DNA of 64,000 bases, taken from an uncultured Aquimarina sp. Lineage in GTDB: Bacteria; Bacteroidota; Bacteroidia; Flavobacteriales; Flavobacteriaceae. The position numbers and the translations under genes were made by a program. The stretch's first letter is position 1. The number at the start of each line of letters is the position of its first letter. The notes below the pieces were generated by a model. It did not search any database, had not been told where the DNA came from, and worked only from the letters and a program-made list of their open reading frames with translations. Location of the stretch: the NCBI GenBank assembly GCA_947497175.1, contig CANMFM010000004.1:682001-746000 (forward strand). The letters run 5' to 3'. Below, one piece after another: positions 1 to 64,000 of this stretch.

Positions 1-931
1 GCCAATTCATCCATTCTCCTTCATAAGCATACCATAGTACCCCTTTGAAAATGTCAATTTTTTGACATACTGCCACTCCTTTTTCTGTTTGAAGTTTTAT
101 TTCTGTTTTTGGAAAACTATTTAGTGCATCAATGTAAGCGTCCAATTCATAATTAAGACAACATTTTAGTTTACCACACTGACCAGCAAGCTTTTGTGGA
201 TTTAAAGACAATTGTTGGTATCGGGCTGCACTTGTATTTACAGATCTAAAATCAGTGAGCCATGTAGAACAACACAATTCGCGCCCACAAGATCCAATAC
301 CCCCAAGTCGGGCTGCCTCTTGTCTAAAACCAACCTGACGCATCTCGATACGTGTGCTAAATTCATGAGCAAACTCCTTGATTAATTGTCTGAAATCTAC
401 ACGTTCTTCGGCGGTATAATAGAACGTTGCCTTTGAACCATCTCCTTGAAATTCTATATCAGAAATTTTCATTTGCAAATCGAGTCGTATGGCAATTTCT
501 CTGGCCCGAACTTTCATTGCTTCTTCTTTATCTCTAGACTTTTGCCAGATATCTATATCTTTTTGAGATGCTTTTCGATATACTTTTTTTACGTCTTCAC
601 TATCTACCTCAACCTTCTTTTTTTTCATCTGTATCCTTACTAGCTCACCAGTAAGAGAAACAATGCCCACATCATGACCGGGAGAAGCTTCTGTAGCCAC
701 TATATCCCCAATACTCAACGAAAGATTTTCGGTATTCTTAAAGAAACTTTTTCTACCATTTTTAAATCGTATCTCAACACACGAAAAAGGTATAGCGCCA
801 CTGGGAAGTGACATGTTTGACAACCAATCAAAAACTGTTAATTTATTACAACCATCGGTACCACAGGTACCATTATTTTTGCATCCTTTTGGTTGTCCGT
901 CTTTTCCGGAGGAACAACTACTACACCCCAT
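1..931 (-). CDS. ricT: RicT/YaaT-family PSP1 domain protein (3' end outside window)
   Basis: About 310 codons are present, read leftward from an ATG at 931; the 3' end runs off the window. The N-terminus is Cys-rich (CSSC, then three more Cys within 25 residues). The PSP1 core carries the family Cys pairs CGRELCC and CGKLKCC. In Bacillus, RicT forms an iron-sulfur complex with RicA and RicF that affects RNase Y-dependent mRNA processing. Bacteroidetes homologues are conserved but their role is less clear, so the symbol marks family membership. In several flavobacteria the gene lies beside gldH and a DNA polymerase III delta' gene; those neighbours would be outside this window. Confidence 0.88.
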   Translation of the reverse strand, partial: MGCSSCSSGKDGQPKGCKNNGTCGTDGCNKLTVFDWLSNMSLPSGAIPFSCVEIRFKNGRKSFFKNTENLSLSIGDIVATEASPGHDVGIVSLTGELVRIQMKKKKVEVDSEDVKKVYRKASQKDIDIWQKSRDKEEAMKVRAREIAIRLDLQMKISDIEFQGDGSKATFYYTAEERVDFRQLIKEFAHEFSTRIEMRQVGFRQEAARLGGIGSCGRELCCSTWLTDFRSVNTSAARYQQLSLNPQKLAGQCGKLKCCLNYELDAYIDALNSFPKTEIKLQTEKGVAVCQKIDIFKGVLWYAYEGEWMNW

Positions 932-1030
932 ATTTTCTTATATATTGAAATTTGTCTGTGATTATAATCACAACAAATATGGTTCTTACTACGGTTAGAA
1001 ATATAATCTATTTCTAACATCTTAATTGTT

Positions 1031-1069
1031 AAAGATACTATGAAAAAAATTATCTGCCATAGTATCTTT
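1031..1069 (-). terminator. Possible terminator downstream of trhO
   Basis: A 12-bp perfect stem (1031-1042 with 1058-1069) and a 15-nt loop lie 13 bp past the trhO stop. There is no good T-run on the minus strand, so this may be a stabilising 3' hairpin rather than a classical intrinsic terminator. Confidence 0.4.
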
Positions 1070-1081
1070 GGCATTTTACCT

Positions 1082-2113
1082 TTACTGCTTGTATTTCAAC
1101 ACTTCAGAACGGCCTTTTTTAAAGATTTTATTACTGTTTCCTTTGCCTTTTCTTAGTGCTTTTTGTTCTTCAAACGGTAATCGGTTTATTTCCATACACT
1201 CTGTAGAACAACAATTTTCCATTTTTGTTGCACACGCCGAACATTGTATAAATAAAAGATGGCATGCTTCATTTTCACAATTTACATGTGTATCACATGG
1301 GTTACCACATTGATGACAACTTGCAATTACATCATCTGAAATTCGTTCTGATCGTCTATGATCAAAAACAAAGTTTTTTCCCAAAAATTTATTTTCTAAA
1401 CCTTGTTCTTCAACTTGTCTGGCATATTCGATTATACCTCCTTCTAATTGAAATACATTTTTAAACCCTTTGTGTTTATAGTAGGCACTGGCTTTTTCAC
1501 ATCGGATTCCACCTGTGCAATACATTACTAGTTTTTTATCTTCTTTATGATCTTTAAGATCTTCTTCGATACTATCTAAGGAATCTCTGAAGGTATCCAC
1601 ATCAGGAGTAACCGCGCCTTTAAAATGACCTATTTCGCTCTCATAATGATTGCGCATATCCACCAATACAGTATCTGGGTCTTCTATAAGCTCATTAAAT
1701 TTTGAAGCATCAACATGAACGCCCTTATTAGTAACATCAAAAGCGCCATCATCTAACCCGTCTGCAACTATTTTATGTCTGACCTTGACTTTAAGTTTTA
1801 AGAAGGATTTTGCATCCTGTTCTCTGGCAATATTTAAACGTACATTTTCTAAAAACGAGATACTATCGAGGTGTCTTTTAAAGGCTTCAAAGTTTGGTGC
1901 CGGAACTGATAATTGACCGTTTATCCCTTCTCTAGCTACATAAATTCGCCCAAGAACATCTAATTCATCCCAATGAATAAAAAGGTGATTTCTGAAAATT
2001 TCAGGATTTCCAATATGTGCGTATTTGTAGAAAGATAGCGTTAGCCGGTCGGTACCTGCCTCGTCGATAAGTGCTGCTCTTTCTTTTGCACTTAATTTAT
2101 TGTACAGTTGCAT
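1082..2113 (-). CDS. trhO: tRNA uridine(34) hydroxylase, rhodanese-like (TrhO/YceA)
   Basis: The 343-residue protein has the TrhO layout: an N-terminal acylphosphatase-like domain (about 20-120), a rhodanese domain (about 130-235) with the active-site loop CTGGIRCEK (C199, C205), and a Cys-rich C-terminal region with CxxC pairs. TrhO makes 5-hydroxyuridine at the wobble position of tRNAs in an oxygen-dependent route. The gene stands alone, between the RicT-family gene and a long non-coding stretch. Its upstream region has no Shine-Dalgarno sequence. A very strong hairpin lies 100 bp upstream of the start, so its promoter is either inside that 100 bp or the hairpin acts as an attenuator. Confidence 0.95.
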   Translation of the reverse strand: MQLYNKLSAKERAALIDEAGTDRLTLSFYKYAHIGNPEIFRNHLFIHWDELDVLGRIYVAREGINGQLSVPAPNFEAFKRHLDSISFLENVRLNIAREQDAKSFLKLKVKVRHKIVADGLDDGAFDVTNKGVHVDASKFNELIEDPDTVLVDMRNHYESEIGHFKGAVTPDVDTFRDSLDSIEEDLKDHKEDKKLVMYCTGGIRCEKASAYYKHKGFKNVFQLEGGIIEYARQVEEQGLENKFLGKNFVFDHRRSERISDDVIASCHQCGNPCDTHVNCENEACHLLFIQCSACATKMENCCSTECMEINRLPFEEQKALRKGKGNSNKIFKKGRSEVLKYKQ

Positions 2114-2215
2114 GCTATACTAATGTTTTAAGTTAAGAGAAATTATTTGTTGCAAAAATACAAATAGTGGCATGATATGCAAACCCCTTCCTTATTTCTT
2201 CGAGATTGTAGATAT

Positions 2216-2262
2216 AAAAGAAGAAGAGCGTTTCAAAGGTTTTGAAACGCTCTTCTTCTTTT
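2216..2262 (-). terminator. Very strong bidirectional terminator hairpin
   Basis: A perfect 22-bp stem (2216-2237 with 2241-2262) and a 3-nt loop are flanked by A and T runs, the layout of a strong bidirectional intrinsic terminator. No protein gene ends into it from either side: trhO starts downstream on the minus strand, and nothing recognisable lies just upstream. Confidence 0.75.
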
Positions 2263-2500
2263 TTTTGGGGTCTTTAGTTACTAATTTTTTTGGGCTATCC
2301 GTTCGGGGGCAAAATTTGATACTCTCTTTAGTTCGTAGATTTGGGTCTGTCACTAATGTCCTCACATCTAATTTAATCCCAGATATTCTAAAAACGAAGT
2401 GCTTTTCTTATTATCGTCATAATTGTCAAATCACTATGCTAATGGAACATCTTTGTCTTTCAATAACAATACTAATATAGAAAATATTTTAGATTAAATG

Positions 2501-2508
2501 CAAATATA
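2501..2508 (-). promoter_or_regulatory. Bacteroidetes -7 box candidate on minus strand
   Basis: TATATTTG matches the TAnnTTTG core. No TTG was found at the usual 17-19 nt upstream spacing, so support rests on the core alone. A transcript from here would run to the hairpin at 2216-2262, about 280 nt, without a convincing protein. The rest of 2114-2640 holds nothing else I can recognise. Confidence 0.3.
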
Positions 2509-2642
2509 ATCGATAAAATACACAATATTTTAACATTTTAACTTTAAAATTAATAAAGGATGACTTTTCAACATCACCCCTACATGTTTTATATGGCTCG
2601 GCATTAGTATGTATTGTGGCGCAAACTTTATTTAAAAATCAT

Positions 2643-2678
2643 AAAAAATGCCTTGAACTTACATTCAAGGCATTTTTT
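2643..2678 (-). terminator. Terminator after the 28-codon peptide ORF
   Basis: A perfect 15-bp stem (2643-2657 with 2664-2678), a 6-nt loop and T/A runs on both sides. It lies about 50 bp past the stop of the small ORF at 2729-2815, which makes that ORF look like a discrete transcription unit. Confidence 0.7.
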
Positions 2679-2728
2679 GGCCAATTCGTTACTTATTTAT
2701 TTAACGATAAAAAAATAAAGTAACGAAG

Positions 2729-2815
2729 CTAGCCTCCTTCGACCATACAATTACTAATTGTAGTAGTTGCACAGCCATCAAGATTGTGTTTTATGACTCT
2801 TTTAAGAAATTTCAT
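2729..2815 (-). CDS. Small 28-residue peptide with two Cys and terminal Gly-Gly
   Basis: ATG at 2815, stop at 2729. The start is preceded by AAGGAG (2825-2830), 9 to 10 nt upstream, which is unusual in a window where most genes lack a Shine-Dalgarno sequence. The peptide begins with a basic, hydrophobic stretch (MKFLKRVIKH). It then has Cys15 and Cys23 separated by a Thr/Ser-rich segment, and ends VEGG. A terminator follows closely. Size, Cys and Thr/Ser content suggest a secreted or modified peptide, but no maturation enzyme is in the window and I recognise no family. It could also be a leader peptide or a chance ORF. Confidence 0.45.
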   Translation of the reverse strand: MKFLKRVIKHNLDGCATTTISNCMVEGG

Positions 2816-3145
2816 AGTCACGCTCTCCTTCAAATTTGTTCAAGTTTGCTTTATCTATAGATGCTAAAAAAATTGATGGGTTGCGTCGAGTTCAAAAAAT
2901 ATCAGTTATGTTTTGGCATTTCCTGAAAGTGGTTTCTTTATTTATGGTTTCGTTAATGTGGTTCACAAATAAACATGTCTTTCATTTATCGTTCTTCATA
3001 ACCCTCCTTTTTGAGTGATGAAATTACCAATCTAATTCTATGAACACCCGTTCTTCTAAAGCCTTTTTGTGTTGTTAATAATCATTTTAGAATCCATATC
3101 CTAACTACAAAAAGAAATAGTACTTTAGCAAAAAGTTAATTATCA
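2816..3145. other. Region between the small peptide ORF and recA
   Basis: No sizeable gene seen. On the minus strand, AAAGGAGGG (3002-3010) sits just before an ATG at 2999 that opens a 5-codon ORF (2982-2999). Its stop overlaps the ATG of a second micro-ORF of 10 codons starting at 2985. The recA promoter must lie toward 3145, but I could not pick a convincing core. Confidence 0.4.
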
Positions 3146-4183
3146 ATGTCAAATCCCGATATATTTGAACAACAAATGAGTACAGAGAAAGACGCAAAAT
3201 TAAAAGCCTTAAAACTTACCTTAGATAAATTAGATAAAACCTACGGAAAAGGTACCGTAATGAAGATGAGTGACAGTGCTGTTGAAGAAGTAGATGTGAT
3301 CCCAACAGGATCTCTTGGTCTTGACTTAGCACTAGGAGTTGGAGGGTATCCCCGGGGAAGAGTTATTGAAATATATGGTCCAGAATCTTCTGGTAAAACC
3401 ACACTAACGCTACATGCTATTGCACAAGCCCAAAAAGCAGGGGGTATTGCTGCTTTTATAGATGCAGAGCATGCTTTTGATCGTTTTTATGCAGAAAAAT
3501 TAGGGGTAGAAATAGACAATCTTATTATCTCTCAGCCTGATCATGGAGAACAGGCTTTGGAAATTGCGGATAACTTAATTCGTTCTGGAGCTATAGATAT
3601 CATTGTAATAGATTCTGTAGCGGCATTAACACCTAAAAGTGAAATTGAAGGAGAAATGGGAGATTCTAAAATGGGTCTTCATGCAAGATTAATGTCGCAG
3701 GCCCTCAGAAAATTAACAAGCTCGATTAGTAAGACAAACTGTACTGTTATTTTTATCAATCAGCTGCGCGAAAAGATTGGAGTGATGTTTGGGAATCCCG
3801 AAACAACTACTGGAGGTAATGCACTAAAGTTTTATGCTTCTGTACGTCTTGATATTCGCCGTTCTACACAAATAAAAGACAGTAATAGTGAAGTAATAGG
3901 AAATAAAACCCGTGTTAAAGTTGTAAAAAACAAAGTAGCACCCCCATTCAGAACTGCCGAGTTTGATATCATGTACGGAGAAGGAATTTCTAAAAATGGA
4001 GAAATTATTGATATAGGTGTCGACTATGAAATCGTGAAAAAGAGCGGTTCATGGTTTAGTTATCAGGACACAAAACTTGGACAAGGACGAGATGCTGTAA
4101 AAGGTTTATTAAATGACAACCCGGAACTCATGGAAGAGCTTGAAGAAAAAATCAAAGAAGCTATAAAGATTATAAAAGAATAA
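3146..4183 (+). CDS. recA: Recombinase RecA
   Basis: The 345-residue protein has RecA hallmarks: Walker [10 protein letters not shown] (about 75-83), Walker B-like [10 protein letters not shown], the [15 protein letters not shown] segment with the L1 region, the [21 protein letters not shown] loop L2, and the C-terminal Lys-rich domain. It drives homologous pairing and strand exchange and promotes LexA-type autocleavage where a LexA exists. The start ATG has no Shine-Dalgarno sequence. The gene stands alone, followed by a clear terminator. The N-terminus is slightly longer than in Escherichia coli. Confidence 0.99.
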
Positions 4184-4204
4184 AATTTTATTAATAAAAT
4201 TCAT

Positions 4205-4233
4205 AAAATCCCGATCCTTCGGGATTTTTTTTT
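4205..4233 (+). terminator. recA terminator
   Basis: 10-bp perfect stem (4205-4214 with 4219-4228), TCCT loop, followed by a run of nine T, 20 bp past the recA stop. Confidence 0.85.
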
Positions 4234-4309
4234 ACCTTCTAAGCAACCAAATTGATCATCAAACATCTACATATTAGGTTCATTATGTTGTTTCTCAAAA
4301 CCCCAAAAT

Positions 4310-4726
4310 ATGAGAAAGATAAAAATTGTATTAGCTTTTTTCCTGATGTACGGCCTTTTTGGTTGCTCTGGAGATGATAACACAACATTCTTCTATGAAT
4401 TGGTACCCATAGAAGAAGTCACGCTCCCATCAGAATTTAATAGTAACGAAACGTACCGAATTACAGTTTCTTACTTCAGGCCATCCGATTGTCATGCTTT
4501 TAACGGGTTTGACTATAGTAGATTTGAAAATGAACGTACCGTAGCAGTAGTTAATGTAGTTGTTGACAGAGAGAATTGTAGCGCCATAGAACGATTAGAT
4601 CTTATTGATGAATCTTTTGATTTTCTTGTTGGTCAAGAAGAATCCTATATCTTTAGATTTTGGCAAGGAAAAAACGAAAATGGTGATAATCAGTTTTTAA
4701 CGGTAGAAGTGCCTGTAGTACAATAA
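4310..4726 (+). CDS. Hypothetical lipoprotein upstream of an ECF sigma gene
   Basis: 138 residues with a hydrophobic N-terminus and lipobox LFGC (Cys19) followed by SGDD, as in exported Bacteroidetes lipoproteins. The mature part looks all-beta and has two Cys (SDC and ENC) that could form a disulfide. It lies 27 bp upstream of the sigma factor gene on the same strand, so it may share its transcript. I do not recognise the family. Confidence 0.75.
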   Translation: MRKIKIVLAFFLMYGLFGCSGDDNTTFFYELVPIEEVTLPSEFNSNETYRITVSYFRPSDCHAFNGFDYSRFENERTVAVVNVVVDRENCSAIERLDLIDESFDFLVGQEESYIFRFWQGKNENGDNQFLTVEVPVVQ

Positions 4727-4753
4727 TAGTATACATATCAAAAAAAGTTATTT

Positions 4754-5308
4754 GTGGGGTTGGATCAACTCATAAAAAAATGTAAGAAAAAAAACAGCAA
4801 GGCGCAGGAACAATTGTATAGATTATACAGCAGTAAATTATTTTCTATCTGCTTAAAATATTCTAGTGATTATCCTGGCGCAGAAGACACCTTGCAAGAT
4901 GCTTTTATTACGATTTTTGATAAAATCAATCAATACAAAGGTCAAGGTTCTTTTGAAGGTTGGATAAAACGAATAACTATTAATACAGCTTTACAGAAAT
5001 ATCGAAAACAAAAAGTTTTTGATATTATAAATGAAGAACAGATTGAAGAAGTAGAAGTTGAAATCAACGAAGAAAACATCTCATTAGATTATCTTCTTAA
5101 GATTATACAACAACTGCCTGATAGATATAGATTAGTCTTTACACTTTATGTGTTAGATGGCTTTTCACATAAAGAGATTGCAAAAATGTTAGAAATATCG
5201 ATCGGCACTTCTAAATCTAACCTAGCAAGAGCACGATATATTTTAAAAGAAAAAATTGAAACCAACCAAGAAGAGCACTATGTTCGATCAATTGAAGGAC
5301 AAAGATGA
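4754..5308 (+). CDS. ECF-type RNA polymerase sigma factor
   Basis: 184 residues with sigma-70 region 2 (about 20-90, YPGAEDTLQDAFITIF and FEGWIKRITINTALQKYRKQK) and region 4 (about 110-165, LPDRYRLVFTLYVLDGFSHKEIAKML then GTSKSNLARAR). The start is GTG at 4754; a TTG two codons later is an alternative. The 3' end overlaps the next gene by 4 nt (ATGA), so the two are probably translationally coupled. The partner starts with a short cytoplasmic segment and a membrane helix, suggesting it is the anti-sigma or membrane sensor for this factor. Confidence 0.93.
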   Translation: MGLDQLIKKCKKKNSKAQEQLYRLYSSKLFSICLKYSSDYPGAEDTLQDAFITIFDKINQYKGQGSFEGWIKRITINTALQKYRKQKVFDIINEEQIEEVEVEINEENISLDYLLKIIQQLPDRYRLVFTLYVLDGFSHKEIAKMLEISIGTSKSNLARARYILKEKIETNQEEHYVRSIEGQR

Positions 5309-6912
5309 ATGATAAGAAAACTATAGACCGTTTATTTCAGGAGAAGTTCAAAAATTTTGAAGTTACTCCCGATGAAACGGTTTGGGAAAAAATAAAAGCG
5401 CGACAAGAAAATGGTCGTAAAAGAGCGATACTTTTGCCACTGTGGTATAAAGTTTCGGGAGTAGCCGTGGCAATACTGCTTATTCTAACCATAGGATACG
5501 TATCATTTGATAATGAATCAACTCTGGAAGAAACGATTGTAATTAAATCGAATGATATTGAAGAAAATCTGGTTGACTCCAAAAAATTTCCAGATAAAAC
5601 TTTTAAAACTACAGATCCCTCGAAAGAGATTATAGTAGTTACCAAAGAAGAAAAAGAGACCACCGCTGAGATTGAGAAATCTAATAATGATAATGCAAGT
5701 TCTGAATCTGGTCAGGGCAACTATTATACTCCAACACAAACAAAAGTAAATGCCGTTACTGTAACTCAAAAAGAAAAAGTATCAATATCTGATGCACCGG
5801 TTAAAAAACAAGATTTAACTCCATCGACAAATTCTTCTAATCAAGATGTTGTTGCCCATAGCAATCAAACAGAGAATCTAATAGACGGTACTCCTGCACA
5901 GCATAAAGAAAATGTAGAGGCGAATACACTTGCCAATAACACATCTATACCTGGTAAAAAAACTGAAAACACCTCTGAAATCCAAAAAGAAAATTCTCGG
6001 TACGAGACTCCACAAAAAAATCAAAAGAAACATCATACATCACACATTGCAGAGAATATACCCTTAGAAACAAACCGAAACCAACCTGAAGAAAATAAAG
6101 ATACTATAGAAACAAAAGAAAAAACTGATAAGAAATCTATTTTTGAGGCTATCGATGAAAAAGACGAGGTGATTGCAACGGATGCGAAATCTTCAAAAAA
6201 ATGGAATATTGCTCCTAACGTAGCGCCTGTATATTATAATGTTATCGGTAGCGGCTCCTCTATTGATCCACAATTTGCTGATAACACCAAAGACGGAGAA
6301 GTCAACCTTAGTTATGGTGTGCATATTTCTTATACCATAAATGAGAGACTAAGTGTACGATCTGGAGTAAGCAAAGTTGATCTTAGCTATGGGACACAAG
6401 ATGTTGCTTTTGCAGCCTCTACTAATGGTCAAAATCTACAAAGTATTGATTATAGTCCTAATGCAGAGGCTATTTTGGTTTCAGATATAGGAAACCAAAA
6501 CAATAATGTTACCTCTGATTTTACACGTGCTCCCGTTAGTCAAACTCAAAATGTGGGATTGCTTAATCAGCGTATTGGCTATATCGAGGTTCCAATGGAA
6601 ATGAAATATGCATTAGTCAATAAAAAATTTGGGGTTAATATGATCGGAGGGGTTAGTACCTTATTTTTACAAAATAATGAGATTTCTATCGAGGCAGGTG
6701 ATTTCGAATCTCCTGTAGGGGAGGCAAACAATCTAAATGAAGTTAGTTTTAGCGGTAATATTGGTCTGGGTTTAGATTATAAATTCACAAAGCAACTTCA
6801 ACTTAACCTTGAACCTATTTTTAAGTATCAGTTTAATGCCTTTAATGGCAATGCAGAAAATTTCAGACCTTACTATTTTGGTATATATACCGGTATTAGT
6901 ATTAAGTTTTAA
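5305..6912 (+). CDS. Membrane-anchored protein with C-terminal outer-membrane barrel; candidate anti-sigma/sensor
   Basis: The 535-residue protein has four parts. There is a cytoplasmic head of about 45 residues (DRLFQEKFKNFEVTPDETVW). One transmembrane helix (about 46-66) follows, with no cleavage site. Next is a 225-residue low-complexity linker rich in Lys, Glu, Asn, Thr and Ser. A region of about 240 residues (about 295-535) rich in alternating aromatic/hydrophobic strands ends in Phe, as porin-like barrels do. The coupled sigma gene suggests the head binds the sigma factor. That role is inferred; the domain order is seen. If folded as predicted, it would span both membranes. A plain porin-like annotation would miss the N-terminal head. 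Confidence 0.75.
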   Translation: MNDKKTIDRLFQEKFKNFEVTPDETVWEKIKARQENGRKRAILLPLWYKVSGVAVAILLILTIGYVSFDNESTLEETIVIKSNDIEENLVDSKKFPDKTFKTTDPSKEIIVVTKEEKETTAEIEKSNNDNASSESGQGNYYTPTQTKVNAVTVTQKEKVSISDAPVKKQDLTPSTNSSNQDVVAHSNQTENLIDGTPAQHKENVEANTLANNTSIPGKKTENTSEIQKENSRYETPQKNQKKHHTSHIAENIPLETNRNQPEENKDTIETKEKTDKKSIFEAIDEKDEVIATDAKSSKKWNIAPNVAPVYYNVIGSGSSIDPQFADNTKDGEVNLSYGVHISYTINERLSVRSGVSKVDLSYGTQDVAFAASTNGQNLQSIDYSPNAEAILVSDIGNQNNNVTSDFTRAPVSQTQNVGLLNQRIGYIEVPMEMKYALVNKKFGVNMIGGVSTLFLQNNEISIEAGDFESPVGEANNLNEVSFSGNIGLGLDYKFTKQLQLNLEPIFKYQFNAFNGNAENFRPYYFGIYTGISIKF

Positions 6913-7035
6913 AGCACACACCATTTTATAGCTGGTCATCTTATTAATGTTAAGTGCACTAATGAAGAAAACCTTTTTTTGTGAGAATTGGGGGGTATTA
7001 TTCTTGCATTGTCAGCGTCTGTATTAATCAGACTG

Positions 7036-9003
7036 TCATGCTTTTGGTAATGTTATACAAAAAGTACTTCCTTCTCTCAATTTACTTTTTACACTGATTT
7101 CACCGTTATTAAGCGCTATAAGCTCCTTACATATCTTTAATCCAAGACCGGTTCCTGTTTCATGCTGAGTGCCTCTTGTTGTAAATGCATCCTCGGCAAA
7201 AAGCTTCTTTAGATTTTCTTGGGCAATACCTACTCCGGTATCTTTAAAACAAATTTCAAAATGCTCTTCTGTTTCTATGGATGATAGCGTTATTGAATCA
7301 CCAGCGTTACAAAATTTTATTGCATTTGCTATCAGGTTCTGGGCCACAATAGCAACCATGTCTTTATCAGCAAAAACTAGTGTAGGTTTTAATGCGTTGG
7401 TAAGCTTGATGCCTTTTGAGGCAGCTTGTGGTTCAAAAAAAGTAAACTTACTGGCAATAACCTCATTAATATCAAAAGCAGAAGGGTTAGCAGTAAGCTC
7501 TTTCATTTGTGATTTTGACCAATTCAATAGGTTATTCAATAAGATTGATGTTTGATGTGTTCTATTTGCTAGTAGCGGAACAATTTGCTGAAATTCTTCT
7601 GTCGAGATTGCGTTATCTTTTAGCAAATTTAAACTACCATCCAATCCGTGAATTTCATTTTTGAGATCATGAGAAATAATTGAAAACAATTTATTTTTGA
7701 CTTGGTTGGATTCATTTAGTTGATTAACATATCTTTTCCGTTCTTTTCTGGATTTAACTACAAAACCTAAGAATATCAATATAATAAGTGTGATCCCAAC
7801 ACTTATGTATGTAAATATTCTATACCTAAACAACTTATCTTTACTTTGTTGTTCTCTTTGTTCTTGTGCTTCGATAAGCTTGAGCTGCTCCATCTCTGAT
7901 TTGAAACGAGCTTCAGCTAATTCTATTTTTTGAGCAGTTTCATCAGATGTATTTTGATCTGATAACTGTTGGTATTTTTTTTGCCACTCATAGGCTTCCG
8001 AAAAATTTCTTCTGGCAGAGTCAAGTTTTGCCGAATATTCATAATTTGTAAGAAGTAATGGATCCAGCTTTAATTTTTTGATTTCTTTTCGGGCAACCTT
8101 TAAGAGACTCTCTGCTTTCTTAAAATTCTTAGTTCTTATCGCAATACGTCCCAGTTCCTGTTTTGCACTTGCTGCTATACTTTCATTTTTTGATTTTTTT
8201 GCAGCCGTATATGAAGAATCATAATATTTTCTTGATTTTTGATAATCTTTATCTATAAATGCTAAAGCTCCTAACCTATTATATGCAGAAGCAATACTGG
8301 CGATGTTTTTATTCTTTTTGCTAATAACTAAGGATTCCTGGAGTAAGACCTTTGCACTATCTAACTTTTTAAGATCGATATACATTAAAGCAAGATTGTT
8401 TAAAGAAGCACCAATATTTTCTAATTTATTTTTTCGTTTAAGGGCTAAAGACTTAATATAATATTCTTCTGCCAATTTAAAATCATTAAGGGAGGAGTAC
8501 ACATTTCCAATATTATTATAGGTACTTGCAAGTACTGTGCTATCCTTTACTCTTGTAAAATATAAATTAGCCTCCAATAAATAATTAATGGCGTTTTCAA
8601 AGTTACCTCGTTTTTGCTCAATGGTCGATTTGTTATTACTAATTATAGCCAATCCTCTTTGGTAATTGGCCAACTTATAAAAAATTATGGCCTTATCGTA
8701 ATTATAGAATGCCTTGAGGTGCTTATTGGTTAAATTATAAATATTTCCAATTTGATTATAAACATCTCCGGCACCTTTATCATACTTAATTTTCTTTGCA
8801 AGTGATCGCAATTTATTTTCATAGGATAAAGCGACATCGTATTCTTTTTGTTTCCAAATAGTTTCAAAATATTTTATTGCTTTATCAAAGGCAGCAGTAT
8901 CTTTGGGTTTACGGATTTTCAGAAGAACGCTATCTAAAGATTGTTGTTGCGAAAAGCATAATGAACTCACCACAAAGAGTAAGAAAAAACAGGTTTTTTT
9001 CAT
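7036..9003 (-). CDS. TPR-domain sensor histidine kinase
   Basis: 655 residues from the ATG at 9003, chosen because it opens a signal peptide (MKKTCFFLLFVVSSLCFSQ); the longer reading frame adds an unsupported leader. Periplasmic TPR repeats fill about 30-330, followed by a Glu/Gln-rich coiled coil and one membrane helix (about 400-420). The HisKA segment is FSIISHDLKNEIHG with phospho-acceptor His445, and the HATPase domain has the N box (QNLIANAIKF), DTGVGI and GTGLGL. There is no receiver domain and no response regulator gene nearby, so it is an orphan kinase. TPR sensor kinases are common in Bacteroidetes. Confidence 0.93.
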   Translation of the reverse strand: MKKTCFFLLFVVSSLCFSQQQSLDSVLLKIRKPKDTAAFDKAIKYFETIWKQKEYDVALSYENKLRSLAKKIKYDKGAGDVYNQIGNIYNLTNKHLKAFYNYDKAIIFYKLANYQRGLAIISNNKSTIEQKRGNFENAINYLLEANLYFTRVKDSTVLASTYNNIGNVYSSLNDFKLAEEYYIKSLALKRKNKLENIGASLNNLALMYIDLKKLDSAKVLLQESLVISKKNKNIASIASAYNRLGALAFIDKDYQKSRKYYDSSYTAAKKSKNESIAASAKQELGRIAIRTKNFKKAESLLKVARKEIKKLKLDPLLLTNYEYSAKLDSARRNFSEAYEWQKKYQQLSDQNTSDETAQKIELAEARFKSEMEQLKLIEAQEQREQQSKDKLFRYRIFTYISVGITLIILIFLGFVVKSRKERKRYVNQLNESNQVKNKLFSIISHDLKNEIHGLDGSLNLLKDNAISTEEFQQIVPLLANRTHQTSILLNNLLNWSKSQMKELTANPSAFDINEVIASKFTFFEPQAASKGIKLTNALKPTLVFADKDMVAIVAQNLIANAIKFCNAGDSITLSSIETEEHFEICFKDTGVGIAQENLKKLFAEDAFTTRGTQHETGTGLGLKICKELIALNNGEISVKSKLREGSTFCITLPKA

Positions 9004-9203
9004 AAATTCTATTTTGGGGGAATAGATTAAATGCGTTTTATGTCCGCAAAATACCAAAATTATAACTAAATTACACTAATTAGTAATACTATTCTTACAA
9101 TTCTACTTGTTTTTACGGTAAATCAATAAGAAATAAAGGTATTATATATAGCCAGGCACATACACTACAAAAATTATTACATACTGATTATCTGTCCTAT
9201 TCT

Positions 9204-9947
9204 CTATTTGTAGTTGTCTGCCTCAAGAGTTTTTAAAATAATATCCCGTGTCTTCTCTTTTAATTCTTTTTTATTATCCTGAGTTAATCCTTCTGTAGCT
9301 ATTTCTTTATGAATATATGCTCTCATTTTTCCAGGACTACCACTAAAAAAAACATAAGAAAATCGCTTTTTATTATCGAAAAAAGTTAAAGGAAGTATTG
9401 GAATATGGTGATCGATCGCCAAGCGAAAAGCACCATCCATAAATTGATCTAAAAGTACGGTTTGATCATCGGGCACTCCTCCTTCAGGAAAAATACAGAT
9501 GCTCGTACCATTATGTAACCTGGCATGAGCTCGGTCAAAAACTTCTTTTCGGCTTTTTTGACTATTACGATCTACCAATATACAGGTACGTTTGTAGAAA
9601 AATCCAAAAATTGGAATCTTTGCCAATTCTTTCTTACCCACAAATACAAAAGGGTGTTTAACGCAATGTAGCATAAACATAATATCGGTCATCGAAGTAT
9701 GATTAGCGACCACCATATAACTCTTGTCAAGATCGGGTACGGCTTCTCTTTTTACTTTTGGAACAAACCCCATACCATACAATACAATTCTGGCCCAAAA
9801 TCTGGCTACCACAAAAAACTGAGGATACCATTGTTCTCTTGAGGTAAGTACCAACAACACAGGAAACATAATAATAATAGGTACCCCCATGAGCACATAA
9901 AACCAAATGCGCCATAAAAGAATCAGTAATTTTTTTAACACTGGCAT
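9204..9947 (-). CDS. 1-acyl-sn-glycerol-3-phosphate acyltransferase (PlsC family)
   Basis: About 247 residues from the ATG at 9947; a GTG at 9962 is less likely. N-terminal hydrophobic helices (about 8-35) are followed by the acyltransferase motifs NHTSMTD (His83 and Asp88 of HX4D) and FPEGGVPDD. It acylates lysophosphatidic acid to phosphatidic acid at the inner membrane, or acts on a related acyl acceptor. It stands alone between the kinase gene and divergent trpS. Confidence 0.92.
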   Translation of the reverse strand: MPVLKKLLILLWRIWFYVLMGVPIIIMFPVLLVLTSREQWYPQFFVVARFWARIVLYGMGFVPKVKREAVPDLDKSYMVVANHTSMTDIMFMLHCVKHPFVFVGKKELAKIPIFGFFYKRTCILVDRNSQKSRKEVFDRAHARLHNGTSICIFPEGGVPDDQTVLLDQFMDGAFRLAIDHHIPILPLTFFDNKKRFSYVFFSGSPGKMRAYIHKEIATEGLTQDNKKELKEKTRDIILKTLEADNYK

Positions 9948-10188
9948 GACCCAAAAATACACAATTGGTTTGAGCTTTATAAAAAAGTATAGATGAGTTG
10001 ATAAAAAAAATTACCTTTGCGGGATTAGCAATACTAGGTGTTGGAAGTATATAGTAGACAGAAAGCAGTTGATAACGTTTATTTCTGCACGCCGTATACT
10101 ATCAACTACATGATTTACTAAATTTTAAAAACTAAAAGTTACTTAACCTAAGCTAGGTTTAAGCTACAATAAAGATTATTATAAAACT

Positions 10189-11157
10189 ATGTCCAGAATT
10201 CTAACAGGAGTACAAAGCACTGGGACTCCACATTTAGGAAACTTACTAGGAGCAATCATCCCGGCAATTGAAATGGCCAATCGACCAGAAAACGAATCGT
10301 TTTTATTTATTGCCGATATGCATTCGCTCACACAGATTAAAGATGCCAAGATCTTGCGGGAGAACACTTACTCTACTGCAGCTGCCTGGTTAGCTTTTGG
10401 CTTGGATATAGAAAAGACCGTTTTTTACCGACAAAGTGATATCCCACAAGTAACCGAACTTTCGTGGTACTTGAGTTGCTTTTTCCCTTATCAAAGATTA
10501 ACTCTTGCTCATTCTTTTAAGGATAAAGCAGATCGTTTAGAAGATGTTAATGCAGGATTATTTACTTATCCAATGCTTATGGCAGCCGATATCCTATTGT
10601 ACGATGCCGAGATAGTCCCAGTGGGAAAAGACCAAACACAGCACCTTGAGATGACACGAGATGTAGTTTCAAGAATGCATACCCAGGTAGGAGAAGTATT
10701 TATATTGCCAGAGATTCAGTTACAAAAAGAAACGATGTATGTACCTGGAACAGATGGTGGAAAAATGAGTAAATCTAAAGGTAATATTATCAACCTCTTT
10801 TTACCGGATAAGAAGCTACGCAAGCAAATTATGTCTATAGAAACCGATAGTACACCGCTAGAAGACCCTAAAGACCCTGATGCTTGTAACGTATTTGCTT
10901 TATATTCTTTAATTGCCACACCCAAACAACAAGAACAAATGCGTCAGAATTACCTTGGTGGTAATTATGGTTATGGTCATGCAAAACAGGCTTTATTCGA
11001 ATTACTCATCGAAAAATTTGCTAAAGAACGTGAGCGATACAATTATTATATAGATAACCTCAACGAAGTAGATCGAGCATTAGCTATTGGTGCCTCAAAG
11101 GCGGCTGTAGTGGCAGATAAAGTATTGGCCAGAGTACGTAAAAAAGTTGGTTATTAG
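10189..11157 (+). CDS. trpS: Tryptophanyl-tRNA synthetase
   Basis: 322 residues, class I synthetase. The HIGH-type motif is TPHLGN (13-18), the KMSKS loop is intact (KMSKSKGN, about 192-199), and the middle has LMAADILLYDAEIVPVGKDQ, typical of TrpRS. It charges tRNA-Trp. A TACCTTTG core at about 10012-10019 is a possible promoter, leaving a 160-nt leader; that leader contains an imperfect inverted repeat (10067-10074 with 10100-10107). A strong terminator follows. Confidence 0.98.
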   Translation: MSRILTGVQSTGTPHLGNLLGAIIPAIEMANRPENESFLFIADMHSLTQIKDAKILRENTYSTAAAWLAFGLDIEKTVFYRQSDIPQVTELSWYLSCFFPYQRLTLAHSFKDKADRLEDVNAGLFTYPMLMAADILLYDAEIVPVGKDQTQHLEMTRDVVSRMHTQVGEVFILPEIQLQKETMYVPGTDGGKMSKSKGNIINLFLPDKKLRKQIMSIETDSTPLEDPKDPDACNVFALYSLIATPKQQEQMRQNYLGGNYGYGHAKQALFELLIEKFAKERERYNYYIDNLNEVDRALAIGASKAAVVADKVLARVRKKVGY

Positions 11158-11185
11158 GTAAACATCCAGAAGTATACCCTATCGC

Positions 11186-11224
11186 ACTCTATAATCTTCT
11201 TAAAGAAGATTATAGAGTTTTTTT
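11186..11224 (+). terminator. trpS terminator
   Basis: 14-bp perfect stem (11186-11199 with 11205-11218), 5-nt loop, followed by a run of T to about 11224. Confidence 0.85.
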
Positions 11225-11510
11225 CTGAATATAGCGTCTGCAAAATTTATTTCCCTTAAAAATGTCATTGTGAGGACAAAAGTCTACGATCGCTCTGATT
11301 CATATTTTCCCTTTTACCCTCGTTTTTTTCCTTCTCAGCGATTAAAAATTGAGTACAAAATAAGTTTGCCGGTAATTAGCAGTATCAAAACCGAAGAATC
11401 ATGAGGTTATTTCTAAAACCACACATCTTAAATCGTACTATGGAGCAAAACATACTGCTCTTTAAATTTATACCAATATTTAAACAATTAATACTAAAAA
11501 CTTATTCATT
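11225..11510. other. Gap after trpS with a degenerate dispersed-repeat fragment
   Basis: No gene seen. At about 11264-11290 is TGTCATTGTGAGGAC, which resembles the start of short intergenic repeats common in Bacteroidetes. The rest is AT-rich leader sequence for the small lipoprotein gene. Confidence 0.35.
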
Positions 11511-11693
11511 ATGAAACATACGAAATTATGGCTTGTACTGGTCTTATTTGCTACAATCACTTTGAGCTGCGAAGATGATGATTATGGAAACGATAGTCCA
11601 CCGCCTGCAGCTCCTCAAGAAACGAATGCTGTTAGTAGCAAAGTAAGCTACGGTCCATTAGAAGAAAAAATATTGAGATATACACTAATATAA
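11511..11693 (+). CDS. Small lipoprotein, 60 residues
   Basis: MKHTKLWLVL opens a signal peptide with lipobox TLSC (Cys20), followed by EDDDYGND and a Pro/Ala-rich stretch. The mature part is only about 40 residues, so it is either a true small surface lipoprotein or the 5' remnant of a larger one. A terminator at 11781-11808 argues for a discrete short transcript. No family recognised. Confidence 0.6.
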   Translation: MKHTKLWLVLVLFATITLSCEDDDYGNDSPPPAAPQETNAVSSKVSYGPLEEKILRYTLI

Positions 11694-12116
11694 TAAGTAA
11701 AAAATAGATAAAAGAAATATACGTATTCATGTAACGTATACTAGGAGTAGTTCATGTTGTATTACCCCACAAGGTTAGCCAAGCCTGTACATTGTGTACA
11801 GGCTTTTTACGTTGATAACACAAGGTAACCCATTTAAAATCAACAAAGTAATCTGTACTTGCTTTCACATTTATGTAAGAATTCTTATATTCGCCCTCAT
11901 ACTTCGTGAATACGCCCCAAATCGTGCTCACCACACAGTATCGTAATAATATTTCATTATTTGTTATATAGTATAGATTTTGCATCACTATATCAAAACA
12001 TGTTTTATCTCTATTTATATGATAACATTTTATTTGATGATCGCATCAATAGTAAAGAATAAGTATCACTTTGTATAAAAAGATTAAATTTTAAAAATTA
12101 CAATCCTTAACAGCGT
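11694..12116. other. Gap between two lipoprotein genes
   Basis: It holds the terminator at 11781-11808. The rest to 12116 is AT-rich with no convincing ORF; a 78-codon minus-strand frame reads through the terminator and is not supported. The promoter of the 12117 gene should lie here, but no clear core was found. Confidence 0.4.
11781..11808 (+). terminator. Terminator of small lipoprotein unit
   Basis: 11-bp perfect stem (11781-11791 with 11795-11805), TTG loop, then T-rich sequence. The stem GCCTGTAC resembles the one at 13318-13343. Confidence 0.7.
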
Positions 12117-13298
12117 ATGAAAAACATCTATTTAACTACCCTACTCACTCTTTTACTCTTTAGTTGTTCTAACGATGATAGTACACCGAGCATAGAAAAC
12201 AGTATACAGCTACCCACCATAGAAGGTATATCTGCCACAACTGCAGCTGCAGGAGACATTGTTACTATTACCGGTAAAAACTTTGATCTCAATACGGGTT
12301 ATATCGTAAAGTTTAATGAAGTTGAAGGTACTGTTACTGAAGTGGCTCCTACTTTTTTAAAAGCACAAGTACCCGAGGAAGCTACTACAGGAGATATTAC
12401 TCTTACTGCAAACGGACAAACTACAGTTGTGGGAACTATAGAGATTCGTACTACAGATATTTTTGTTTTTCACTCTTCTGTACAGAAATTGGCAAAAATT
12501 GATATTGGTACTGGTGATCTTACCTATATCGGAGAAAATATTGATTATGGAGCCAACACACGTGGAGCAGTACTTCATAAACAAAATAATGAATATATTG
12601 GATTTGAAAATGATTTTACTCAACCTTACTTAATTCGTATTAATCTAGAAACAGGTAATATTATTAATGTAAGTATCCCTACTTCTTTTCTTACTGTGGG
12701 TGTTGATTTTGATGATATGAGTATCGATAAAGATGACAATGTATACATCTTTCATACCTCTGCAAAAAAAATAGCCAAAATTGACATTGCTACAGGTAAT
12801 CTTACCTATATCGGAGAAAATATTGATTATGGAGCCAATACACGAGGAGCAGTACTTCATAAACAAAATAATGAATATATTGGATTCGAAAATGATTTTA
12901 CTCAACCTTATCTTGTTCGTATTAATCTGGAAACGGGTAATGCCACTAATGTAAGTATCCCTACTTCTTTTCTTACTGCGGGTGCTGATTTTAGCGATAT
13001 AACTATTGACGAAAACGACAATATTTACATCTTTCATGACTCGGTAAAAAAACTAGCCAAAATTGACATTGCTACAGGTAATCTTACCTATATCGGAGAA
13101 AATATTGATTATGGTCGCAACTCGCTCGGAGCCGTAATTCATACACAGAAAAACGAGTATGTTGGGTTCGAAGATAATTTTGGAGAACCCTTTTTGGCTC
13201 GCGTAAATTTAGAAACAGGTGCTGCTACCAGTGTGGCTATCCCTTCTTCTTTTCTCACCGAAGGATTCGATTTTGATGACATAGTGGTTAGACAATAA
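12117..13298 (+). CDS. Lipoprotein with IPT/TIG domain and three tandem 95-residue repeats
   Basis: 393 residues. The signal peptide ends in lipobox LFSC (Cys17). An IPT/TIG Ig-like domain covers about 32-112 (ITGKNFDLNT, TGDITLTANGQ). Three repeats of about 95 residues follow, each with KIDIxTGxLTYIGENIDYG and LETGxxxxVxIPxSFLT, probably building a beta-propeller-like or solenoid fold. It is probably anchored in the outer membrane. No catalytic motif was seen; binding of a carbohydrate or partner is possible. The near-identity of the repeats at DNA level points to recent duplication. Confidence 0.85.
   Translation: MKNIYLTTLLTLLLFSCSNDDSTPSIENSIQLPTIEGISATTAAAGDIVTITGKNFDLNTGYIVKFNEVEGTVTEVAPTFLKAQVPEEATTGDITLTANGQTTVVGTIEIRTTDIFVFHSSVQKLAKIDIGTGDLTYIGENIDYGANTRGAVLHKQNNEYIGFENDFTQPYLIRINLETGNIINVSIPTSFLTVGVDFDDMSIDKDDNVYIFHTSAKKIAKIDIATGNLTYIGENIDYGANTRGAVLHKQNNEYIGFENDFTQPYLVRINLETGNATNVSIPTSFLTAGADFSDITIDENDNIYIFHDSVKKLAKIDIATGNLTYIGENIDYGRNSLGAVIHTQKNEYVGFEDNFGEPFLARVNLETGAATSVAIPSSFLTEGFDFDDIVVRQ
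12456..13298 (+). repeat. Three tandem in-gene repeats of about 282 bp
   Basis: Units lie at about 12456-12737, 12738-13019 and 13020-13298. Units 1 and 2 are almost identical across long stretches; unit 3 is more divergent in its second half. All share an exact stretch of over 20 bp around TATCGGAGAAAATATTGATT. Confidence 0.85.
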
Positions 13299-13317
13299 GA
13301 TGCATAAACAATAGCAC

Positions 13318-13343
13318 AAGGCCTGTACGAATATACAGGCCTT
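13318..13343 (+). terminator. Terminator of repeat lipoprotein gene
   Basis: 10-bp perfect stem (13318-13327 with 13334-13343) and 6-nt loop, 20 bp past the stop. The T tract is weak. The convergent gene ends at 13358, so it may serve both strands. Confidence 0.6.
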
Positions 13344-13357
13344 TCAGGTTTTCAATA

Positions 13358-13840
13358 TTAATCTACCTTAGCGTAGATGAATTTAAGAAAGGTTTCTGAA
13401 TCTAAATCCGGATCGTTATGCAATAAAGCAACGACCAGATTTTCATTCTCGATCGTTATTCTTGATTTTCTAAATGACAAATTATCTTTTTTGTCATATG
13501 TAAATAGAAAAAAATTTCCTCTTCCCTTTTTCCATTTTCCTATAGTATCTTGATTATCCATGATACATTCACCTCCTGTTCCCAAATCCTCATAATAGCT
13601 TTTTTCTACAAATACACCATTCTCCATAATTTCTAAAACGGTTTCTTTGTCACAAGCAGAAAGAGGAAACTCTTTGAGAGGCACATCAGCTCCGTCGCTA
13701 CTATACTCTTTTTCTAATTGCCATTTGCCGACAACATTTGCTTCTACAGGGTTAGAAGAGTTCTTTTCACAAGAACAAAAACATAGTAGTACGCACAACA
13801 AAACAGCTTGCGCTGCATATTTAAGTAAAAATTTCTCCAT
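13358..13840 (-). CDS. Lipocalin-like lipoprotein
   Basis: 160 residues from the ATG at 13840, chosen because it opens a signal peptide (MEKFLLKYAAQAVLLCV) ending in a Cys-rich lipobox, CFCSC. The mature part starts with VVGKWQLEKEY, typical of the lipocalin-like domains of Bacteroidetes lipoproteins, and is mostly beta. Two Cys (SACDKE and ECIMDN) may pair. Function unknown; small hydrophobic ligand binding is only a family-level guess. Confidence 0.75.
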   Translation of the reverse strand: MEKFLLKYAAQAVLLCVLLCFCSCEKNSSNPVEANVVGKWQLEKEYSSDGADVPLKEFPLSACDKETVLEIMENGVFVEKSYYEDLGTGGECIMDNQDTIGKWKKGRGNFFLFTYDKKDNLSFRKSRITIENENLVVALLHNDPDLDSETFLKFIYAKVD

Positions 13841-14063
13841 AAATGTATTTCCAATTACAAATACAAAATACAGAAAAACACCTGCAGTTAGCAAGTTTTT
13901 AATGTTAAATCTGTGTATTTTATCGTTTTATTTAACTTTTAGTCGAGTGTTTACGTGATTACCGTATTTTATATTTAGAGATAGAACACCCCATTTAAGC
14001 GCTAAAAACAGTCCATTCTTGTTCAAATTTATGAAGAGGTAAAAGGTAATTTGTTTGTTTCTA

Positions 14064-14459
14064 CTATTTCATCAAAACACCCCTTTGGTCCATAACGGGC
14101 AAGTCCTGAAATGCATTTTCATTGATGGTATTTTTTCTGAAAATATACTTTTTCTCATATAACTTACTGTCTGCAAAAAAAGTAACTGCAAATTCGTTGT
14201 TCATACCCAGCAATTCTTCCTGAATCATTTCAATTTTGGCAGAAGATTTTGGGGCTACAGTACCAATACCATGACGTAGTAATGAAGTTTTTCGATCTTG
14301 ATCATACCCTTTGGTGACAACCAAAACCATTTCTATGGGAGTGTCCCGATCATTGATTATATACGAGTTCCAATCCTGAGCCAAAAACTCTTCATTCCAT
14401 TCTTTGACTACAGCTATATATACGTTTTCTACTACTGGTATTTCGATATCCTTTTTCAT
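14064..14459 (-). CDS. Conserved small protein next to pheS
   Basis: 131 residues, no signal or membrane segment. It begins MKKDIEIPVVENVYIAVVKEW, has an alternating beta pattern and ends DQRGVLMK. It lies downstream of pheS on the same strand, with a 128-bp gap. Similar small proteins accompany pheS in flavobacteria by my recollection. Function unknown. Confidence 0.75.
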   Translation of the reverse strand: MKKDIEIPVVENVYIAVVKEWNEEFLAQDWNSYIINDRDTPIEMVLVVTKGYDQDRKTSLLRHGIGTVAPKSSAKIEMIQEELLGMNNEFAVTFFADSKLYEKKYIFRKNTINENAFQDLPVMDQRGVLMK

Positions 14460-14587
14460 AGAACATAACCCTGAACTTGCCGAAATGCTATAAATTATAT
14501 GTCAAAAGAGTCCTGGACAAGCTCAGACTATAAATTGAAAACTCTATGCAGACATTTAAATGTATTATTAAAAATAAAGATAAGATA

Positions 14588-15607
14588 TTATAAAGCTGAT
14601 GTAAACTGTTCTAAGAAACGAACATCATTTTCGCTCAACATACGAATATCAGAGATTCCATATAAAAGTAGTGCGATACGATCAATACCCATTCCAAATG
14701 CAAATCCGCTATACTCATCGGGATTAATGTTGCAGTTCTTAAGGACATTGGGATCTACCATTCCGCAACCCATGATCTCTAACCAACCTGTACCTTTTGT
14801 CATCTTGTAATCAGTCTCGGTTTCTAATCCCCAATATACATCTACCTCGGCACTAGGTTCGGTAAACGGAAAGTAAGAAGGCCGTAATCTAATCTTAGAT
14901 TTACCAAACATCTCTTTAGTAAAATACTGTAAGGTTTGTTTAAGATCAGCAAAGGATACGTCTTTATCAATATACAGCCCTTCAACCTGATGAAAAAAAC
15001 AGTGTGATCTTGCCGAGATTGCTTCATTACGATATACTCTACCAGGCGAAATCGTTCTAATCGGTGGTTGATTATTTTCCATATATCGCACTTGTACTGA
15101 TGAAGTATGTGTACGCAACAATATATCGGGATCTGTTTGCACAAAAAAAGTATCCTGCATATCTCTAGCCGGATGATATTCTGGCAAGTTAAGAGCGGTA
15201 AAGTTATGCCAATCGTCTTCGATCTCAGGACCTTCGCTAACATTAAATCCAATACGAGAAAAGATATCAATGATCTGGTTTTTTACCAAAGAAATCGGAT
15301 GACGAGATCCTAATGCAATAGGTTCTGCCGGGCGGGTTAAGTCTCCGTAAACACCTTTTTCTTCTTCATTGGACTCTAACTCCTCTTTTAGCGATTTAAC
15401 TTTATTTTCGGCAGCTATTTTAAGAGCATTGATCGCCTGTCCAAATTCTTTTTTCTGATCATTGGCTACATTCTTAAATTCTGCAAAGAAATCATTGATT
15501 AATCCCTTCTTACCAGAAAATTTAATTCTGAATGTTTCAACGTCCTCTTTGGTTTTGGCTTTAAACTCGTCAACCTCGGCTATATACTCTTTAATCTTAT
15601 CAATCAT
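14588..15607 (-). CDS. pheS: Phenylalanyl-tRNA synthetase alpha subunit
   Basis: 339 residues from the ATG at 15607 (a GTG one codon upstream is an alternative). The N-terminal coiled coil (about 1-90) binds tRNA. The class II catalytic core has [50 protein letters not shown] and the motif 3 segment [18 protein letters not shown]. It works with PheT, whose gene is not in the window, so the subunits are split, as usual in Bacteroidetes. Confidence 0.98.
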
Positions 15608-15629
15608 CACTATCTTCTTAAAAGAACAG

Positions 15630-15637
15630 CAAATTTA
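15630..15637 (-). promoter_or_regulatory. Probable pheS -7 promoter core
   Basis: TAAATTTG matches TAnnTTTG and lies 23-30 bp upstream of the pheS ATG, which would give a leader of about 15-20 nt. Its upstream flank holds the direct repeats at 15651-15686. Confidence 0.5.
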
Positions 15638-15650
15638 TTCATTTGTGAAC

Positions 15651-15686
15651 GTTTTTTGAACTTTTTGAATAGTTTTTTGAACTTTT
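15651..15686. repeat. 21-bp-spaced direct repeats upstream of pheS
   Basis: GTTTTTTGAACTTTT occurs at 15651-15665 and again at 15672-15686, exactly 21 bp apart (two helical turns), just upstream of the pheS core promoter. On the minus strand this reads as repeated TTCAAAAA blocks. Confidence 0.7.
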
Positions 15687-15708
15687 CGATTATGTTTCTG
15701 GTACAAAT

Positions 15709-16413
15709 TCAATGTATAACTGAAGACTTTTCCAAATGGGTAGAATCCCGATACAAATACAACATCAGAAAGAAAACCGAAATACCTCCAAAAAGGTGCC
15801 ATAACCAATGCGTTCCCATGTATAAAAATTCTATATCCAAAATCTTGTCTACACTTCTAAAACTTACTGCTAAAACAAAGCTCAAGACTGCTGCAATAAT
15901 TAGTTCTTTATGTTGGCCACGGGTTTTTATTAGATATAAAACAATGGGCAATAATACGGTGATTGCGGTAATTACATACCCTAATGAAATTCTTATTACT
16001 GAAGGAATAGGTAATAATCGAATTCCAAATGAAGCTGTGAAAAGTAAGGTTAACGCTAATAGTCGTTTCCACCAGAGGCGAAATACTTTGAAAATAAAAT
16101 AGAAAACTGCCGCCATACACAAAAGCATAATAGGCACCCAATCCATAAACAGCCATATTTGATGACTTCGTGTACCATGAAACAAGGTTCCTCCAATAAA
16201 ACCAATAGCGAGAATTGGCAAACAAAAGCCTAAAAAAATATGTCTCCGGAAATCCCTGTATACCTTAACCGAAAAATAAATAACAATCCATAAAAAGACA
16301 AGGTTGCTAAAGGTATTAAAGGGTTCTACCGGCAATCTGGTCATTACGGTTTCTCGATAAATAGGTCCTGTATCATGGGGTAGTTGTATAATTTCTACCA
16401 AGTGGAATAGCAT
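15709..16413 (-). CDS. Multipass membrane protein of CREST/alkaline-ceramidase type
   Basis: 234 residues with about seven hydrophobic segments. Conserved polar positions fit the CREST superfamily (alkaline ceramidase, PAQR): E30-x2-N33 with S36/N37 in helix 1, GTLFHGTRSH followed by MDW near helices 2-3, and HWLWH near the C-terminus. Known members use the Ser, Asp and His residues to bind Zn and cleave lipid amides. Flavobacteria make sphingolipid-like and sulfonolipid N-acyl lipids, so an amidase on such lipids is a reasonable guess. The substrate is unknown. Confidence 0.75.
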   Translation of the reverse strand: MLFHLVEIIQLPHDTGPIYRETVMTRLPVEPFNTFSNLVFLWIVIYFSVKVYRDFRRHIFLGFCLPILAIGFIGGTLFHGTRSHQIWLFMDWVPIMLLCMAAVFYFIFKVFRLWWKRLLALTLLFTASFGIRLLPIPSVIRISLGYVITAITVLLPIVLYLIKTRGQHKELIIAAVLSFVLAVSFRSVDKILDIEFLYMGTHWLWHLFGGISVFFLMLYLYRDSTHLEKSSVIH

Positions 16414-16463
16414 ATTTCTTTTTGTTCTAAAGTTAAGAAATATGATTCAGAGTAAACTCAAAT

Positions 16464-16820
16464 TTACTGGATGTACTGACGTATCAGAAAATAGCTTACG
16501 ATGGCTTCTTTCATTAAAATCGATTGTTCGCCTGCTTTGAGGTTTGGTAACCGTTCTTTAACTTTATAATGGGGCCAGCCTTCATCATCATAATACTCAA
16601 ATTCGTAATAACCATAGGGCTCTAAAAGTCTACAAATAGCGATATGCATTAGGTCTAACTTTTCGTCTTTTTTAAATTTTCGATGTATTTGCCCCAGCTC
16701 TTGAATGCCTATGAGGTATATGACACCGTCAAGATCCAAATCTTCACCTTCGGCGAATTGAGTCGACAGTTTGTTGACTAAAATTTCCCATCGTTCTTTT
16801 AATTTTTCGTCTCTGGCCAT
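16464..16820 (-). CDS. Conserved hypothetical cytosolic protein
   Basis: 118 residues, acidic, no signal or membrane segment. It contains the segments LDGVIYLIGIQELG and PYGYYEFEYYDDEGWPHYK and ends with a helix (MKEAIVSYFLIRQYIQ). It reads like the small conserved flavobacterial proteins of unknown function. It sits 50 bp upstream of the CREST-type gene on the same strand. Confidence 0.75.
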   Translation of the reverse strand: MARDEKLKERWEILVNKLSTQFAEGEDLDLDGVIYLIGIQELGQIHRKFKKDEKLDLMHIAICRLLEPYGYYEFEYYDDEGWPHYKVKERLPNLKAGEQSILMKEAIVSYFLIRQYIQ

Positions 16821-17001
16821 ATAAAATCTTTAATCATTATGTAACACTCAGAAGAGTACTTTATTTTTTCATTGAGCTCTAATTTCCATTTTATAACTCG
16901 ACGAGCTTGTAAAAGTAATAAAAACCCTAAATCTCTACTCTTTATTTTACAAGAATACCACGTAAATAATTATAACCAAATAACACTACTGCAGTTTTTA
17001 A

Positions 17002-17037
17002 ATAAAAAAAGAGCATCTATAAAATTAGATACTCTTT
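17002..17037 (-). terminator. Terminator of fasciclin-domain gene
   Basis: A 12-bp stem with one mismatch (17008-17019 with 17026-17037), then a T-run when read on the minus strand, 34 bp past the fasciclin gene stop. The gap 16821-17070 holds nothing else seen. Confidence 0.7.
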
Positions 17038-17070
17038 ACTAATTATGTTGAAAGTGTCAAAAAAAATCGC

Positions 17071-17616
17071 CTAATCCAGTACGATATCTTCAGACGGGGT
17101 AATGGTTTTATTGACCACATATAACAATCCGTTAGAAGCTTCAATAGCCGGAGTTATAATCTGTGCTCCTCCTACATATACTACATCATCATTATTCGAA
17201 AGTTTAATTTCTTTCTTGTTTCCTGTTTCATCAATAATATCATTCTCTTTGAAATCCCTTTTTGTAACTTTTTTGGCAATAAAATGATATTTGATAAACT
17301 CGATTAGTTTTGTTTTGTTTTTAGGATTTGTGAGGTAGGCAAACTTATCGATAGACATTTTATTCAATGCCTTATTGGTTGGTACCAGAAGAGTATGCCC
17401 ATCAGCATAGTTTAATGAATTTTCTAACCCCGATAATCTAAGCAAGACAGAAAAGTTAGATAAATTTCGATCCATTTGTACAAGCTCTGCGGTAGTAAAG
17501 AGTTTTGTACTTTCTGCTTTGCTTAAAGTTTCTAAGTCAGATTGAGCTCTCATTCCTAAAGAAATACATAGTATAGCTATAAAAAGCGGTACTATTTTAA
17601 ACTGTTTAATTTTCAT
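17071..17616 (-). CDS. Secreted fasciclin (FAS1) domain protein
   Basis: 181 residues with a cleavable signal peptide (about 1-24, ending GMRAQ). A single FAS1 domain follows, with H1 motif TLLVPTNKAL and H2 region GGAQIITPAIEASNGLLYVVNKTI. FAS1 domains mediate adhesion or surface interaction, and in bacteria are often exported. No lipobox or sorting domain, so probably periplasmic or released. Confidence 0.92.
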   Translation of the reverse strand: MKIKQFKIVPLFIAILCISLGMRAQSDLETLSKAESTKLFTTAELVQMDRNLSNFSVLLRLSGLENSLNYADGHTLLVPTNKALNKMSIDKFAYLTNPKNKTKLIEFIKYHFIAKKVTKRDFKENDIIDETGNKKEIKLSNNDDVVYVGGAQIITPAIEASNGLLYVVNKTITPSEDIVLD

Positions 17617-17737
17617 AGTCCTAAATTTTAAAGTTTGATAACTAAATTAATACCGACCTCAAAATGATATTTGCTCAATACCTTTAAAAAAGAACGCAAT
17701 CTGTATTTTAAAATAAAATTAACACCTGTAGACCTAG

Positions 17738-18195
17738 TTAGAACGTGCCTTCAATGATGTACAATATACTTTTCCGGAGATACAACCAGGATCTTTTTCA
17801 GGTAATAATGACATCACTCATAATTTCAGAATTTCGAATACTTTGCAACTAGACATATGGCAATTTTCATTGGGCTGGTTTTGGCGATCAGGAAGTCCTT
17901 TTACTGATGCAACTCTAACCAATTAAGAAATTGAATTTGGACTCGCAAATTCCCGGCGTCTTCCCGAATATCATCGATTGGATATTTCTGGCGTGTATAG
18001 CTTTACCTTCAATAAAAATCAAGGCTGAAAAGGACAATTGGGAATCTCTATCCTAAATGTCTATAATCGACAGGTTCCTATTTCGGTAAGCTACCAGGCC
18101 GATGAGAACCTAAATACCGGAGAAGTAGTGTTAGAGGTGCTACGACAAGAATCGTTAGGGTTGACTCCCAATTTGGTTTTTAGCATTTTTTTTAG
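17738..18195 (+). pseudogene. Remnant of a TonB-dependent receptor C-terminus
   Basis: One reading frame gives about 150 residues typical of the end of a TonB-dependent outer-membrane receptor: FNDVQYTFPEIQPG, FSLGWFWRSGSPFTDATLTN, RRLPEYHRLDISGVYSF and GQLGISILNVYNRQVP. It is broken by an in-frame TAA after TLTN and by a TGA where Trp is expected before KGQLG. There is no start, signal or plug domain upstream. The final strand merges into the 3' end of the toxin gene on the other strand, so the receptor's own stop is lost. Confidence 0.88.
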
Positions 18196-18205
18196 GATAA
18201 AAGCT

Positions 18206-18487
18206 TTACTCAATTTTTTTATCTATGGCCTTTATCACCTCGTCTCGATGTAAGCACCGAATGAGTGTTATTTCATTTTCTGAGGTCATTACACCAACCA
18301 ATAAATAGAACCCGATTCCCATTTTGAATAGGTTAGGACTACCGTATATTTCTTTAAACTGTGTTAAAGAAGCTATGTTTTTAGCCATTTTGATCGATTC
18401 TAAGATGCTTTTAACTTTTGCTTCAAGAGAACGGTCGTTTAAAGCTCTAAAATCTTTAGCAAAGCTCGAAGCGAGTACTACATCCAT
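18206..18487 (-). CDS. RelE/ParE-type toxin
   Basis: 93 residues. Its fold pattern fits the RelE/ParE superfamily: an N-terminal strand and helix (ASSFAKDFRALNDRSLEAKVKSIL), a central LTQFKEIYGSPNLFKMGIGFYLLVG, and a C-terminal ITLIRCLHRDEV, where Arg and His could be catalytic. Such toxins cleave mRNA on the ribosome or poison gyrase. It starts 5 bp after the antitoxin stop, a classic toxin-antitoxin order, and its 3' end abuts the decayed receptor. Confidence 0.85.
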   Translation of the reverse strand: MDVVLASSFAKDFRALNDRSLEAKVKSILESIKMAKNIASLTQFKEIYGSPNLFKMGIGFYLLVGVMTSENEITLIRCLHRDEVIKAIDKKIE

Positions 18488-18492
18488 GTGCC

Positions 18493-18735
18493 TTATGATT
18501 TAAATAACTCTTCTTCGCTTACTGTATTAGTAGTTTTTGCCTGCTGTAGCAGCAGTAGTAAACCCAGGTCTTCTTTCTGATCTAAAGACATGGCATTTAT
18601 CTGTTCTTTTTGCTTATGATCAATATACCATATTATAGCATCTTCCATTACTTTTTTAACACTAGAACTTTCTATTGCTGCGATTAGTTTGAGTTTAGGA
18701 ATTAGTTGCTGATCTATATCTATTATTTTTCTCAT
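18493..18735 (-). CDS. Antitoxin partner of RelE-type toxin
   Basis: 80 residues. The N-terminal half (MRKIIDIDQQLIPKLKLIAAIESSSVKKVMEDAIIWYI) looks like a ribbon-helix-helix DNA-binding domain. The C-terminal tail (LLLLLQQAKTTNTVSEEELF) would bind the toxin. Antitoxins of this layout repress their own operon. It is the first gene of the pair, directly behind an AT-rich palindromic region. Confidence 0.82.
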   Translation of the reverse strand: MRKIIDIDQQLIPKLKLIAAIESSSVKKVMEDAIIWYIDHKQKEQINAMSLDQKEDLGLLLLLQQAKTTNTVSEEELFKS

Positions 18736-18776
18736 GATATATATTGTATATATTATATGCTAAATATATATAATTT
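18736..18776 (-). promoter_or_regulatory. AT palindromes: putative toxin-antitoxin operator
   Basis: Directly upstream of the antitoxin ATG lies TATATA-TTG-TATATA (18738-18752), followed by a second AT-only alternating stretch (18763-18772). Antitoxin dimers usually bind such symmetric sites. Plain AT-richness cannot be excluded. Confidence 0.45.
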
Positions 18777-18884
18777 AAAATTCTTTACAGTGCAAAAACA
18801 TCCGTAATTGTGTATAGAAATTTTGACACATTCTTATACATGAGGTGAAATGAATTATATTTAGACCAAGAATTACAGATTTAA

Positions 18885-19433
18885 ATGAATTATATTGACA
18901 TCATTCTGGGGATTCTTTTGTTATGGGGATTAATAAAAGGTCTTAGTAAAGGGTTATTTGCTTCTTTAGCCTCATTGCTGGCTCTAATAGTTGGCATCTA
19001 TATTGCCGTTCACTTTTCGCATAGAGTTGGTGATTATTTACAACACTATGTAGATTGGCAAGAAAACGCATTAAAACTTGCCGCTTTTGCACTTACATTT
19101 ATTCTTGTTGTTGTTTTAGTTTCGTTGGCAGGTAAACTACTCACCAAAATTGCAGATTATGCAGCGTTAGGAATTTTAAACAAAATTTTAGGTGCTGCTT
19201 TTGGTGTTTTAAAAATGGCATTTATTGCCAGTGTACTCATCATTTTTATTGATACCATTAACCGAAATATTACCCTTATAAAACAAGAAACATTAGAATC
19301 TTCCTTGCTTTACGATCCTGTTCGAAAACTTGCACCGATGGTATTACCAAACGTATTAAAAGAAGCTTCAGAAAAAAACGTTGAAGCCTTTCAAAAGCAT
19401 TCGCTAAACGGTACTGTATTTATAGTGCGGTAA
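18885..19433 (+). CDS. CvpA family membrane protein
   Basis: 182 residues. Four hydrophobic segments with the CvpA pattern: YIDIILGILLLWGLIKGLSKGLFASLASLLALIVGIYIA at the N-terminus, then ALTFILVVVLVSLAGKLLTKIA. CvpA proteins are linked to colicin V production, envelope integrity or biofilm in other bacteria. A TATATTTA near 18856 could be a -7 box. The 3' end overlaps the convergent SulP gene by 14 bp. Confidence 0.88.
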   Translation: MNYIDIILGILLLWGLIKGLSKGLFASLASLLALIVGIYIAVHFSHRVGDYLQHYVDWQENALKLAAFALTFILVVVLVSLAGKLLTKIADYAALGILNKILGAAFGVLKMAFIASVLIIFIDTINRNITLIKQETLESSLLYDPVRKLAPMVLPNVLKEASEKNVEAFQKHSLNGTVFIVR

Positions 19434-21285
19434 CTCTGTCTTCCACAATGGTGCTTAGATGCGCCATACAAGAATCGAAATCATCAAAAACATTAGATTC
19501 TGGTATAAGATCGGGAACAATATCAATAGTCTTCGCCAGATATAGTGGTTGTTGCTGGATTCCCACAATATGGGTTTTAATTCCTTTTTGTTCAAGTCCT
19601 AAAATGATTTCTTCAAGAGTATAAACTCCTGATTGATCCATATAGGGAACCCTATCCATTCTTAGAATTACATGAGAAGCCGTTTCTGGTATTTGTGTCG
19701 CTAATTGCTGCAGCTCGCTTGTTGATCCAAAAAACACCGGACCATTAAGGTGTTTAATAAATATTTCTTCTTTCAGTTCTTTTGGAAAGTTGTGTTCTTC
19801 ATCTTTCCAAAACTTGTCTATATTATTTCTTTCTAACCCATGTAATGATTCTACTTTGGATGCTTTAGCAGTTACATCGCCCATTTTTTTCATAAACATT
19901 AAGGATGCTAATACCAAACCTATACCCACAGCATAAACCAAATCCCAAAAAACAGAAAGAACCAAAACGATTAACATAATTGTGACCTCTACTTTGGGCA
20001 TGCTGGGTATAGCTTTTAAACCTTTATAATCCATAACCCCTATACCCACTGTTATTAGTATGCCGGCAAGTACCGCTGCCGGAATTTGCGAAGCTATTGG
20101 GCCAAGAGCTAACAACACAACCAATAAGAGTATTCCCGCAATCATACCCGACAATTTTGTTTTTCCACCGGCGTTTATATTTACAACAGTACGTATTGTT
20201 GCCCCTGCTCCGGGTATTCCTCCAAAAAATGCCGCAATGCTATTTCCTATACCTTGTCCAATGAGCTCTTTATTAGGTTTATGCTTCGTTTTTGTCATAT
20301 TATCGGCAACAACCGATGTTAGTAAAGAATCGATAGCTCCTAAGAAGGAAAGAGATAAGGCGGTAAAAAAATAAGGTGCTATGGCTCCCAACTTAAAATC
20401 AGTAATAATGGAGAGATTAGGCATCGGAAAACCACTAGGAATTTTCTCGATAGGTCTATAGCCTAATCCAAAACCATAAGCAACTCCAGAAACCAATAAT
20501 AAGGCAACTAAGGTGCTTGGTACTGCGGTGGTGATTTTTTTGAAACCATAAATCACTAGTATTGTGATTAAACAAAGGATCAGCTCTAAATAATTAATAT
20601 TTCTAATCGCCCTTGGAAGACTTTTAAGAGCTCCCATAACTCCGGATGAATTACTACCTGCCAGGGTCATTGCCTCAAGAAGTATTTCTTCTTCAGAGAT
20701 GTTTTCGGCTCTTTTAATGGTTTCTTTAAAATCTTCGAGAACCAAAATCCCCTCACCTGCTTCTGCTTGCAGAATTTTATCAAGGATTACTTCTTCCGAT
20801 TGTGGCTTAAATTTTTCTACATAAGATACATCTTCTTTGGGATAATATCCTAAGGCAGGCAAAAACTGCGTTATAAGAATCATAACGCCAATAGCAGTCA
20901 TAAATCCAGAGACTACAGGATATGGTATATACCGGATATACTTACCTATACCAATTGCTCCTAAACCGATTTGCATTAATCCCGCTAACAAGAAAATAGT
21001 TAATATAGCAGGCAAGGCTTTTTCTACATCTCCATTATTTGCACCTATCAGACCTGCAATAACCAACATACTCACGGCGGTCATAGGCGCCGTAGGGCCC
21101 GAAATCTGGGTATTGGTACCACCAAATAGCGCTGCAAAAAAACTGATGAAAATAGCACCATACAATCCGGCACTAGGCCCCAATCCAGAAGACACTCCAA
21201 ATGCCAAAGCCAAAGGTAAAGCAACTATTCCGGCCGTTAACCCTCCAAACGTATCTCCTTTAAGATTGCTAAAAAAACCTTTCAT
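19420..21285 (-). CDS. SulP family anion transporter with STAS domain
   Basis: About 621 residues from the ATG at 21285, which places the start just before FFSNLKGDTFGGLTAGIVALPLALAFG; an ATG at 21342 is possible. The membrane part has SulP signatures (GPTAPMTAV, FFGGIPGAGATIRTVVN). It has an extra charged loop of about 80 residues (about 150-230) and a STAS domain at the end (MDQSGVYTLEEII). SulP proteins carry sulfate or bicarbonate. The nearby carbonic anhydrase gene argues for inorganic carbon. A terminator at 21424-21460 separates it from that gene, so it likely has its own promoter. Confidence 0.9.
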   Translation of the reverse strand: MKGFFSNLKGDTFGGLTAGIVALPLALAFGVSSGLGPSAGLYGAIFISFFAALFGGTNTQISGPTAPMTAVSMLVIAGLIGANNGDVEKALPAILTIFLLAGLMQIGLGAIGIGKYIRYIPYPVVSGFMTAIGVMILITQFLPALGYYPKEDVSYVEKFKPQSEEVILDKILQAEAGEGILVLEDFKETIKRAENISEEEILLEAMTLAGSNSSGVMGALKSLPRAIRNINYLELILCLITILVIYGFKKITTAVPSTLVALLLVSGVAYGFGLGYRPIEKIPSGFPMPNLSIITDFKLGAIAPYFFTALSLSFLGAIDSLLTSVVADNMTKTKHKPNKELIGQGIGNSIAAFFGGIPGAGATIRTVVNINAGGKTKLSGMIAGILLLVVLLALGPIASQIPAAVLAGILITVGIGVMDYKGLKAIPSMPKVEVTIMLIVLVLSVFWDLVYAVGIGLVLASLMFMKKMGDVTAKASKVESLHGLERNNIDKFWKDEEHNFPKELKEEIFIKHLNGPVFFGSTSELQQLATQIPETASHVILRMDRVPYMDQSGVYTLEEIILGLEQKGIKTHIVGIQQQPLYLAKTIDIVPDLIPESNVFDDFDSCMAHLSTIVEDRVTAL

Positions 21286-21423
21286 ATGGGTATCGGTTTG
21301 AATTCTAGGGTTAATACCAGAAATCTCCCAGATGATGCTCATGATGTACTGAGAGTTTTGTAATTATGATCTTAAAGCAAGCCTCAGAGCATTTAACGAT
21401 CGGATATCAAGTAAAATTAGTCT

Positions 21424-21460
21424 AAAAAAAGAGTCGATATAGATTTATATCGACTCTTTT
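21424..21460 (-). terminator. Terminator of the carbonic anhydrase operon
   Basis: 15-bp perfect stem (21427-21441 with 21446-21460), 4-nt loop and a T-run on the minus strand, 22 bp past the carbonic anhydrase stop. Confidence 0.85.
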
Positions 21461-21482
21461 AGGAAAACTTTAATATACTTGA

Positions 21483-22115
21483 TTAGTTATCAAAAAAGGT
21501 AACCTTTCCGTTACTTATATCATACATTCCACCTAGGATCAAAATTTCATCATTATCTTCCATCTCCCTTAATACTTCGCTTTCTTTTCTGATATTATCG
21601 ATAGTCATGTGCACATTCTTTATAGCAACTTCATTTACGAAATCGATATTTTTAGAGTTTCTAAACGAAGGGTCTGTTGGTTCGGTCACGGCTTCTACAG
21701 CAGGTTTGATTTTGCTTATTAATGCAGTAAGATTTCCTAACTTAGCATCATCACAAGCACCTTTTACAGCTCCACAAGCTGTATGCCCTAAAACTAAAAC
21801 TAGTTTGGTTCCTGCCAGTTTACATGCAAACTCCATGCTTCCGAGAATATCTTCGTTCACAAAATTACCTGCAACTCTGGCACTAAAAATATCTCCAATC
21901 CCCTGATCAAAAATCAACTCTGAAGATACTCTTGAGTCAATACAACTTAAAATCGTTGCAAAAGGAAATTGACCTCCTTTTGTATCTGCCACTTGTTCCA
22001 ACAAATCTCTATCAGCATGCATTTTTTTTTGAAATCTTTCATTCCCTTCTTTTAGTAATGCTACGGCTCCGTTAGGTGTAATTGATGCTTGAGTTTCTTT
22101 TGTATGTGCTTTCAT
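21483..22115 (-). CDS. Beta-class carbonic anhydrase
   Basis: 210 residues with the beta-CA zinc ligands Cys58 (SCIDSR, with the Asp60/Arg62 dyad), His111 and Cys114 (HTACGA). It interconverts CO2 and bicarbonate. No clear signal peptide, so probably cytoplasmic. It lies 10 bp downstream of a SulP gene on the same strand, so the pair is probably one transcript, and a second SulP gene follows. Together they look like a bicarbonate uptake unit in which the enzyme uses or buffers the carried bicarbonate. Confidence 0.95.
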   Translation of the reverse strand: MKAHTKETQASITPNGAVALLKEGNERFQKKMHADRDLLEQVADTKGGQFPFATILSCIDSRVSSELIFDQGIGDIFSARVAGNFVNEDILGSMEFACKLAGTKLVLVLGHTACGAVKGACDDAKLGNLTALISKIKPAVEAVTEPTDPSFRNSKNIDFVNEVAIKNVHMTIDNIRKESEVLREMEDNDEILILGGMYDISNGKVTFFDN

Positions 22116-22125
22116 AATATTCTTT

Positions 22126-23712
22126 TTATGCTGATTTTGGTCTTAATTTAAAAAATTGAATATAACTTTCAGGATTTTCAACTTCTCCTCGCTCTGAAAT
22201 TAGTTTTATATCGATATGCCTGGATTTGGCTTTTTCTGAAAAGTCTTCTAAGATTTCAATAATGTCATTATCTAAATATCGCGTTTTTCTAACGTCTAAA
22301 GTAAGGTATGTATCTTCTGGCAATTGGTCAAGTTCTTTTAGTATTGCACCTTTATTAAAAAAGGTAACCTCTTCTGCCAAAGTCATTTTTACTCTATGCT
22401 TACCATTACTAACATCTTCAATGTGTAAGAAATGGGAGTTTTGATAGCTTTTAAATAGAATAACAACTATTCCTACCATAAGCCCTAAACCGATACCCCA
22501 TAATAAATCGATAAAAACAATACCTACTATGGTTACCATAAAAGGTACAAATTGTTTTCTTCCTGCACTCCACATCGCTTTAAAAGTTGAAGGTTTTGCC
22601 AATTTATATCCTACAATCAATAATACTGCAGCTAATACAGAAAGTGGTATCATATTTAATAAACGAGGGATCAAAATCACAGATATCAACAAAAAGAACC
22701 CATGAATTATGGCTGACATTTTAGTCTTACCTCCTGATTGAATATTAGCAGAACTCCTAACAATAACCTGGGTGATGGGTAATCCTCCTATCATTCCTGA
22801 AATAATATTTCCGGTTCCTTGTGCAAACAATTCTTTATTGGTTGGTGTTACCCTTTTTTCTGGATCCAATTTATCTGTAGCTTCTACACAAAGTAATGTT
22901 TCTAAACTAGCAACCAGAGCTATAGTAAACGCTGTAATCCATATATCTATGTTACCGATAACGGCAAAATTAGGGAAGCTAAACTGACCTAAAAATGATG
23001 CAAAATCTCCGGGAATAGGTACACTAACCAAATGTTCATTTGAAATACTAAGCACCGAATTGTCTTTGGTAAGGATATAAAAAACGATACCCACAACAAC
23101 AGCTACCAGTGGCCCTTGAACTAACTGAAAAATTTTTGCTTTTTTGACTAAAACTCTATCCCATAAAATCAATATCGCTAAACCAATTACGGCAATGATA
23201 GTAGCCCCAGGGCTAATAAAATTTATGGCATTAAAAATTTCAGAAAACGTGTTTTCTCCATCTACCTGGATAAAGGCAAAATCTCCCTCAGGATCGGCAT
23301 CATATCCAAAAAAGTGTGGAATTTGTTTTAGAATAATAATAATTCCTATACCCGTTAACATTCCTTTTATTACCGAAGATGGAAAATAATACCCTATTAC
23401 TCCTGCCTTTAAAGCTCCAAAAATAAGCTGGATAACACCACCAAGTACAACAGCAACCAAAAAGTTTTCATATCCTCCTAACGCTCCTATTGATGTAAGT
23501 ACAATTGCAGCAAGACCTGCAGCAGGTCCGCTCACCCCAATTTGCGAGCCACTTAAGGCTCCAACAACGATACCGCCTATAATTCCGGCAATTAAACCTG
23601 AAAAGAGTGGAGCTCCACTAGCCAGTGCGATTCCCAAACATAAAGGTAATGCAACAAAAAATACCACAATACTAGCGGGCAGATCATTTTTTAAATTCTT
23701 AAAAATGTTCAT
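22126..23712 (-). CDS. SulP family transporter, putative bicarbonate transporter
   Basis: 528 residues, about 10-12 membrane segments with SulP motifs (SGPAAGLAAIV, GGLPITQVIVRSSANIQSGGKTK, VAALETLLCVEATDKLDP-like) and a short STAS-like C-terminal domain (about 440-528). It starts from the ATG at 23712 and is separated by only 10 bp from the carbonic anhydrase gene. SulP-CA pairs in marine bacteria are associated with bicarbonate uptake. The substrate is inferred from context. Confidence 0.92.
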   Translation of the reverse strand: MNIFKNLKNDLPASIVVFFVALPLCLGIALASGAPLFSGLIAGIIGGIVVGALSGSQIGVSGPAAGLAAIVLTSIGALGGYENFLVAVVLGGVIQLIFGALKAGVIGYYFPSSVIKGMLTGIGIIIILKQIPHFFGYDADPEGDFAFIQVDGENTFSEIFNAINFISPGATIIAVIGLAILILWDRVLVKKAKIFQLVQGPLVAVVVGIVFYILTKDNSVLSISNEHLVSVPIPGDFASFLGQFSFPNFAVIGNIDIWITAFTIALVASLETLLCVEATDKLDPEKRVTPTNKELFAQGTGNIISGMIGGLPITQVIVRSSANIQSGGKTKMSAIIHGFFLLISVILIPRLLNMIPLSVLAAVLLIVGYKLAKPSTFKAMWSAGRKQFVPFMVTIVGIVFIDLLWGIGLGLMVGIVVILFKSYQNSHFLHIEDVSNGKHRVKMTLAEEVTFFNKGAILKELDQLPEDTYLTLDVRKTRYLDNDIIEILEDFSEKAKSRHIDIKLISERGEVENPESYIQFFKLRPKSA

Positions 23713-23849
23713 AGTTTTTTAAAATTAAGTTTTAGTTCTGCTAAAAGAAACAGGAACAATTAAATAAAATTGATTTGAGATGATTCAAAAACACAATATT
23801 GCTTACTTCATCTTGAGCACTTATACTCTGAAAATAATACCAAAATGTA

Positions 23850-24173
23850 TTACGAAAACTCTGGAGGTGGTGTATTGTGTTCTAGGCAAACTAAAGAGTT
23901 TTTAGTGTAAAGATCTGGATATGATTTAAGAATCAAATCAATAATAGTCATTGATTTTTCATCAAAATTCTGAGTGATCTTATCTTTTTCCTTAAAATCT
24001 TCTTTTTCTGAACCTTCTTTTTCTTTGTTTTCCGAATTTTCTGTTTCTTCGAAAACAACAGAAGATTTGTCTTCATTATTATAGAAATGAACTAGCCTAG
24101 CACCATAATGGGCAATACTTAGGAAGAACCCAAATAGTATCAAAAACTTAGTTATCTGAAGTTTGGTTATCAC
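23850..24173 (-). CDS. Small membrane-anchored protein upstream of the SulP-CA operon
   Basis: 107 residues with an N-terminal hydrophobic helix (about 8-25), a highly charged Glu/Lys segment (about 40-70) and a C-terminal globular stretch ending CLEHNTPPPEFS. No recognised family. It is on the same strand as the SulP gene, 137 bp upstream, so it may belong to that unit. Confidence 0.6.
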   Translation of the reverse strand: MITKLQITKFLILFGFFLSIAHYGARLVHFYNNEDKSSVVFEETENSENKEKEGSEKEDFKEKDKITQNFDEKSMTIIDLILKSYPDLYTKNSLVCLEHNTPPPEFS

Positions 24174-24384
24174 CGATAAAATAATTTAAGCGTCTAAAAT
24201 AACAGTATTACTTTCAAACTGTGTTAAATCCATCGTAAATTTAATCAAATATTTATTCATAACATATTATTTTCTTATATGTCAATTTTAATCAATTCAA
24301 ACACAGATCGTTCTGTGCACATTCATTGCTTATCGTTTTACAGCCATTATTAGAACAAGATTTGAAATATACTAAAGAGATCAA

Positions 24385-25350
24385 ATGAAAAAAGGAAAAA
24401 ACAGTACTAAATACATCATTTTTGCACTAGGTACATCACTTTTGATCCTTATATTTGTTGGCTACACCGATCTAGGCAATTTATCGACCGATAAAAATTC
24501 CACAACTACTTTTGTAACTGTTAAAAATGAAACTATTAGGGTTTCACAAAGAGGAAGTGGAAAAGACATCCTGTTGATTCATGGCAGCCCGGGTATGATC
24601 GAGGATTGGAATGACATTACTGAGGCCCTTGCAAAAGAGTATAGAGTCACCTCTTTTGACAGGCCAGGACATGGTTTTAGTTCTTCTAACCAATATACCT
24701 ATCACATCAAAGATAATGCACTAATAACAGAACAGTTAATATCTAAATTGAACCTGAAGAATCCTTTAATCGTAGGACATTCATATGGTGGCTCGACAGC
24801 TGCGTATATGGCGGTTCATACAAATAAAAAAAATCTTCAATTTCTACTTATTGATGCTCCGCTCTACACCTCTCGGCCAAGAAAAATTTATAAACTTATT
24901 TCTACTCCTGTTATAGGAAAAGGAATGGCCCTAATTGCTTCTTATACTATCGCAGACAATCAGATAAGAGATGGACTGAGCTCTATGTTTCAGAACACTG
25001 CCAAAGAAAAGATTGAGTACCTTATAAAAGAAAGACAACAGATTTGGTCTCAACCCAAAGTAATCTACACAAAATCCAAAGAATCCGTTAATTATCAAGA
25101 AGATCTTAATGCCATTTCGCACCAGTACAAACACATACGTTCGGCTATTACTTTAATTACCGGAAAAGACTCACTAGGCACTCTAAGAAAAGATTGCGAA
25201 CGATTTCATGAAGAAGTACACCATTCTGAACTTATACTTTTGGATAAAACCGGACATTATATTCAATTTGATAAATCGCAAGATGTTATTGAAATTATTC
25301 GACACAAGATGCGATCTGATACACTAATTTTGCAGGATACTTTAGACTGA
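24385..25350 (+). CDS. Membrane-anchored alpha/beta hydrolase
   Basis: 321 residues. An N-terminal helix (about 9-27) is a signal anchor. The alpha/beta hydrolase fold has oxyanion loop LLIHGSPG, FDRPGHG and nucleophile elbow GHSYGG with Ser133. The acid is probably in ITGKDSLGT, and the His lies in DKTGHYIQF near the C-terminus. The substrate is unknown. It converges on the bat operon with only 3 bp between the stop codons. Confidence 0.9.
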   Translation: MKKGKNSTKYIIFALGTSLLILIFVGYTDLGNLSTDKNSTTTFVTVKNETIRVSQRGSGKDILLIHGSPGMIEDWNDITEALAKEYRVTSFDRPGHGFSSSNQYTYHIKDNALITEQLISKLNLKNPLIVGHSYGGSTAAYMAVHTNKKNLQFLLIDAPLYTSRPRKIYKLISTPVIGKGMALIASYTIADNQIRDGLSSMFQNTAKEKIEYLIKERQQIWSQPKVIYTKSKESVNYQEDLNAISHQYKHIRSAITLITGKDSLGTLRKDCERFHEEVHHSELILLDKTGHYIQFDKSQDVIEIIRHKMRSDTLILQDTLD

Positions 25351-25353
25351 ATC

Positions 25354-26103
25354 TTAAAGCTCTTTTAAATCTTCTGCCGGAATCCAACCAATTTTCCCAT
25401 CGGCAAGTTTTATCTTTTTCCAGTTATTTACAGTTTCTGTAACATTTACTTTTGTTCCTTCATGAAGTTCAAATACTTCTTCGCTACGCAAATTAGGTTC
25501 ACTTTTAACTATAGCTTCCTGACTAAAAATAATAGCAAACTGTTCGTTTTTCAAGGTGTTATATTGATTAAAAGCAAAAACTATCCCAAAAATTCCAACA
25601 AAAAGCAATACCCAGGAACTCAAAAAAAACAATCTTTTTTTTGAGGACGTAACTGCTGTGTAATATAAAATAAAAAGAATGACAAATAAAAGTACGCAAC
25701 AAACAGAAATCCACGCCCAGCTATCATAACTAAACATATTTGTGAATCTTTTTATCGTTCTTGAAATAAACCCCTCTGGGATGACGTCTATAGCATCTAT
25801 CGTAGCATTGTTAGCAAAAGCAAGATTATTTTTTATATCTTCATCATTGGGGGCCAGTTCTAAAGCTTTTTCATAATAATAAATGCTGGGTCCGATATTA
25901 CTTAATTTATAATGTGCATTTCCTAAATTATAATATAATGAAGCAGACTCCTGACCAGAATCTAAAATAGACCTATACGCATCTATAGCTTCTTGATACT
26001 TTTCTTGATTATACAATGCCCCTGCTCTTTGAAATGTTTCTTCATCTTGAGAAAAACCAAGGGTTACAATCATCAATAGTGCGATCTCAATAATCCTTAT
26101 CAT
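25354..26103 (-). CDS. batE: BatE: TPR and SH3-domain membrane protein
   Basis: 249 residues. A signal peptide (about 1-18) is followed by TPR repeats (about 22-90, LYYNLGNAHYKL), two membrane helices (about 130-185) and a bacterial SH3 domain (about 195-249, VKSEPNLRSEEVFELHEGTKVNV). It is last in the Bat operon, 3 bp after BatD. Bat proteins have been tied to aerotolerance and stress survival in Bacteroides and to envelope processes in other bacteria; the mechanism is unsettled. Confidence 0.92.
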   Translation of the reverse strand: MIRIIEIALLMIVTLGFSQDEETFQRAGALYNQEKYQEAIDAYRSILDSGQESASLYYNLGNAHYKLSNIGPSIYYYEKALELAPNDEDIKNNLAFANNATIDAIDVIPEGFISRTIKRFTNMFSYDSWAWISVCCVLLFVILFILYYTAVTSSKKRLFFLSSWVLLFVGIFGIVFAFNQYNTLKNEQFAIIFSQEAIVKSEPNLRSEEVFELHEGTKVNVTETVNNWKKIKLADGKIGWIPAEDLKEL

Positions 26104-26106
26104 ATT

Positions 26107-27873
26107 CTATAATTGTTTATCTATAGTGGCAATTACTCTAGATGCCTTATCATAGTCCTGTTGCATTGCTGAAGTTGAAGAAGGAGTATATCTTGCAAAT
26201 TCACAACTTTCCAGTAAGGCAATAAATTCTATTGCAATAGCATCTTCTACATCCTGTTCCTTTAATAATCGTTGTATACGATCTTTACTCATTTCGCTGG
26301 TTTGGATATGCAATTTGGCTTTTAAATAATTGTGCAAGGCACGTTCCATGGCGATATAAAACTCTTTTTGATTTCCGAGGTTTTTCTTTGCTTCAGAGAG
26401 GTATTTGCGTGCCAGTTTATCTGCTTTTCGAACTCGATTTCCTTTAACATCGCTTAGGCGTTCTTCTCTCTTTTTTCCAAAGAAAAGAAACAACGGAATA
26501 GCCAATAAAGGGGCAGTAAGTGATAACCAATACGCCGTAGATTTAAAGAAATGTTTTCTCTGTATTGGTTTTAGGTTTGCTTTTAATTTTAGGAATCTAA
26601 ACTGTGCTCCAACTTGAGTCACTAACTTTTTACCTGTTGTACCTGACTCAGAAGAAGGTATTACACTACCCCCATCTGGACCAGTTTTTACGTTAATAAT
26701 AATCTCATCGGACGTAATTCTTTTGTATGTCTCTGTTTCTAGATCAAAATAAGAAAATGATACGGCAGGTATAGGATATTTGCCTTTGTATTGAGGTACC
26801 AAGGTGTAGGTATCTGAAATAGTGCCACCCATACCGGTTAAATTTGTTCGCACTCTCTCAGTATGCTGCGGCTCATACTGTTCTAATCCATTAGGTACAG
26901 TGAGTTTGGGCAGATCGAATAGTTTGAGATTACCGTTTCCGGAAACTATTACTTTGGCATCCAGAGATTCTGTAGCATCGAGTTCTGTTTTATTTGTTGT
27001 TACCTTAAACTTAAAAGATCCAACTGCTCCGGTAAAATCATCTGGTTTCCCTTGGGTAGGTAATGGTTTTACGTTAATTGTTCTATTTCCTGCTGCAACC
27101 GTTTTGTTAACCGTTGAATATAATCGTCCTCCAAAAATATCTCTTCTCTTGGTGGGCACATCTACAGAAACCGTAAGTGTAAGGGGTTCTATATTGAGTT
27201 TTCCGGTCTTTTGTGGATACAAAACCGTTTTGCGAAGCACAACATATCGATACGGCTCCCCTTTATATTCTCCATTTTCTATTTTGAGTTGCTTCATATC
27301 GATAGCCTGACTCCAAAAATCACTATACTTAGGGCTGTCTAGTTCTCTCCAGTTACTTACACTAATTCTCGGACTTACATATAATTTATAGACCACCGTT
27401 ATGGCTTCATTTAAATACGGGTTCGCCTTTGAAACCTCTGCAACAAGGTGTAAATTTTCGCTTGCGACAAAATCAGTGTTATTTCCATCTTTAGGCTTAT
27501 CAACCGCACCTGTCACCTCTACATTAACCGGTAATGTTTTATAAATTTGACCATCGATTTCTATAGTGGCCTGTTTTATAGTAAACTTTCCTCTACCTTT
27601 TGGTTCTAGAAAGTAACTAAATGTTTTAGCATAGGATCGCTTTCCATTGATCCAAGAATTACTTATCGATTGATTAGGGCCTCCAACTACTCTAAATCCT
27701 AAAAATGAGGGAGGCGTAAAATTGTCTCCATCTTTATTCATTTCAAAATCGACCCGTAACCTTTCATTTACTCCTAACTTTTTCTTACTCACCTTGGCTT
27801 CAAACGTTACTTGGGCCAATGTAAGCTGAGTTACGGTCAGAAACAATGTTAGAAAAATTAGTTTTAGCTTCAT
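26107..27873 (-). CDS. batD: BatD protein
   Basis: 588 residues. Signal peptide (about 1-20), then repeated beta-sandwich domains typical of BatD (VTFEAKVSKKKLGVNERLRVDF, SFSYFDLETETYKRI), one membrane helix (about 445-465), and a cytoplasmic helical tail (RKADKLARKYLSEAKKNL). The periplasmic sandwich domains probably bind partner BatA/B VWA proteins. It stands between batC and batE. Confidence 0.92.
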   Translation of the reverse strand: MKLKLIFLTLFLTVTQLTLAQVTFEAKVSKKKLGVNERLRVDFEMNKDGDNFTPPSFLGFRVVGGPNQSISNSWINGKRSYAKTFSYFLEPKGRGKFTIKQATIEIDGQIYKTLPVNVEVTGAVDKPKDGNNTDFVASENLHLVAEVSKANPYLNEAITVVYKLYVSPRISVSNWRELDSPKYSDFWSQAIDMKQLKIENGEYKGEPYRYVVLRKTVLYPQKTGKLNIEPLTLTVSVDVPTKRRDIFGGRLYSTVNKTVAAGNRTINVKPLPTQGKPDDFTGAVGSFKFKVTTNKTELDATESLDAKVIVSGNGNLKLFDLPKLTVPNGLEQYEPQHTERVRTNLTGMGGTISDTYTLVPQYKGKYPIPAVSFSYFDLETETYKRITSDEIIINVKTGPDGGSVIPSSESGTTGKKLVTQVGAQFRFLKLKANLKPIQRKHFFKSTAYWLSLTAPLLAIPLFLFFGKKREERLSDVKGNRVRKADKLARKYLSEAKKNLGNQKEFYIAMERALHNYLKAKLHIQTSEMSKDRIQRLLKEQDVEDAIAIEFIALLESCEFARYTPSSTSAMQQDYDKASRVIATIDKQL

Positions 27874-27892
27874 TTTTAATTCTATGTTTTAT

Positions 27893-27966
27893 GTCATTTT
27901 CGCAAAGGCGGAAATCTTTATCCGTCTTACTTCATTAATTAGACTTGCGTCTTCACGGAAGTAGAC
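27893..27966. repeat. REP-like intergenic sequence between batC and batD
   Basis: GTCATTTTCGCAAAGGCGGAAATC followed by an imperfect TCTTCACGGAAGTAGAC looks like a flavobacterial intergenic repeat element. It fills most of the 107-bp gap and could form a weak hairpin. I cannot count copies elsewhere. Confidence 0.4.
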
Positions 27967-27980
27967 AATACTATCTCAAT

Positions 27981-28886
27981 TTACCAGTCTTTATCAGTTT
28001 GCACTTTTGATCCCTGAACTTTTTTCGCATTAATTTTATCCTGCACCTTCTTTTCTTCATTATTCATAGCTTCGAGCAAACTTTTTACTTGCTGAGGAGA
28101 TAATTGACCCTGTACTTGTTGCGGTCGTGACTGCTGATCTTCCGGCTTGCCATCTCCTCCTTGTTGATCCTCTTCTTTGTCTCCCTCATCTTTGGGTTTT
28201 CCCTGATCATCTTCTTTGTCATCACCTTCTTCTTTTTCATCTTCTCCCTGATCACCTTTATCTTCCTGACCACCGTCTTTAGGGTCTTGCTTCTTATCTC
28301 CCTGATCACCTTTTTTCTCTTCTTTATCGTCTCCCTCTTTCTGATCTTTGTTATCTTGGTTTTGGTCTTTATCCTGATTTTGATCCCCGCCTTGATCATC
28401 TTTATTTTGGTCGTCTTGTTTTTGTTGCTCTTCTAACATTTTTTTTGCTAAAGCCAAATTATACCGGGTTTCATCATCTTTAGGGTTATTACGTAATGCA
28501 TTTTTATATGCCTCTACAGCCTCTTTATACTTTTTTTGCTCCATGTAGGTATTTCCCTTGTTATGGAAAGCTTTATGCTTTTTTTCTTTTGAGGTAGCCA
28601 CTTTTACTGCTTCTGTATATCGTTGTGTGGCTTCGTCATATTTTTCTGAAGTATAATAAGCATTGGCCAGATTATATTTTGCAGTTGGATCTACTGGGTT
28701 TTTAGCGATAGCTTTACGATATTCTCCTTCGGCCTTAGGAAAATTACCATCTTTTGCTAATATTTCATTTCCTGTAGCAACAAATTGTTGTGCCTCTGCA
28801 ATAATTTGCTCTTTATCTTCTTCGTTTTCTTGCGAAAAAAGAAACCCGAAATGTAAACAACATATGAATATTAAATAATGTTTCAT
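27981..28886 (-). CDS. batC: BatC: TPR protein with acidic Asp/Lys/Gln-rich tail
   Basis: 301 residues. Signal peptide (about 1-19, ending FLFSQ), three TPR units (about 40-145, with AKYNLANAYYTSEKYDEA and KAFHNKGNTYMEQKKYKEA), then a 110-residue low-complexity region of Asp, Lys, Glu, Gln and Gly, and a short end with LSPQQVKSLLEAMNNEEKKVQDK. This matches BatC, usually a periplasmic TPR scaffold. The tail's extreme composition explains the antisense ORFs seen opposite it. Confidence 0.9.
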   Translation of the reverse strand: MKHYLIFICCLHFGFLFSQENEEDKEQIIAEAQQFVATGNEILAKDGNFPKAEGEYRKAIAKNPVDPTAKYNLANAYYTSEKYDEATQRYTEAVKVATSKEKKHKAFHNKGNTYMEQKKYKEAVEAYKNALRNNPKDDETRYNLALAKKMLEEQQKQDDQNKDDQGGDQNQDKDQNQDNKDQKEGDDKEEKKGDQGDKKQDPKDGGQEDKGDQGEDEKEEGDDKEDDQGKPKDEGDKEEDQQGGDGKPEDQQSRPQQVQGQLSPQQVKSLLEAMNNEEKKVQDKINAKKVQGSKVQTDKDW

Positions 28887-28892
28887 TGTATT

Positions 28893-29927
28893 TTATTGTT
28901 CATTAAAAAGGTTCAGTTTTTTAACCCATGATGTTTTTCGTTCCAAGAAGAAAATATCTAAAAACAATAATAATAAAGCTCCAGCGAGAAACCACTGAAA
29001 TTGATCCTTAAAATCTGCAAATTGTTTGGCTTCAAACTCTTTTTTATCCATATTTTGCAGAATTGTTGTTACTTCTTCTACTACTTTACTCGTACTTCTA
29101 CCATCAATGTATATGCCATTTGCTTCATTGGCAATTTCCTGCAAAGTTGTCGTGTTTAATTTGGTAATTACGGTGGCACCCTGACGATCTTTCTTATATC
29201 GTTCAACAATTCCATTTCTTTTTATCGGTATTGGTCCTCCTTTTTCAGATCCTACACCAATAGTAAAGATTTTAATTCCTTCTTTTGAAGCTTCCTCTGC
29301 TATAGAAGCAACATTGCCTTCGTGATCTTCGCCATCACTAACAATAAACAATACTCTATTGGTTTGTTCTTCGTCATTATAATACGTTTTTGCCAGTTCT
29401 ATGGCCTCATAAATTGCGGTTCCCTGAGATGAAAGCATATCAGTATTCATCGCCTGCAAAAACATTTTACCAGATGCATAATCTGTGGTAATAGGGAGCT
29501 GCGGAAAAGCACTTCCGGCATACGCGATAATCCCTATGCGATCACTAGCCAGATTATTAATGATTTGAGTGATCAATTGTTTTGACTTCTCTAATCGATT
29601 AGGAGCTATATCTTCGGCAAGCATACTTTTAGATACATCTATGGCAAATACCACGTCAACACCTTCTCTTTTAACTGTTTCAAGTTTGGTGCCTATTTTA
29701 GGATTAACCAAAGCAATTACCATAGACCCTAATGCCAGACTAATTAAAAAAAATTTTAAAACAGATTTAAAAACAGAGTGGTCAGGGCTTAACTTTTTCA
29801 ATAACACAGGGTCTGCAAACTTTTTTTGGGTTGTTTTTTTCCAAATTAATACCCCAATAAACAACAGGATAAGTACTGGAATACCCAATAACAACCAGAA
29901 ATATATTTTTTCTTCTAATAAATACAT
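28893..29927 (-). CDS. batB: BatB: von Willebrand factor A domain membrane protein
   Basis: 344 residues. N-terminal membrane helices (about 10-30 and 55-75), a VWA domain (about 88-290) with MIDAS motif DVSKS, and a C-terminal helix (about 305-325). VWA domains bind ligands through a metal ion; here they face the periplasm and probably assemble with BatA and BatD. It ends 6 bp before batC. Confidence 0.93.
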   Translation of the reverse strand: MYLLEEKIYFWLLLGIPVLILLFIGVLIWKKTTQKKFADPVLLKKLSPDHSVFKSVLKFFLISLALGSMVIALVNPKIGTKLETVKREGVDVVFAIDVSKSMLAEDIAPNRLEKSKQLITQIINNLASDRIGIIAYAGSAFPQLPITTDYASGKMFLQAMNTDMLSSQGTAIYEAIELAKTYYNDEEQTNRVLFIVSDGEDHEGNVASIAEEASKEGIKIFTIGVGSEKGGPIPIKRNGIVERYKKDRQGATVITKLNTTTLQEIANEANGIYIDGRSTSKVVEEVTTILQNMDKKEFEAKQFADFKDQFQWFLAGALLLLFLDIFFLERKTSWVKKLNLFNEQ

Positions 29928-30060
29928 TTTTCTTTATTCTAAATTCTTTTCATTCAAAATAAATACACCTCGACAATCGTAGTGTAATAATTTATTTCTT
30001 TTTTTAAAGGGGTCAGAGAAATGTAAAACACCCTATAATCCTCTTGCGGGGATACGAAAT

Positions 30061-31065
30061 TTATATAAAACTTCTAAATATGGTATATCGCAATAAAAAT
30101 TCTACAAAAATTAGTAATCCCGCTAATAACACAAGTGACCTGAATTTTTCTTCATAATTATAGAATTTAAATTCTTCGATATCTGTTTTTTCCAATTTAT
30201 CTATTTCCTGATAAATTTGTTCTAATTTTTTGTTATTTGTTGCTCTAAAATACTTACCTCCGGTTGCTTTGGCTATCTCTTTAAGCAAATCTTCGTCAAT
30301 TTCTACCTGTACCCGACCATACTGAAAAGATCCATTGGGTAGAATTGCCACTGGAGCTAGCGCCATTCCATTAGTTCCTAAACCAATAGTGTAGGTTTTT
30401 ATGCCGTATTCTACGGCCAGCTCTGATGCAATTTTGGGATCTATAAAGCCTGCATTATTCGATCCGTCGGTAAGCAATATGATTACTTTACTTTTAGCCT
30501 TACTGTCTTTAAGTCGATTTACAGAAGTAGCCAATCCCATACCGATTGCAGTTCCGTTTTCTAATACATTATCATATTTTACGTCTTGCATACTGCTTAA
30601 GACAATAGATTTATCACTGGTGATGGGTGTTTTGGTAAAACTTTCGCCTGCATATACCACCAGACCTATGCGATCATTTGGTCTGTCTTTTATAAACTCT
30701 GCCGCAACATCTTTTAAGGCTTCTAATCGATTAGGCCTAAGGTCTTTTGCCAACATACTGGCCGAAACATCAATGGCCATGACAATATCAATACCTTTAG
30801 TGGTTTTAGTTTTTGTAGAAACATCAACGGTTCTTGGTCGTGCCAAAGCTATGATGATCAAAGACATCGCGATAAGCCTGATCATAAACAAAATTGGTTT
30901 GAGTTTAGTTAACCAACTTCTCGAAGCTTTAAATCCTTTTATACTAGAGATTTTTAGAGCCGCTTGTTGTTTATTCCGTTTCCAAATAAACCATGTGATT
31001 GCCAACGGTAGCAGCAAAAACAACCAAAAAAATTGTGGATTTTCAAATACAAAATTTTCAAACAT
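30061..31065 (-). CDS. batA: BatA: von Willebrand factor A domain membrane protein
   Basis: 334 residues, laid out like BatB: helices near 10-30 and 55-75, VWA domain with DVSAS, and a C-terminal helix at about 310-330. Its ATG shares one base with the preceding stop codon (TAATG), a sign of coupling. The 133 bp between batA and batB carries no gene. Confidence 0.93.
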   Translation of the reverse strand: MFENFVFENPQFFWLFLLLPLAITWFIWKRNKQQAALKISSIKGFKASRSWLTKLKPILFMIRLIAMSLIIIALARPRTVDVSTKTKTTKGIDIVMAIDVSASMLAKDLRPNRLEALKDVAAEFIKDRPNDRIGLVVYAGESFTKTPITSDKSIVLSSMQDVKYDNVLENGTAIGMGLATSVNRLKDSKAKSKVIILLTDGSNNAGFIDPKIASELAVEYGIKTYTIGLGTNGMALAPVAILPNGSFQYGRVQVEIDEDLLKEIAKATGGKYFRATNNKKLEQIYQEIDKLEKTDIEEFKFYNYEEKFRSLVLLAGLLIFVEFLLRYTIFRSFI

Positions 31066-32651
31066 TATTCTTTGGCATTTTTAAGTTCTACAGAATTAAG
31101 AATGCGCTGTGCAACATCTTTGGCATAGCGATCTTCTTCATCATAGACCAGGGTGATTTGTTGAAATCCTCCGTTCTCGGCAAAATTAAGCATCAGATAC
31201 TCTTTCTTTTGTTCTTTTTGTGTTACTGTATTTTTTACTACGAGGTTTCCGAATACTTTAACTCCTTTTGCACCACCCAGCGTTTCATACTCTTCTTCTT
31301 TGACTGAAATATTTTTTGCTCCTTTAGATTCAAAATTTCCTACGACCCCGTCTACTACTTCATCTAATTTTACTTCGGTGGGTTGATTGTACAAAACTGT
31401 TGAGACTACAATCTGAAAATTTCCTTCTAAACTACCGTAGACAAAAGTTTCGTTTCCTTTTAGGGTTTGTCTTTGCTGATCGGTCATTTGATAGACATTA
31501 CGAATCAACACCCTTGGGGTAGAAATTGTTACTGGAGGAGATCCGTACGCACTTGAGATCCATTCTGCATCTGCCAATTCTTTGGTAGGATGCCCAAATA
31601 TAGAATCTACAACAACATCAAACCCCTTGCTATAAATAAAGATTCCTAGCGTGATTGTAATTACCGCTACACCGGCAAGGCTCCCAAGTAAGATTTTTTT
31701 TCTTTTCTTCTTATCGGCAACTGCCTTTCGATACTCTTCGTCTGCCAGTAACTCTTCTTCTGTGGGTTCTGGAATGGCTTCTTTAGTTTCATTGATCACG
31801 CGCTCGATTACATTGCGATCAGCTTTTGCTGTTCCTATATCCGGTTTTGATCTTGCAAATTTGGCCATATCGGCCGTTTTGAGCACACTTTTAAGTTCTT
31901 CAATGATATGTTTATCTAAATTTAGCGCTCCCGATCTTATTTCTTCATCCAGACGAATAATAAGTTCGTCTGTAGTGCTTTCTAAAGCATGGTCGTATAC
32001 TTCTTCATCAATATATCTACGTGCTGTTTCACTTAACTGCGAATAGTATTCTTTATGCGAATCTTGTTCTAATAAATGAGATTCGTCAATTCGCTGAAGA
32101 GCCAACATGGCTTTTTCATATGGTGGAAGCTCTTCTTCTTTGGCGGCTTTCTTCTTTTTTCTCCTGCGAAGCAGAACGATAACACCCCCTATACCAAGTA
32201 CAAGAAGCCCGATTATCAATATCCATTTTTTCCAATGAAAAGGAAATTTAGCCTCTACATCTTCTAAAGGCTTAATCTCATACATTTTTTGTTTGGTAGT
32301 ATCTACCAATACATCTCTCACCTCAACTTTTAATGAATCTGTAAAAAACACCTGTTCGCCAACCACTACTTTTTGTCGTGGTATGGTATAGTATCCCGAA
32401 TCAAACTGAGTCAATCCATATTCTTTGGTAAGGCCCAGACGTGTGCCATTTTTTGAAGTATCTATGGTATACGATTCTATGACTTCTAAAGGGGTAAATG
32501 CATTCTTTTCGGGGAAAATCACAATCTGGGTAGAGTCGACTTCAACGTGTACTTTATACCGAATCTCTTCTCCAATTTTTATAGATGTAGAATCTATAGT
32601 TGCAGAGACTTGGGAAAAGCCCATTACACCCAAAAACAATATAAAGGACAT
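31065..32651 (-). CDS. BatD-like membrane protein with cytoplasmic helical domain
   Basis: 528 residues from the ATG at 32651, chosen because it opens a signal peptide (MSFILFLGVMGFSQ); the longer frame to 32729 adds 26 residues that look like read-through of intergenic repeat DNA. A BatD-type beta-sandwich (about 18-125) precedes a helix, a polar cytoplasmic helical domain with the DUF4381-like segment EELPPYEKAMLALQRI, and a second helix (about 316-335), then a C-terminal globular part. It is a standard member of flavobacterial bat operons without a settled name. Confidence 0.85.
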   Translation of the reverse strand: MSFILFLGVMGFSQVSATIDSTSIKIGEEIRYKVHVEVDSTQIVIFPEKNAFTPLEVIESYTIDTSKNGTRLGLTKEYGLTQFDSGYYTIPRQKVVVGEQVFFTDSLKVEVRDVLVDTTKQKMYEIKPLEDVEAKFPFHWKKWILIIGLLVLGIGGVIVLLRRRKKKKAAKEEELPPYEKAMLALQRIDESHLLEQDSHKEYYSQLSETARRYIDEEVYDHALESTTDELIIRLDEEIRSGALNLDKHIIEELKSVLKTADMAKFARSKPDIGTAKADRNVIERVINETKEAIPEPTEEELLADEEYRKAVADKKKRKKILLGSLAGVAVITITLGIFIYSKGFDVVVDSIFGHPTKELADAEWISSAYGSPPVTISTPRVLIRNVYQMTDQQRQTLKGNETFVYGSLEGNFQIVVSTVLYNQPTEVKLDEVVDGVVGNFESKGAKNISVKEEEYETLGGAKGVKVFGNLVVKNTVTQKEQKKEYLMLNFAENGGFQQITLVYDEEDRYAKDVAQRILNSVELKNAKE

Positions 32652-32742
32652 TATTAGCCTGCCTCTAACCCCTTTTAATGGAGAGAAAGAATTTCTTGTT
32701 TTTTTAATTCGTAATTTGTTATTCTTCATTCGTAATTCTATA

Positions 32743-33609
32743 CTATCCTCTTCTTTTAAAATAACCTAATAGTTTCTTTACATAGCTTTCATCTATTCGA
32801 CTACTTAGTGATCCTGCACCGCTACGAGTAAAACTATCTTTGAAATAATGTACTCTTTCCTGATAATATTTGCTATACTCCAGACGTGTCTTTTTTGAAC
32901 TTGTATTGACCAATAAAAGCTCTCCTGTTTCTTCATCTTCCATTTGGACCATCCCTAGGTTAGGAATCTCTTCTTCTCGTCGATCAAACACCCGTATTCC
33001 TGTTACATCATGTTTGCCACCTACAATTTTGAGTGTTTGTTGATAATCGTCTGCAATAAAATCTGAAAGCACAAAAACGATTGCTTTCTTTTTCATCACA
33101 TTAGAGAAGAACTTTAAGGCTTCAGTAATATTGGTCTTCTTACTTTTGGGCTCAAACTCGAGCAATTCTCTAATAATTCGTAAGACATGAGATCTTCCCT
33201 TTTTTGGAGGAATAAAAAGCTCAATTTCATCAGTAAAAAGAATTAATCCGATCTTATCATTGTTCTGCGTTGCCGAAAATGCTAAGGTAGCAGCAATTTC
33301 GGTAATAATTCCTTTCTTAAATTGTTCTTGAGTACCAAATAATTGAGAACCAGAAACATCAACCATTAGCATCATGGTTAACTCTCGTTCTTCTTCAAAA
33401 ACTTTGATGTAAGGTTCATTGTATCGTGCCGTTACATTCCAGTCGATATTACGTACATCGTCTCCAAATTGATATTGACGCACCTCACTAAAGGTCATAC
33501 CACGACCTTTGAAGGTAGAGTGATATTCTCCTCCAAAAATATGGTCGCTTAGGCGACGTGTTTTTATTTCAATTTTTCGAACTTTTTTTAGTAACTCCTT
33601 AGTATCCAT
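32743..33609 (-). CDS. DUF58 domain protein
   Basis: 288 residues with the DUF58 signature GRGMTFSEVRQYQFGDDVRNIDWNVTAR and a VWA-like domain with DVSGS. DUF58 proteins nearly always follow a moxR gene and are thought to be MoxR clients, with VWA folding or metal insertion as the proposed outcome. Here moxR is directly upstream. Confidence 0.93.
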   Translation of the reverse strand: MDTKELLKKVRKIEIKTRRLSDHIFGGEYHSTFKGRGMTFSEVRQYQFGDDVRNIDWNVTARYNEPYIKVFEEERELTMMLMVDVSGSQLFGTQEQFKKGIITEIAATLAFSATQNNDKIGLILFTDEIELFIPPKKGRSHVLRIIRELLEFEPKSKKTNITEALKFFSNVMKKKAIVFVLSDFIADDYQQTLKIVGGKHDVTGIRVFDRREEEIPNLGMVQMEDEETGELLLVNTSSKKTRLEYSKYYQERVHYFKDSFTRSGAGSLSSRIDESYVKKLLGYFKRRG

Positions 33610-33706
33610 TTTTTCAGTTTGCAGTTTGCGGTCTTCAGTTTGCAGTCTGTTTTTATCGGTATTCAGAAAGCGACTGCTTACTAAATACTGATTACTGTTT
33701 ACTGAT
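33610..33706. repeat. Short direct repeats between moxR and the DUF58 gene
   Basis: CAGTTTGCAGT occurs with variants in the first half, and TACTGATTACTGTTTACTG-type units in the second. This simple-repeat spacer is of the sort that flavobacteria carry between genes. Confidence 0.5.
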
Positions 33707-34708
33707 TTATGGTACTTCGATCTCGTTTACGATCTTATTGATAATATCTTCTGAAGTTACATTTTCGGCTTCAGCTTCGTACGTAATTCCGATACGATGG
33801 CGTAATACGTCATGAATTACAGCACGTACATCTTCTGGGATCACGTATCCCCTGCGTTTTATAAATGCATAACATTTTGCAGCGGTTGCCAAATTGATAC
33901 TCCCCCGTGGTGAGGCTCCAAAATTAATGAGTGGCTTTAATTCTTCTAAACCATATTTTTCTGGGTAACGCGTCGCAAAAATGATATCTAAGATGTATTT
34001 TTCGATCTTCTCATCCATATACACCTCTCGAACGGCTTTTTGAGCGTTAAGGATTTGATCTATAGAAACTACTGGATTTACTTTTTCAAAAGATCCTTTT
34101 AAGTTTGCTCTAATAATAAGTTGTTCTTCGTCTAATTTTGGATAATCAATAACTGTTTTTAGCATAAAACGATCTACTTGTGCTTCTGGTAAAGGATAGG
34201 TTCCTTCTTGTTCTACCGGGTTTTGAGTTGCCATTACTAAAAACGGTTTGTCTAGTACGAAAGTTTCGTCTCCGATAGTAACTTGTTTCTCTTGCATGGC
34301 TTCTAATAAAGCACTTTGTACTTTTGCCGGAGCACGGTTAATCTCATCTGCCAACACGAAATTGGCAAAAATAGGACCTTTTTTAATCGAGAAGTCATTC
34401 TCCTTCATATTAAAAATCAGAGTTCCTACCACATCAGCTGGTAACAAATCCGGAGTAAACTGAATACGACTAAAGCTTCCGTGAACTGCTTGAGATAAGG
34501 TATTTATCGCCAGTGTCTTTGCTAATCCAGGAACACCTTCAAGCAAGATATGTCCCTGCCCTAACAATCCTATAAGCAGACGCTCAACCATATGTTTCTG
34601 ACCCACAATTACCTTATTCATCTCCATAGTCAGTAAATCTACAAATGCAGATTCTTTTTCTATTTTCTGATTGATTGAAGCAATATCAATAGCACTATTT
34701 TCTTCCAT
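33707..34708 (-). CDS. MoxR-type AAA+ ATPase
   Basis: 333 residues. Walker A GVPGLAKT, Walker B LADEINRA, sensor 1 in MATQNPVEQEGTYPLPEAQVDRF, and the lid domain. MoxR ATPases act as chaperones for VWA proteins, here BatA, BatB and DUF58. It heads the operon that runs from 34708 to batE at 25354. Confidence 0.95.
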   Translation of the reverse strand: MEENSAIDIASINQKIEKESAFVDLLTMEMNKVIVGQKHMVERLLIGLLGQGHILLEGVPGLAKTLAINTLSQAVHGSFSRIQFTPDLLPADVVGTLIFNMKENDFSIKKGPIFANFVLADEINRAPAKVQSALLEAMQEKQVTIGDETFVLDKPFLVMATQNPVEQEGTYPLPEAQVDRFMLKTVIDYPKLDEEQLIIRANLKGSFEKVNPVVSIDQILNAQKAVREVYMDEKIEKYILDIIFATRYPEKYGLEELKPLINFGASPRGSINLATAAKCYAFIKRRGYVIPEDVRAVIHDVLRHRIGITYEAEAENVTSEDIINKIVNEIEVP

Positions 34709-34852
34709 CTAATTTATTTTTAAAACCGTGAATTTACTATTCATAATTAAACATTGCAAATTGTAGAAAAAAATTTCTACCTCTTGTTAATTCTTGGTTA
34801 AATGTACTTCTTTAAAGGGTGTCTCCCCATAAATTTTAGAGTATATTTAAGC

Positions 34853-34860
34853 TATTTTTG
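34853..34860 (+). promoter_or_regulatory. -7 promoter core candidate
   Basis: TATTTTTG fits TAnnTTTG. The -33 region is not clear. It lies 35 bp upstream of the broken small membrane protein ORF, so it probably served that gene. Confidence 0.4.
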
Positions 34861-34894
34861 CAAAATATTGGACATACCAATTTTCATCATTTTT

Positions 34895-35114
34895 ATGATG
34901 AGTTTACAAAAAGACGAAACACTAGTGGAGGTGTTGCAATTTTTTAGAATTATGAAAGGGTTATCTTTTTTCTCCATACGTCATCGCTGGGTTTTTCTTT
35001 TTTGCCGCATTTGGTGCATACGGAAGTCAAAACTACCCATCTATGTTTCTCTATGGAGTCATTGGATTGGTTTTTATTTTGATCAAAATATCTAAAAAAC
35101 AAAAAGTGAAATAA
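34895..35114 (+). pseudogene. Small membrane protein, frameshifted at a T6 run
   Basis: Frame A starts at the ATG of 34895 (MMSLQKDETLVEVLQFFRI). A different frame then reads YVIAGFFFFAAFGAYGSQ, a polar turn and GLVFILIKISKKQKVK up to the stop at 35112-35114. Removing one T from the T6 run at 34966-34971 joins the two into a coherent protein of about 72 residues with two membrane helices. As given, frame A continues into unrelated residues. It is either a recent pseudogene, a phase-variable gene or a sequencing error. Product family unknown. Confidence 0.6.
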
Positions 35115-35131
35115 AATTCTTTATTAAGTAT

Positions 35132-35884
35132 ATGAAAACAGCATTAATTACCGGAGCGACTAGTGGAATTGGAAAATCAACGGCCATAATACTGGCAAAA
35201 CATAAGTTCAACCTCATTTTATGTGGTAGAAGACAAGATCGCTTAAAAACATTACAAAATGAACTTAGTAAAATTGTAAAGGTTCATATACTATCTTTTG
35301 ATGTTCGAGAAAAAGATGCTGTTTTTTCTGCTATTGAAAGTCTTCCTGACGCATTTAGCCAAATCGATATTTTGGTTAATAATGCTGGTAACGCACATGG
35401 CCTTGACCCTATACAAACAGGAAGTGTTGAGGATTGGGACGCTATGATGGATATTAACGTAAAAGGGTTGTTGTACGTTTCTAAAGCCATAATCCCGAAA
35501 ATGGTTGCTCAAAAATCGGGACACATAATTAATATTGGGTCTATTGCGGGAAAAGAGGTGTATCCTAACGGCAATGTGTATTGTGCCAGCAAGCACGCAG
35601 TAGACGCTATTAATCAAGGTATGCGAATAGATCTTAATCAACATGGAATTAGAGTTGGAGCTATTCATCCGGGTTTAGTAGAAACCGAATTTAGCAACGT
35701 ACGGTTTAAAGGAGACGATCAACGTGCAGATAATGTATATGAAGGTTATGATCCGCTGACCCCAGATGATATTGCAGATATTATTGCCTTTGTGGTTACC
35801 AGGCCATATCGTGTAAATATTGCTGATCTTATAGTGTTTCCAACGGCACAGGCCAGTGCAACAGTTTTAAACAAAAGTTTATAA
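35132..35884 (+). CDS. Short-chain dehydrogenase/reductase
   Basis: 250 residues. Rossmann motif TGATSGIGKS (about 7-16), NNAG at about 87-90, and active site Ser with YCASKH (Tyr-x3-Lys). This is the classical SDR family; the end HPGLVETEFSNVRFKG is typical of serine 3-dehydrogenase/YdfG-like members. Substrate not determined. It starts only 17 bp after the broken small membrane gene. Confidence 0.93.
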   Translation: MKTALITGATSGIGKSTAIILAKHKFNLILCGRRQDRLKTLQNELSKIVKVHILSFDVREKDAVFSAIESLPDAFSQIDILVNNAGNAHGLDPIQTGSVEDWDAMMDINVKGLLYVSKAIIPKMVAQKSGHIINIGSIAGKEVYPNGNVYCASKHAVDAINQGMRIDLNQHGIRVGAIHPGLVETEFSNVRFKGDDQRADNVYEGYDPLTPDDIADIIAFVVTRPYRVNIADLIVFPTAQASATVLNKSL

Positions 35885-35968
35885 TTTCTTTATTCTCATT
35901 GTATTGCAGACCCAATAAAAATAGCTAAGTTTATATTGGGAATAGTTTCAATTGCAATTTGGAAAAGA

Positions 35969-37105
35969 ATGATAAACAAACGTCTTCTTATAAAAAACCT
36001 GTTAGCACATAATGACGAAAATAGTTTTTATGATAAGAAACGTAAGCTCAATATTAGCGAAAGAGAAGGAAAAGCCAAGTTCTTAAAACACATCTGCGCA
36101 CTCGCTAATTCTAATCCAAAAAACAACTCGTATATTGTTATCGGTGTGGAAGATGAAGACAACCAAATTATTGGGGTAGACTTTTTTGATGATAGCAAAA
36201 TCCAAAACTTAGTAAATGCATATCTTGATAATCCACCTCTGGTTGCGTATGAAAATATTCCTTTCCCTCATTTGCCTAGTGATAAAGTTGTCGGTTTGGT
36301 TTCTATTCGTTCGCAAGGAGATACATTGTGCTCACTTCGCAAAAATATCTGGAAATATTATGGCGGTACAGTTTTTTTTAGAGATGGTAGTATAAGCATG
36401 CCCAAAGTATTTGATATCGAAATTAAAGACGTAAACTCAGATATCGTAAGTGCTATTGAAAGTCATGCCCAAAATAACATTGAACTTACTTTAGATGGTG
36501 TTTTTGATTTTATGACTTCTAGAAAAGATTACAACCCAAATTATAAAGTCTTTAAAGAATATTTTGTGGTCTGTTGGGCGGCAAAAGAGAAAAGACAAAA
36601 TGGAGAAACATACTACTCTAGAGTAGATATTGAGTTAATCAATGAACACGTAAAACTATTCTATTCAGAATTGGATGAAGTAAGTATTTCTCTAACCGAT
36701 AATCAATTTAAGATTATAGAATATGTACAATTAGGTCTGAAGAACACTTACAAATATTATCCATTAGAAGAAGTCGTTATCACTTTTAATGATAATGCGA
36801 GTTATGATATTGATAGTAAACTCTTATTTAAGCCTCCACAATTTGATCGTAAAACTTTATATCATTTATACAACAGTAATAATGCATTAATTGAAAAGTT
36901 AAAAAATAATATCCCGCTATCTGAAAACGAAGAGAAAGATATACTTAACTTACCCGCTACGTATTTAATTTGTTATTTTAACGACTTTACTGAGGCTAAA
37001 GAAAAGTTAGAAGAAGCTAAACCTTATTTAAAAATGTATAATGACACCGTATATACGTTGTTTAAAGAAAGTATTAGAATTGTTAGAAAGGTAAGATATA
37101 GTTAG
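35969..37105 (+). CDS. AlbA_2-domain ATP-binding protein
   Basis: 378 residues from the ATG at 35969; a TTG further upstream is not needed. The N-terminal half (about 15-140) has the AlbA_2/Schlafen-type domain (AKFLKHICALANSNPKNNSYIVIGVEDEDNQIIGVD). The C-terminal half has no recognised domain. Proteins of this group bind nucleic acid or nucleotide and occur in transcription control and defence. Its specific role here is unknown. Confidence 0.8.
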   Translation: MINKRLLIKNLLAHNDENSFYDKKRKLNISEREGKAKFLKHICALANSNPKNNSYIVIGVEDEDNQIIGVDFFDDSKIQNLVNAYLDNPPLVAYENIPFPHLPSDKVVGLVSIRSQGDTLCSLRKNIWKYYGGTVFFRDGSISMPKVFDIEIKDVNSDIVSAIESHAQNNIELTLDGVFDFMTSRKDYNPNYKVFKEYFVVCWAAKEKRQNGETYYSRVDIELINEHVKLFYSELDEVSISLTDNQFKIIEYVQLGLKNTYKYYPLEEVVITFNDNASYDIDSKLLFKPPQFDRKTLYHLYNSNNALIEKLKNNIPLSENEEKDILNLPATYLICYFNDFTEAKEKLEEAKPYLKMYNDTVYTLFKESIRIVRKVRYS

Positions 37106-37110
37106 AAATA

Positions 37111-37209
37111 ATGAAGTATACGCTAGACGTTGTAGATTGTGAATTTTTAAACGAATATTTCAAGTTAAAAACAAGAGAAATTGTCAACCCCAAAACGATC
37201 AACTATTAA
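37111..37209 (+). CDS. Small ORF of 32 residues, uncertain
   Basis: ATG at 37111, stop at 37207-37209, 5 bp after the AlbA_2 gene and 5 bp before the phosphoesterase start. It begins MKYTLDVVDC. No family recognised, no Shine-Dalgarno. It might be a remnant of a larger gene or a real small protein squeezed between two genes. Confidence 0.35.
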   Translation: MKYTLDVVDCEFLNEYFKLKTREIVNPKTINY

Positions 37210-37214
37210 CTGGC

Positions 37215-37943
37215 ATGAGTAGAACATTAGTATTTGGAGATATACACGGCGCTTTAAAAGCGTTAAAACAACTTATTAAAAGAGCAAAAATTACTCCGGA
37301 AGATACCCTTATTTTTCTTGGAGATTATGTAGATGGCTGGAGCGAAAGTGCGCAGTTAACTTCTTTCTTAATACAACTCAAAAATACACATAATTGTATT
37401 TTTATAAGAGGAAATCACGATGCGCTATGTTATACCTGGTTAACAAAAAAGACGTATAATCCTGAATGGATAAAACACGGTGGGCAAGCGACTATGGATT
37501 CTTATGCTTTGCTGTCTCAAGAAGATATTACTGTTCATCTTCAATTTTATGAAAATCTCATTAATTATCATATAGATCATCATAATCGATTATTTTTACA
37601 TGCCGGATTTTCAAATCTTCATGGTCCTCACAGAGAATATTTTGACGAGACGTTTTATTGGGACAGAACCCTTTGGGAAACAGCTTTAGCAACAGATCTC
37701 AGACTCAATAAAACTGATCCGGTGTATCCCGCCAGATTATTGATTTTTGATGAAATATATATAGGCCATACCCCGGTGACCAGAATTAATCAAACCACGC
37801 CTGTACAAGCTACCTGTGTTTGGAATATAGATACTGGCGCAGCTTTTAAAGGCCCTCTTACTGTAATTGATATTGATACAAAAGAATTTTGGCAAAGTGA
37901 TCCGGTATATCTTTTATATCCCAATGAGAACGGAAGGAATTAA
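37215..37943 (+). CDS. Metallophosphoesterase (PPP-type)
   Basis: 242 residues with the calcineurin-like motifs in order: GDIHG (8-12), GDYVDG (36-41), RGNHD (65-69), and His in LFLHAGFSNLHGP and EIYIGHTPV. It binds two metals and removes phosphate; the PPP/ApaH-like subclass includes Ser/Thr phosphatases and diadenosine tetraphosphatase. Substrate not determined. Confidence 0.93.
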   Translation: MSRTLVFGDIHGALKALKQLIKRAKITPEDTLIFLGDYVDGWSESAQLTSFLIQLKNTHNCIFIRGNHDALCYTWLTKKTYNPEWIKHGGQATMDSYALLSQEDITVHLQFYENLINYHIDHHNRLFLHAGFSNLHGPHREYFDETFYWDRTLWETALATDLRLNKTDPVYPARLLIFDEIYIGHTPVTRINQTTPVQATCVWNIDTGAAFKGPLTVIDIDTKEFWQSDPVYLLYPNENGRN

Positions 37944-38009
37944 AAAATTAATTTTTCTTCAATCAATCTATTTTGTAGCTTTAGAACACGAATAATTAAA
38001 CAAATTATA

Positions 38010-39146
38010 ATGGGACTTTTTGATCAAATAAAAAACAAACTCAGTCATGAGTTTATTGATATAGTAGAATGGTTAGATTATACAGATGACACTATTGTAC
38101 ATCGATTTGAACGCTATCAAAACGAAATAAAAAATGGTGCTCAACTTATTGTACGTGAAGGACAAACCGCTGTATTCATTAATGAAGGACAACTCGCAGA
38201 CGTTTTTACTGCCGGCACTTATACGTTGAATACGCAAAACTTACCCATCTTAGCCACACTAAAAGGTTGGAAATATGGTTTTAATAGTCCTTTTAAAGCC
38301 GAAGTCTATTTCGTAAATACACACTTGTTCACCGACGAAAAATGGGGCACCAAAAATCCCATTACGCTAAATGATGATCGCTTTGGTTTGGTCGAAATCA
38401 GGGCGTTTGGCACATACGCTTTCAAAATTAGTGATGCCGGTAAGTTTGTGATTGATGTTGTAGGAACCGATGCCAATTTTACCAATTTCGAAATAAATGA
38501 ACATCTTAAAAGTTTAATTTCTACCCGTTTTACAGATACCATAGGCGAAGCTAATCTTCCTATAGAATTATATGCTGCCAATACTACAGAACTATCGGAA
38601 ACTTGTCTGGAAGTAATGCAACCAGAATTTAACTCTGTAGGCATTTCTTTAGAAAAATTCTTTATAGAAAATGTTTCTATGCCTGAAGAATTGAAAAAAG
38701 AAATTTTCGAATATAGTAGAATAGATAAGCTGGACTTAGACAAATTGACCAAGTTTAAAACTGCCAAAGCTATTGAAGCTGCAGCCGCTAATGATGGAGG
38801 CACCGCTGGAGCCGGAATGGGAATGGGAATGGGATTTGTACTTGCACAGCAAATGGGAGGAATGATGAATCCTACGGTAGCACAACAACCGATTCAACCT
38901 CAGCATACCGCACCAGTTGCTCCACCACCAATGCCTGTACAAATACACTATTTTTATGCTCATAATGGTCAACAAGCCGGACCTGTATCTTTTGACCAAC
39001 TAAAATCTCTGTTTGCCAATAGAACCATTAATAAAGATTCATTAATCTGGAAACAAGGAATGACAAATTGGACAGCATTAAAAGACATTGAAGAACTAAA
39101 ATCATTTTTAGGTGGTAGCACACCTCCTCCATTACCTGGAAATTAA
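38010..39146 (+). CDS. SPFH-domain protein with C-terminal GYF_2 domain (YdjI-like)
   Basis: 378 residues. The SPFH/virion-core region (about 20-255) contains IVHRFERYQNEIKNGAQLIVREGQTAVF and FTDTIGEANLP, and is followed by a Gly/Met-rich linker (about 263-300). A GYF_2 domain covers about 312-367 (YFYAHNGQQAGPVSFDQLKSLF), and the protein ends PPPLPGN. Bacillus YdjI is the closest known relative and sits in the ydjFGHI operon, where YdjG/H/I help recruit PspA to the membrane. The partner zinc-ribbon protein is next; no PspA gene is in the window. Confidence 0.88.
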   Translation: MGLFDQIKNKLSHEFIDIVEWLDYTDDTIVHRFERYQNEIKNGAQLIVREGQTAVFINEGQLADVFTAGTYTLNTQNLPILATLKGWKYGFNSPFKAEVYFVNTHLFTDEKWGTKNPITLNDDRFGLVEIRAFGTYAFKISDAGKFVIDVVGTDANFTNFEINEHLKSLISTRFTDTIGEANLPIELYAANTTELSETCLEVMQPEFNSVGISLEKFFIENVSMPEELKKEIFEYSRIDKLDLDKLTKFKTAKAIEAAAANDGGTAGAGMGMGMGFVLAQQMGGMMNPTVAQQPIQPQHTAPVAPPPMPVQIHYFYAHNGQQAGPVSFDQLKSLFANRTINKDSLIWKQGMTNWTALKDIEELKSFLGGSTPPPLPGN

Positions 39147-39297
39147 AATTGAATAGTAATTCAAAAAAGCAGTTCGACCTTGATGGTTAGTCTGAGCTTT
39201 TCAAAGATTTGTGATACATAATTAGCAAAGAAACCTTGACAAGCTATGGTGATGACTTTTAGGGTGGTAATTTTTTAATGGACCTAGGACGGATTCT

Positions 39298-40401
39298 ATG
39301 GAAGAAGAAAAAAAAGCGGTTTCAGAGCAAAAGAAATCATGTGTCAATTGTGGTGCAGAATTAAAATATAAGCCCGGCACTACCGAAATCACTTGCGAGT
39401 ATTGTGGGCATCAAGAGACGATTGCAAAAGGTGAGAATGGTTTTAAAGAATTAGAACTTTTACCATATCTTGAAGAGATGGGCTCACAATCCCACTCAGA
39501 AGAGATCATGATGTTGCATTGCAAAAATTGTGGAGCAAATCAACATATCGAAGAAAACTACAAATCTCTGCATTGCGTCTATTGCACAATGCCATTGATT
39601 ATTGAAGATGCCTATAAAGAAGATTGGATATTGCCAGGTGCAGTTCTTCCATTTCAATTTGATCAAAAAAAATCACATCAAATCTTTACGAAATGGGTGC
39701 ACGGATTATGGTTTGCCCCTAACAATCTCAAAAAAGCAGCTTTAGACCCTCAAAACACTAAAGGACTATATTTACCGTATTGGACATTTGATGCACAGTT
39801 ATACGCATCTTACACTGGGCAACGAGGTGATTATTATTATGTTAGTGTTCCGTATACCACCACAGTGAATGGAAAAACGGTACAAAGAACTCGACAAGAG
39901 CGCAGAACCAGATGGACCTCTGTGCGTGGAAATATAAGTGGTTTTGTTGATGATACTTTGATCAAGGCTTCACATCAAAGAAGAAATCCTATCCCCTCAA
40001 AAATATCTAATTGGAGACTTGATGCTCTAGAACCGTTCAACACCAATTTTTTGGCCGGATTTGTAACCGAAAAATATACGATTCCTTTAAAAGATGGCCA
40101 TTTATCCTCTACTAAAGAAGCTGAGAAAATTGCTACCTCCTGGGCTAAGAGTGATATTGGCGGCGATACACAAAGGGTTCACAATATAGATATGAACCTT
40201 AGTGAGCAAACATTTAAGCATATTTTATTGCCTGTATATATTAGTGCATATACGTATGCGGGCAAAAAATATAATTTCTTTATCAATGGTCAAACCGGAA
40301 TGATATCAGGTAAAAGACCTTACTCTTTCTGGAAAATATTCTTTTTTGGGATGACTATTATAGTATTGATTTTGCTGATCACCTGGATATCCAATAATTA
40401 A
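39298..40401 (+). CDS. Membrane protein with two zinc ribbons (YdjG-like)
   Basis: 367 residues. Two TFIIB-like zinc ribbons: Cys15/18/33/36 and Cys76/79/94/97. A long globular beta-rich part follows and a C-terminal membrane helix at about 345-365. This resembles YdjG of the Bacillus PspA-associated membrane stress complex, and the SPFH protein upstream supports that. The 150-bp gap between them carries a repeat-like sequence at about 39170-39210. Confidence 0.85.
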   Translation: MEEEKKAVSEQKKSCVNCGAELKYKPGTTEITCEYCGHQETIAKGENGFKELELLPYLEEMGSQSHSEEIMMLHCKNCGANQHIEENYKSLHCVYCTMPLIIEDAYKEDWILPGAVLPFQFDQKKSHQIFTKWVHGLWFAPNNLKKAALDPQNTKGLYLPYWTFDAQLYASYTGQRGDYYYVSVPYTTTVNGKTVQRTRQERRTRWTSVRGNISGFVDDTLIKASHQRRNPIPSKISNWRLDALEPFNTNFLAGFVTEKYTIPLKDGHLSSTKEAEKIATSWAKSDIGGDTQRVHNIDMNLSEQTFKHILLPVYISAYTYAGKKYNFFINGQTGMISGKRPYSFWKIFFFGMTIIVLILLITWISNN

Positions 40402-40406
40402 TTCCC

Positions 40407-40868
40407 TTATTTTACTTCTTCGAATCGTGAAATCATGTACACCGTATCATTTCCGCTACGACACAGTTTTTCTTCGAGCACAAAGAAAAATCTTTGGCCT
40501 ACGACCAACTTTTCTTGAAGCACATCAAAATCTTTGACCATAGCATTCCGAAACCCTAAAGTAATTTCTTGACCAGTTGCGATCATATTGACTATTCCAG
40601 AACCAGAACCCTTTACATGATCTATTTTAACCGAAATCGTTGCTTTAAAAGATTTTCCACAAACATTATCATTCTTATATATTTTGATCACGGTAGCTTC
40701 TAAATGTACTGCCCCCGGACTTATATTATTCTGGTGATCCACAAATAAGGGCTTTTCAACATTTGCTTTGGCTTTTGCTTCTTGTGAAGCTTCTTTTTCT
40801 TGAGCAACACTATTAGATTTACAAGAAAAAAGAACTACAATACTCAAAACAAACACTATCCTATCCAT
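40407..40868 (-). CDS. Hypothetical lipoprotein
   Basis: 153 residues. Signal peptide with lipobox LFSC (Cys16), a Glu/Ala/Lys-rich linker, then a beta-rich domain with Cys in VCGKSF and KLCRSG. It ends 5 bp from the convergent zinc-ribbon gene. No family recognised. Confidence 0.75.
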   Translation of the reverse strand: MDRIVFVLSIVVLFSCKSNSVAQEKEASQEAKAKANVEKPLFVDHQNNISPGAVHLEATVIKIYKNDNVCGKSFKATISVKIDHVKGSGSGIVNMIATGQEITLGFRNAMVKDFDVLQEKLVVGQRFFFVLEEKLCRSGNDTVYMISRFEEVK

Positions 40869-40880
40869 ATCTTTAAAATA

Positions 40881-40907
40881 AAAAAAGGAGTTGAAAAATT
40901 CAACTCC
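40881..40907 (-). terminator. Terminator of the T9SS protein gene
   Basis: 9-bp perfect stem (40887-40895 with 40899-40907), AAA loop, then six T on the minus strand, 21 bp past the stop of the 1221-residue protein. Confidence 0.75.
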
Positions 40908-40927
40908 CTTTTAATTTATATTCTAAT

Positions 40928-43900
40928 TTACTTTTTAATAAGTTTAAATTCTTCTTTGATATTTGGACCAGTTACTTCAACAAAATAAATACCCGGCGCA
41001 CTATTAGAAGCATCCCATGTTGTATTTACCGAACCTATATTCGACTCTTGATATACCAAGGTTCCTGCCATGTCATATACTCTCACCGAGATTTTTCCAG
41101 AGGATTTAGACTCGAATTCTTGTAAATTAAAGTTAAATACTCCTGATGACGGATTTGGAAAAGCCAAAGTGTTTACTGTGGTATTTAATTGAGCTAACGG
41201 CTCAGAATTAACCTCTGCTGTGGTCACAGTTTCATTATCATTAGTTTCACCAAAAATCTGGAAAATCTGATCCAATGTAGGTTGTCCAACAAAAGGTGCT
41301 ATTTCGAGCCAATCTAATGCATTAATACCAAAAAAGTTAGTTTCATCTCTGAACTGAGAATCTGCACCGATTCCTCCGGCTTGTGATGACCAAAACCATC
41401 GACTTGTTGCAAAAGGTACAGTAGCATACACAGATAACCAATACGTTCCACTTTCTAGAGTAAGCACTTCTGGCAACGTAAGACTTAGGTTAGATCCACC
41501 TTCCGGAGCTGGTACTAAAGACCCGCTATTGTAAATCACCTCTCCCGGAACGCCGTTATCATTCTCAAAAATTACTACGGTAGCATCTGCTAAACCAACA
41601 GTATTATTTTGTGATCCAAAAGCAAGTACGCGGTTAATATCCCAAGAAGTACCGTTAGGAACCACAAAATCATCTGCCATTTCTACCAAAGCTCCAAAAT
41701 CTGAGAAAAATTGAGAGTTAATACCAGTTACACTTGCATCATTTTGCTCATAAATAGGCAGTTCTTTAACAAAAACAGTAAAACCTTCTGCCACCTGTTC
41801 TCCTTGGGAGGTTGCAATAAGACCAATGGTCGCCTGACCTTCCTGGTCCGTATTAATCGAAATCGAAATCGTACTTCCGGTTAGAGTTGCAGTTACAAGG
41901 TCAGGGTTAGAGTTGGTAAACTCGATATCTATAGGAGCTCCGTTAGACTGCACGAATAAATCTGTAATATCTATTTGTTGCTCAATAACACCACTATTTA
42001 AAGCAACTGTAATATCATCAAGAAGGTATGTTGCTGTAAGTGATGACTCAGGTAATTCATTAATCAATGGAAATCTTGCACTAAATAACCCATTACCATG
42101 TGCTGATAGAGCAACAAAACCATCTTTACGCGTTTTTACCTCATCGGTTACTGCATTTCCGATGGCAAATCTCTCCTTGGTCCAACGCGTTCGTTCTCCA
42201 TTAAGTCTATTAGCATAGTAAAGCCCTGTACTGGTGGCTGCATACACTCTTTGTAATCTTGATCCCAAAAATCCGGTACTGCTTCCAAAAAATGCCGTAC
42301 TTCTTACCGAAGGGCCGTTACCCGATCCATCAGGGTTTTCTTCCAAGTTGCCACTAATATTTGTCCATGTATCTCCTCCATTTTCGGTTAAGTATAAGCT
42401 TATAATCCCATAATTTGAGAAGGTAATAATTACTCTATCAGCATCTGATGGGTCGACATTAATATCATTAACAAATCCCTCTGGTAGCCCTTTACCATCA
42501 GAAATATTCAATACTTCTTGACTATCGAGATTAGCATTATCCATTCTATATAATTGCCCTCTATTAGTACCATAATACAATCGATTAGCTACAGGATAAT
42601 CAGAAACATCTAAAGAAGTTATTCGAGTTCCCGCAGGTGTATCCGTATTTTGTAAACCTACCCAGTTAACCGTTGTTAATTCGTTTGAAAAAATAGGAAT
42701 CTCATCTAAATCATTATTCCTCCACATTCTATTTCCTGCTGGCATGTACATAATATTGTCATTATTAGGATCTAGAACATAAGGTGCAACAAAGCCAAAT
42801 CCACTTGCTTCGGCCGGCTGTACTCTGGTAAAAGAAACTTGATTTCCAGATTCGTCAAAATTAAGTCGATACACTCTTCCCCTTTGAGAAGATACATATC
42901 TGGTTCTTCCCCCATCTGCAATTGCGTTGTATGATCCATCTCCTCCAAAATCTTCGGTCCAGATCGAATTTGAATCCGTAGAATTAGTAAACCAAGTTCC
43001 ATTATCCTGAAAACCGGCTATTAAATCATCACTATTTGCATCCGGATCAAAAGAAACATGATAGGGTTGCGTTGTAATATATCCGTTATTCAAAGAAACC
43101 CAATCTACAGGCTCTTCTGCCGAAATAGAAGTAGTGATATCTTCGGTAACAAATACGCCTCCATCACATCCAGATAAAACTTTATTAGGATTAGACGGGT
43201 AGAATAAAAACTCATGTTGATCAGGGTGGTGATCAGGGTATACCGCAACACTGTTATCTGGAGCATAACCTCCTATCCAGCTTTCCTGACCTGCAGGTGT
43301 AGTAAATCCAGTGGTAGACCGATAAATATTTGTACCTCCTACAAACACAAGGTTTGGATCTGCAGGACTTACTTTTACAATCATGTTATAATTTCCTTGT
43401 AAGTTCAAGTTACCTACTCTTCCTCCAATTGTTGTTGGAAGATTAACACTTAAGTCTGTCCACATTTCTTCAGGTGTTGATGCATCAGCGTTGTACTTAA
43501 ATAAAAATGCTGAACTCGTTTGAAGTACATGAGAAAAGAAATAGACAATACTTTCGTTAGAAGGATCTATCCCCATCACCGTTCTACCATATGTTGCAGG
43601 AATGGTTTCCGGCGTAATTGATATCCACTCATTACCATCAGTTGATGTAAAAAATCCTGCGTTTGGATCTCCCGATAATTCTATAGTCGCATAAATTTGA
43701 CCTGTTGAAGTAATACTTATTTCTGTAATATTATCAAATCCTCCTGCCAATACCTCTTCAAAAGAATTACCTCCATCTTGAGAACGATGTATTCCGTTTA
43801 ACGTAGCCACATAAAGATCTCCACTTACTGGATGAACAGCTATCGAGTTTGTAATATCAAATGGAGAACGAGAATTTATATCTCCGTCATTTGTACTCTC

Positions 43901-44593
43901 TAGAAGCCTCCAGGTTCTTCCTCCATTGGTAGATTTATAAATTCCAGTCCCTTCAAAAAATGCACCTCCCGCACTCGCAGAGTTCCCTCTAAATTCTCCC
44001 GAACCGTAATACCATACTCTTTCCTGACCTGGTCTTGGATCTTGTACGATACAGGTTATGCTGGGAGATTGTCTGCGGCTTGTAACTTTTGTCCAAGTAG
44101 CACCAGAATCTGTAGATCGCCACAATCCTCCTGATACTCCACCCGCCAGAATTATATTTTCATTGGTGCGATCAATCGCTAGTGCTCTGGTTCTACCTCC
44201 AACATTAAATGGTCCTCTATTTTGCCAATACGAAAAACGTTTTGCATTTGCCGATTTTGCCATGTTCGAGATCGATTGCTTTAAATCATTTCCAACTGGA
44301 ATCTTGTTCGAAAATTGAAGTTCTTTACTTCTAATCATTCTAGGAATTCTATTGAGATTAGGATCTCTAAGTCTCTCGAACTCATATGTATTTCTGTCTA
44401 CGGCATCATCTCCAACAGGTGTTATCGTTGTATTATTACTGTCATAAAGTTTGGACAGTTTGTACAATTGATGACCTGATTTTGCGGGATTAGTGTTCGT
44501 GAGTTGGGGTTGTTGAGCAGTTGCAGTAGTTGCGACCCCTAAAAAAGAAAGTGCCCAAACGAACTGTTTGAGATAACATAATTTTTTTTTCAT
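40928..44593 (-). CDS. Large secreted Asp-box/VPS10-like propeller protein with T9SS sorting domain
   Basis: 1221 residues. Signal peptide (about 1-26). A long propeller region (about 130-830) has Asp-box repeats (SxDxGxxW type: STDSGATW, STNGGRTW, TENGGDTW), similar to sortilin-like or BNR glycosidase repeats. An Ig-like part follows, then a type IX secretion C-terminal domain (about 1140-1221, NPSSGVFNFNL, APGIYFVEVTG). It is exported by T9SS and attached to or released from the cell surface. Sialidase catalytic residues were not recognised. Confidence 0.9.
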   Translation of the reverse strand: MKKKLCYLKQFVWALSFLGVATTATAQQPQLTNTNPAKSGHQLYKLSKLYDSNNTTITPVGDDAVDRNTYEFERLRDPNLNRIPRMIRSKELQFSNKIPVGNDLKQSISNMAKSANAKRFSYWQNRGPFNVGGRTRALAIDRTNENIILAGGVSGGLWRSTDSGATWTKVTSRRQSPSITCIVQDPRPGQERVWYYGSGEFRGNSASAGGAFFEGTGIYKSTNGGRTWRLLESTNDGDINSRSPFDITNSIAVHPVSGDLYVATLNGIHRSQDGGNSFEEVLAGGFDNITEISITSTGQIYATIELSGDPNAGFFTSTDGNEWISITPETIPATYGRTVMGIDPSNESIVYFFSHVLQTSSAFLFKYNADASTPEEMWTDLSVNLPTTIGGRVGNLNLQGNYNMIVKVSPADPNLVFVGGTNIYRSTTGFTTPAGQESWIGGYAPDNSVAVYPDHHPDQHEFLFYPSNPNKVLSGCDGGVFVTEDITTSISAEEPVDWVSLNNGYITTQPYHVSFDPDANSDDLIAGFQDNGTWFTNSTDSNSIWTEDFGGDGSYNAIADGGRTRYVSSQRGRVYRLNFDESGNQVSFTRVQPAEASGFGFVAPYVLDPNNDNIMYMPAGNRMWRNNDLDEIPIFSNELTTVNWVGLQNTDTPAGTRITSLDVSDYPVANRLYYGTNRGQLYRMDNANLDSQEVLNISDGKGLPEGFVNDINVDPSDADRVIITFSNYGIISLYLTENGGDTWTNISGNLEENPDGSGNGPSVRSTAFFGSSTGFLGSRLQRVYAATSTGLYYANRLNGERTRWTKERFAIGNAVTDEVKTRKDGFVALSAHGNGLFSARFPLINELPESSLTATYLLDDITVALNSGVIEQQIDITDLFVQSNGAPIDIEFTNSNPDLVTATLTGSTISISINTDQEGQATIGLIATSQGEQVAEGFTVFVKELPIYEQNDASVTGINSQFFSDFGALVEMADDFVVPNGTSWDINRVLAFGSQNNTVGLADATVVIFENDNGVPGEVIYNSGSLVPAPEGGSNLSLTLPEVLTLESGTYWLSVYATVPFATSRWFWSSQAGGIGADSQFRDETNFFGINALDWLEIAPFVGQPTLDQIFQIFGETNDNETVTTAEVNSEPLAQLNTTVNTLAFPNPSSGVFNFNLQEFESKSSGKISVRVYDMAGTLVYQESNIGSVNTTWDASNSAPGIYFVEVTGPNIKEEFKLIKK

Positions 44594-44680
44594 TTTTTAA
44601 GCTGATTTGTGAATAATTATCAAATCTAGCTTAATTTTTTTTCATTATTTCTTAAATATTTAAGAAAATTAATGTTAAAA

Positions 44681-45055
44681 TTATATTTTTTCTAATGTAA
44701 TCTCCAGATTCTCAGTGATCACATGACAAATATCCTTGTCTACTTTTACCGCAGTACTTGTATAGGTTTGGTATCCATTTTTGCTTACTTCAATACTATA
44801 GGTTCCTGTGCGCTCATAGGCTCCAAAAAAGGTATTATTATCTGAAAAACTTGTGAGTGTTTCTTTATAATCTCCATCGGTAATTACTATCTCAACACCT
44901 TCAACCAAAAACATCTCATCACTGGCGTCTTTTACTCTTACTTCTATACCAGGTCTCGCTTCTAGCGTACAAAAAACAGGATCTTCGGTTTTATCATCAT
45001 CAGTGTTACATGCCCAAAAGATAACGATCATACTTACTACAATTACTCTTTTCAT
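44681..45055 (-). CDS. Small lipoprotein with carboxypeptidase-regulatory-like beta domain
   Basis: 124 residues. Signal peptide with lipobox FWAC (Cys16) and acidic NTDDDKTED. The rest is a beta-sandwich with GVEIVITDGDY and YSIEVSKNGYQTYTS, typical of CarboxypepD_reg-like domains on surface lipoproteins. Role unknown. Confidence 0.8.
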   Translation of the reverse strand: MKRVIVVSMIVIFWACNTDDDKTEDPVFCTLEARPGIEVRVKDASDEMFLVEGVEIVITDGDYKETLTSFSDNNTFFGAYERTGTYSIEVSKNGYQTYTSTAVKVDKDICHVITENLEITLEKI

Positions 45056-45131
45056 TTCTATACAAATTATGCATTACTACTTGTATAAAAGATGAAATTT
45101 ATCCTTTATGGTTGCGTTTTATATTTATTTT

Positions 45132-46526
45132 TTAAGAAATATATTCTTTATATACCGCAATAGGAATAAGGGCTGTCCATCCACAAAAATCTTTTTTTGC
45201 AGGCATACCGTATGAGACTAAATCCGGAGCATAGTTTTCCCAAAAAGTACCTGTTGCGACAAATACTTCAGCAACCGAGGAATAGGTTTTTTCTGCCAGT
45301 CGTTTGGCTACATCATGCTGTTCACAAACTGTTAGCCCTTTTAAAACCATATATGATGTTGGTGCCCATACACCGCCACGCCAATAGTCACCCCAACCTT
45401 TATAATCTTCATCATCAGCAGATAGTGCTGGTAAGGGAGTAGGTCTTCCAAATTCTTTTGGATTTTCAAGATGTGCTAAAAATGGTTTCATTCTGTTTTT
45501 GGGAACCACTTTTGCCAATAGTGCCCAATACATACCTATATGTTTGCGCGGAATTTGTTTATCAAAACCTAAATCATAATACACTTGATCATCTTCATTC
45601 CAGCACAACTCATTTACCGCAGTAGCTATATTATTATGAATCGAAGTATATTCTTTTATGTCCTTCTTAGACTTATCTATTAGTTGAGCTATGGTTTTGA
45701 GCTGATCTGCCAGCATAGCCATCTGGCAAGAGAAATCTACCAACCTGCCTTGTTTATTCCAAACACCTTGTAATGTTTTGGGATATTCTGCAACAAATGT
45801 ATTTAGCTTTACTTCTCCAGGAGCACTCATTTTTTCTAATTTTTCGCCCAACTCATGATGAGTCAATCCGTTACCATGGTTATCCCAACCCTGGGGATAT
45901 CGTTGGATGTTATCCATTCCCATTCCTAGGGTATCTGCATAAAAAAGATGATCTTCTGTCTGGTATGTCTTTACCAAAAACTCAAAATTCTTTTTGAGAA
46001 TGGGATACACTTTTTTTAGCCGTTCTTTATCTTCTGTAATCGAATATATCTCTAACTCGGCAAATGCTAATAATGGAGGGTTTATAGAAACAGGGTGATC
46101 TTTTGACCAAAGCGGTGATCCATCATGTCGATATTCTCTACATATGTATCCATCTTTTTCCATTTGTTCATAAAAATTATCCAAAGCCTGATAGACCGGT
46201 AACTCATCTAAGTGATATTTTGCAAAACATACCATAAAACAGGTATCCCAAAGGAAAATATTCTGAGAAAATGCAGCATCAATAAACGGTTTCTTGAAAA
46301 AAGTTTCGGTATCTCCTCCACGCACTTTGGTTTTAGTAATTTCTAAAGCTGTATCGTACATTTGTTTTGATACCTCAGGAGTGACTTTAAATGCTGAAGG
46401 GCAATCCTTATTTACCTTTTCTTCAGTTTTTACGGTTTCATCTTTTGTCGTACATCCATACACTCCTGCCAGGCTTAAGGTTCCTGCAGCAATTCCAATT
46501 TTTTTTGTAAAGTCTCTTCTTTTCAT
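45132..46526 (-). CDS. Trehalase-like (GH37/GH63-type) glycosidase lipoprotein
   Basis: 464 residues. The N-terminus MKRRDFTKKIGIAAGTLSLAGVYGC combines a twin-arginine motif with a lipobox Cys25. The body is an alpha/alpha toroid with FLWDTCFMVCFAKYHL, PQGWDNHG and WGDYWRGGVWAPTSYM, matching the trehalase/GH63 family. It likely hydrolyses an alpha-linked disaccharide or oligosaccharide outside the inner membrane. The exact substrate cannot be told. Confidence 0.8.
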   Translation of the reverse strand: MKRRDFTKKIGIAAGTLSLAGVYGCTTKDETVKTEEKVNKDCPSAFKVTPEVSKQMYDTALEITKTKVRGGDTETFFKKPFIDAAFSQNIFLWDTCFMVCFAKYHLDELPVYQALDNFYEQMEKDGYICREYRHDGSPLWSKDHPVSINPPLLAFAELEIYSITEDKERLKKVYPILKKNFEFLVKTYQTEDHLFYADTLGMGMDNIQRYPQGWDNHGNGLTHHELGEKLEKMSAPGEVKLNTFVAEYPKTLQGVWNKQGRLVDFSCQMAMLADQLKTIAQLIDKSKKDIKEYTSIHNNIATAVNELCWNEDDQVYYDLGFDKQIPRKHIGMYWALLAKVVPKNRMKPFLAHLENPKEFGRPTPLPALSADDEDYKGWGDYWRGGVWAPTSYMVLKGLTVCEQHDVAKRLAEKTYSSVAEVFVATGTFWENYAPDLVSYGMPAKKDFCGWTALIPIAVYKEYIS

Positions 46527-46701
46527 GATATACCGGTTTATTTTTGCTTTTTAACGGCTTGTTGAAGACCTAATTTCGATACATTTTTCTTCATTTAATT
46601 GCAAATGCCCTCTTTTACGATTGCCTTTGACCAAATACAACTATAGACCCACTCACGTTGTTTATTTCCAGAAAGTTACACAATAGAAGCTGTTCAACAA
46701 A

Positions 46702-46728
46702 AAAAGCACCCCGTGATGGAGTGCTTTT
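46702..46728 (-). terminator. Terminator of the aldehyde dehydrogenase gene
   Basis: 8-bp perfect outer stem (46702-46709 with 46721-46728) and a T-run on the minus strand, about 28 bp past the stop. The gap 46527-46755 holds nothing else I recognise. Confidence 0.75.
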
Positions 46729-46755
46729 AACTATTTTATAAGAAATACAAACAAA

Positions 46756-48309
46756 CTACAGATCAAATTTGATTCCTTGTGCTAAAGGCAATTCTGTAGT
46801 ATAGTTTATCGTATTTGTTTGCCGTCTCATGTATATTTTCCAGGCATCTGATCCAGATTCGCGACCGCCTCCAGTTTCTTTTTCACCACCAAAAGCGCCA
46901 CCAATCTCAGCACCAGACGTACCAATATTTACATTGGCAATACCACAATCAGATCCTGCGTGTGATAAGAAACGTTCTGCTTCTCTTAAATTATTGGTCA
47001 TGATTGCAGATGATAATCCTTGTGCTACACCATTTTGAACTTCGATTGCATCTTCTACATCACCATTATATTTCAAAAGATATAATACTGGTGCAAAGGT
47101 TTCGTGCTGCACTATTTCAAAAGAGTTATTAGCTTCGGCAATAGCTGGTTTTACATAGCATCCACTTTCATACCCTTCTCCAGAAAGCACTCCACCTTCA
47201 ACAACAATATTTCCTCCTTCTTGTACCACTTTTTCAAGAGCATTTTGATATCCTTTTACAGCATCTGTATCAATTAATGGCCCCACATGATTGTTTTCAT
47301 CAAGAGGGTTTCCTATTCGTAGTTGTCCATATGCATCTACTACTGCTTTTTTCACTTTATCATAAATAGAATCGTGAATAATCAATCTACGGGTTGATGT
47401 ACAACGCTGCCCCGCGGTACCTACAGCTCCAAAAACAGCTCCAATAACCGTCATTTTTATATCGGCATCCGGGGTAACGATAATGGCATTGTTCCCGCCA
47501 AGTTCTAAAAGAGATTTCCCTAAACGTTGTCCAACAGTTGCTGCCACAATTTTACCCATTCGGGTAGATCCTGTTGCAGAGACCAAAGGAACACGTTTAT
47601 CTGTGGTCATCATCTCGCCTACTTTGTAATCGCCATTGATTAAACAGGAAATTCCTTCTGGTAAATTATTATCTTTTAAAACTTTAGCAATAATATTCTG
47701 GCAGGCGATCCCGCATAAAGGTGTTTTTTCGCTTGGTTTCCAAACGCATACATCACCACAAATCCACGCTAATGCTGTGTTCCATGCCCAAACCGCTACT
47801 GGAAAATTAAAAGCAGAAATAATCCCAACTATTCCAAGTGGGTGATATTGCTCATACATTCTATGTCCTGGGCGTTCTGAGTGCATTGTTAATCCATGTA
47901 ATTGCCTTGATAACCCAACAGCAAAATCGCAGATATCAATCATTTCTTGTACTTCACCAAGACCTTCTTGATATGATTTCCCCATCTCGTAAGAAACCAG
48001 TTTACCCAGAGGCTCTTTTAGTTTTCTTAGTTCTTCTCCAAATTGCCTTACAATCTCTCCTCGTTGTGGAGCAGGCATTACCCTCCAGGATTTGAATGCT
48101 TTTGTTGCAGTTTGAATTACTTCTTCATAATCTTCTTTTGTAGTCACCTCTACGTTACCAATTAACTCTCCATCTACCGGTGAGTGCGATGAAATTGTCT
48201 CTTTTGAAGAAAGCCAATTTGTACCTGTTGAAGTTCCTTTATTATGATCTGAAACACCTAATTGTTGAAGTGCTTCCTGAATTCCGAAATCTACTATTGT
48301 CGTTGCCAT
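46756..48309 (-). CDS. Aldehyde dehydrogenase, ALDH7/alpha-aminoadipic semialdehyde type
   Basis: 517 residues. ALDH motifs are FNFPVAVWAWNTALAW, the catalytic Glu in LELGGNN and catalytic Cys in FGAVGTAGQRCTSTRRL. The sequence style is that of antiquitin (ALDH7A1), which oxidises alpha-aminoadipic semialdehyde in lysine breakdown. The 3-hydroxyanthranilate dioxygenase gene 156 bp upstream suggests it may instead or also oxidise a semialdehyde of the kynurenine route. Context only; no substrate motif decides it. Confidence 0.9.
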   Translation of the reverse strand: MATTIVDFGIQEALQQLGVSDHNKGTSTGTNWLSSKETISSHSPVDGELIGNVEVTTKEDYEEVIQTATKAFKSWRVMPAPQRGEIVRQFGEELRKLKEPLGKLVSYEMGKSYQEGLGEVQEMIDICDFAVGLSRQLHGLTMHSERPGHRMYEQYHPLGIVGIISAFNFPVAVWAWNTALAWICGDVCVWKPSEKTPLCGIACQNIIAKVLKDNNLPEGISCLINGDYKVGEMMTTDKRVPLVSATGSTRMGKIVAATVGQRLGKSLLELGGNNAIIVTPDADIKMTVIGAVFGAVGTAGQRCTSTRRLIIHDSIYDKVKKAVVDAYGQLRIGNPLDENNHVGPLIDTDAVKGYQNALEKVVQEGGNIVVEGGVLSGEGYESGCYVKPAIAEANNSFEIVQHETFAPVLYLLKYNGDVEDAIEVQNGVAQGLSSAIMTNNLREAERFLSHAGSDCGIANVNIGTSGAEIGGAFGGEKETGGGRESGSDAWKIYMRRQTNTINYTTELPLAQGIKFDL

Positions 48310-48465
48310 GATGTTTTTACTTTTAAAAAGGTAAAGATACAGTGTTTTGCAGATAAATTAAATTTTGATCGATTCTAAAGTCAATTTTGAATGAATTTTT
48401 AAAAAATCACAGTTAAAAAAATCAATTTAACAAAAAAATAAAAATTTACATGTTGATTTGACTCC

Positions 48466-49005
48466 TTACTCTTCAGATATAAATCGTTGATCAGTTGGCA
48501 TCTCGGTACTACAATTAGCACAGGTTCTTAATGTTTTGCTTTTATAAAAATGTTTAAAGTGTTTCAGAAAATCTTTTTCGATATCAGTCAACCTGAAATA
48601 CACCTCATGTAGTTTATGATTACAATTATCACAAAACCACAATAATCCATCTTTTGCTTCCGGATCCACTCGCTTTCTCTCAATCACTAAACCAATAGAT
48701 CCTTTATGGCGAACCGGAGAGTGGGGTACTTTGGCAGGGTGCAAATACATATCCCCTGGCCCAAGAGCCATTGTTTTCTTTTCTCCACCTTCTTGAATAT
48801 GCACTTCTATAGTACCTTCTAACTGATAGAAAAGTTCTTCGGTCTCGTTGTAATGATAATCTTTTCTGGCATTGGGGCCCGCTACAATCATCACAATATA
48901 ATCTCCTGATTCTTTATATAGATTTTTATTACCTACCGGGGGTTTGAGTATGTCTCTATTTTCTTCTACCCACTGAGTAAGATTGAATGGTTTTTGAATC
49001 GCCAT
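48466..49005 (-). CDS. nbaC: 3-Hydroxyanthranilate 3,4-dioxygenase
   Basis: 179 residues from the ATG at 49005; the longer frame has no sensible extension. It is a cupin with His51, Glu57 and His95 as iron ligands. The bacterial rubredoxin-like second site is present: Cys125/128 (CDNC) and Cys162/165 (CANC). It opens the ring of 3-hydroxyanthranilate in the kynurenine pathway toward quinolinate and NAD, or in catabolism. The other kynurenine genes are not in the window. Confidence 0.95.
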   Translation of the reverse strand: MAIQKPFNLTQWVEENRDILKPPVGNKNLYKESGDYIVMIVAGPNARKDYHYNETEELFYQLEGTIEVHIQEGGEKKTMALGPGDMYLHPAKVPHSPVRHKGSIGLVIERKRVDPEAKDGLLWFCDNCNHKLHEVYFRLTDIEKDFLKHFKHFYKSKTLRTCANCSTEMPTDQRFISEE

Positions 49006-49105
49006 ATAATACTTTTTAAGAGCTATAAAAGTAAGCAATTGCTTGCAAAAAGTCTTGAGAAATTTTTGACAAAAACTAGAATGTATCTTCCTTCGTTGCA
49101 GAGAA

Positions 49106-49327
49106 CACCCATAATTCGGTCTTAGGGGTTGATTAAAAAAAGTCAAATCGAGAAATTTTTTATAATGACCACTCCTCACTGCTCGAGATGACATGAAGAA
49201 AAATTATATAGATCCTTCGAGACACTTGGGATGACAAGGTTTTTGATTGAAGATTTACTTGTCTTTGGATACAATTTTCTATCAAAAATCTTTCTGACTG
49301 TCGTAAATTTTCTTATGCCGAACTCAG
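49106..49327 (+). repeat. 220-bp intergenic repeat, copy 1
   Basis: Aligned by eye to 54679-54898 in inverted orientation. Shared landmarks include TTCGGTCTTAGGGGTTGATT, the TTTTTTATAATGACC block, a GATCCTTCGA segment and TCTGACTG-CGTAAATTTTCTTA at the other end. It contains no ORF. The flanks 49006-49105 and 49328-49383 hold no gene either. Confidence 0.8.
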
Positions 49328-49383
49328 ATTAATAATTAAAAGAAATAACGCTTTTCTTTATAATGAATATATGATTAAAAAGA

Positions 49384-49418
49384 AATCGCTCAAACAAGAT
49401 TTCTCCTGTAGAGCGATT
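49384..49418 (-). terminator. Possible terminator of the 310-residue lipoprotein gene
   Basis: 8-bp stem (49384-49391 with 49411-49418) with a 19-nt loop and TTTTT on the minus strand beyond it, 60 bp past the stop. The long loop makes it weaker. Confidence 0.5.
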
Positions 49419-49477
49419 CCCAACTAAATAACCAACCAAAAAATTTGTGTTGTAAAGTGCTACCTTACTTTTTATTT

Positions 49478-50410
49478 TTAAAGCGTTCTTAATTTAAGAT
49501 CTGCTTTTTTAATTCGTTTTGTTTCGTTTTGAACTTTTTTACCGTTTTTACCGTTTTTAGAGTTCTTGAATAGCAAGTGTCCTCTTCCCTTGAATTGATA
49601 CACTGTACCTGATCTTGGGTGTAATAATTCTATTTCACTGTCATTAATAACGGATAACTCAAAGAATTCATTGTCCAAAAAGCTGTAATCAAGTGTTAAA
49701 GTTTTCCTATAAAAATTATCTGCTATATCATAAACCTCGTAATGTCCCATATAATCATAAAAGATATCGTTAATCGGTGTTCCATTAGGATCTTCTGAAC
49801 TTTTAAAATTGTCTCCAGATCCATAATACAAGAATTGCAAATAGTTTTCATTGTCAAACTCGTTTAGCGCACCATATTCGCTAGTATATACTTTTTCCCA
49901 TGTTTCATATTCCTGAAGGAAATAATGAATATTATCATAAAACACTCTATCATAATCAAAAGTATTTCTTTGATGCCCTATCAAATAATAGCTCGTGTTG
50001 GTAACTCCGTCGTACAATTCAATTTGATTATCTGAAAGTTGCGTAACTCCAAGTCTATATACTCCATCAATATCATGATCGATATCTACTTCTGTACGAT
50101 ATGCATCATAATATCCTACATCTAACCCAAAACCATTACCATTGCTACCGATTCCTACCAAATTATTGTTGGCATAAAATGTTCCATTTTTGAAAGAAAC
50201 TGTAAACGCTTTTTGTAAAAACGGTATCTCACCATTCCCTTTTGTACGCTCTATGTCTACATACCAGATTTCATACGTGTTTAAGACTTCATCAAGTGTA
50301 ACAATAGGTTCTTCGATAAATACATCTTCTTCGATAACAACTTCTGCTACACAGGAGGTTAACAACATGGATCCTATAAGGATCACCGAAAGTAATTTTA
50401 GCGTTTTCAT
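49478..50410 (-). CDS. Hypothetical lipoprotein, 310 residues
   Basis: ATG at 50410 opens a signal peptide with lipobox LTSC (Cys20). The first part (about 21-60) is acidic. The rest is beta-rich and aromatic, with many Tyr/Asp, and the tail is Lys-rich (KNGKNGKKV). It may be a surface lipoprotein; no family recognised. It lies divergent from gpsA. Confidence 0.8.
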   Translation of the reverse strand: MKTLKLLSVILIGSMLLTSCVAEVVIEEDVFIEEPIVTLDEVLNTYEIWYVDIERTKGNGEIPFLQKAFTVSFKNGTFYANNNLVGIGSNGNGFGLDVGYYDAYRTEVDIDHDIDGVYRLGVTQLSDNQIELYDGVTNTSYYLIGHQRNTFDYDRVFYDNIHYFLQEYETWEKVYTSEYGALNEFDNENYLQFLYYGSGDNFKSSEDPNGTPINDIFYDYMGHYEVYDIADNFYRKTLTLDYSFLDNEFFELSVINDSEIELLHPRSGTVYQFKGRGHLLFKNSKNGKNGKKVQNETKRIKKADLKLRTL

Positions 50411-50508
50411 AAGCTGTGTGTTTTCAAATTCTATTTGTGTAAACCAAAACACATGCCAAACTATTAACAAACTGATTGTCAATCTTTTAATTTAAGCTGT
50501 ATTTTACT

Positions 50509-50516
50509 TATTTTTG
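50509..50516 (+). promoter_or_regulatory. gpsA -7 promoter core
   Basis: TATTTTTG fits TAnnTTTG and lies 17 bp upstream of the gpsA ATG, so the leader would be very short. No TTG at the usual spacing was found. Confidence 0.45.
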
Positions 50517-50532
50517 AGCCACAATCTTTTTT

Positions 50533-51528
50533 ATGGAAAAAAAATTAAAGTTTGCCGTTCTAGGAGGTGGTAGTTGGGCGACAGCTATCGTAAAAATGTT
50601 AACCAACAACCTTGATGAAGTAGGTTGGTACATGCGAAGTGTTTACGCTTTGGAGCACCTTAAGAGGCAATATCATAATCCAAATTATCTTAGCTCTGTT
50701 GAGTTTAAAATAGACCAGCTCAAGCTTACTAATGATATCAATGAGGCTATTGAGCATGCAGATTATCTGATTTTTGCTATCCCATCTGCCTTTTTGCATA
50801 CCGAACTTCAAAAACTTACGGCCTCACTAAAAGATAAAGTGATTTTTTCTGCTATAAAAGGTATTGTTCCCGAAACAGGCCTAATTGTAGGTGAACATTT
50901 TCATGACGAATACAATATCCCCTTCAATAATATTGGAGTGATTACGGGTCCTTGTCATGCAGAAGAAGTAGCACTGGAACGTTTATCTTATCTTACTATA
51001 GCTTCTAATGATGAAGAAAAAGCCAAAATTATGGCGAAGCACTTGAGTAGTGAATATATCAAATGCAAAACCAGTGATGATATTATTGGAACAGAATATG
51101 CAGCAGTACTTAAAAACATCTATGCTGTTGCTGCGGGTATAGCACATGGACTTGGATATGGTGATAATTTTCAAAGTGTATTAATGAGTAATGCCATACG
51201 CGAAATGAAGCGTTTTATTAAAAAAGTGCACAAAATGAAACGTAACATTAATAACTCTGCCTATCTGGGGGATTTATTGGTGACAGGGTATTCTATTTTT
51301 TCCCGTAACAGAATGTTTGGTAATATGATTGGCAAAGGATATACTGTAAAAAGCGCTCAAATGGAAATGAATATGGTGGCAGAAGGATATTATGCCGCCA
51401 AAACAGCCTACGAATTAGACGCAGCCAAAGCAGCCCGAACACCTATCATAGATGCTGTACATGATATTTTATATGAAAATAAGAATCCGAAAAAAGTATT
51501 TAAGAAACTTGCCGATAAGCTAGACTAA
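50533..51528 (+). CDS. gpsA: Glycerol-3-phosphate dehydrogenase [NAD(P)+]
   Basis: 331 residues. Rossmann motif GGGSWATAIVKML (about 9-21), a GPCHAEEVA motif and KNIYAVAAGIAHG. It makes sn-glycerol-3-phosphate from dihydroxyacetone phosphate for phospholipid synthesis. It probably leads a unit of genes running on the same strand to 54482, though the functional link to those genes is not obvious. Confidence 0.96.
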   Translation: MEKKLKFAVLGGGSWATAIVKMLTNNLDEVGWYMRSVYALEHLKRQYHNPNYLSSVEFKIDQLKLTNDINEAIEHADYLIFAIPSAFLHTELQKLTASLKDKVIFSAIKGIVPETGLIVGEHFHDEYNIPFNNIGVITGPCHAEEVALERLSYLTIASNDEEKAKIMAKHLSSEYIKCKTSDDIIGTEYAAVLKNIYAVAAGIAHGLGYGDNFQSVLMSNAIREMKRFIKKVHKMKRNINNSAYLGDLLVTGYSIFSRNRMFGNMIGKGYTVKSAQMEMNMVAEGYYAAKTAYELDAAKAARTPIIDAVHDILYENKNPKKVFKKLADKLD

Positions 51529-51567
51529 TTATCCTTATCTTCATAGCGCTTAATTTATGCTGATTCT

Positions 51568-52029
51568 ATGAAGCAACTTATCAAAACATTCTACACTGGT
51601 TTAAGTGAACTAGACCCAGATAAAATGGTGTCTTGTTATCATAAGAATATCGTTTTTGAAGATCCCGCATTTGGAAAACTCAAAGGAGATCGTGCCAAAA
51701 GCATGTGGCGAATGCTTTGTAAAAATGCCAGTAACTTTAAGGTCGAATTTTCTCAAGTTGAGGCTAATGAACAAAATGGTACTGCGCATTGGGAGGCATG
51801 GTATACCTTTAGCAAAACAGGAAGACAGGTTCATAACAGTATTGATGCTACATTTGAATTTAAGGACGGTAAAATCATAAAACATACCGATTATTTTAAT
51901 CTACATCGCTGGGCATCTCAAGCCTTGGGATGGAAAGGACAACTATTGGGTGCTACTGGTTTTTTTAAGAAAAAGCTAAATCAACAAACCAATAGAATGC
52001 TTGATAAATTTATAAATAACAACCCCTAA
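51568..52029 (+). CDS. NTF2/SnoaL-like protein A
   Basis: 153 residues, cone-shaped NTF2-like fold pattern: YTGLSELDPDKMVSCYHKNIVFEDPAFG at the start, FEFKDGKIIKHTDYFNLHRWASQALGWKGQLLG in the second half. These domains bind small ligands or act as isomerases. Its neighbour at 52039 is a paralogue. Function unknown. Confidence 0.85.
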   Translation: MKQLIKTFYTGLSELDPDKMVSCYHKNIVFEDPAFGKLKGDRAKSMWRMLCKNASNFKVEFSQVEANEQNGTAHWEAWYTFSKTGRQVHNSIDATFEFKDGKIIKHTDYFNLHRWASQALGWKGQLLGATGFFKKKLNQQTNRMLDKFINNNP

Positions 52030-52038
52030 CATATATCT

Positions 52039-52497
52039 ATGAAAAAGGCTATTGAAAGTTTTTATACCGCTTTGGACAATCATGACATAGATGCTATGGT
52101 ATCTTATTATCATGATGATATAGTTTTTGAAGACCCTATTTTTGGTAAACTCGAAGGTCTCAAAGCTAAAAAAATGTGGTATTGGCTTTCTGAAAACGGA
52201 AAAGATCTCACGGTAAAATTTTCAGATATAAAAGCCGATGATCATAAGGGTTCTGCATATTGGGAGGCAAGATATACTTTTGGAACCAGAAAAAGACCCG
52301 TATTAAATAGAGTAAACTCTTCTTTCGAGTTTAAAGATGGTAAGATTATAAAACATATCGATGACTACAGCTTACACAGATGGGCATCACAGGCCATGGG
52401 TTGGAAAGGAAAAGTGATCGGTGGCTCCAGTTACTTTAGAAGAAAGATCCAATATCGATCCAGTCGATTACTCGACAAATTTAACATTAATGTATAG
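52039..52497 (+). CDS. NTF2/SnoaL-like protein B, paralogue of A
   Basis: 152 residues, starting 9 bp after its paralogue. Same layout: YTALDNHDIDAMVSYYHDDIVFEDPIFGKL and FKDGKIIKHIDDYSLHRWASQAMGWKGK. Clear tandem duplication with about half of residues identical by eye. Function unknown. Confidence 0.85.
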   Translation: MKKAIESFYTALDNHDIDAMVSYYHDDIVFEDPIFGKLEGLKAKKMWYWLSENGKDLTVKFSDIKADDHKGSAYWEARYTFGTRKRPVLNRVNSSFEFKDGKIIKHIDDYSLHRWASQAMGWKGKVIGGSSYFRRKIQYRSSRLLDKFNINV

Positions 52498-52506
52498 TCT
52501 GTGGCT

Positions 52507-53355
52507 ATGAAAAAATTAGAACTTGAATCTCCCTTAGTTTCCGCTTCTTGGCTTTTAGAACATTTAGACCATCCGGATCTCATTATTTTGGATGCTACGA
52601 TTAAAAAAGTAGCAAACGATAGTAACGAAAATTATCCAGAAGTAAGGATACAGAATGCTCGTTTTTTCGACATCAAAACAACCTTTTCAGATACCACCAA
52701 CGATATCCCTAATATGCTACCCTCTCCCGAAGCATTTTCTGAGGCTTGCCAAAATTTAGGGATAAGTAATCATCATAAAATTGTGGTCTATGATAAAATC
52801 GGTATATACTCTAGCGCAAGAGTCTGGTGGATGTTCAAAATTATGGGGCATCAAAATATTGTGGTGCTCAATGGAGGTTTGCCGGCCTGGCAACAACAAA
52901 ATTTACCCATTGAACCTGAAATCAATAAAGCAGAATACAATTCGGGAAATTTTAAGGCTTCTTTTCATTCAAAACTTGTTGTAGATGCGAAAAGCGTCTT
53001 AAATGAAATCCATAATGATACAACCCTAATTCTTGATGCACGCTCACCAGGAAGATTTACAGCTCAAGAACCAGAACCCAGAGCAAATCTTAAAGGTGGC
53101 CATATCCCAAACTCGATAAATTTGCATTACAAAGACTTGTTGCAAGAAGGGCATATGCGTTCTGTAACCGAGATAAAAGAAATTCTTAATGATTTTAATA
53201 TTGAAAATAAAAAACTGATCTTTACCTGCGGATCCGGAATAACTGCATGTATTATCATGCTAGCCGCTCAACTGGCAGGATACAATAAGGTATCGGTTTA
53301 TGATGGATCGTGGAGTGAATGGGGGCAGTTAAATTATGTTCCTATTGAATGTTAA
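52507..53355 (+). CDS. Sulfurtransferase (thiosulfate/3-mercaptopyruvate type)
   Basis: 282 residues from the ATG at 52507 (GTG at 52501 is possible). Two rhodanese domains, the second with active site Cys241 in CGSGITA, a loop like that of 3-mercaptopyruvate sulfurtransferase. It moves sulfane sulfur to a thiol or cyanide acceptor. It begins 9 bp after the NTF2-like paralogue B, so probably co-transcribed. Confidence 0.93.
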   Translation: MKKLELESPLVSASWLLEHLDHPDLIILDATIKKVANDSNENYPEVRIQNARFFDIKTTFSDTTNDIPNMLPSPEAFSEACQNLGISNHHKIVVYDKIGIYSSARVWWMFKIMGHQNIVVLNGGLPAWQQQNLPIEPEINKAEYNSGNFKASFHSKLVVDAKSVLNEIHNDTTLILDARSPGRFTAQEPEPRANLKGGHIPNSINLHYKDLLQEGHMRSVTEIKEILNDFNIENKKLIFTCGSGITACIIMLAAQLAGYNKVSVYDGSWSEWGQLNYVPIEC

Positions 53356-53384
53356 TTGCACACGAATAATCACGCAACACGACT

Positions 53385-54482
53385 ATGAAATATTTTTCTC
53401 TTCTACTCTTAACTTTAGTACTTACAATTTCTGTACATGCTCAGGATAAAAAATTTGATTTAGATGATTTTTACACAGATAATCCCGCATTAGATCATAC
53501 AGTAGATTCAATTTATAACACGTTGTCTCAAAAACAAAGAATTGCTCAAATGATTATTAGTTGTACAGGTGAATTAGGAAAACCTGAAACTGTTGTAAAA
53601 AAGCTTGCTGAAGATGATATTATTGGCGGAGTAGTATTTTTAAAGGGCAATAAGAAAACACATACTGAAACGATTGATGAACTTAATTCAATTTCGAAAG
53701 AAAAGAAAACCTTACCTCTTATTTTTAGTATGGATGCAGAACCTAGTTTATTTGCCAGTAGAATTAAAGGCGCAAAAGATGTTGGTAAAACCATTGATAT
53801 TAAAACAAATGCACAATCCGATTCTGTAGTTAACATTATTAATCAAGAACTCAAAGAGATTGGTGTGCACCATAATTTTGCCCCAGTGTTAGATATTAGT
53901 CCCAGCAATGAAGCGATCAAATCACGTAGTTATGGCAATAATAAAGATTCTGTAATCAATCTGGCAAATCGATTTATTAAATGTACTCAAGAAGGTGGTA
54001 TTATTGCTACGGCAAAACATTTTCCCGGCCATGGGTTAGTCAAAGGTGATACTCATAAACAAAGCGTATATATCGATGGCCCTTTACAAGAAATAGATAA
54101 TTACAAACCCATTATTGCCAACGGTGTTTTATCAATTATGATTGCTCATATTACTGTAATTAATAATGATATATTTGGCACTAACGGATTGCCATCCAGC
54201 TGTTCTAGAAGAATAATTACCGACTTATTAAAAGACGGGATGTGTTTTGAAGGAATTATTGTCTCTGATGCATTGAATATAATGAAAGCCGTTACGATCT
54301 TAGATAACGCTCCTCTACTCGCTTCAAAAGCAGGTTGCGATATGATCCTTATGCCAAAAGATGAAGAAGCAACCATGAAGTCTATTCTGGCAGAAATTGA
54401 AACTGATAAAGATTATAACAAACAAGTTGTTAAATCAGTAAAAAAAATATTGCGTCTAAAAGTCTGTGCAGGGATAATTTAA
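53385..54482 (+). CDS. Secreted GH3-type glycosidase (NagZ-like)
   Basis: 365 residues. Signal peptide (about 1-20). GH3 N-terminal domain with KHFPGHG (211-217) and the likely catalytic Asp295 in IIVSDALNIM. This is the NagZ/beta-N-acetylhexosaminidase branch, which clips GlcNAc from muropeptides or chitin oligomers. Short and lacking the second GH3 domain, as in NagZ. Confidence 0.9.
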   Translation: MKYFSLLLLTLVLTISVHAQDKKFDLDDFYTDNPALDHTVDSIYNTLSQKQRIAQMIISCTGELGKPETVVKKLAEDDIIGGVVFLKGNKKTHTETIDELNSISKEKKTLPLIFSMDAEPSLFASRIKGAKDVGKTIDIKTNAQSDSVVNIINQELKEIGVHHNFAPVLDISPSNEAIKSRSYGNNKDSVINLANRFIKCTQEGGIIATAKHFPGHGLVKGDTHKQSVYIDGPLQEIDNYKPIIANGVLSIMIAHITVINNDIFGTNGLPSSCSRRIITDLLKDGMCFEGIIVSDALNIMKAVTILDNAPLLASKAGCDMILMPKDEEATMKSILAEIETDKDYNKQVVKSVKKILRLKVCAGII

Positions 54483-54678
54483 TCTTACGGGTCAATAGTA
54501 AAATTTAAACCCAGGATCTTTATTAAGAATATAATACTACTACTGTTATACCTACGCTCCTTAAATAAGCTATTTTACTGCTTAGCATCAATTTACAATA
54601 CAAAATGTACGTTTACACAGGAGAATTACCTGAGTACTACCCGTGCTAAAATACGCTGGTATATTAACCTCTCCATCT

Positions 54679-54898
54679 AAGTTTGCGTAAGAAAATTTAC
54701 GTCAGTCAGAGTCATTTTCGATAGAAATTCGTATCCAAGACAAGTAAATTTTCAATCAAAAGCCTTGTCATCCTGAGCATATCGAAGGATCGATATAATT
54801 CTTCTTCATATCATCTCGAGCAGCAAAGAGAGGTCATTATAAAAAATTACCCGATTTGACCACTTTTTTTAATCAACCCCTAAGACCGAATTCAGGGT
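54679..54898 (-). repeat. 220-bp intergenic repeat, copy 2 (inverted)
   Basis: Reverse-complement match to 49106-49327 over nearly all its length, with point changes and small indels. The segment CATCCTGAGCATATCGAAGG resembles a dispersed element found in many Bacteroidetes genomes, but the whole unit is longer. Confidence 0.8.
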
Positions 54899-55100
54899 AT
54901 CATTAAATTAAGATTACTGACATAAGATGTTAGATAACTAACACATTATTTGATTTAGCAATATTAGATTTGAATACCATCTTACTGAAGTGTATTCATG
55001 AAAAATCCAATTAAACGCTCTACCTTTCTGATCACTACCATGTTTTGTTTCTGCTTGGTTAGAGAAAATACAAAGTTTTATGTGTAAGTCTTAGAACACT

Positions 55101-55115
55101 ATAGATGTTATCTAT
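55101..55115. promoter_or_regulatory. Putative OxyR site upstream of katG
   Basis: ATAG-N7-CTAT, the OxyR half-operator pattern, at -105 to -119 from the katG ATG. The second half-operator is not well preserved. OxyR controls katG in many bacteria. Confidence 0.4.
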
Positions 55116-55189
55116 TTAGCTATAATTTTATAAACACTATCCATTTTTATCTACAAAAAAATACTGTTAACTTTAAGAACCAACAATAA

Positions 55190-57496
<2,307 letters not shown>

Positions 57497-57518
57497 TTTT
57501 ATACTTAAGTATAAAATA

Positions 57519-57556
57519 ACCCCCTACTTTGTTTTCATAAAGTGGGGGTGTTTTTT
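57519..57556 (+). terminator. katG terminator
   Basis: An 11-bp stem with one bulge (57519-57530 with 57539-57549, 8-nt loop), then TTTTTT. It starts 23 bp past the katG stop. The remainder of 57557-57710 holds nothing seen. Confidence 0.8.
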
Positions 57557-57710
57557 ATATAAAAACCTGTCTTTTGGCCAAATAAGAATTGCTGGATTAA
57601 ATAATCCAAAAACGTTAATTTATCTGATATAATACTATTTTTAATGAATGTATGGTGTATAAATTTATTGTAGATTTATATAGTTCTACAACATAAAACA
57701 ACGACAAATC

Positions 57711-58106
57711 ATGAGTAATCAAAAAGGATTGGCCTTATGGCATCAATTTGTAAGCAATAGAGACGTATCCAGGCTAGGCGAACTTATCGCAGATGATGCA
57801 GTATTACATTCGCCTGTTGTGTGGACACCTCAAAAAGGAAAGAAAATCGTAAGCATATATCTCACCGCAGCAGCTAGCATTATTGCCAATGAGCATTTTA
57901 AATATATCAGAGAAGTGAGTAAAGATGAGCATAGTATTTTAGAATTTACCACAGAGATTAATGGCGTGACTGTTGAAGGCGTAGATATGCTGACATTTGA
58001 TCAAAATGGAAAACTAAAAGATATCAAAGTAATGATACGCCCTTTAAAGGCGATACAGGTAGTACATCAAAAAATGGGAGCGTTTTTAGAACGCATGAAA
58101 GAATAA
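57711..58106 (+). CDS. NTF2/SnoaL-like protein C
   Basis: 131 residues, begins MSNQKGLALWHQFVSNRDVSRLGELIADDAVLHSPVV, a typical NTF2-like start, and ends with a helix (LKAIQVVHQKMGAFLERMK). More diverged than the tandem pair at 51568 and 52039. Function unknown. Confidence 0.82.
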   Translation: MSNQKGLALWHQFVSNRDVSRLGELIADDAVLHSPVVWTPQKGKKIVSIYLTAAASIIANEHFKYIREVSKDEHSILEFTTEINGVTVEGVDMLTFDQNGKLKDIKVMIRPLKAIQVVHQKMGAFLERMKE

Positions 58107-58236
58107 CCGGTTATTTATTGTCAATACTCCAGCTGAGGATCCTCCACTTCCTCAAAAAAAATCTTAAGAGCTATTCAGTTATTTAAAGTGAGTTCTAAGT
58201 ATTTGATAACTTTACAAAACTAAAATATTAAGAACT

Positions 58237-59046
58237 TTGAAAAATAATGATGTTTTTTTAAAGAAGGGACAATATTTAGCTCCTACATTTCATACTTACG
58301 ATTTCCAAGACTTTTTGATTGGTATTACTAAGTATGAAAACCCAATGGACACCGGTGTTTGGCATTCTCATGAAAAAGCGTTGATTAGTTTTGTACTTTA
58401 TGGTCATAATACAGAGTATAGAAAGGGACAAAAAATAGAAAGAACCAATGGGGCTATAAACTATTATCATTCTCATGAATTGCATAAAAACGTCTACAAT
58501 ACTTTTCCGTCTATGCATATAAGTCTGGAAATAGACACTAATTTTTTAAATAAATATAATTATACAGAAGAACTAATTGAATTAGCTGTTAGAAAAAACC
58601 ATGATGCTAATTTTACCTTCATAAAACTAATGAGTGAAGCACAAGTAAACGATTTGCAATCCTATAACTCTTTAGAAATGTTATTTGTAGCCTTTCTTGA
58701 AAACTCTCTTAAATCACAAAGTGAAGCAGTGTTCCCGTACTGGATGCAGTCAGTTCGGGATATATTAAATGATAGATGGAATGAGAATATTTCTTTAAGA
58801 GAATTAGCTGATAATGTAGACGTTCATCCTACCACCATTTCCAAAAATTTTAAACGATATTTTGGGTGTACACTTGGTGAGTATACGAGAAAGCTAAAAG
58901 TTAATCACTCTTTAAGTTTCTTAAACTCTTCTCAACATTCACTTACCGAAACAGCTTATTTATGTGGTTTTTCAGATCAAAGCCATTTTACAAGAATTTT
59001 TAAGTCAATGACAGGGTATCTACCAAAAGAATTCATAAAAGTCTAA
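58237..59046 (+). CDS. AraC family transcriptional regulator
   Basis: 269 residues with an N-terminal cupin-like sensing domain (HSHEKALISFVLYG) and a C-terminal double HTH (about 175-265, ISLRELADNVDVHPTTISKNFKRYFG, LTETAYLCGFSDQSHFTRIFKSMTGYLPKEF). The start is TTG at 58237, the only candidate near the expected N-terminus. Targets unknown; the adjacent DUF6624 gene follows on the same strand. Confidence 0.9.
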   Translation: MKNNDVFLKKGQYLAPTFHTYDFQDFLIGITKYENPMDTGVWHSHEKALISFVLYGHNTEYRKGQKIERTNGAINYYHSHELHKNVYNTFPSMHISLEIDTNFLNKYNYTEELIELAVRKNHDANFTFIKLMSEAQVNDLQSYNSLEMLFVAFLENSLKSQSEAVFPYWMQSVRDILNDRWNENISLRELADNVDVHPTTISKNFKRYFGCTLGEYTRKLKVNHSLSFLNSSQHSLTETAYLCGFSDQSHFTRIFKSMTGYLPKEFIKV

Positions 59047-59124
59047 TGAAAAGGCAAATTCTGTTCTATTTTTAAAGAAAACCCTGGGCTTTCTTTGCAA
59101 AGATTACTCCTAACACAAATAGTC

Positions 59125-60459
59125 ATGAGAGATAATACGTTTTATAAAACATGGTATCTATTACATATATGTATGTTAATTTTAGTGATTAGCTGTCACC
59201 CCTCTAAAAAAGATGCCTCTCCTCAAAAAGAAGAAAACCTTGTAAACCATGACCAAGAATGGGTAACTCTTTTAATTAAAGCATATCAGACCTTACATGA
59301 AAGTAGAAGTCTTGAAGCTGCCGACCTAATATTTGAAGCTTCAGAACTTATGCCAAAAAAGAATTGGGAAAACTATTTAGTGGCCTCCACCATTTATGCC
59401 CCGAAGGGTAAAAAGGAAAAAGCATTTACATCAATCGAAAAAGCAATAGAAGCTGGTCTTAAAGATCCTGAATTATTAAAATCACTTCCAGACTTTTCTT
59501 CATTGTATGATGATTCGAGATGGGATAGTTTAATTACTAAAACTCAAAGAAAAAGAAAAGAATATTTAACATCTATTCAAAACCCTGAGCTTTTAAAAGA
59601 AATGGAAGAAATGTGGGCTCAAGATCAATTAGCATTATCGCAATATGAAGAAAATATAAAATCTTTAGACAGTAGTGCGACCAGAGACGAATACAGGTTA
59701 TTATTTAAACCTGTTAAAGACCGATGGGAAATAAACAAAAATAGGCTAGACAGTATTATAAGCATACACGGCTGGCCTGGAAACAAAATTGTTGGCGAAG
59801 ATGGAGCAGAGATTAGCTGGGCCATTGCGCAACATAATCCAGATATCTTTTTTAAACAGAAATGTTTGATACTAATTAAAGAGGCTATACAAAATGGAGA
59901 TACAAATCCGAACCATTATGCAGAGCTTACGGATAGGATTGCTCGAGATACCTGGCAAAAGCAAATATATGGAGCAAGTATGAGTACTGACACTCCTCAC
60001 CCTATCGAAGATCCGGCAAATGTTGATAATAGAAGATTGAAATTAGGGCTTCATGAACCTATTGAAGTTTATGCTTTGTATCACGGGATAAAATATAAAA
60101 GACCAAGTGTTGAAGAAGCTACATTAAAGCTGAATGCTTCCTATGAAAAAGCACAGGAAAATTATAGCGTTTTCGAAAAATTTGCATCAGAAAAAAATGC
60201 AGATTCAGCAAATTCATATATAGTGAAATCTATAGCGTTTCATGGTGATATTAATAACGAGCAACTTTATAATGCTGCAATCCACCTAGCCAAAATTGGT
60301 AATAAACGTTCAGAACAGATTAGTTTAAAAATTCTAAAGGTTCTTATCTGGCGAAAATGGAAGAATCGATTTAAGATTACAGACCAGCCCGAATTTAGTT
60401 CTTTACAGGGTAAAAGCGAATGGTCAGAGATTAGTAAACTATTGCAAAATAGTAACTAG
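59125..60459 (+). CDS. DUF6624-type lipoprotein
   Basis: 444 residues from the ATG at 59125; an upstream TTG is less likely. The N-terminal membrane segment ends in lipobox VISC. A helical TPR-like half (about 30-150) is followed by the DUF6624 signature SIHGWPGNKIVGEDGAEISWAIAQHNP. Role unknown. Confidence 0.82.
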   Translation: MRDNTFYKTWYLLHICMLILVISCHPSKKDASPQKEENLVNHDQEWVTLLIKAYQTLHESRSLEAADLIFEASELMPKKNWENYLVASTIYAPKGKKEKAFTSIEKAIEAGLKDPELLKSLPDFSSLYDDSRWDSLITKTQRKRKEYLTSIQNPELLKEMEEMWAQDQLALSQYEENIKSLDSSATRDEYRLLFKPVKDRWEINKNRLDSIISIHGWPGNKIVGEDGAEISWAIAQHNPDIFFKQKCLILIKEAIQNGDTNPNHYAELTDRIARDTWQKQIYGASMSTDTPHPIEDPANVDNRRLKLGLHEPIEVYALYHGIKYKRPSVEEATLKLNASYEKAQENYSVFEKFASEKNADSANSYIVKSIAFHGDINNEQLYNAAIHLAKIGNKRSEQISLKILKVLIWRKWKNRFKITDQPEFSSLQGKSEWSEISKLLQNSN

Positions 60460-60462
60460 TTG

Positions 60463-61566
60463 TCAAACCACCTCAAACAATTTGCCCGGTAGGGGCTTGA
60501 TTACTCCTTTTAGTTCCATATTTAATAAAACAGAAGCTGCTTTGAAGGTAGGGATCTGGCATTGTAATGCAATGGTATCTAATAACTCCTTACCGTTATC
60601 ATTTAAGAAATTATAGATCTTTTGTTCCTCTTCTTCTAATTCGACAAACAACTTTTTTTGCACTATAGGTTGCTTTTTCTCTTCTAGTTCCCAATTAAGC
60701 ATATAAATCAAATCGGCGGCACTGGTTAGCATATGAGCTCGTTGTGTTTTGATAAGCATATTACATCCTTTACTTAAAGGATCATTGGCTCGACCTGGCA
60801 CTGCAAACACATCACGATTATACGAGTTGGCGATATCTGCCGTAACCAACGACCCACCCTTGTCCGCACTTTCGATTACGACAGTAGCTTCGCTAAGCCC
60901 TGCAATAATGCGATTACGGCCTAAAAAATTTTTACGATCAAATGTATCTGTGCTCCAAAAGTCTGTAAAAAAACCTCCGTTTTCTTCAATTTGAGCCACA
61001 TATTTTTTGTGCACTTTTGGATACATCTGATTAAGACCATGAGCCAAACAACCTATAGTTTGCAACTTGTGTTTTACGGCAGCTCGCTGAGCAGTAATAT
61101 CTACCCCATATGCAAAACCAGAGACAATAACCGGATCGATTGGAGCTAGAGCCTCTATGAGTTCTTCACAAAATTGAATTCCATAATGAGTTACTTTACG
61201 TGTCCCTACAATACTCAATATCCTTTTTTGCCGCAGATCAATATTTCCACTACTAAATAATACTACCGGCCCATCAATACAGTGCTTCAATTTTTCAGGA
61301 TACTCTGGTTGATCATATACCCAATACTTAAGTTCGTTTTCTTTGATAAAGTGTAATTCGTTATCAGCAGCGCTACGATGTTTTGGATTGTGTAAATCTT
61401 TAATTTTGACAGTACCGATACCATCGATTTTTAAAAGATTACTAGCTTTTTCATTAAGTACTTCTTCTGCAGAACCTACTTCTCGAATCAATTTTTTGAT
61501 AGAATTATCCCCTAGATTAGGTACTTTTTTAAGGGTCAGTAAAGCAATTAATTTTTCGTCGGTCAT
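60463..61566 (-). CDS. dprA: DNA-processing protein DprA
   Basis: 367 residues. An N-terminal HhH-type region (about 1-70), the Rossmann core with SIVGTRKVTHYG and VSGFAYGVDITAQ, and a C-terminal winged-helix-like part. DprA protects incoming single-stranded DNA and loads RecA during natural transformation; a role in ordinary recombination is possible. It converges on the DUF6624 gene with a 3-bp gap. Confidence 0.95.
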   Translation of the reverse strand: MTDEKLIALLTLKKVPNLGDNSIKKLIREVGSAEEVLNEKASNLLKIDGIGTVKIKDLHNPKHRSAADNELHFIKENELKYWVYDQPEYPEKLKHCIDGPVVLFSSGNIDLRQKRILSIVGTRKVTHYGIQFCEELIEALAPIDPVIVSGFAYGVDITAQRAAVKHKLQTIGCLAHGLNQMYPKVHKKYVAQIEENGGFFTDFWSTDTFDRKNFLGRNRIIAGLSEATVVIESADKGGSLVTADIANSYNRDVFAVPGRANDPLSKGCNMLIKTQRAHMLTSAADLIYMLNWELEEKKQPIVQKKLFVELEEEEQKIYNFLNDNGKELLDTIALQCQIPTFKAASVLLNMELKGVIKPLPGKLFEVV

Positions 61567-61713
61567 GTAACACTTTATAAGTCAGTACAAGAAACGAAAA
61601 AAAATGAAACTGTTGATAAATTAAACCTCCTTAGTTTTAATCGCCTTCATTTTTTTTTACCTTTGATTGAATAACCACACACTGCTCAAAGCAGTATATT
61701 TTTTAAGGGGGAA

Positions 61714-62712
61714 ATGAACACTACAGCCAAATACATAAGCGAATTATTATATAGATACGAATGTGTGATCTTACCAGGTTTTGGGGCTTTTTTAACAAGA
61801 CGCCAACCTGCGACCATACAAGAGAACACTAATTCGTTTTACCCTCCTCAAAAACAATTATCTTTTAATAGCCAGTTAAAAAACAATGATGGTTTACTAG
61901 CAAACTACATTGCTTCTGCAGAAAACATTTCTTATACTGATGCTGTAGCCAAGATCCAACGTTATGTTTTATCTCTTCATGAGAAAATAGCTCAGGGCAA
62001 ACGTATAGAATTAGACCGCATTGGTGCCTTTTTTACTTCTGTAGAAAACACGTTACAATTTGAGCCATTACAAGAGGTTAATTATCTTACTGAGGCATTT
62101 GGTTTAAGCTCTTTTGTATCTCCGGCGATTCATCGCGAGGTTGAAATAACACGAGAAATATATAAAGAAGAAGTCGAGGCTATAGAAGAAAAAGTTCCTT
62201 TAATCTTTACTCCTGAAAAACGTAAGGAGCGTCCATATTTACAGTATGCCGCTGCTGCCGCTATTGTGATAGGAATTAGTGGCTTTTTTGGATTGAAAAA
62301 AATAAGTGACAATACAATAAGCTATAATCACCAGGAATGGCAACAAGCGAATCAGGAAATAGAAAACACAATACAGGAAGCTACATTTGAAATTTCCAAT
62401 CCATTACCTGCAATCAATCTCAATCTTATAAGAGAAGAAGAAATAACGAACAATTCTTCTGCAGAAGCAGAAACTATTTCGGGAAAATATCATGTTGTTG
62501 CCGGGGCCTTTAGAATAGCTTCTAATGCCAATAAAAAAGTACAGCAGTTAAAAGATCAAGGTTTTAATGCCCGCCTAATCGGGAAGAATAAATATGGCTT
62601 ACATCAAGTAGTTTATGAGAGTTTTACAGATCGATTAGAAGCATTAAAAGCATTACGAAAGATCAAAAAAGAGCAAAGTTCCAGAGCTTGGCTATTTGTT
62701 GAAGAACTATAA
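61714..62712 (+). CDS. HU-like (CCDC81-type) domain and SPOR domain membrane protein
   Basis: 332 residues. The N-terminal half (about 1-140) matches the prokaryotic CCDC81/HU-like domain (YISELLYRYECVILPGFGAFLTRRQPA, RYVLSLHEKIAQGKRIELDRIGAFF). A membrane helix follows at about 175-190 and a C-terminal SPOR domain (about 252-330, YHVVAGAFRIASNANKKVQQLKDQGF). SPOR domains bind denuded peptidoglycan at the septum. This links a cytoplasmic HU-like part to the cell wall and is a common Bacteroidetes architecture. Confidence 0.9.
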   Translation: MNTTAKYISELLYRYECVILPGFGAFLTRRQPATIQENTNSFYPPQKQLSFNSQLKNNDGLLANYIASAENISYTDAVAKIQRYVLSLHEKIAQGKRIELDRIGAFFTSVENTLQFEPLQEVNYLTEAFGLSSFVSPAIHREVEITREIYKEEVEAIEEKVPLIFTPEKRKERPYLQYAAAAAIVIGISGFFGLKKISDNTISYNHQEWQQANQEIENTIQEATFEISNPLPAINLNLIREEEITNNSSAEAETISGKYHVVAGAFRIASNANKKVQQLKDQGFNARLIGKNKYGLHQVVYESFTDRLEALKALRKIKKEQSSRAWLFVEEL

Positions 62713-62892
62713 TTTCTCAGAAAATTTTCTTTCAAAGAAAATGGTATTATATTTCATTTTTATCACTATTCCTTTTGATTTGTAACCATCATTTATACAT
62801 TTTGAGGAAAAACCTGATGGGATCCACAATCGTCCTGTTTTAATCCAAATCACTTTTATTCAACAGTATAGTGTAAGTTATCCAGACGTGAC

Positions 62893-62900
62893 TATCTTTG
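62893..62900 (+). promoter_or_regulatory. Thioesterase -7 promoter core
   Basis: TATCTTTG fits TAnnTTTG and lies 17 bp upstream of the ATG at 62918. It would place the transcript start past the alternative GTG at 62888, supporting the ATG. Confidence 0.45.
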
Positions 62901-62917
62901 CCAAAATTTTGCATTAT

Positions 62918-63427
62918 ATGGAAGCCAGACATCCTTCAGAATCTTGTACCACATTAACCGATTTAGTTTTAACAGGTGAAACTAATCCTCTTAATAATTT
63001 ATTTGGAGGTGAGTTATTAGCCCGAATGGACCGCGCTGCTGGTATAGCCGCCGGTAGACATTCACGAAGAATTGTAGTTACAGCATCTGTAAATCATGTG
63101 GCATTTAATAAAGCTATTCCTTTAGGTAGTGTAGTAACTGTAGAAGCTAAAGTTTCGAGAGCATTTAGATCCTCTATGGAGGTATATATTGACGTTTGGG
63201 TAGAGGATAGACAAAGTGGTGATAAAACCAAAGCTAATGAGGCCATATACACCTTTGTTGCCGTTAACGAAAGTGGAACTCCTGTTGCAGTACCACAAAT
63301 TAAACCAGAAACCCCACTCGAAAAAGAACGTTTTGATGCTGCTTTAAGACGTAAGCAACTTAGTTTAGTACTAGCAGGTAAGATGAAGCCTGATGACGCT
63401 ACAGAACTTAAAGCGTTGTTTGTATAG
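62918..63427 (+). CDS. Acyl-CoA thioesterase, hotdog fold
   Basis: 169 residues from the ATG at 62918. Hotdog-type segments LVLTGETNPLNNLFGGELLARMDRAAGIAAGRHS and VTASVNHVAFNKAIPLGSVVTVEAKV. Family members hydrolyse medium- to long-chain acyl-CoA. Short leader; the preceding gap holds no other gene. Confidence 0.92.
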   Translation: MEARHPSESCTTLTDLVLTGETNPLNNLFGGELLARMDRAAGIAAGRHSRRIVVTASVNHVAFNKAIPLGSVVTVEAKVSRAFRSSMEVYIDVWVEDRQSGDKTKANEAIYTFVAVNESGTPVAVPQIKPETPLEKERFDAALRRKQLSLVLAGKMKPDDATELKALFV

Positions 63428-63584
63428 CATGATCATATTTTTCTAAAAAATATTGTAGGATAACGAATGAGGTAAATGTTTTTATCATTTTTATTTACAT
63501 GCCAATATCTAAAAGGCTTTAGTAAAACAAGAACTTGTACAAAAATTGTAGTTAAGTATTTCCCTTAAGATCATTAGAATTGTT

Positions 63585-64000
63585 TTAACCCGTAACAACA
63601 CCAATGATAAAGCCTATAAGTATTGAACCCATGATCATTGTAGCTGCAATGACTACAAATTTCAATAACCTTATAAGTACTTGTCCAAATGAAAGGTTAT
63701 ATAGTCTGATATACGCATAGGTATAATATATTATTGTGCCTACTAATCCAAAGAAGTGAATAGATCCTGAGATAACCAGGCTAAGTAAAAAGAAAATTGT
63801 GGTTAACAGAAATGTGAAGCCTTGTATGTATGCATTGATGACCAAATGTTCCCCATAGTTATACGGCTTCCAAAATGTTAAAAAGGCGATAATAGCATAA
63901 AAAGGTAACAATAAGAAAGAGAACAGATTGTAGTATTTTAATATTGCTTTTTGAACTTGCTCTCCTTGTTCTAGTTGCTGTTTTAATACCTCATTTTGGT
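63585..64000 (-). CDS. DUF3667-like membrane protein (5' part outside window)
   Basis: About 138 residues of the C-terminal part, open to the right edge; the true start is beyond 64000. A charged region is followed by several membrane helices with FWKPYNYGEHLVINAYIQGF, which looks like the end of DUF3667-type Bacteroidetes membrane proteins. The start of that family carries a Cys-rich motif, which cannot be checked here. Confidence 0.6.
   Translation of the reverse strand, partial: QNEVLKQQLEQGEQVQKAILKYYNLFSFLLLPFYAIIAFLTFWKPYNYGEHLVINAYIQGFTFLLTTIFFLLSLVISGSIHFFGLVGTIIYYTYAYIRLYNLSFGQVLIRLLKFVVIAATMIMGSILIGFIIGVVTG

Follow-up and report, generated by a model that had tools for sequence, protein, structure and literature searches.

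A likely Das-Dma pair downstream of recA in Flavobacteriaceae, with a recurrent promoter-like motif and candidate lipoprotein targets

Can a single protein chain report the state of the outer membrane to a sigma factor in the cytoplasm, and which genes would answer? The question is raised by a 64,000-nt stretch of DNA from an uncultured Aquimarina (hereafter the window), in which a first-pass annotation had noticed an ECF sigma gene overlapping by 4 nt the gene of a 535-residue protein that ends in Phe. It had proposed that this protein spans from a head at the inner membrane to a barrel in the outer membrane. Coordinates, lengths, overlap and terminal residue were all confirmed, and domains, a structural model and relatives support the one-chain span and its coupling to the sigma factor. 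The operon begins one gene before the sigma gene, which corrects the earlier two-gene view:

4243-4269, + strand: GCAACC-N15-CATCTA, a promoter-like site of ECF type ahead of the lipoprotein-sigma-dma operon, an exact match (upstream alignment)
4310-4726, + strand: small lipoprotein gene, 138 aa, the operon's first gene (BLAST, alignment, model)
4754-5308, + strand: ECF sigma factor, das2-like, 184 aa, GTG start (Pfam; reciprocal best match with das2-type sigma)
5305-6912, + strand: putative anti-sigma factor, a Dma-type envelope-spanning protein, 535 aa (Pfam, AlphaFold2 model, Foldseek, relatives)

Very likely, in our view, these genes include a flavobacterial Das-Dma pair whose sigma factor transcribes its own operon and, as further targets, small lipoprotein genes.

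How widely is the arrangement kept? A scan of genome contigs gave 48 relative loci (counts of 49 below are these plus the window), the closest relative of the 535-residue protein being that of Aquimarina mytili at 74% identity. Nearly all relatives bear flavobacterial names in their titles, one being titled only Bacteroidia, and the genera named presumably belong to Flavobacteriaceae. The same pair thus occurs elsewhere, with the sigma ORF immediately 5' of the dma ORF in all 48 loci and an overlap of exactly 4 nt in 29. recA lies upstream of the pair in 47 of the 48, the exception being locus L048, and mostly a small lipoprotein gene stands in between. A profile search found the head in 83 of 100 sampled Flavobacteriaceae genomes and, across the phylum, in 58 of 296 genomes at E 0.001. 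Its commonness in Flavobacteriaceae and the place of the pair downstream of recA are new here.

The operon lipoprotein has a lipobox Cys at position 19 followed by acidic residues, and Cys61 and Cys90 are invariant in the alignment (37 of 46 sequences). BLAST found a homologue in 45 of the 48 loci and none in L036, L038 and L050; judged by gene content, the lipoprotein is not obligatory to the system. In L048 the homologue sits 3' of the dma gene. Other lipoprotein-like ORFs take up the space before the sigma gene in L036 and L048, and the sigma gene of L038 and L050 has the promoter-like site before it, with no recognised lipoprotein between the two. The model of the lipoprotein is all-beta (mean pLDDT 88.8), the sequence has no Pfam match, and no solved structure matched the model at E 0.001 or better, so the fold tells nothing about function.

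Is this a new kind of system? Dma proteins are a recent discovery, described in gut Bacteroides. In the accessible part of the published account, Dma2 joins head, helix, disordered tether and barrel in one chain, dma2 adjoins das2 and genes with DUF4943 and DUF4858, and deletion of dma2 in B. thetaiotaomicron has an effect that depends on das2 (PMC13088901). The window protein follows that published plan (PMC13088901), so the idea of such a chain is not new. By Pfam, AlphaFold2 and Foldseek the window protein is predicted to have the single-chain plan; Dma genes are also marked by an adjacent ECF21-type sigma gene, and here a sigma gene adjoins whose das2-type kinship comes from reciprocal best matches. 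DUF4943, matched in 3 of 296 phylum genomes, led to the das2/dma2-type gene order in two Bacteroides-like genomes. Against these, the window sigma picked the das2-type sigma as the best of 14 matches in one and the best of 18 in the other, and the das2-type sigma picked the window sigma as the best of 16. A second sigma-dma pair in Bacteroides-like genomes adjoins a NigD gene and looks like the Dma1 locus, a name we infer; Dma1 is reportedly the subject of a 2024 PNAS paper.

Searches with single sequences, by BLAST and hmmsearch, brought up no convincing match between the dma proteins. When profiles were compared with those of four Bacteroides-type Dma proteins, E was 1e-7 for the heads and 2.6e-7 for the barrels, with a control run for the heads only; with two Bacteroides-type proteins the values were 1.1e-4 and 9.2e-5. 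In the control, five partners of other sigma genes from the same genome were set against the head profile, and two matched at E 3e-6 and 6.8e-7, the other three at E 0.0038 or worse. The head is therefore a wider sigma-partner domain, and the assignment to Dma rests on the whole plan together with the sigma factor, not on the head match alone. Both systems have the predicted plan of a head, one membrane helix, a disordered tether and a barrel at the C-terminus, encoded beside an ECF sigma gene, and both have lipoprotein-type genes nearby (DUF4943 and NigD in the Dma loci). The window protein differs in its length (535 aa against 356-414 aa) and its last residue (Phe against Tyr), and its locus differs in lying beside recA and in having a lipoprotein gene without a recognised domain before the sigma gene.

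Which promoter would the sigma factor read? All 49 loci have a slightly relaxed form of GCAACC-N15-CATCTA ahead of the operon, on the + strand; with both strands counted, these loci contain 86 matches to it and none to the reversed pattern. The exact motif has 86 matches against 4 reversed in 27 genomes of the genus and is present in 25 of them, the two that lack it being 78% and 55% complete. In the window's own genome alone, with one mismatch allowed, 9 sites stand against 7 reversed, which is no excess. Among the 100 family genomes 72 contain the exact motif: 70 of the 83 with the head and 2 of the 17 without it (Fisher p 1.5e-8 on a hand-tallied split), a contrast of which genome size may explain part, since most genomes lacking the head are small and, in that group, sites and reversed matches are equally many (2 vs 2). 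Two das2-type operons carry GCAGCA-N15-CGTCTA, differing in the boxes and identical, by eye, in the spacer; the das1-type loci inspected have no such site. Does the motif instead belong to another ECF sigma factor, for which the das-dma operon is only one target among others? The genome has at least 16 sigma-like matches, and two genomes without the head have motif sites; yet the motif tracks the head across the 100 genomes and resembles the site before das2-type operons, and we regard this alternative as unlikely.

The CGTCTA box of the das2-type operons also resembles the SM6 motif of F. psychrophilum. In the available text SM6 has a CGT box and goes with T9SS genes, and on both counts it is not equated with GCAACC-N15-CATCTA (PMC9723704). 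Three motif matches inside the dma genes of L019, L020 and L043 were not accepted as promoters. A literature search, with most subscription papers beyond its reach, showed no report of the motif or of the flavobacterial pair among the entries listed. The kind of system is already known; the flavobacterial promoter motif and a candidate regulon are what is added here.

What would the promoter serve? Besides the operon itself, the window holds the following sites and candidate targets:

2858-2884, - strand: second exact motif copy, pointing away from recA (motif scan)
2640-2884, - strand: putative divergent transcript from this copy, between the TrhO gene and recA (motif, helices)
2729-2815, - strand: 28-codon ORF in the structured transcript downstream of this copy (ORF; motif upstream)
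45089-45115, - strand: one-mismatch promoter-like site preceding a lipoprotein gene (motif scan)
44681-45055, - strand: small lipoprotein gene, candidate target, 124 aa (one-mismatch motif upstream)

Across genomes, exact copies recur in front of small lipoprotein genes, the gene of a small membrane protein and the divergent structured transcript. For a census, 74 distinct sites out of the 86 in the genus were inspected. A script classed 29 sites as preceding lipoproteins, 8 as preceding lipoproteins of the dma operon, 15 as preceding small membrane proteins and 9 as preceding peptides, with 13 others; inspection by eye then reassigned three sites to the operon lipoproteins, two to the peptides and one to the membrane proteins. 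In the final tally the operon lipoprotein and the 28-aa ORF have 11 sites each, a one-helix protein has 16 and other lipoproteins have 24, with 12 sites unassigned. With the first three classes removed, 24 of 36 genes behind sites are lipoproteins, against 9 of 54 window ORFs flagged by the same test, two of which are candidate targets themselves; orthologues in related genomes are not independent, and for this reason we withhold a p value. In 31 of the 37 script-flagged lipoproteins at least two of the six residues that follow the Cys are acidic. These residues resemble the lipoprotein export signals SDDDD and SDDFE, which the accessible part of PMC5080379 gives for B. fragilis and F. johnsoniae, and suggest that these lipoproteins may be surface-exposed.

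The one-helix protein, 54-61 aa, follows 16 of the 74 sites, and the copy in the window's own genome is upstream of mutS2. At L053 (1501-1727) a 57-aa one-helix protein has an exact motif copy before it and mutS2 after it; it has no NCBIfam match. The 124-aa lipoprotein matches CarboxypepD_reg at E 9.4e-7, below the cut-off. A further small lipoprotein gene stands behind a one-mismatch copy in L057.

The divergent motif site occurs at its place beside recA in 33 of the 49 loci. In 15 Aquimarina-type sequences, picked by the analyst, the two helices of the transcript have 95.9% of cells paired (92.8% in shuffles). Both sides have changed in 12 cells, where shuffles give 4.0. Because the 28-codon ORF contains the first helix, that helix is also under coding constraint. 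An Rfam search over 2000-5400 listed 20 matches, all below their gathering scores. The transcript may act as peptide, RNA or both.

How might the sigma factor itself be held in check? Its identity is plain from Pfam (Sigma70_r2, E 1.5e-13; Sigma70_r4_2, E 9.1e-18), and a second feature marks the start of its gene:

4754-4773, + strand: hairpin over the sigma start codon (GTG; codon 6 CTC) (folding and codon statistics)

At the aligned position the start codon is GTG in 39 of 48 sequences, TTG in 9 and ATG in 0, a count that leaves out L048, where the start is unclear, and in which L016 has an in-frame ATG a few codons upstream. In L048, a Tenacibaculum locus, no ATG, GTG or TTG was seen by eye at the aligned start (4400-4560), and ATT is possible. 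From codon usage, CTC would be expected at codon 6 in 2.4 of the 48 sequences; it stands there in 43. In most of the 48 relatives this rare CTC and the non-ATG start pair into a hairpin over the start, with a mean energy of -5.25 kcal/mol against -2.35 kcal/mol in synonymous redraws; singly, only 20 of the 48 sequences fall within the lowest 5% of redraws, and L036 is unfolded. Could the hairpin be the main brake on the sigma factor, and the head of a Dma-type partner activate or escort it rather than hold it back? Computation does not fix the sign of control. Dma2, in the accessible part of its description, acts as a negative regulator (PMC13088901), and this argues against an activating head, which we think quite improbable.

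Does the partner really span the envelope? Its parts are assigned as follows:

5305-5442, + strand: putative sigma-binding head, residues 1-46 (conservation; adjoining sigma ORF)
5443-5502, + strand: membrane helix, residues 47-66 (AlphaFold2 model, alignment)
5503-6201, + strand: disordered tether, residues 67-299, with a short helix at 279-292 (pLDDT below 50 over 67-276)
6202-6909, + strand: 8-strand beta barrel, residues 300-535, last residue Phe (OMP_b-brl_2, model, Foldseek)

AlphaFold2, run on an alignment of the 49 proteins, gave a mean pLDDT of 59.6 and pTM 0.47, the mean being low because the tether is disordered. The model reproduces the parts expected of 5305-6912: two head helices (6-15 and 24-36) at modest confidence (pLDDT near 60), the helix at 47-66, a tether with pLDDT below 50 over 67-276 and a helix at 279-292, and a barrel of eight long strands (300-314, 329-344, 349-371, 416-438, 442-464, 480-493, 498-510 and 521-534) with pLDDT of about 90 in most blocks and a dip at 400-411. 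The low-complexity linker of the first-pass annotation stands, its length of 225 residues giving way to 210 (67-276) or 233 (67-299). Among solved structures Foldseek placed OmpA at the top (E 1.1e-7), with NspA, Ail, OmpW, OprF and larger barrels also among the matches. OMP_b-brl_2 matches residues 300-500 at 27.2 bits, barely above the cut-off of 27, and a C-terminal Phe closes all 49 proteins. Across these proteins the head varies only from 44 to 48 residues and the tether from 152 to 300 (median 219); mean column conservation is 70% in the head, the best-conserved part, 57% in the helix, 30% over 67-276 and 64% in the barrel.

Might the C-terminal beta domain instead be a soluble periplasmic sensor on an inner-membrane anti-sigma factor, an arrangement that shorter relatives sharing this head may have? 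Among the best 30 head loci the C-terminal parts, sorted by eye, vary from barrel-like ones to frames of about 250-280 residues beside sigma genes. For the window protein, residues 300-534 are modelled as an 8-strand barrel, and the eight long strands, aromatic C-terminus and OmpA-type and barrel-family matches led us to reject a soluble domain, a reading with very little probability left. Least probable of all is that the protein is a plain outer-membrane barrel, its signal peptide cleaved off, whose gene just happens to share the sigma operon, for although OMP_b-brl_2 barrels are commonplace (nine matches in the genome), the best-conserved 46-residue head precedes the helix and, in the 30 best-scoring phylum loci (window included), follows directly on a sigma ORF in all 30 whatever the C-terminal part. 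The two findings named beforehand as telling against the span, a cleaved signal peptide and a periplasmic C-terminal fold, are thus replaced by a conserved head and a modelled barrel. In L144 and L151 the head beside the sigma gene is fused, by eye, to an apparent von Willebrand type A domain and not to a barrel.

How might such a Das-Dma pair work? Residues 1-46 would hold the ECF sigma factor at the inner membrane, where helix 47-66 would anchor the chain; the disordered tether would cross the periplasm and the 8-strand barrel would sit in the outer membrane. The trigger at the barrel could be failed assembly, or a partner, for example the co-transcribed lipoprotein, could be gained or lost. 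The change would travel along the chain, probably through protein cleavage, and free the sigma factor, which would then transcribe its own operon and the small lipoprotein genes from GCAACC-N15-CATCTA promoters. The signal may be barrel assembly, lipoprotein export or a ligand; for Dma2, glycan sensing is put forward as a hypothesis in the accessible part of PMC13088901.

A broader reading, possible but tentative, is that of a widespread outer-membrane response in Flavobacteriaceae. Together, barrel and co-transcribed surface lipoprotein would keep watch on barrel assembly or on the export of lipoproteins. Once released, the sigma factor would use a single promoter type to turn on small lipoproteins of the surface, a small protein of the inner membrane and the divergent structured RNA or 28-aa peptide, while the start-codon hairpin would restrain translation of the sigma factor. 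The conserved promoter, the bounded list of candidate targets and the operon lipoprotein offer handles on what the barrel detects, and with the head in 83 of 100 sampled genomes these handles apply to a widespread family.

FecR-type surface signalling links a TonB-dependent receptor, an anti-sigma factor and an ECF sigma factor. Like the window pair it relays from the outer membrane to a cytoplasmic sigma factor, but it uses separate parts, whereas the window protein joins barrel and head in one chain: Pfam found no FecR domain in it at E up to 10, and no TonB-dependent receptor gene was seen by eye among the ORFs at 1-12000. In most relatives, though, the operon also encodes a lipoprotein with a surface-export-like signal, and the proposal that no separate receptor is needed may therefore be too simple. 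RseA-sigmaE, the envelope stress response of E. coli, would be alike if our reading of the regulon is right, since in both the targets face the envelope and a small transcript shares their promoter type; RseA has no barrel, and sigmaE belongs to another sigma group, with a different promoter and different targets.

After the operon, on the - strand, lies a sensor histidine kinase gene (7036-9057) whose best NCBIfam match is FimS, below the cut-off; a homologue occupies the same place in four of the 48 loci (L003, L004, L005 and L016).
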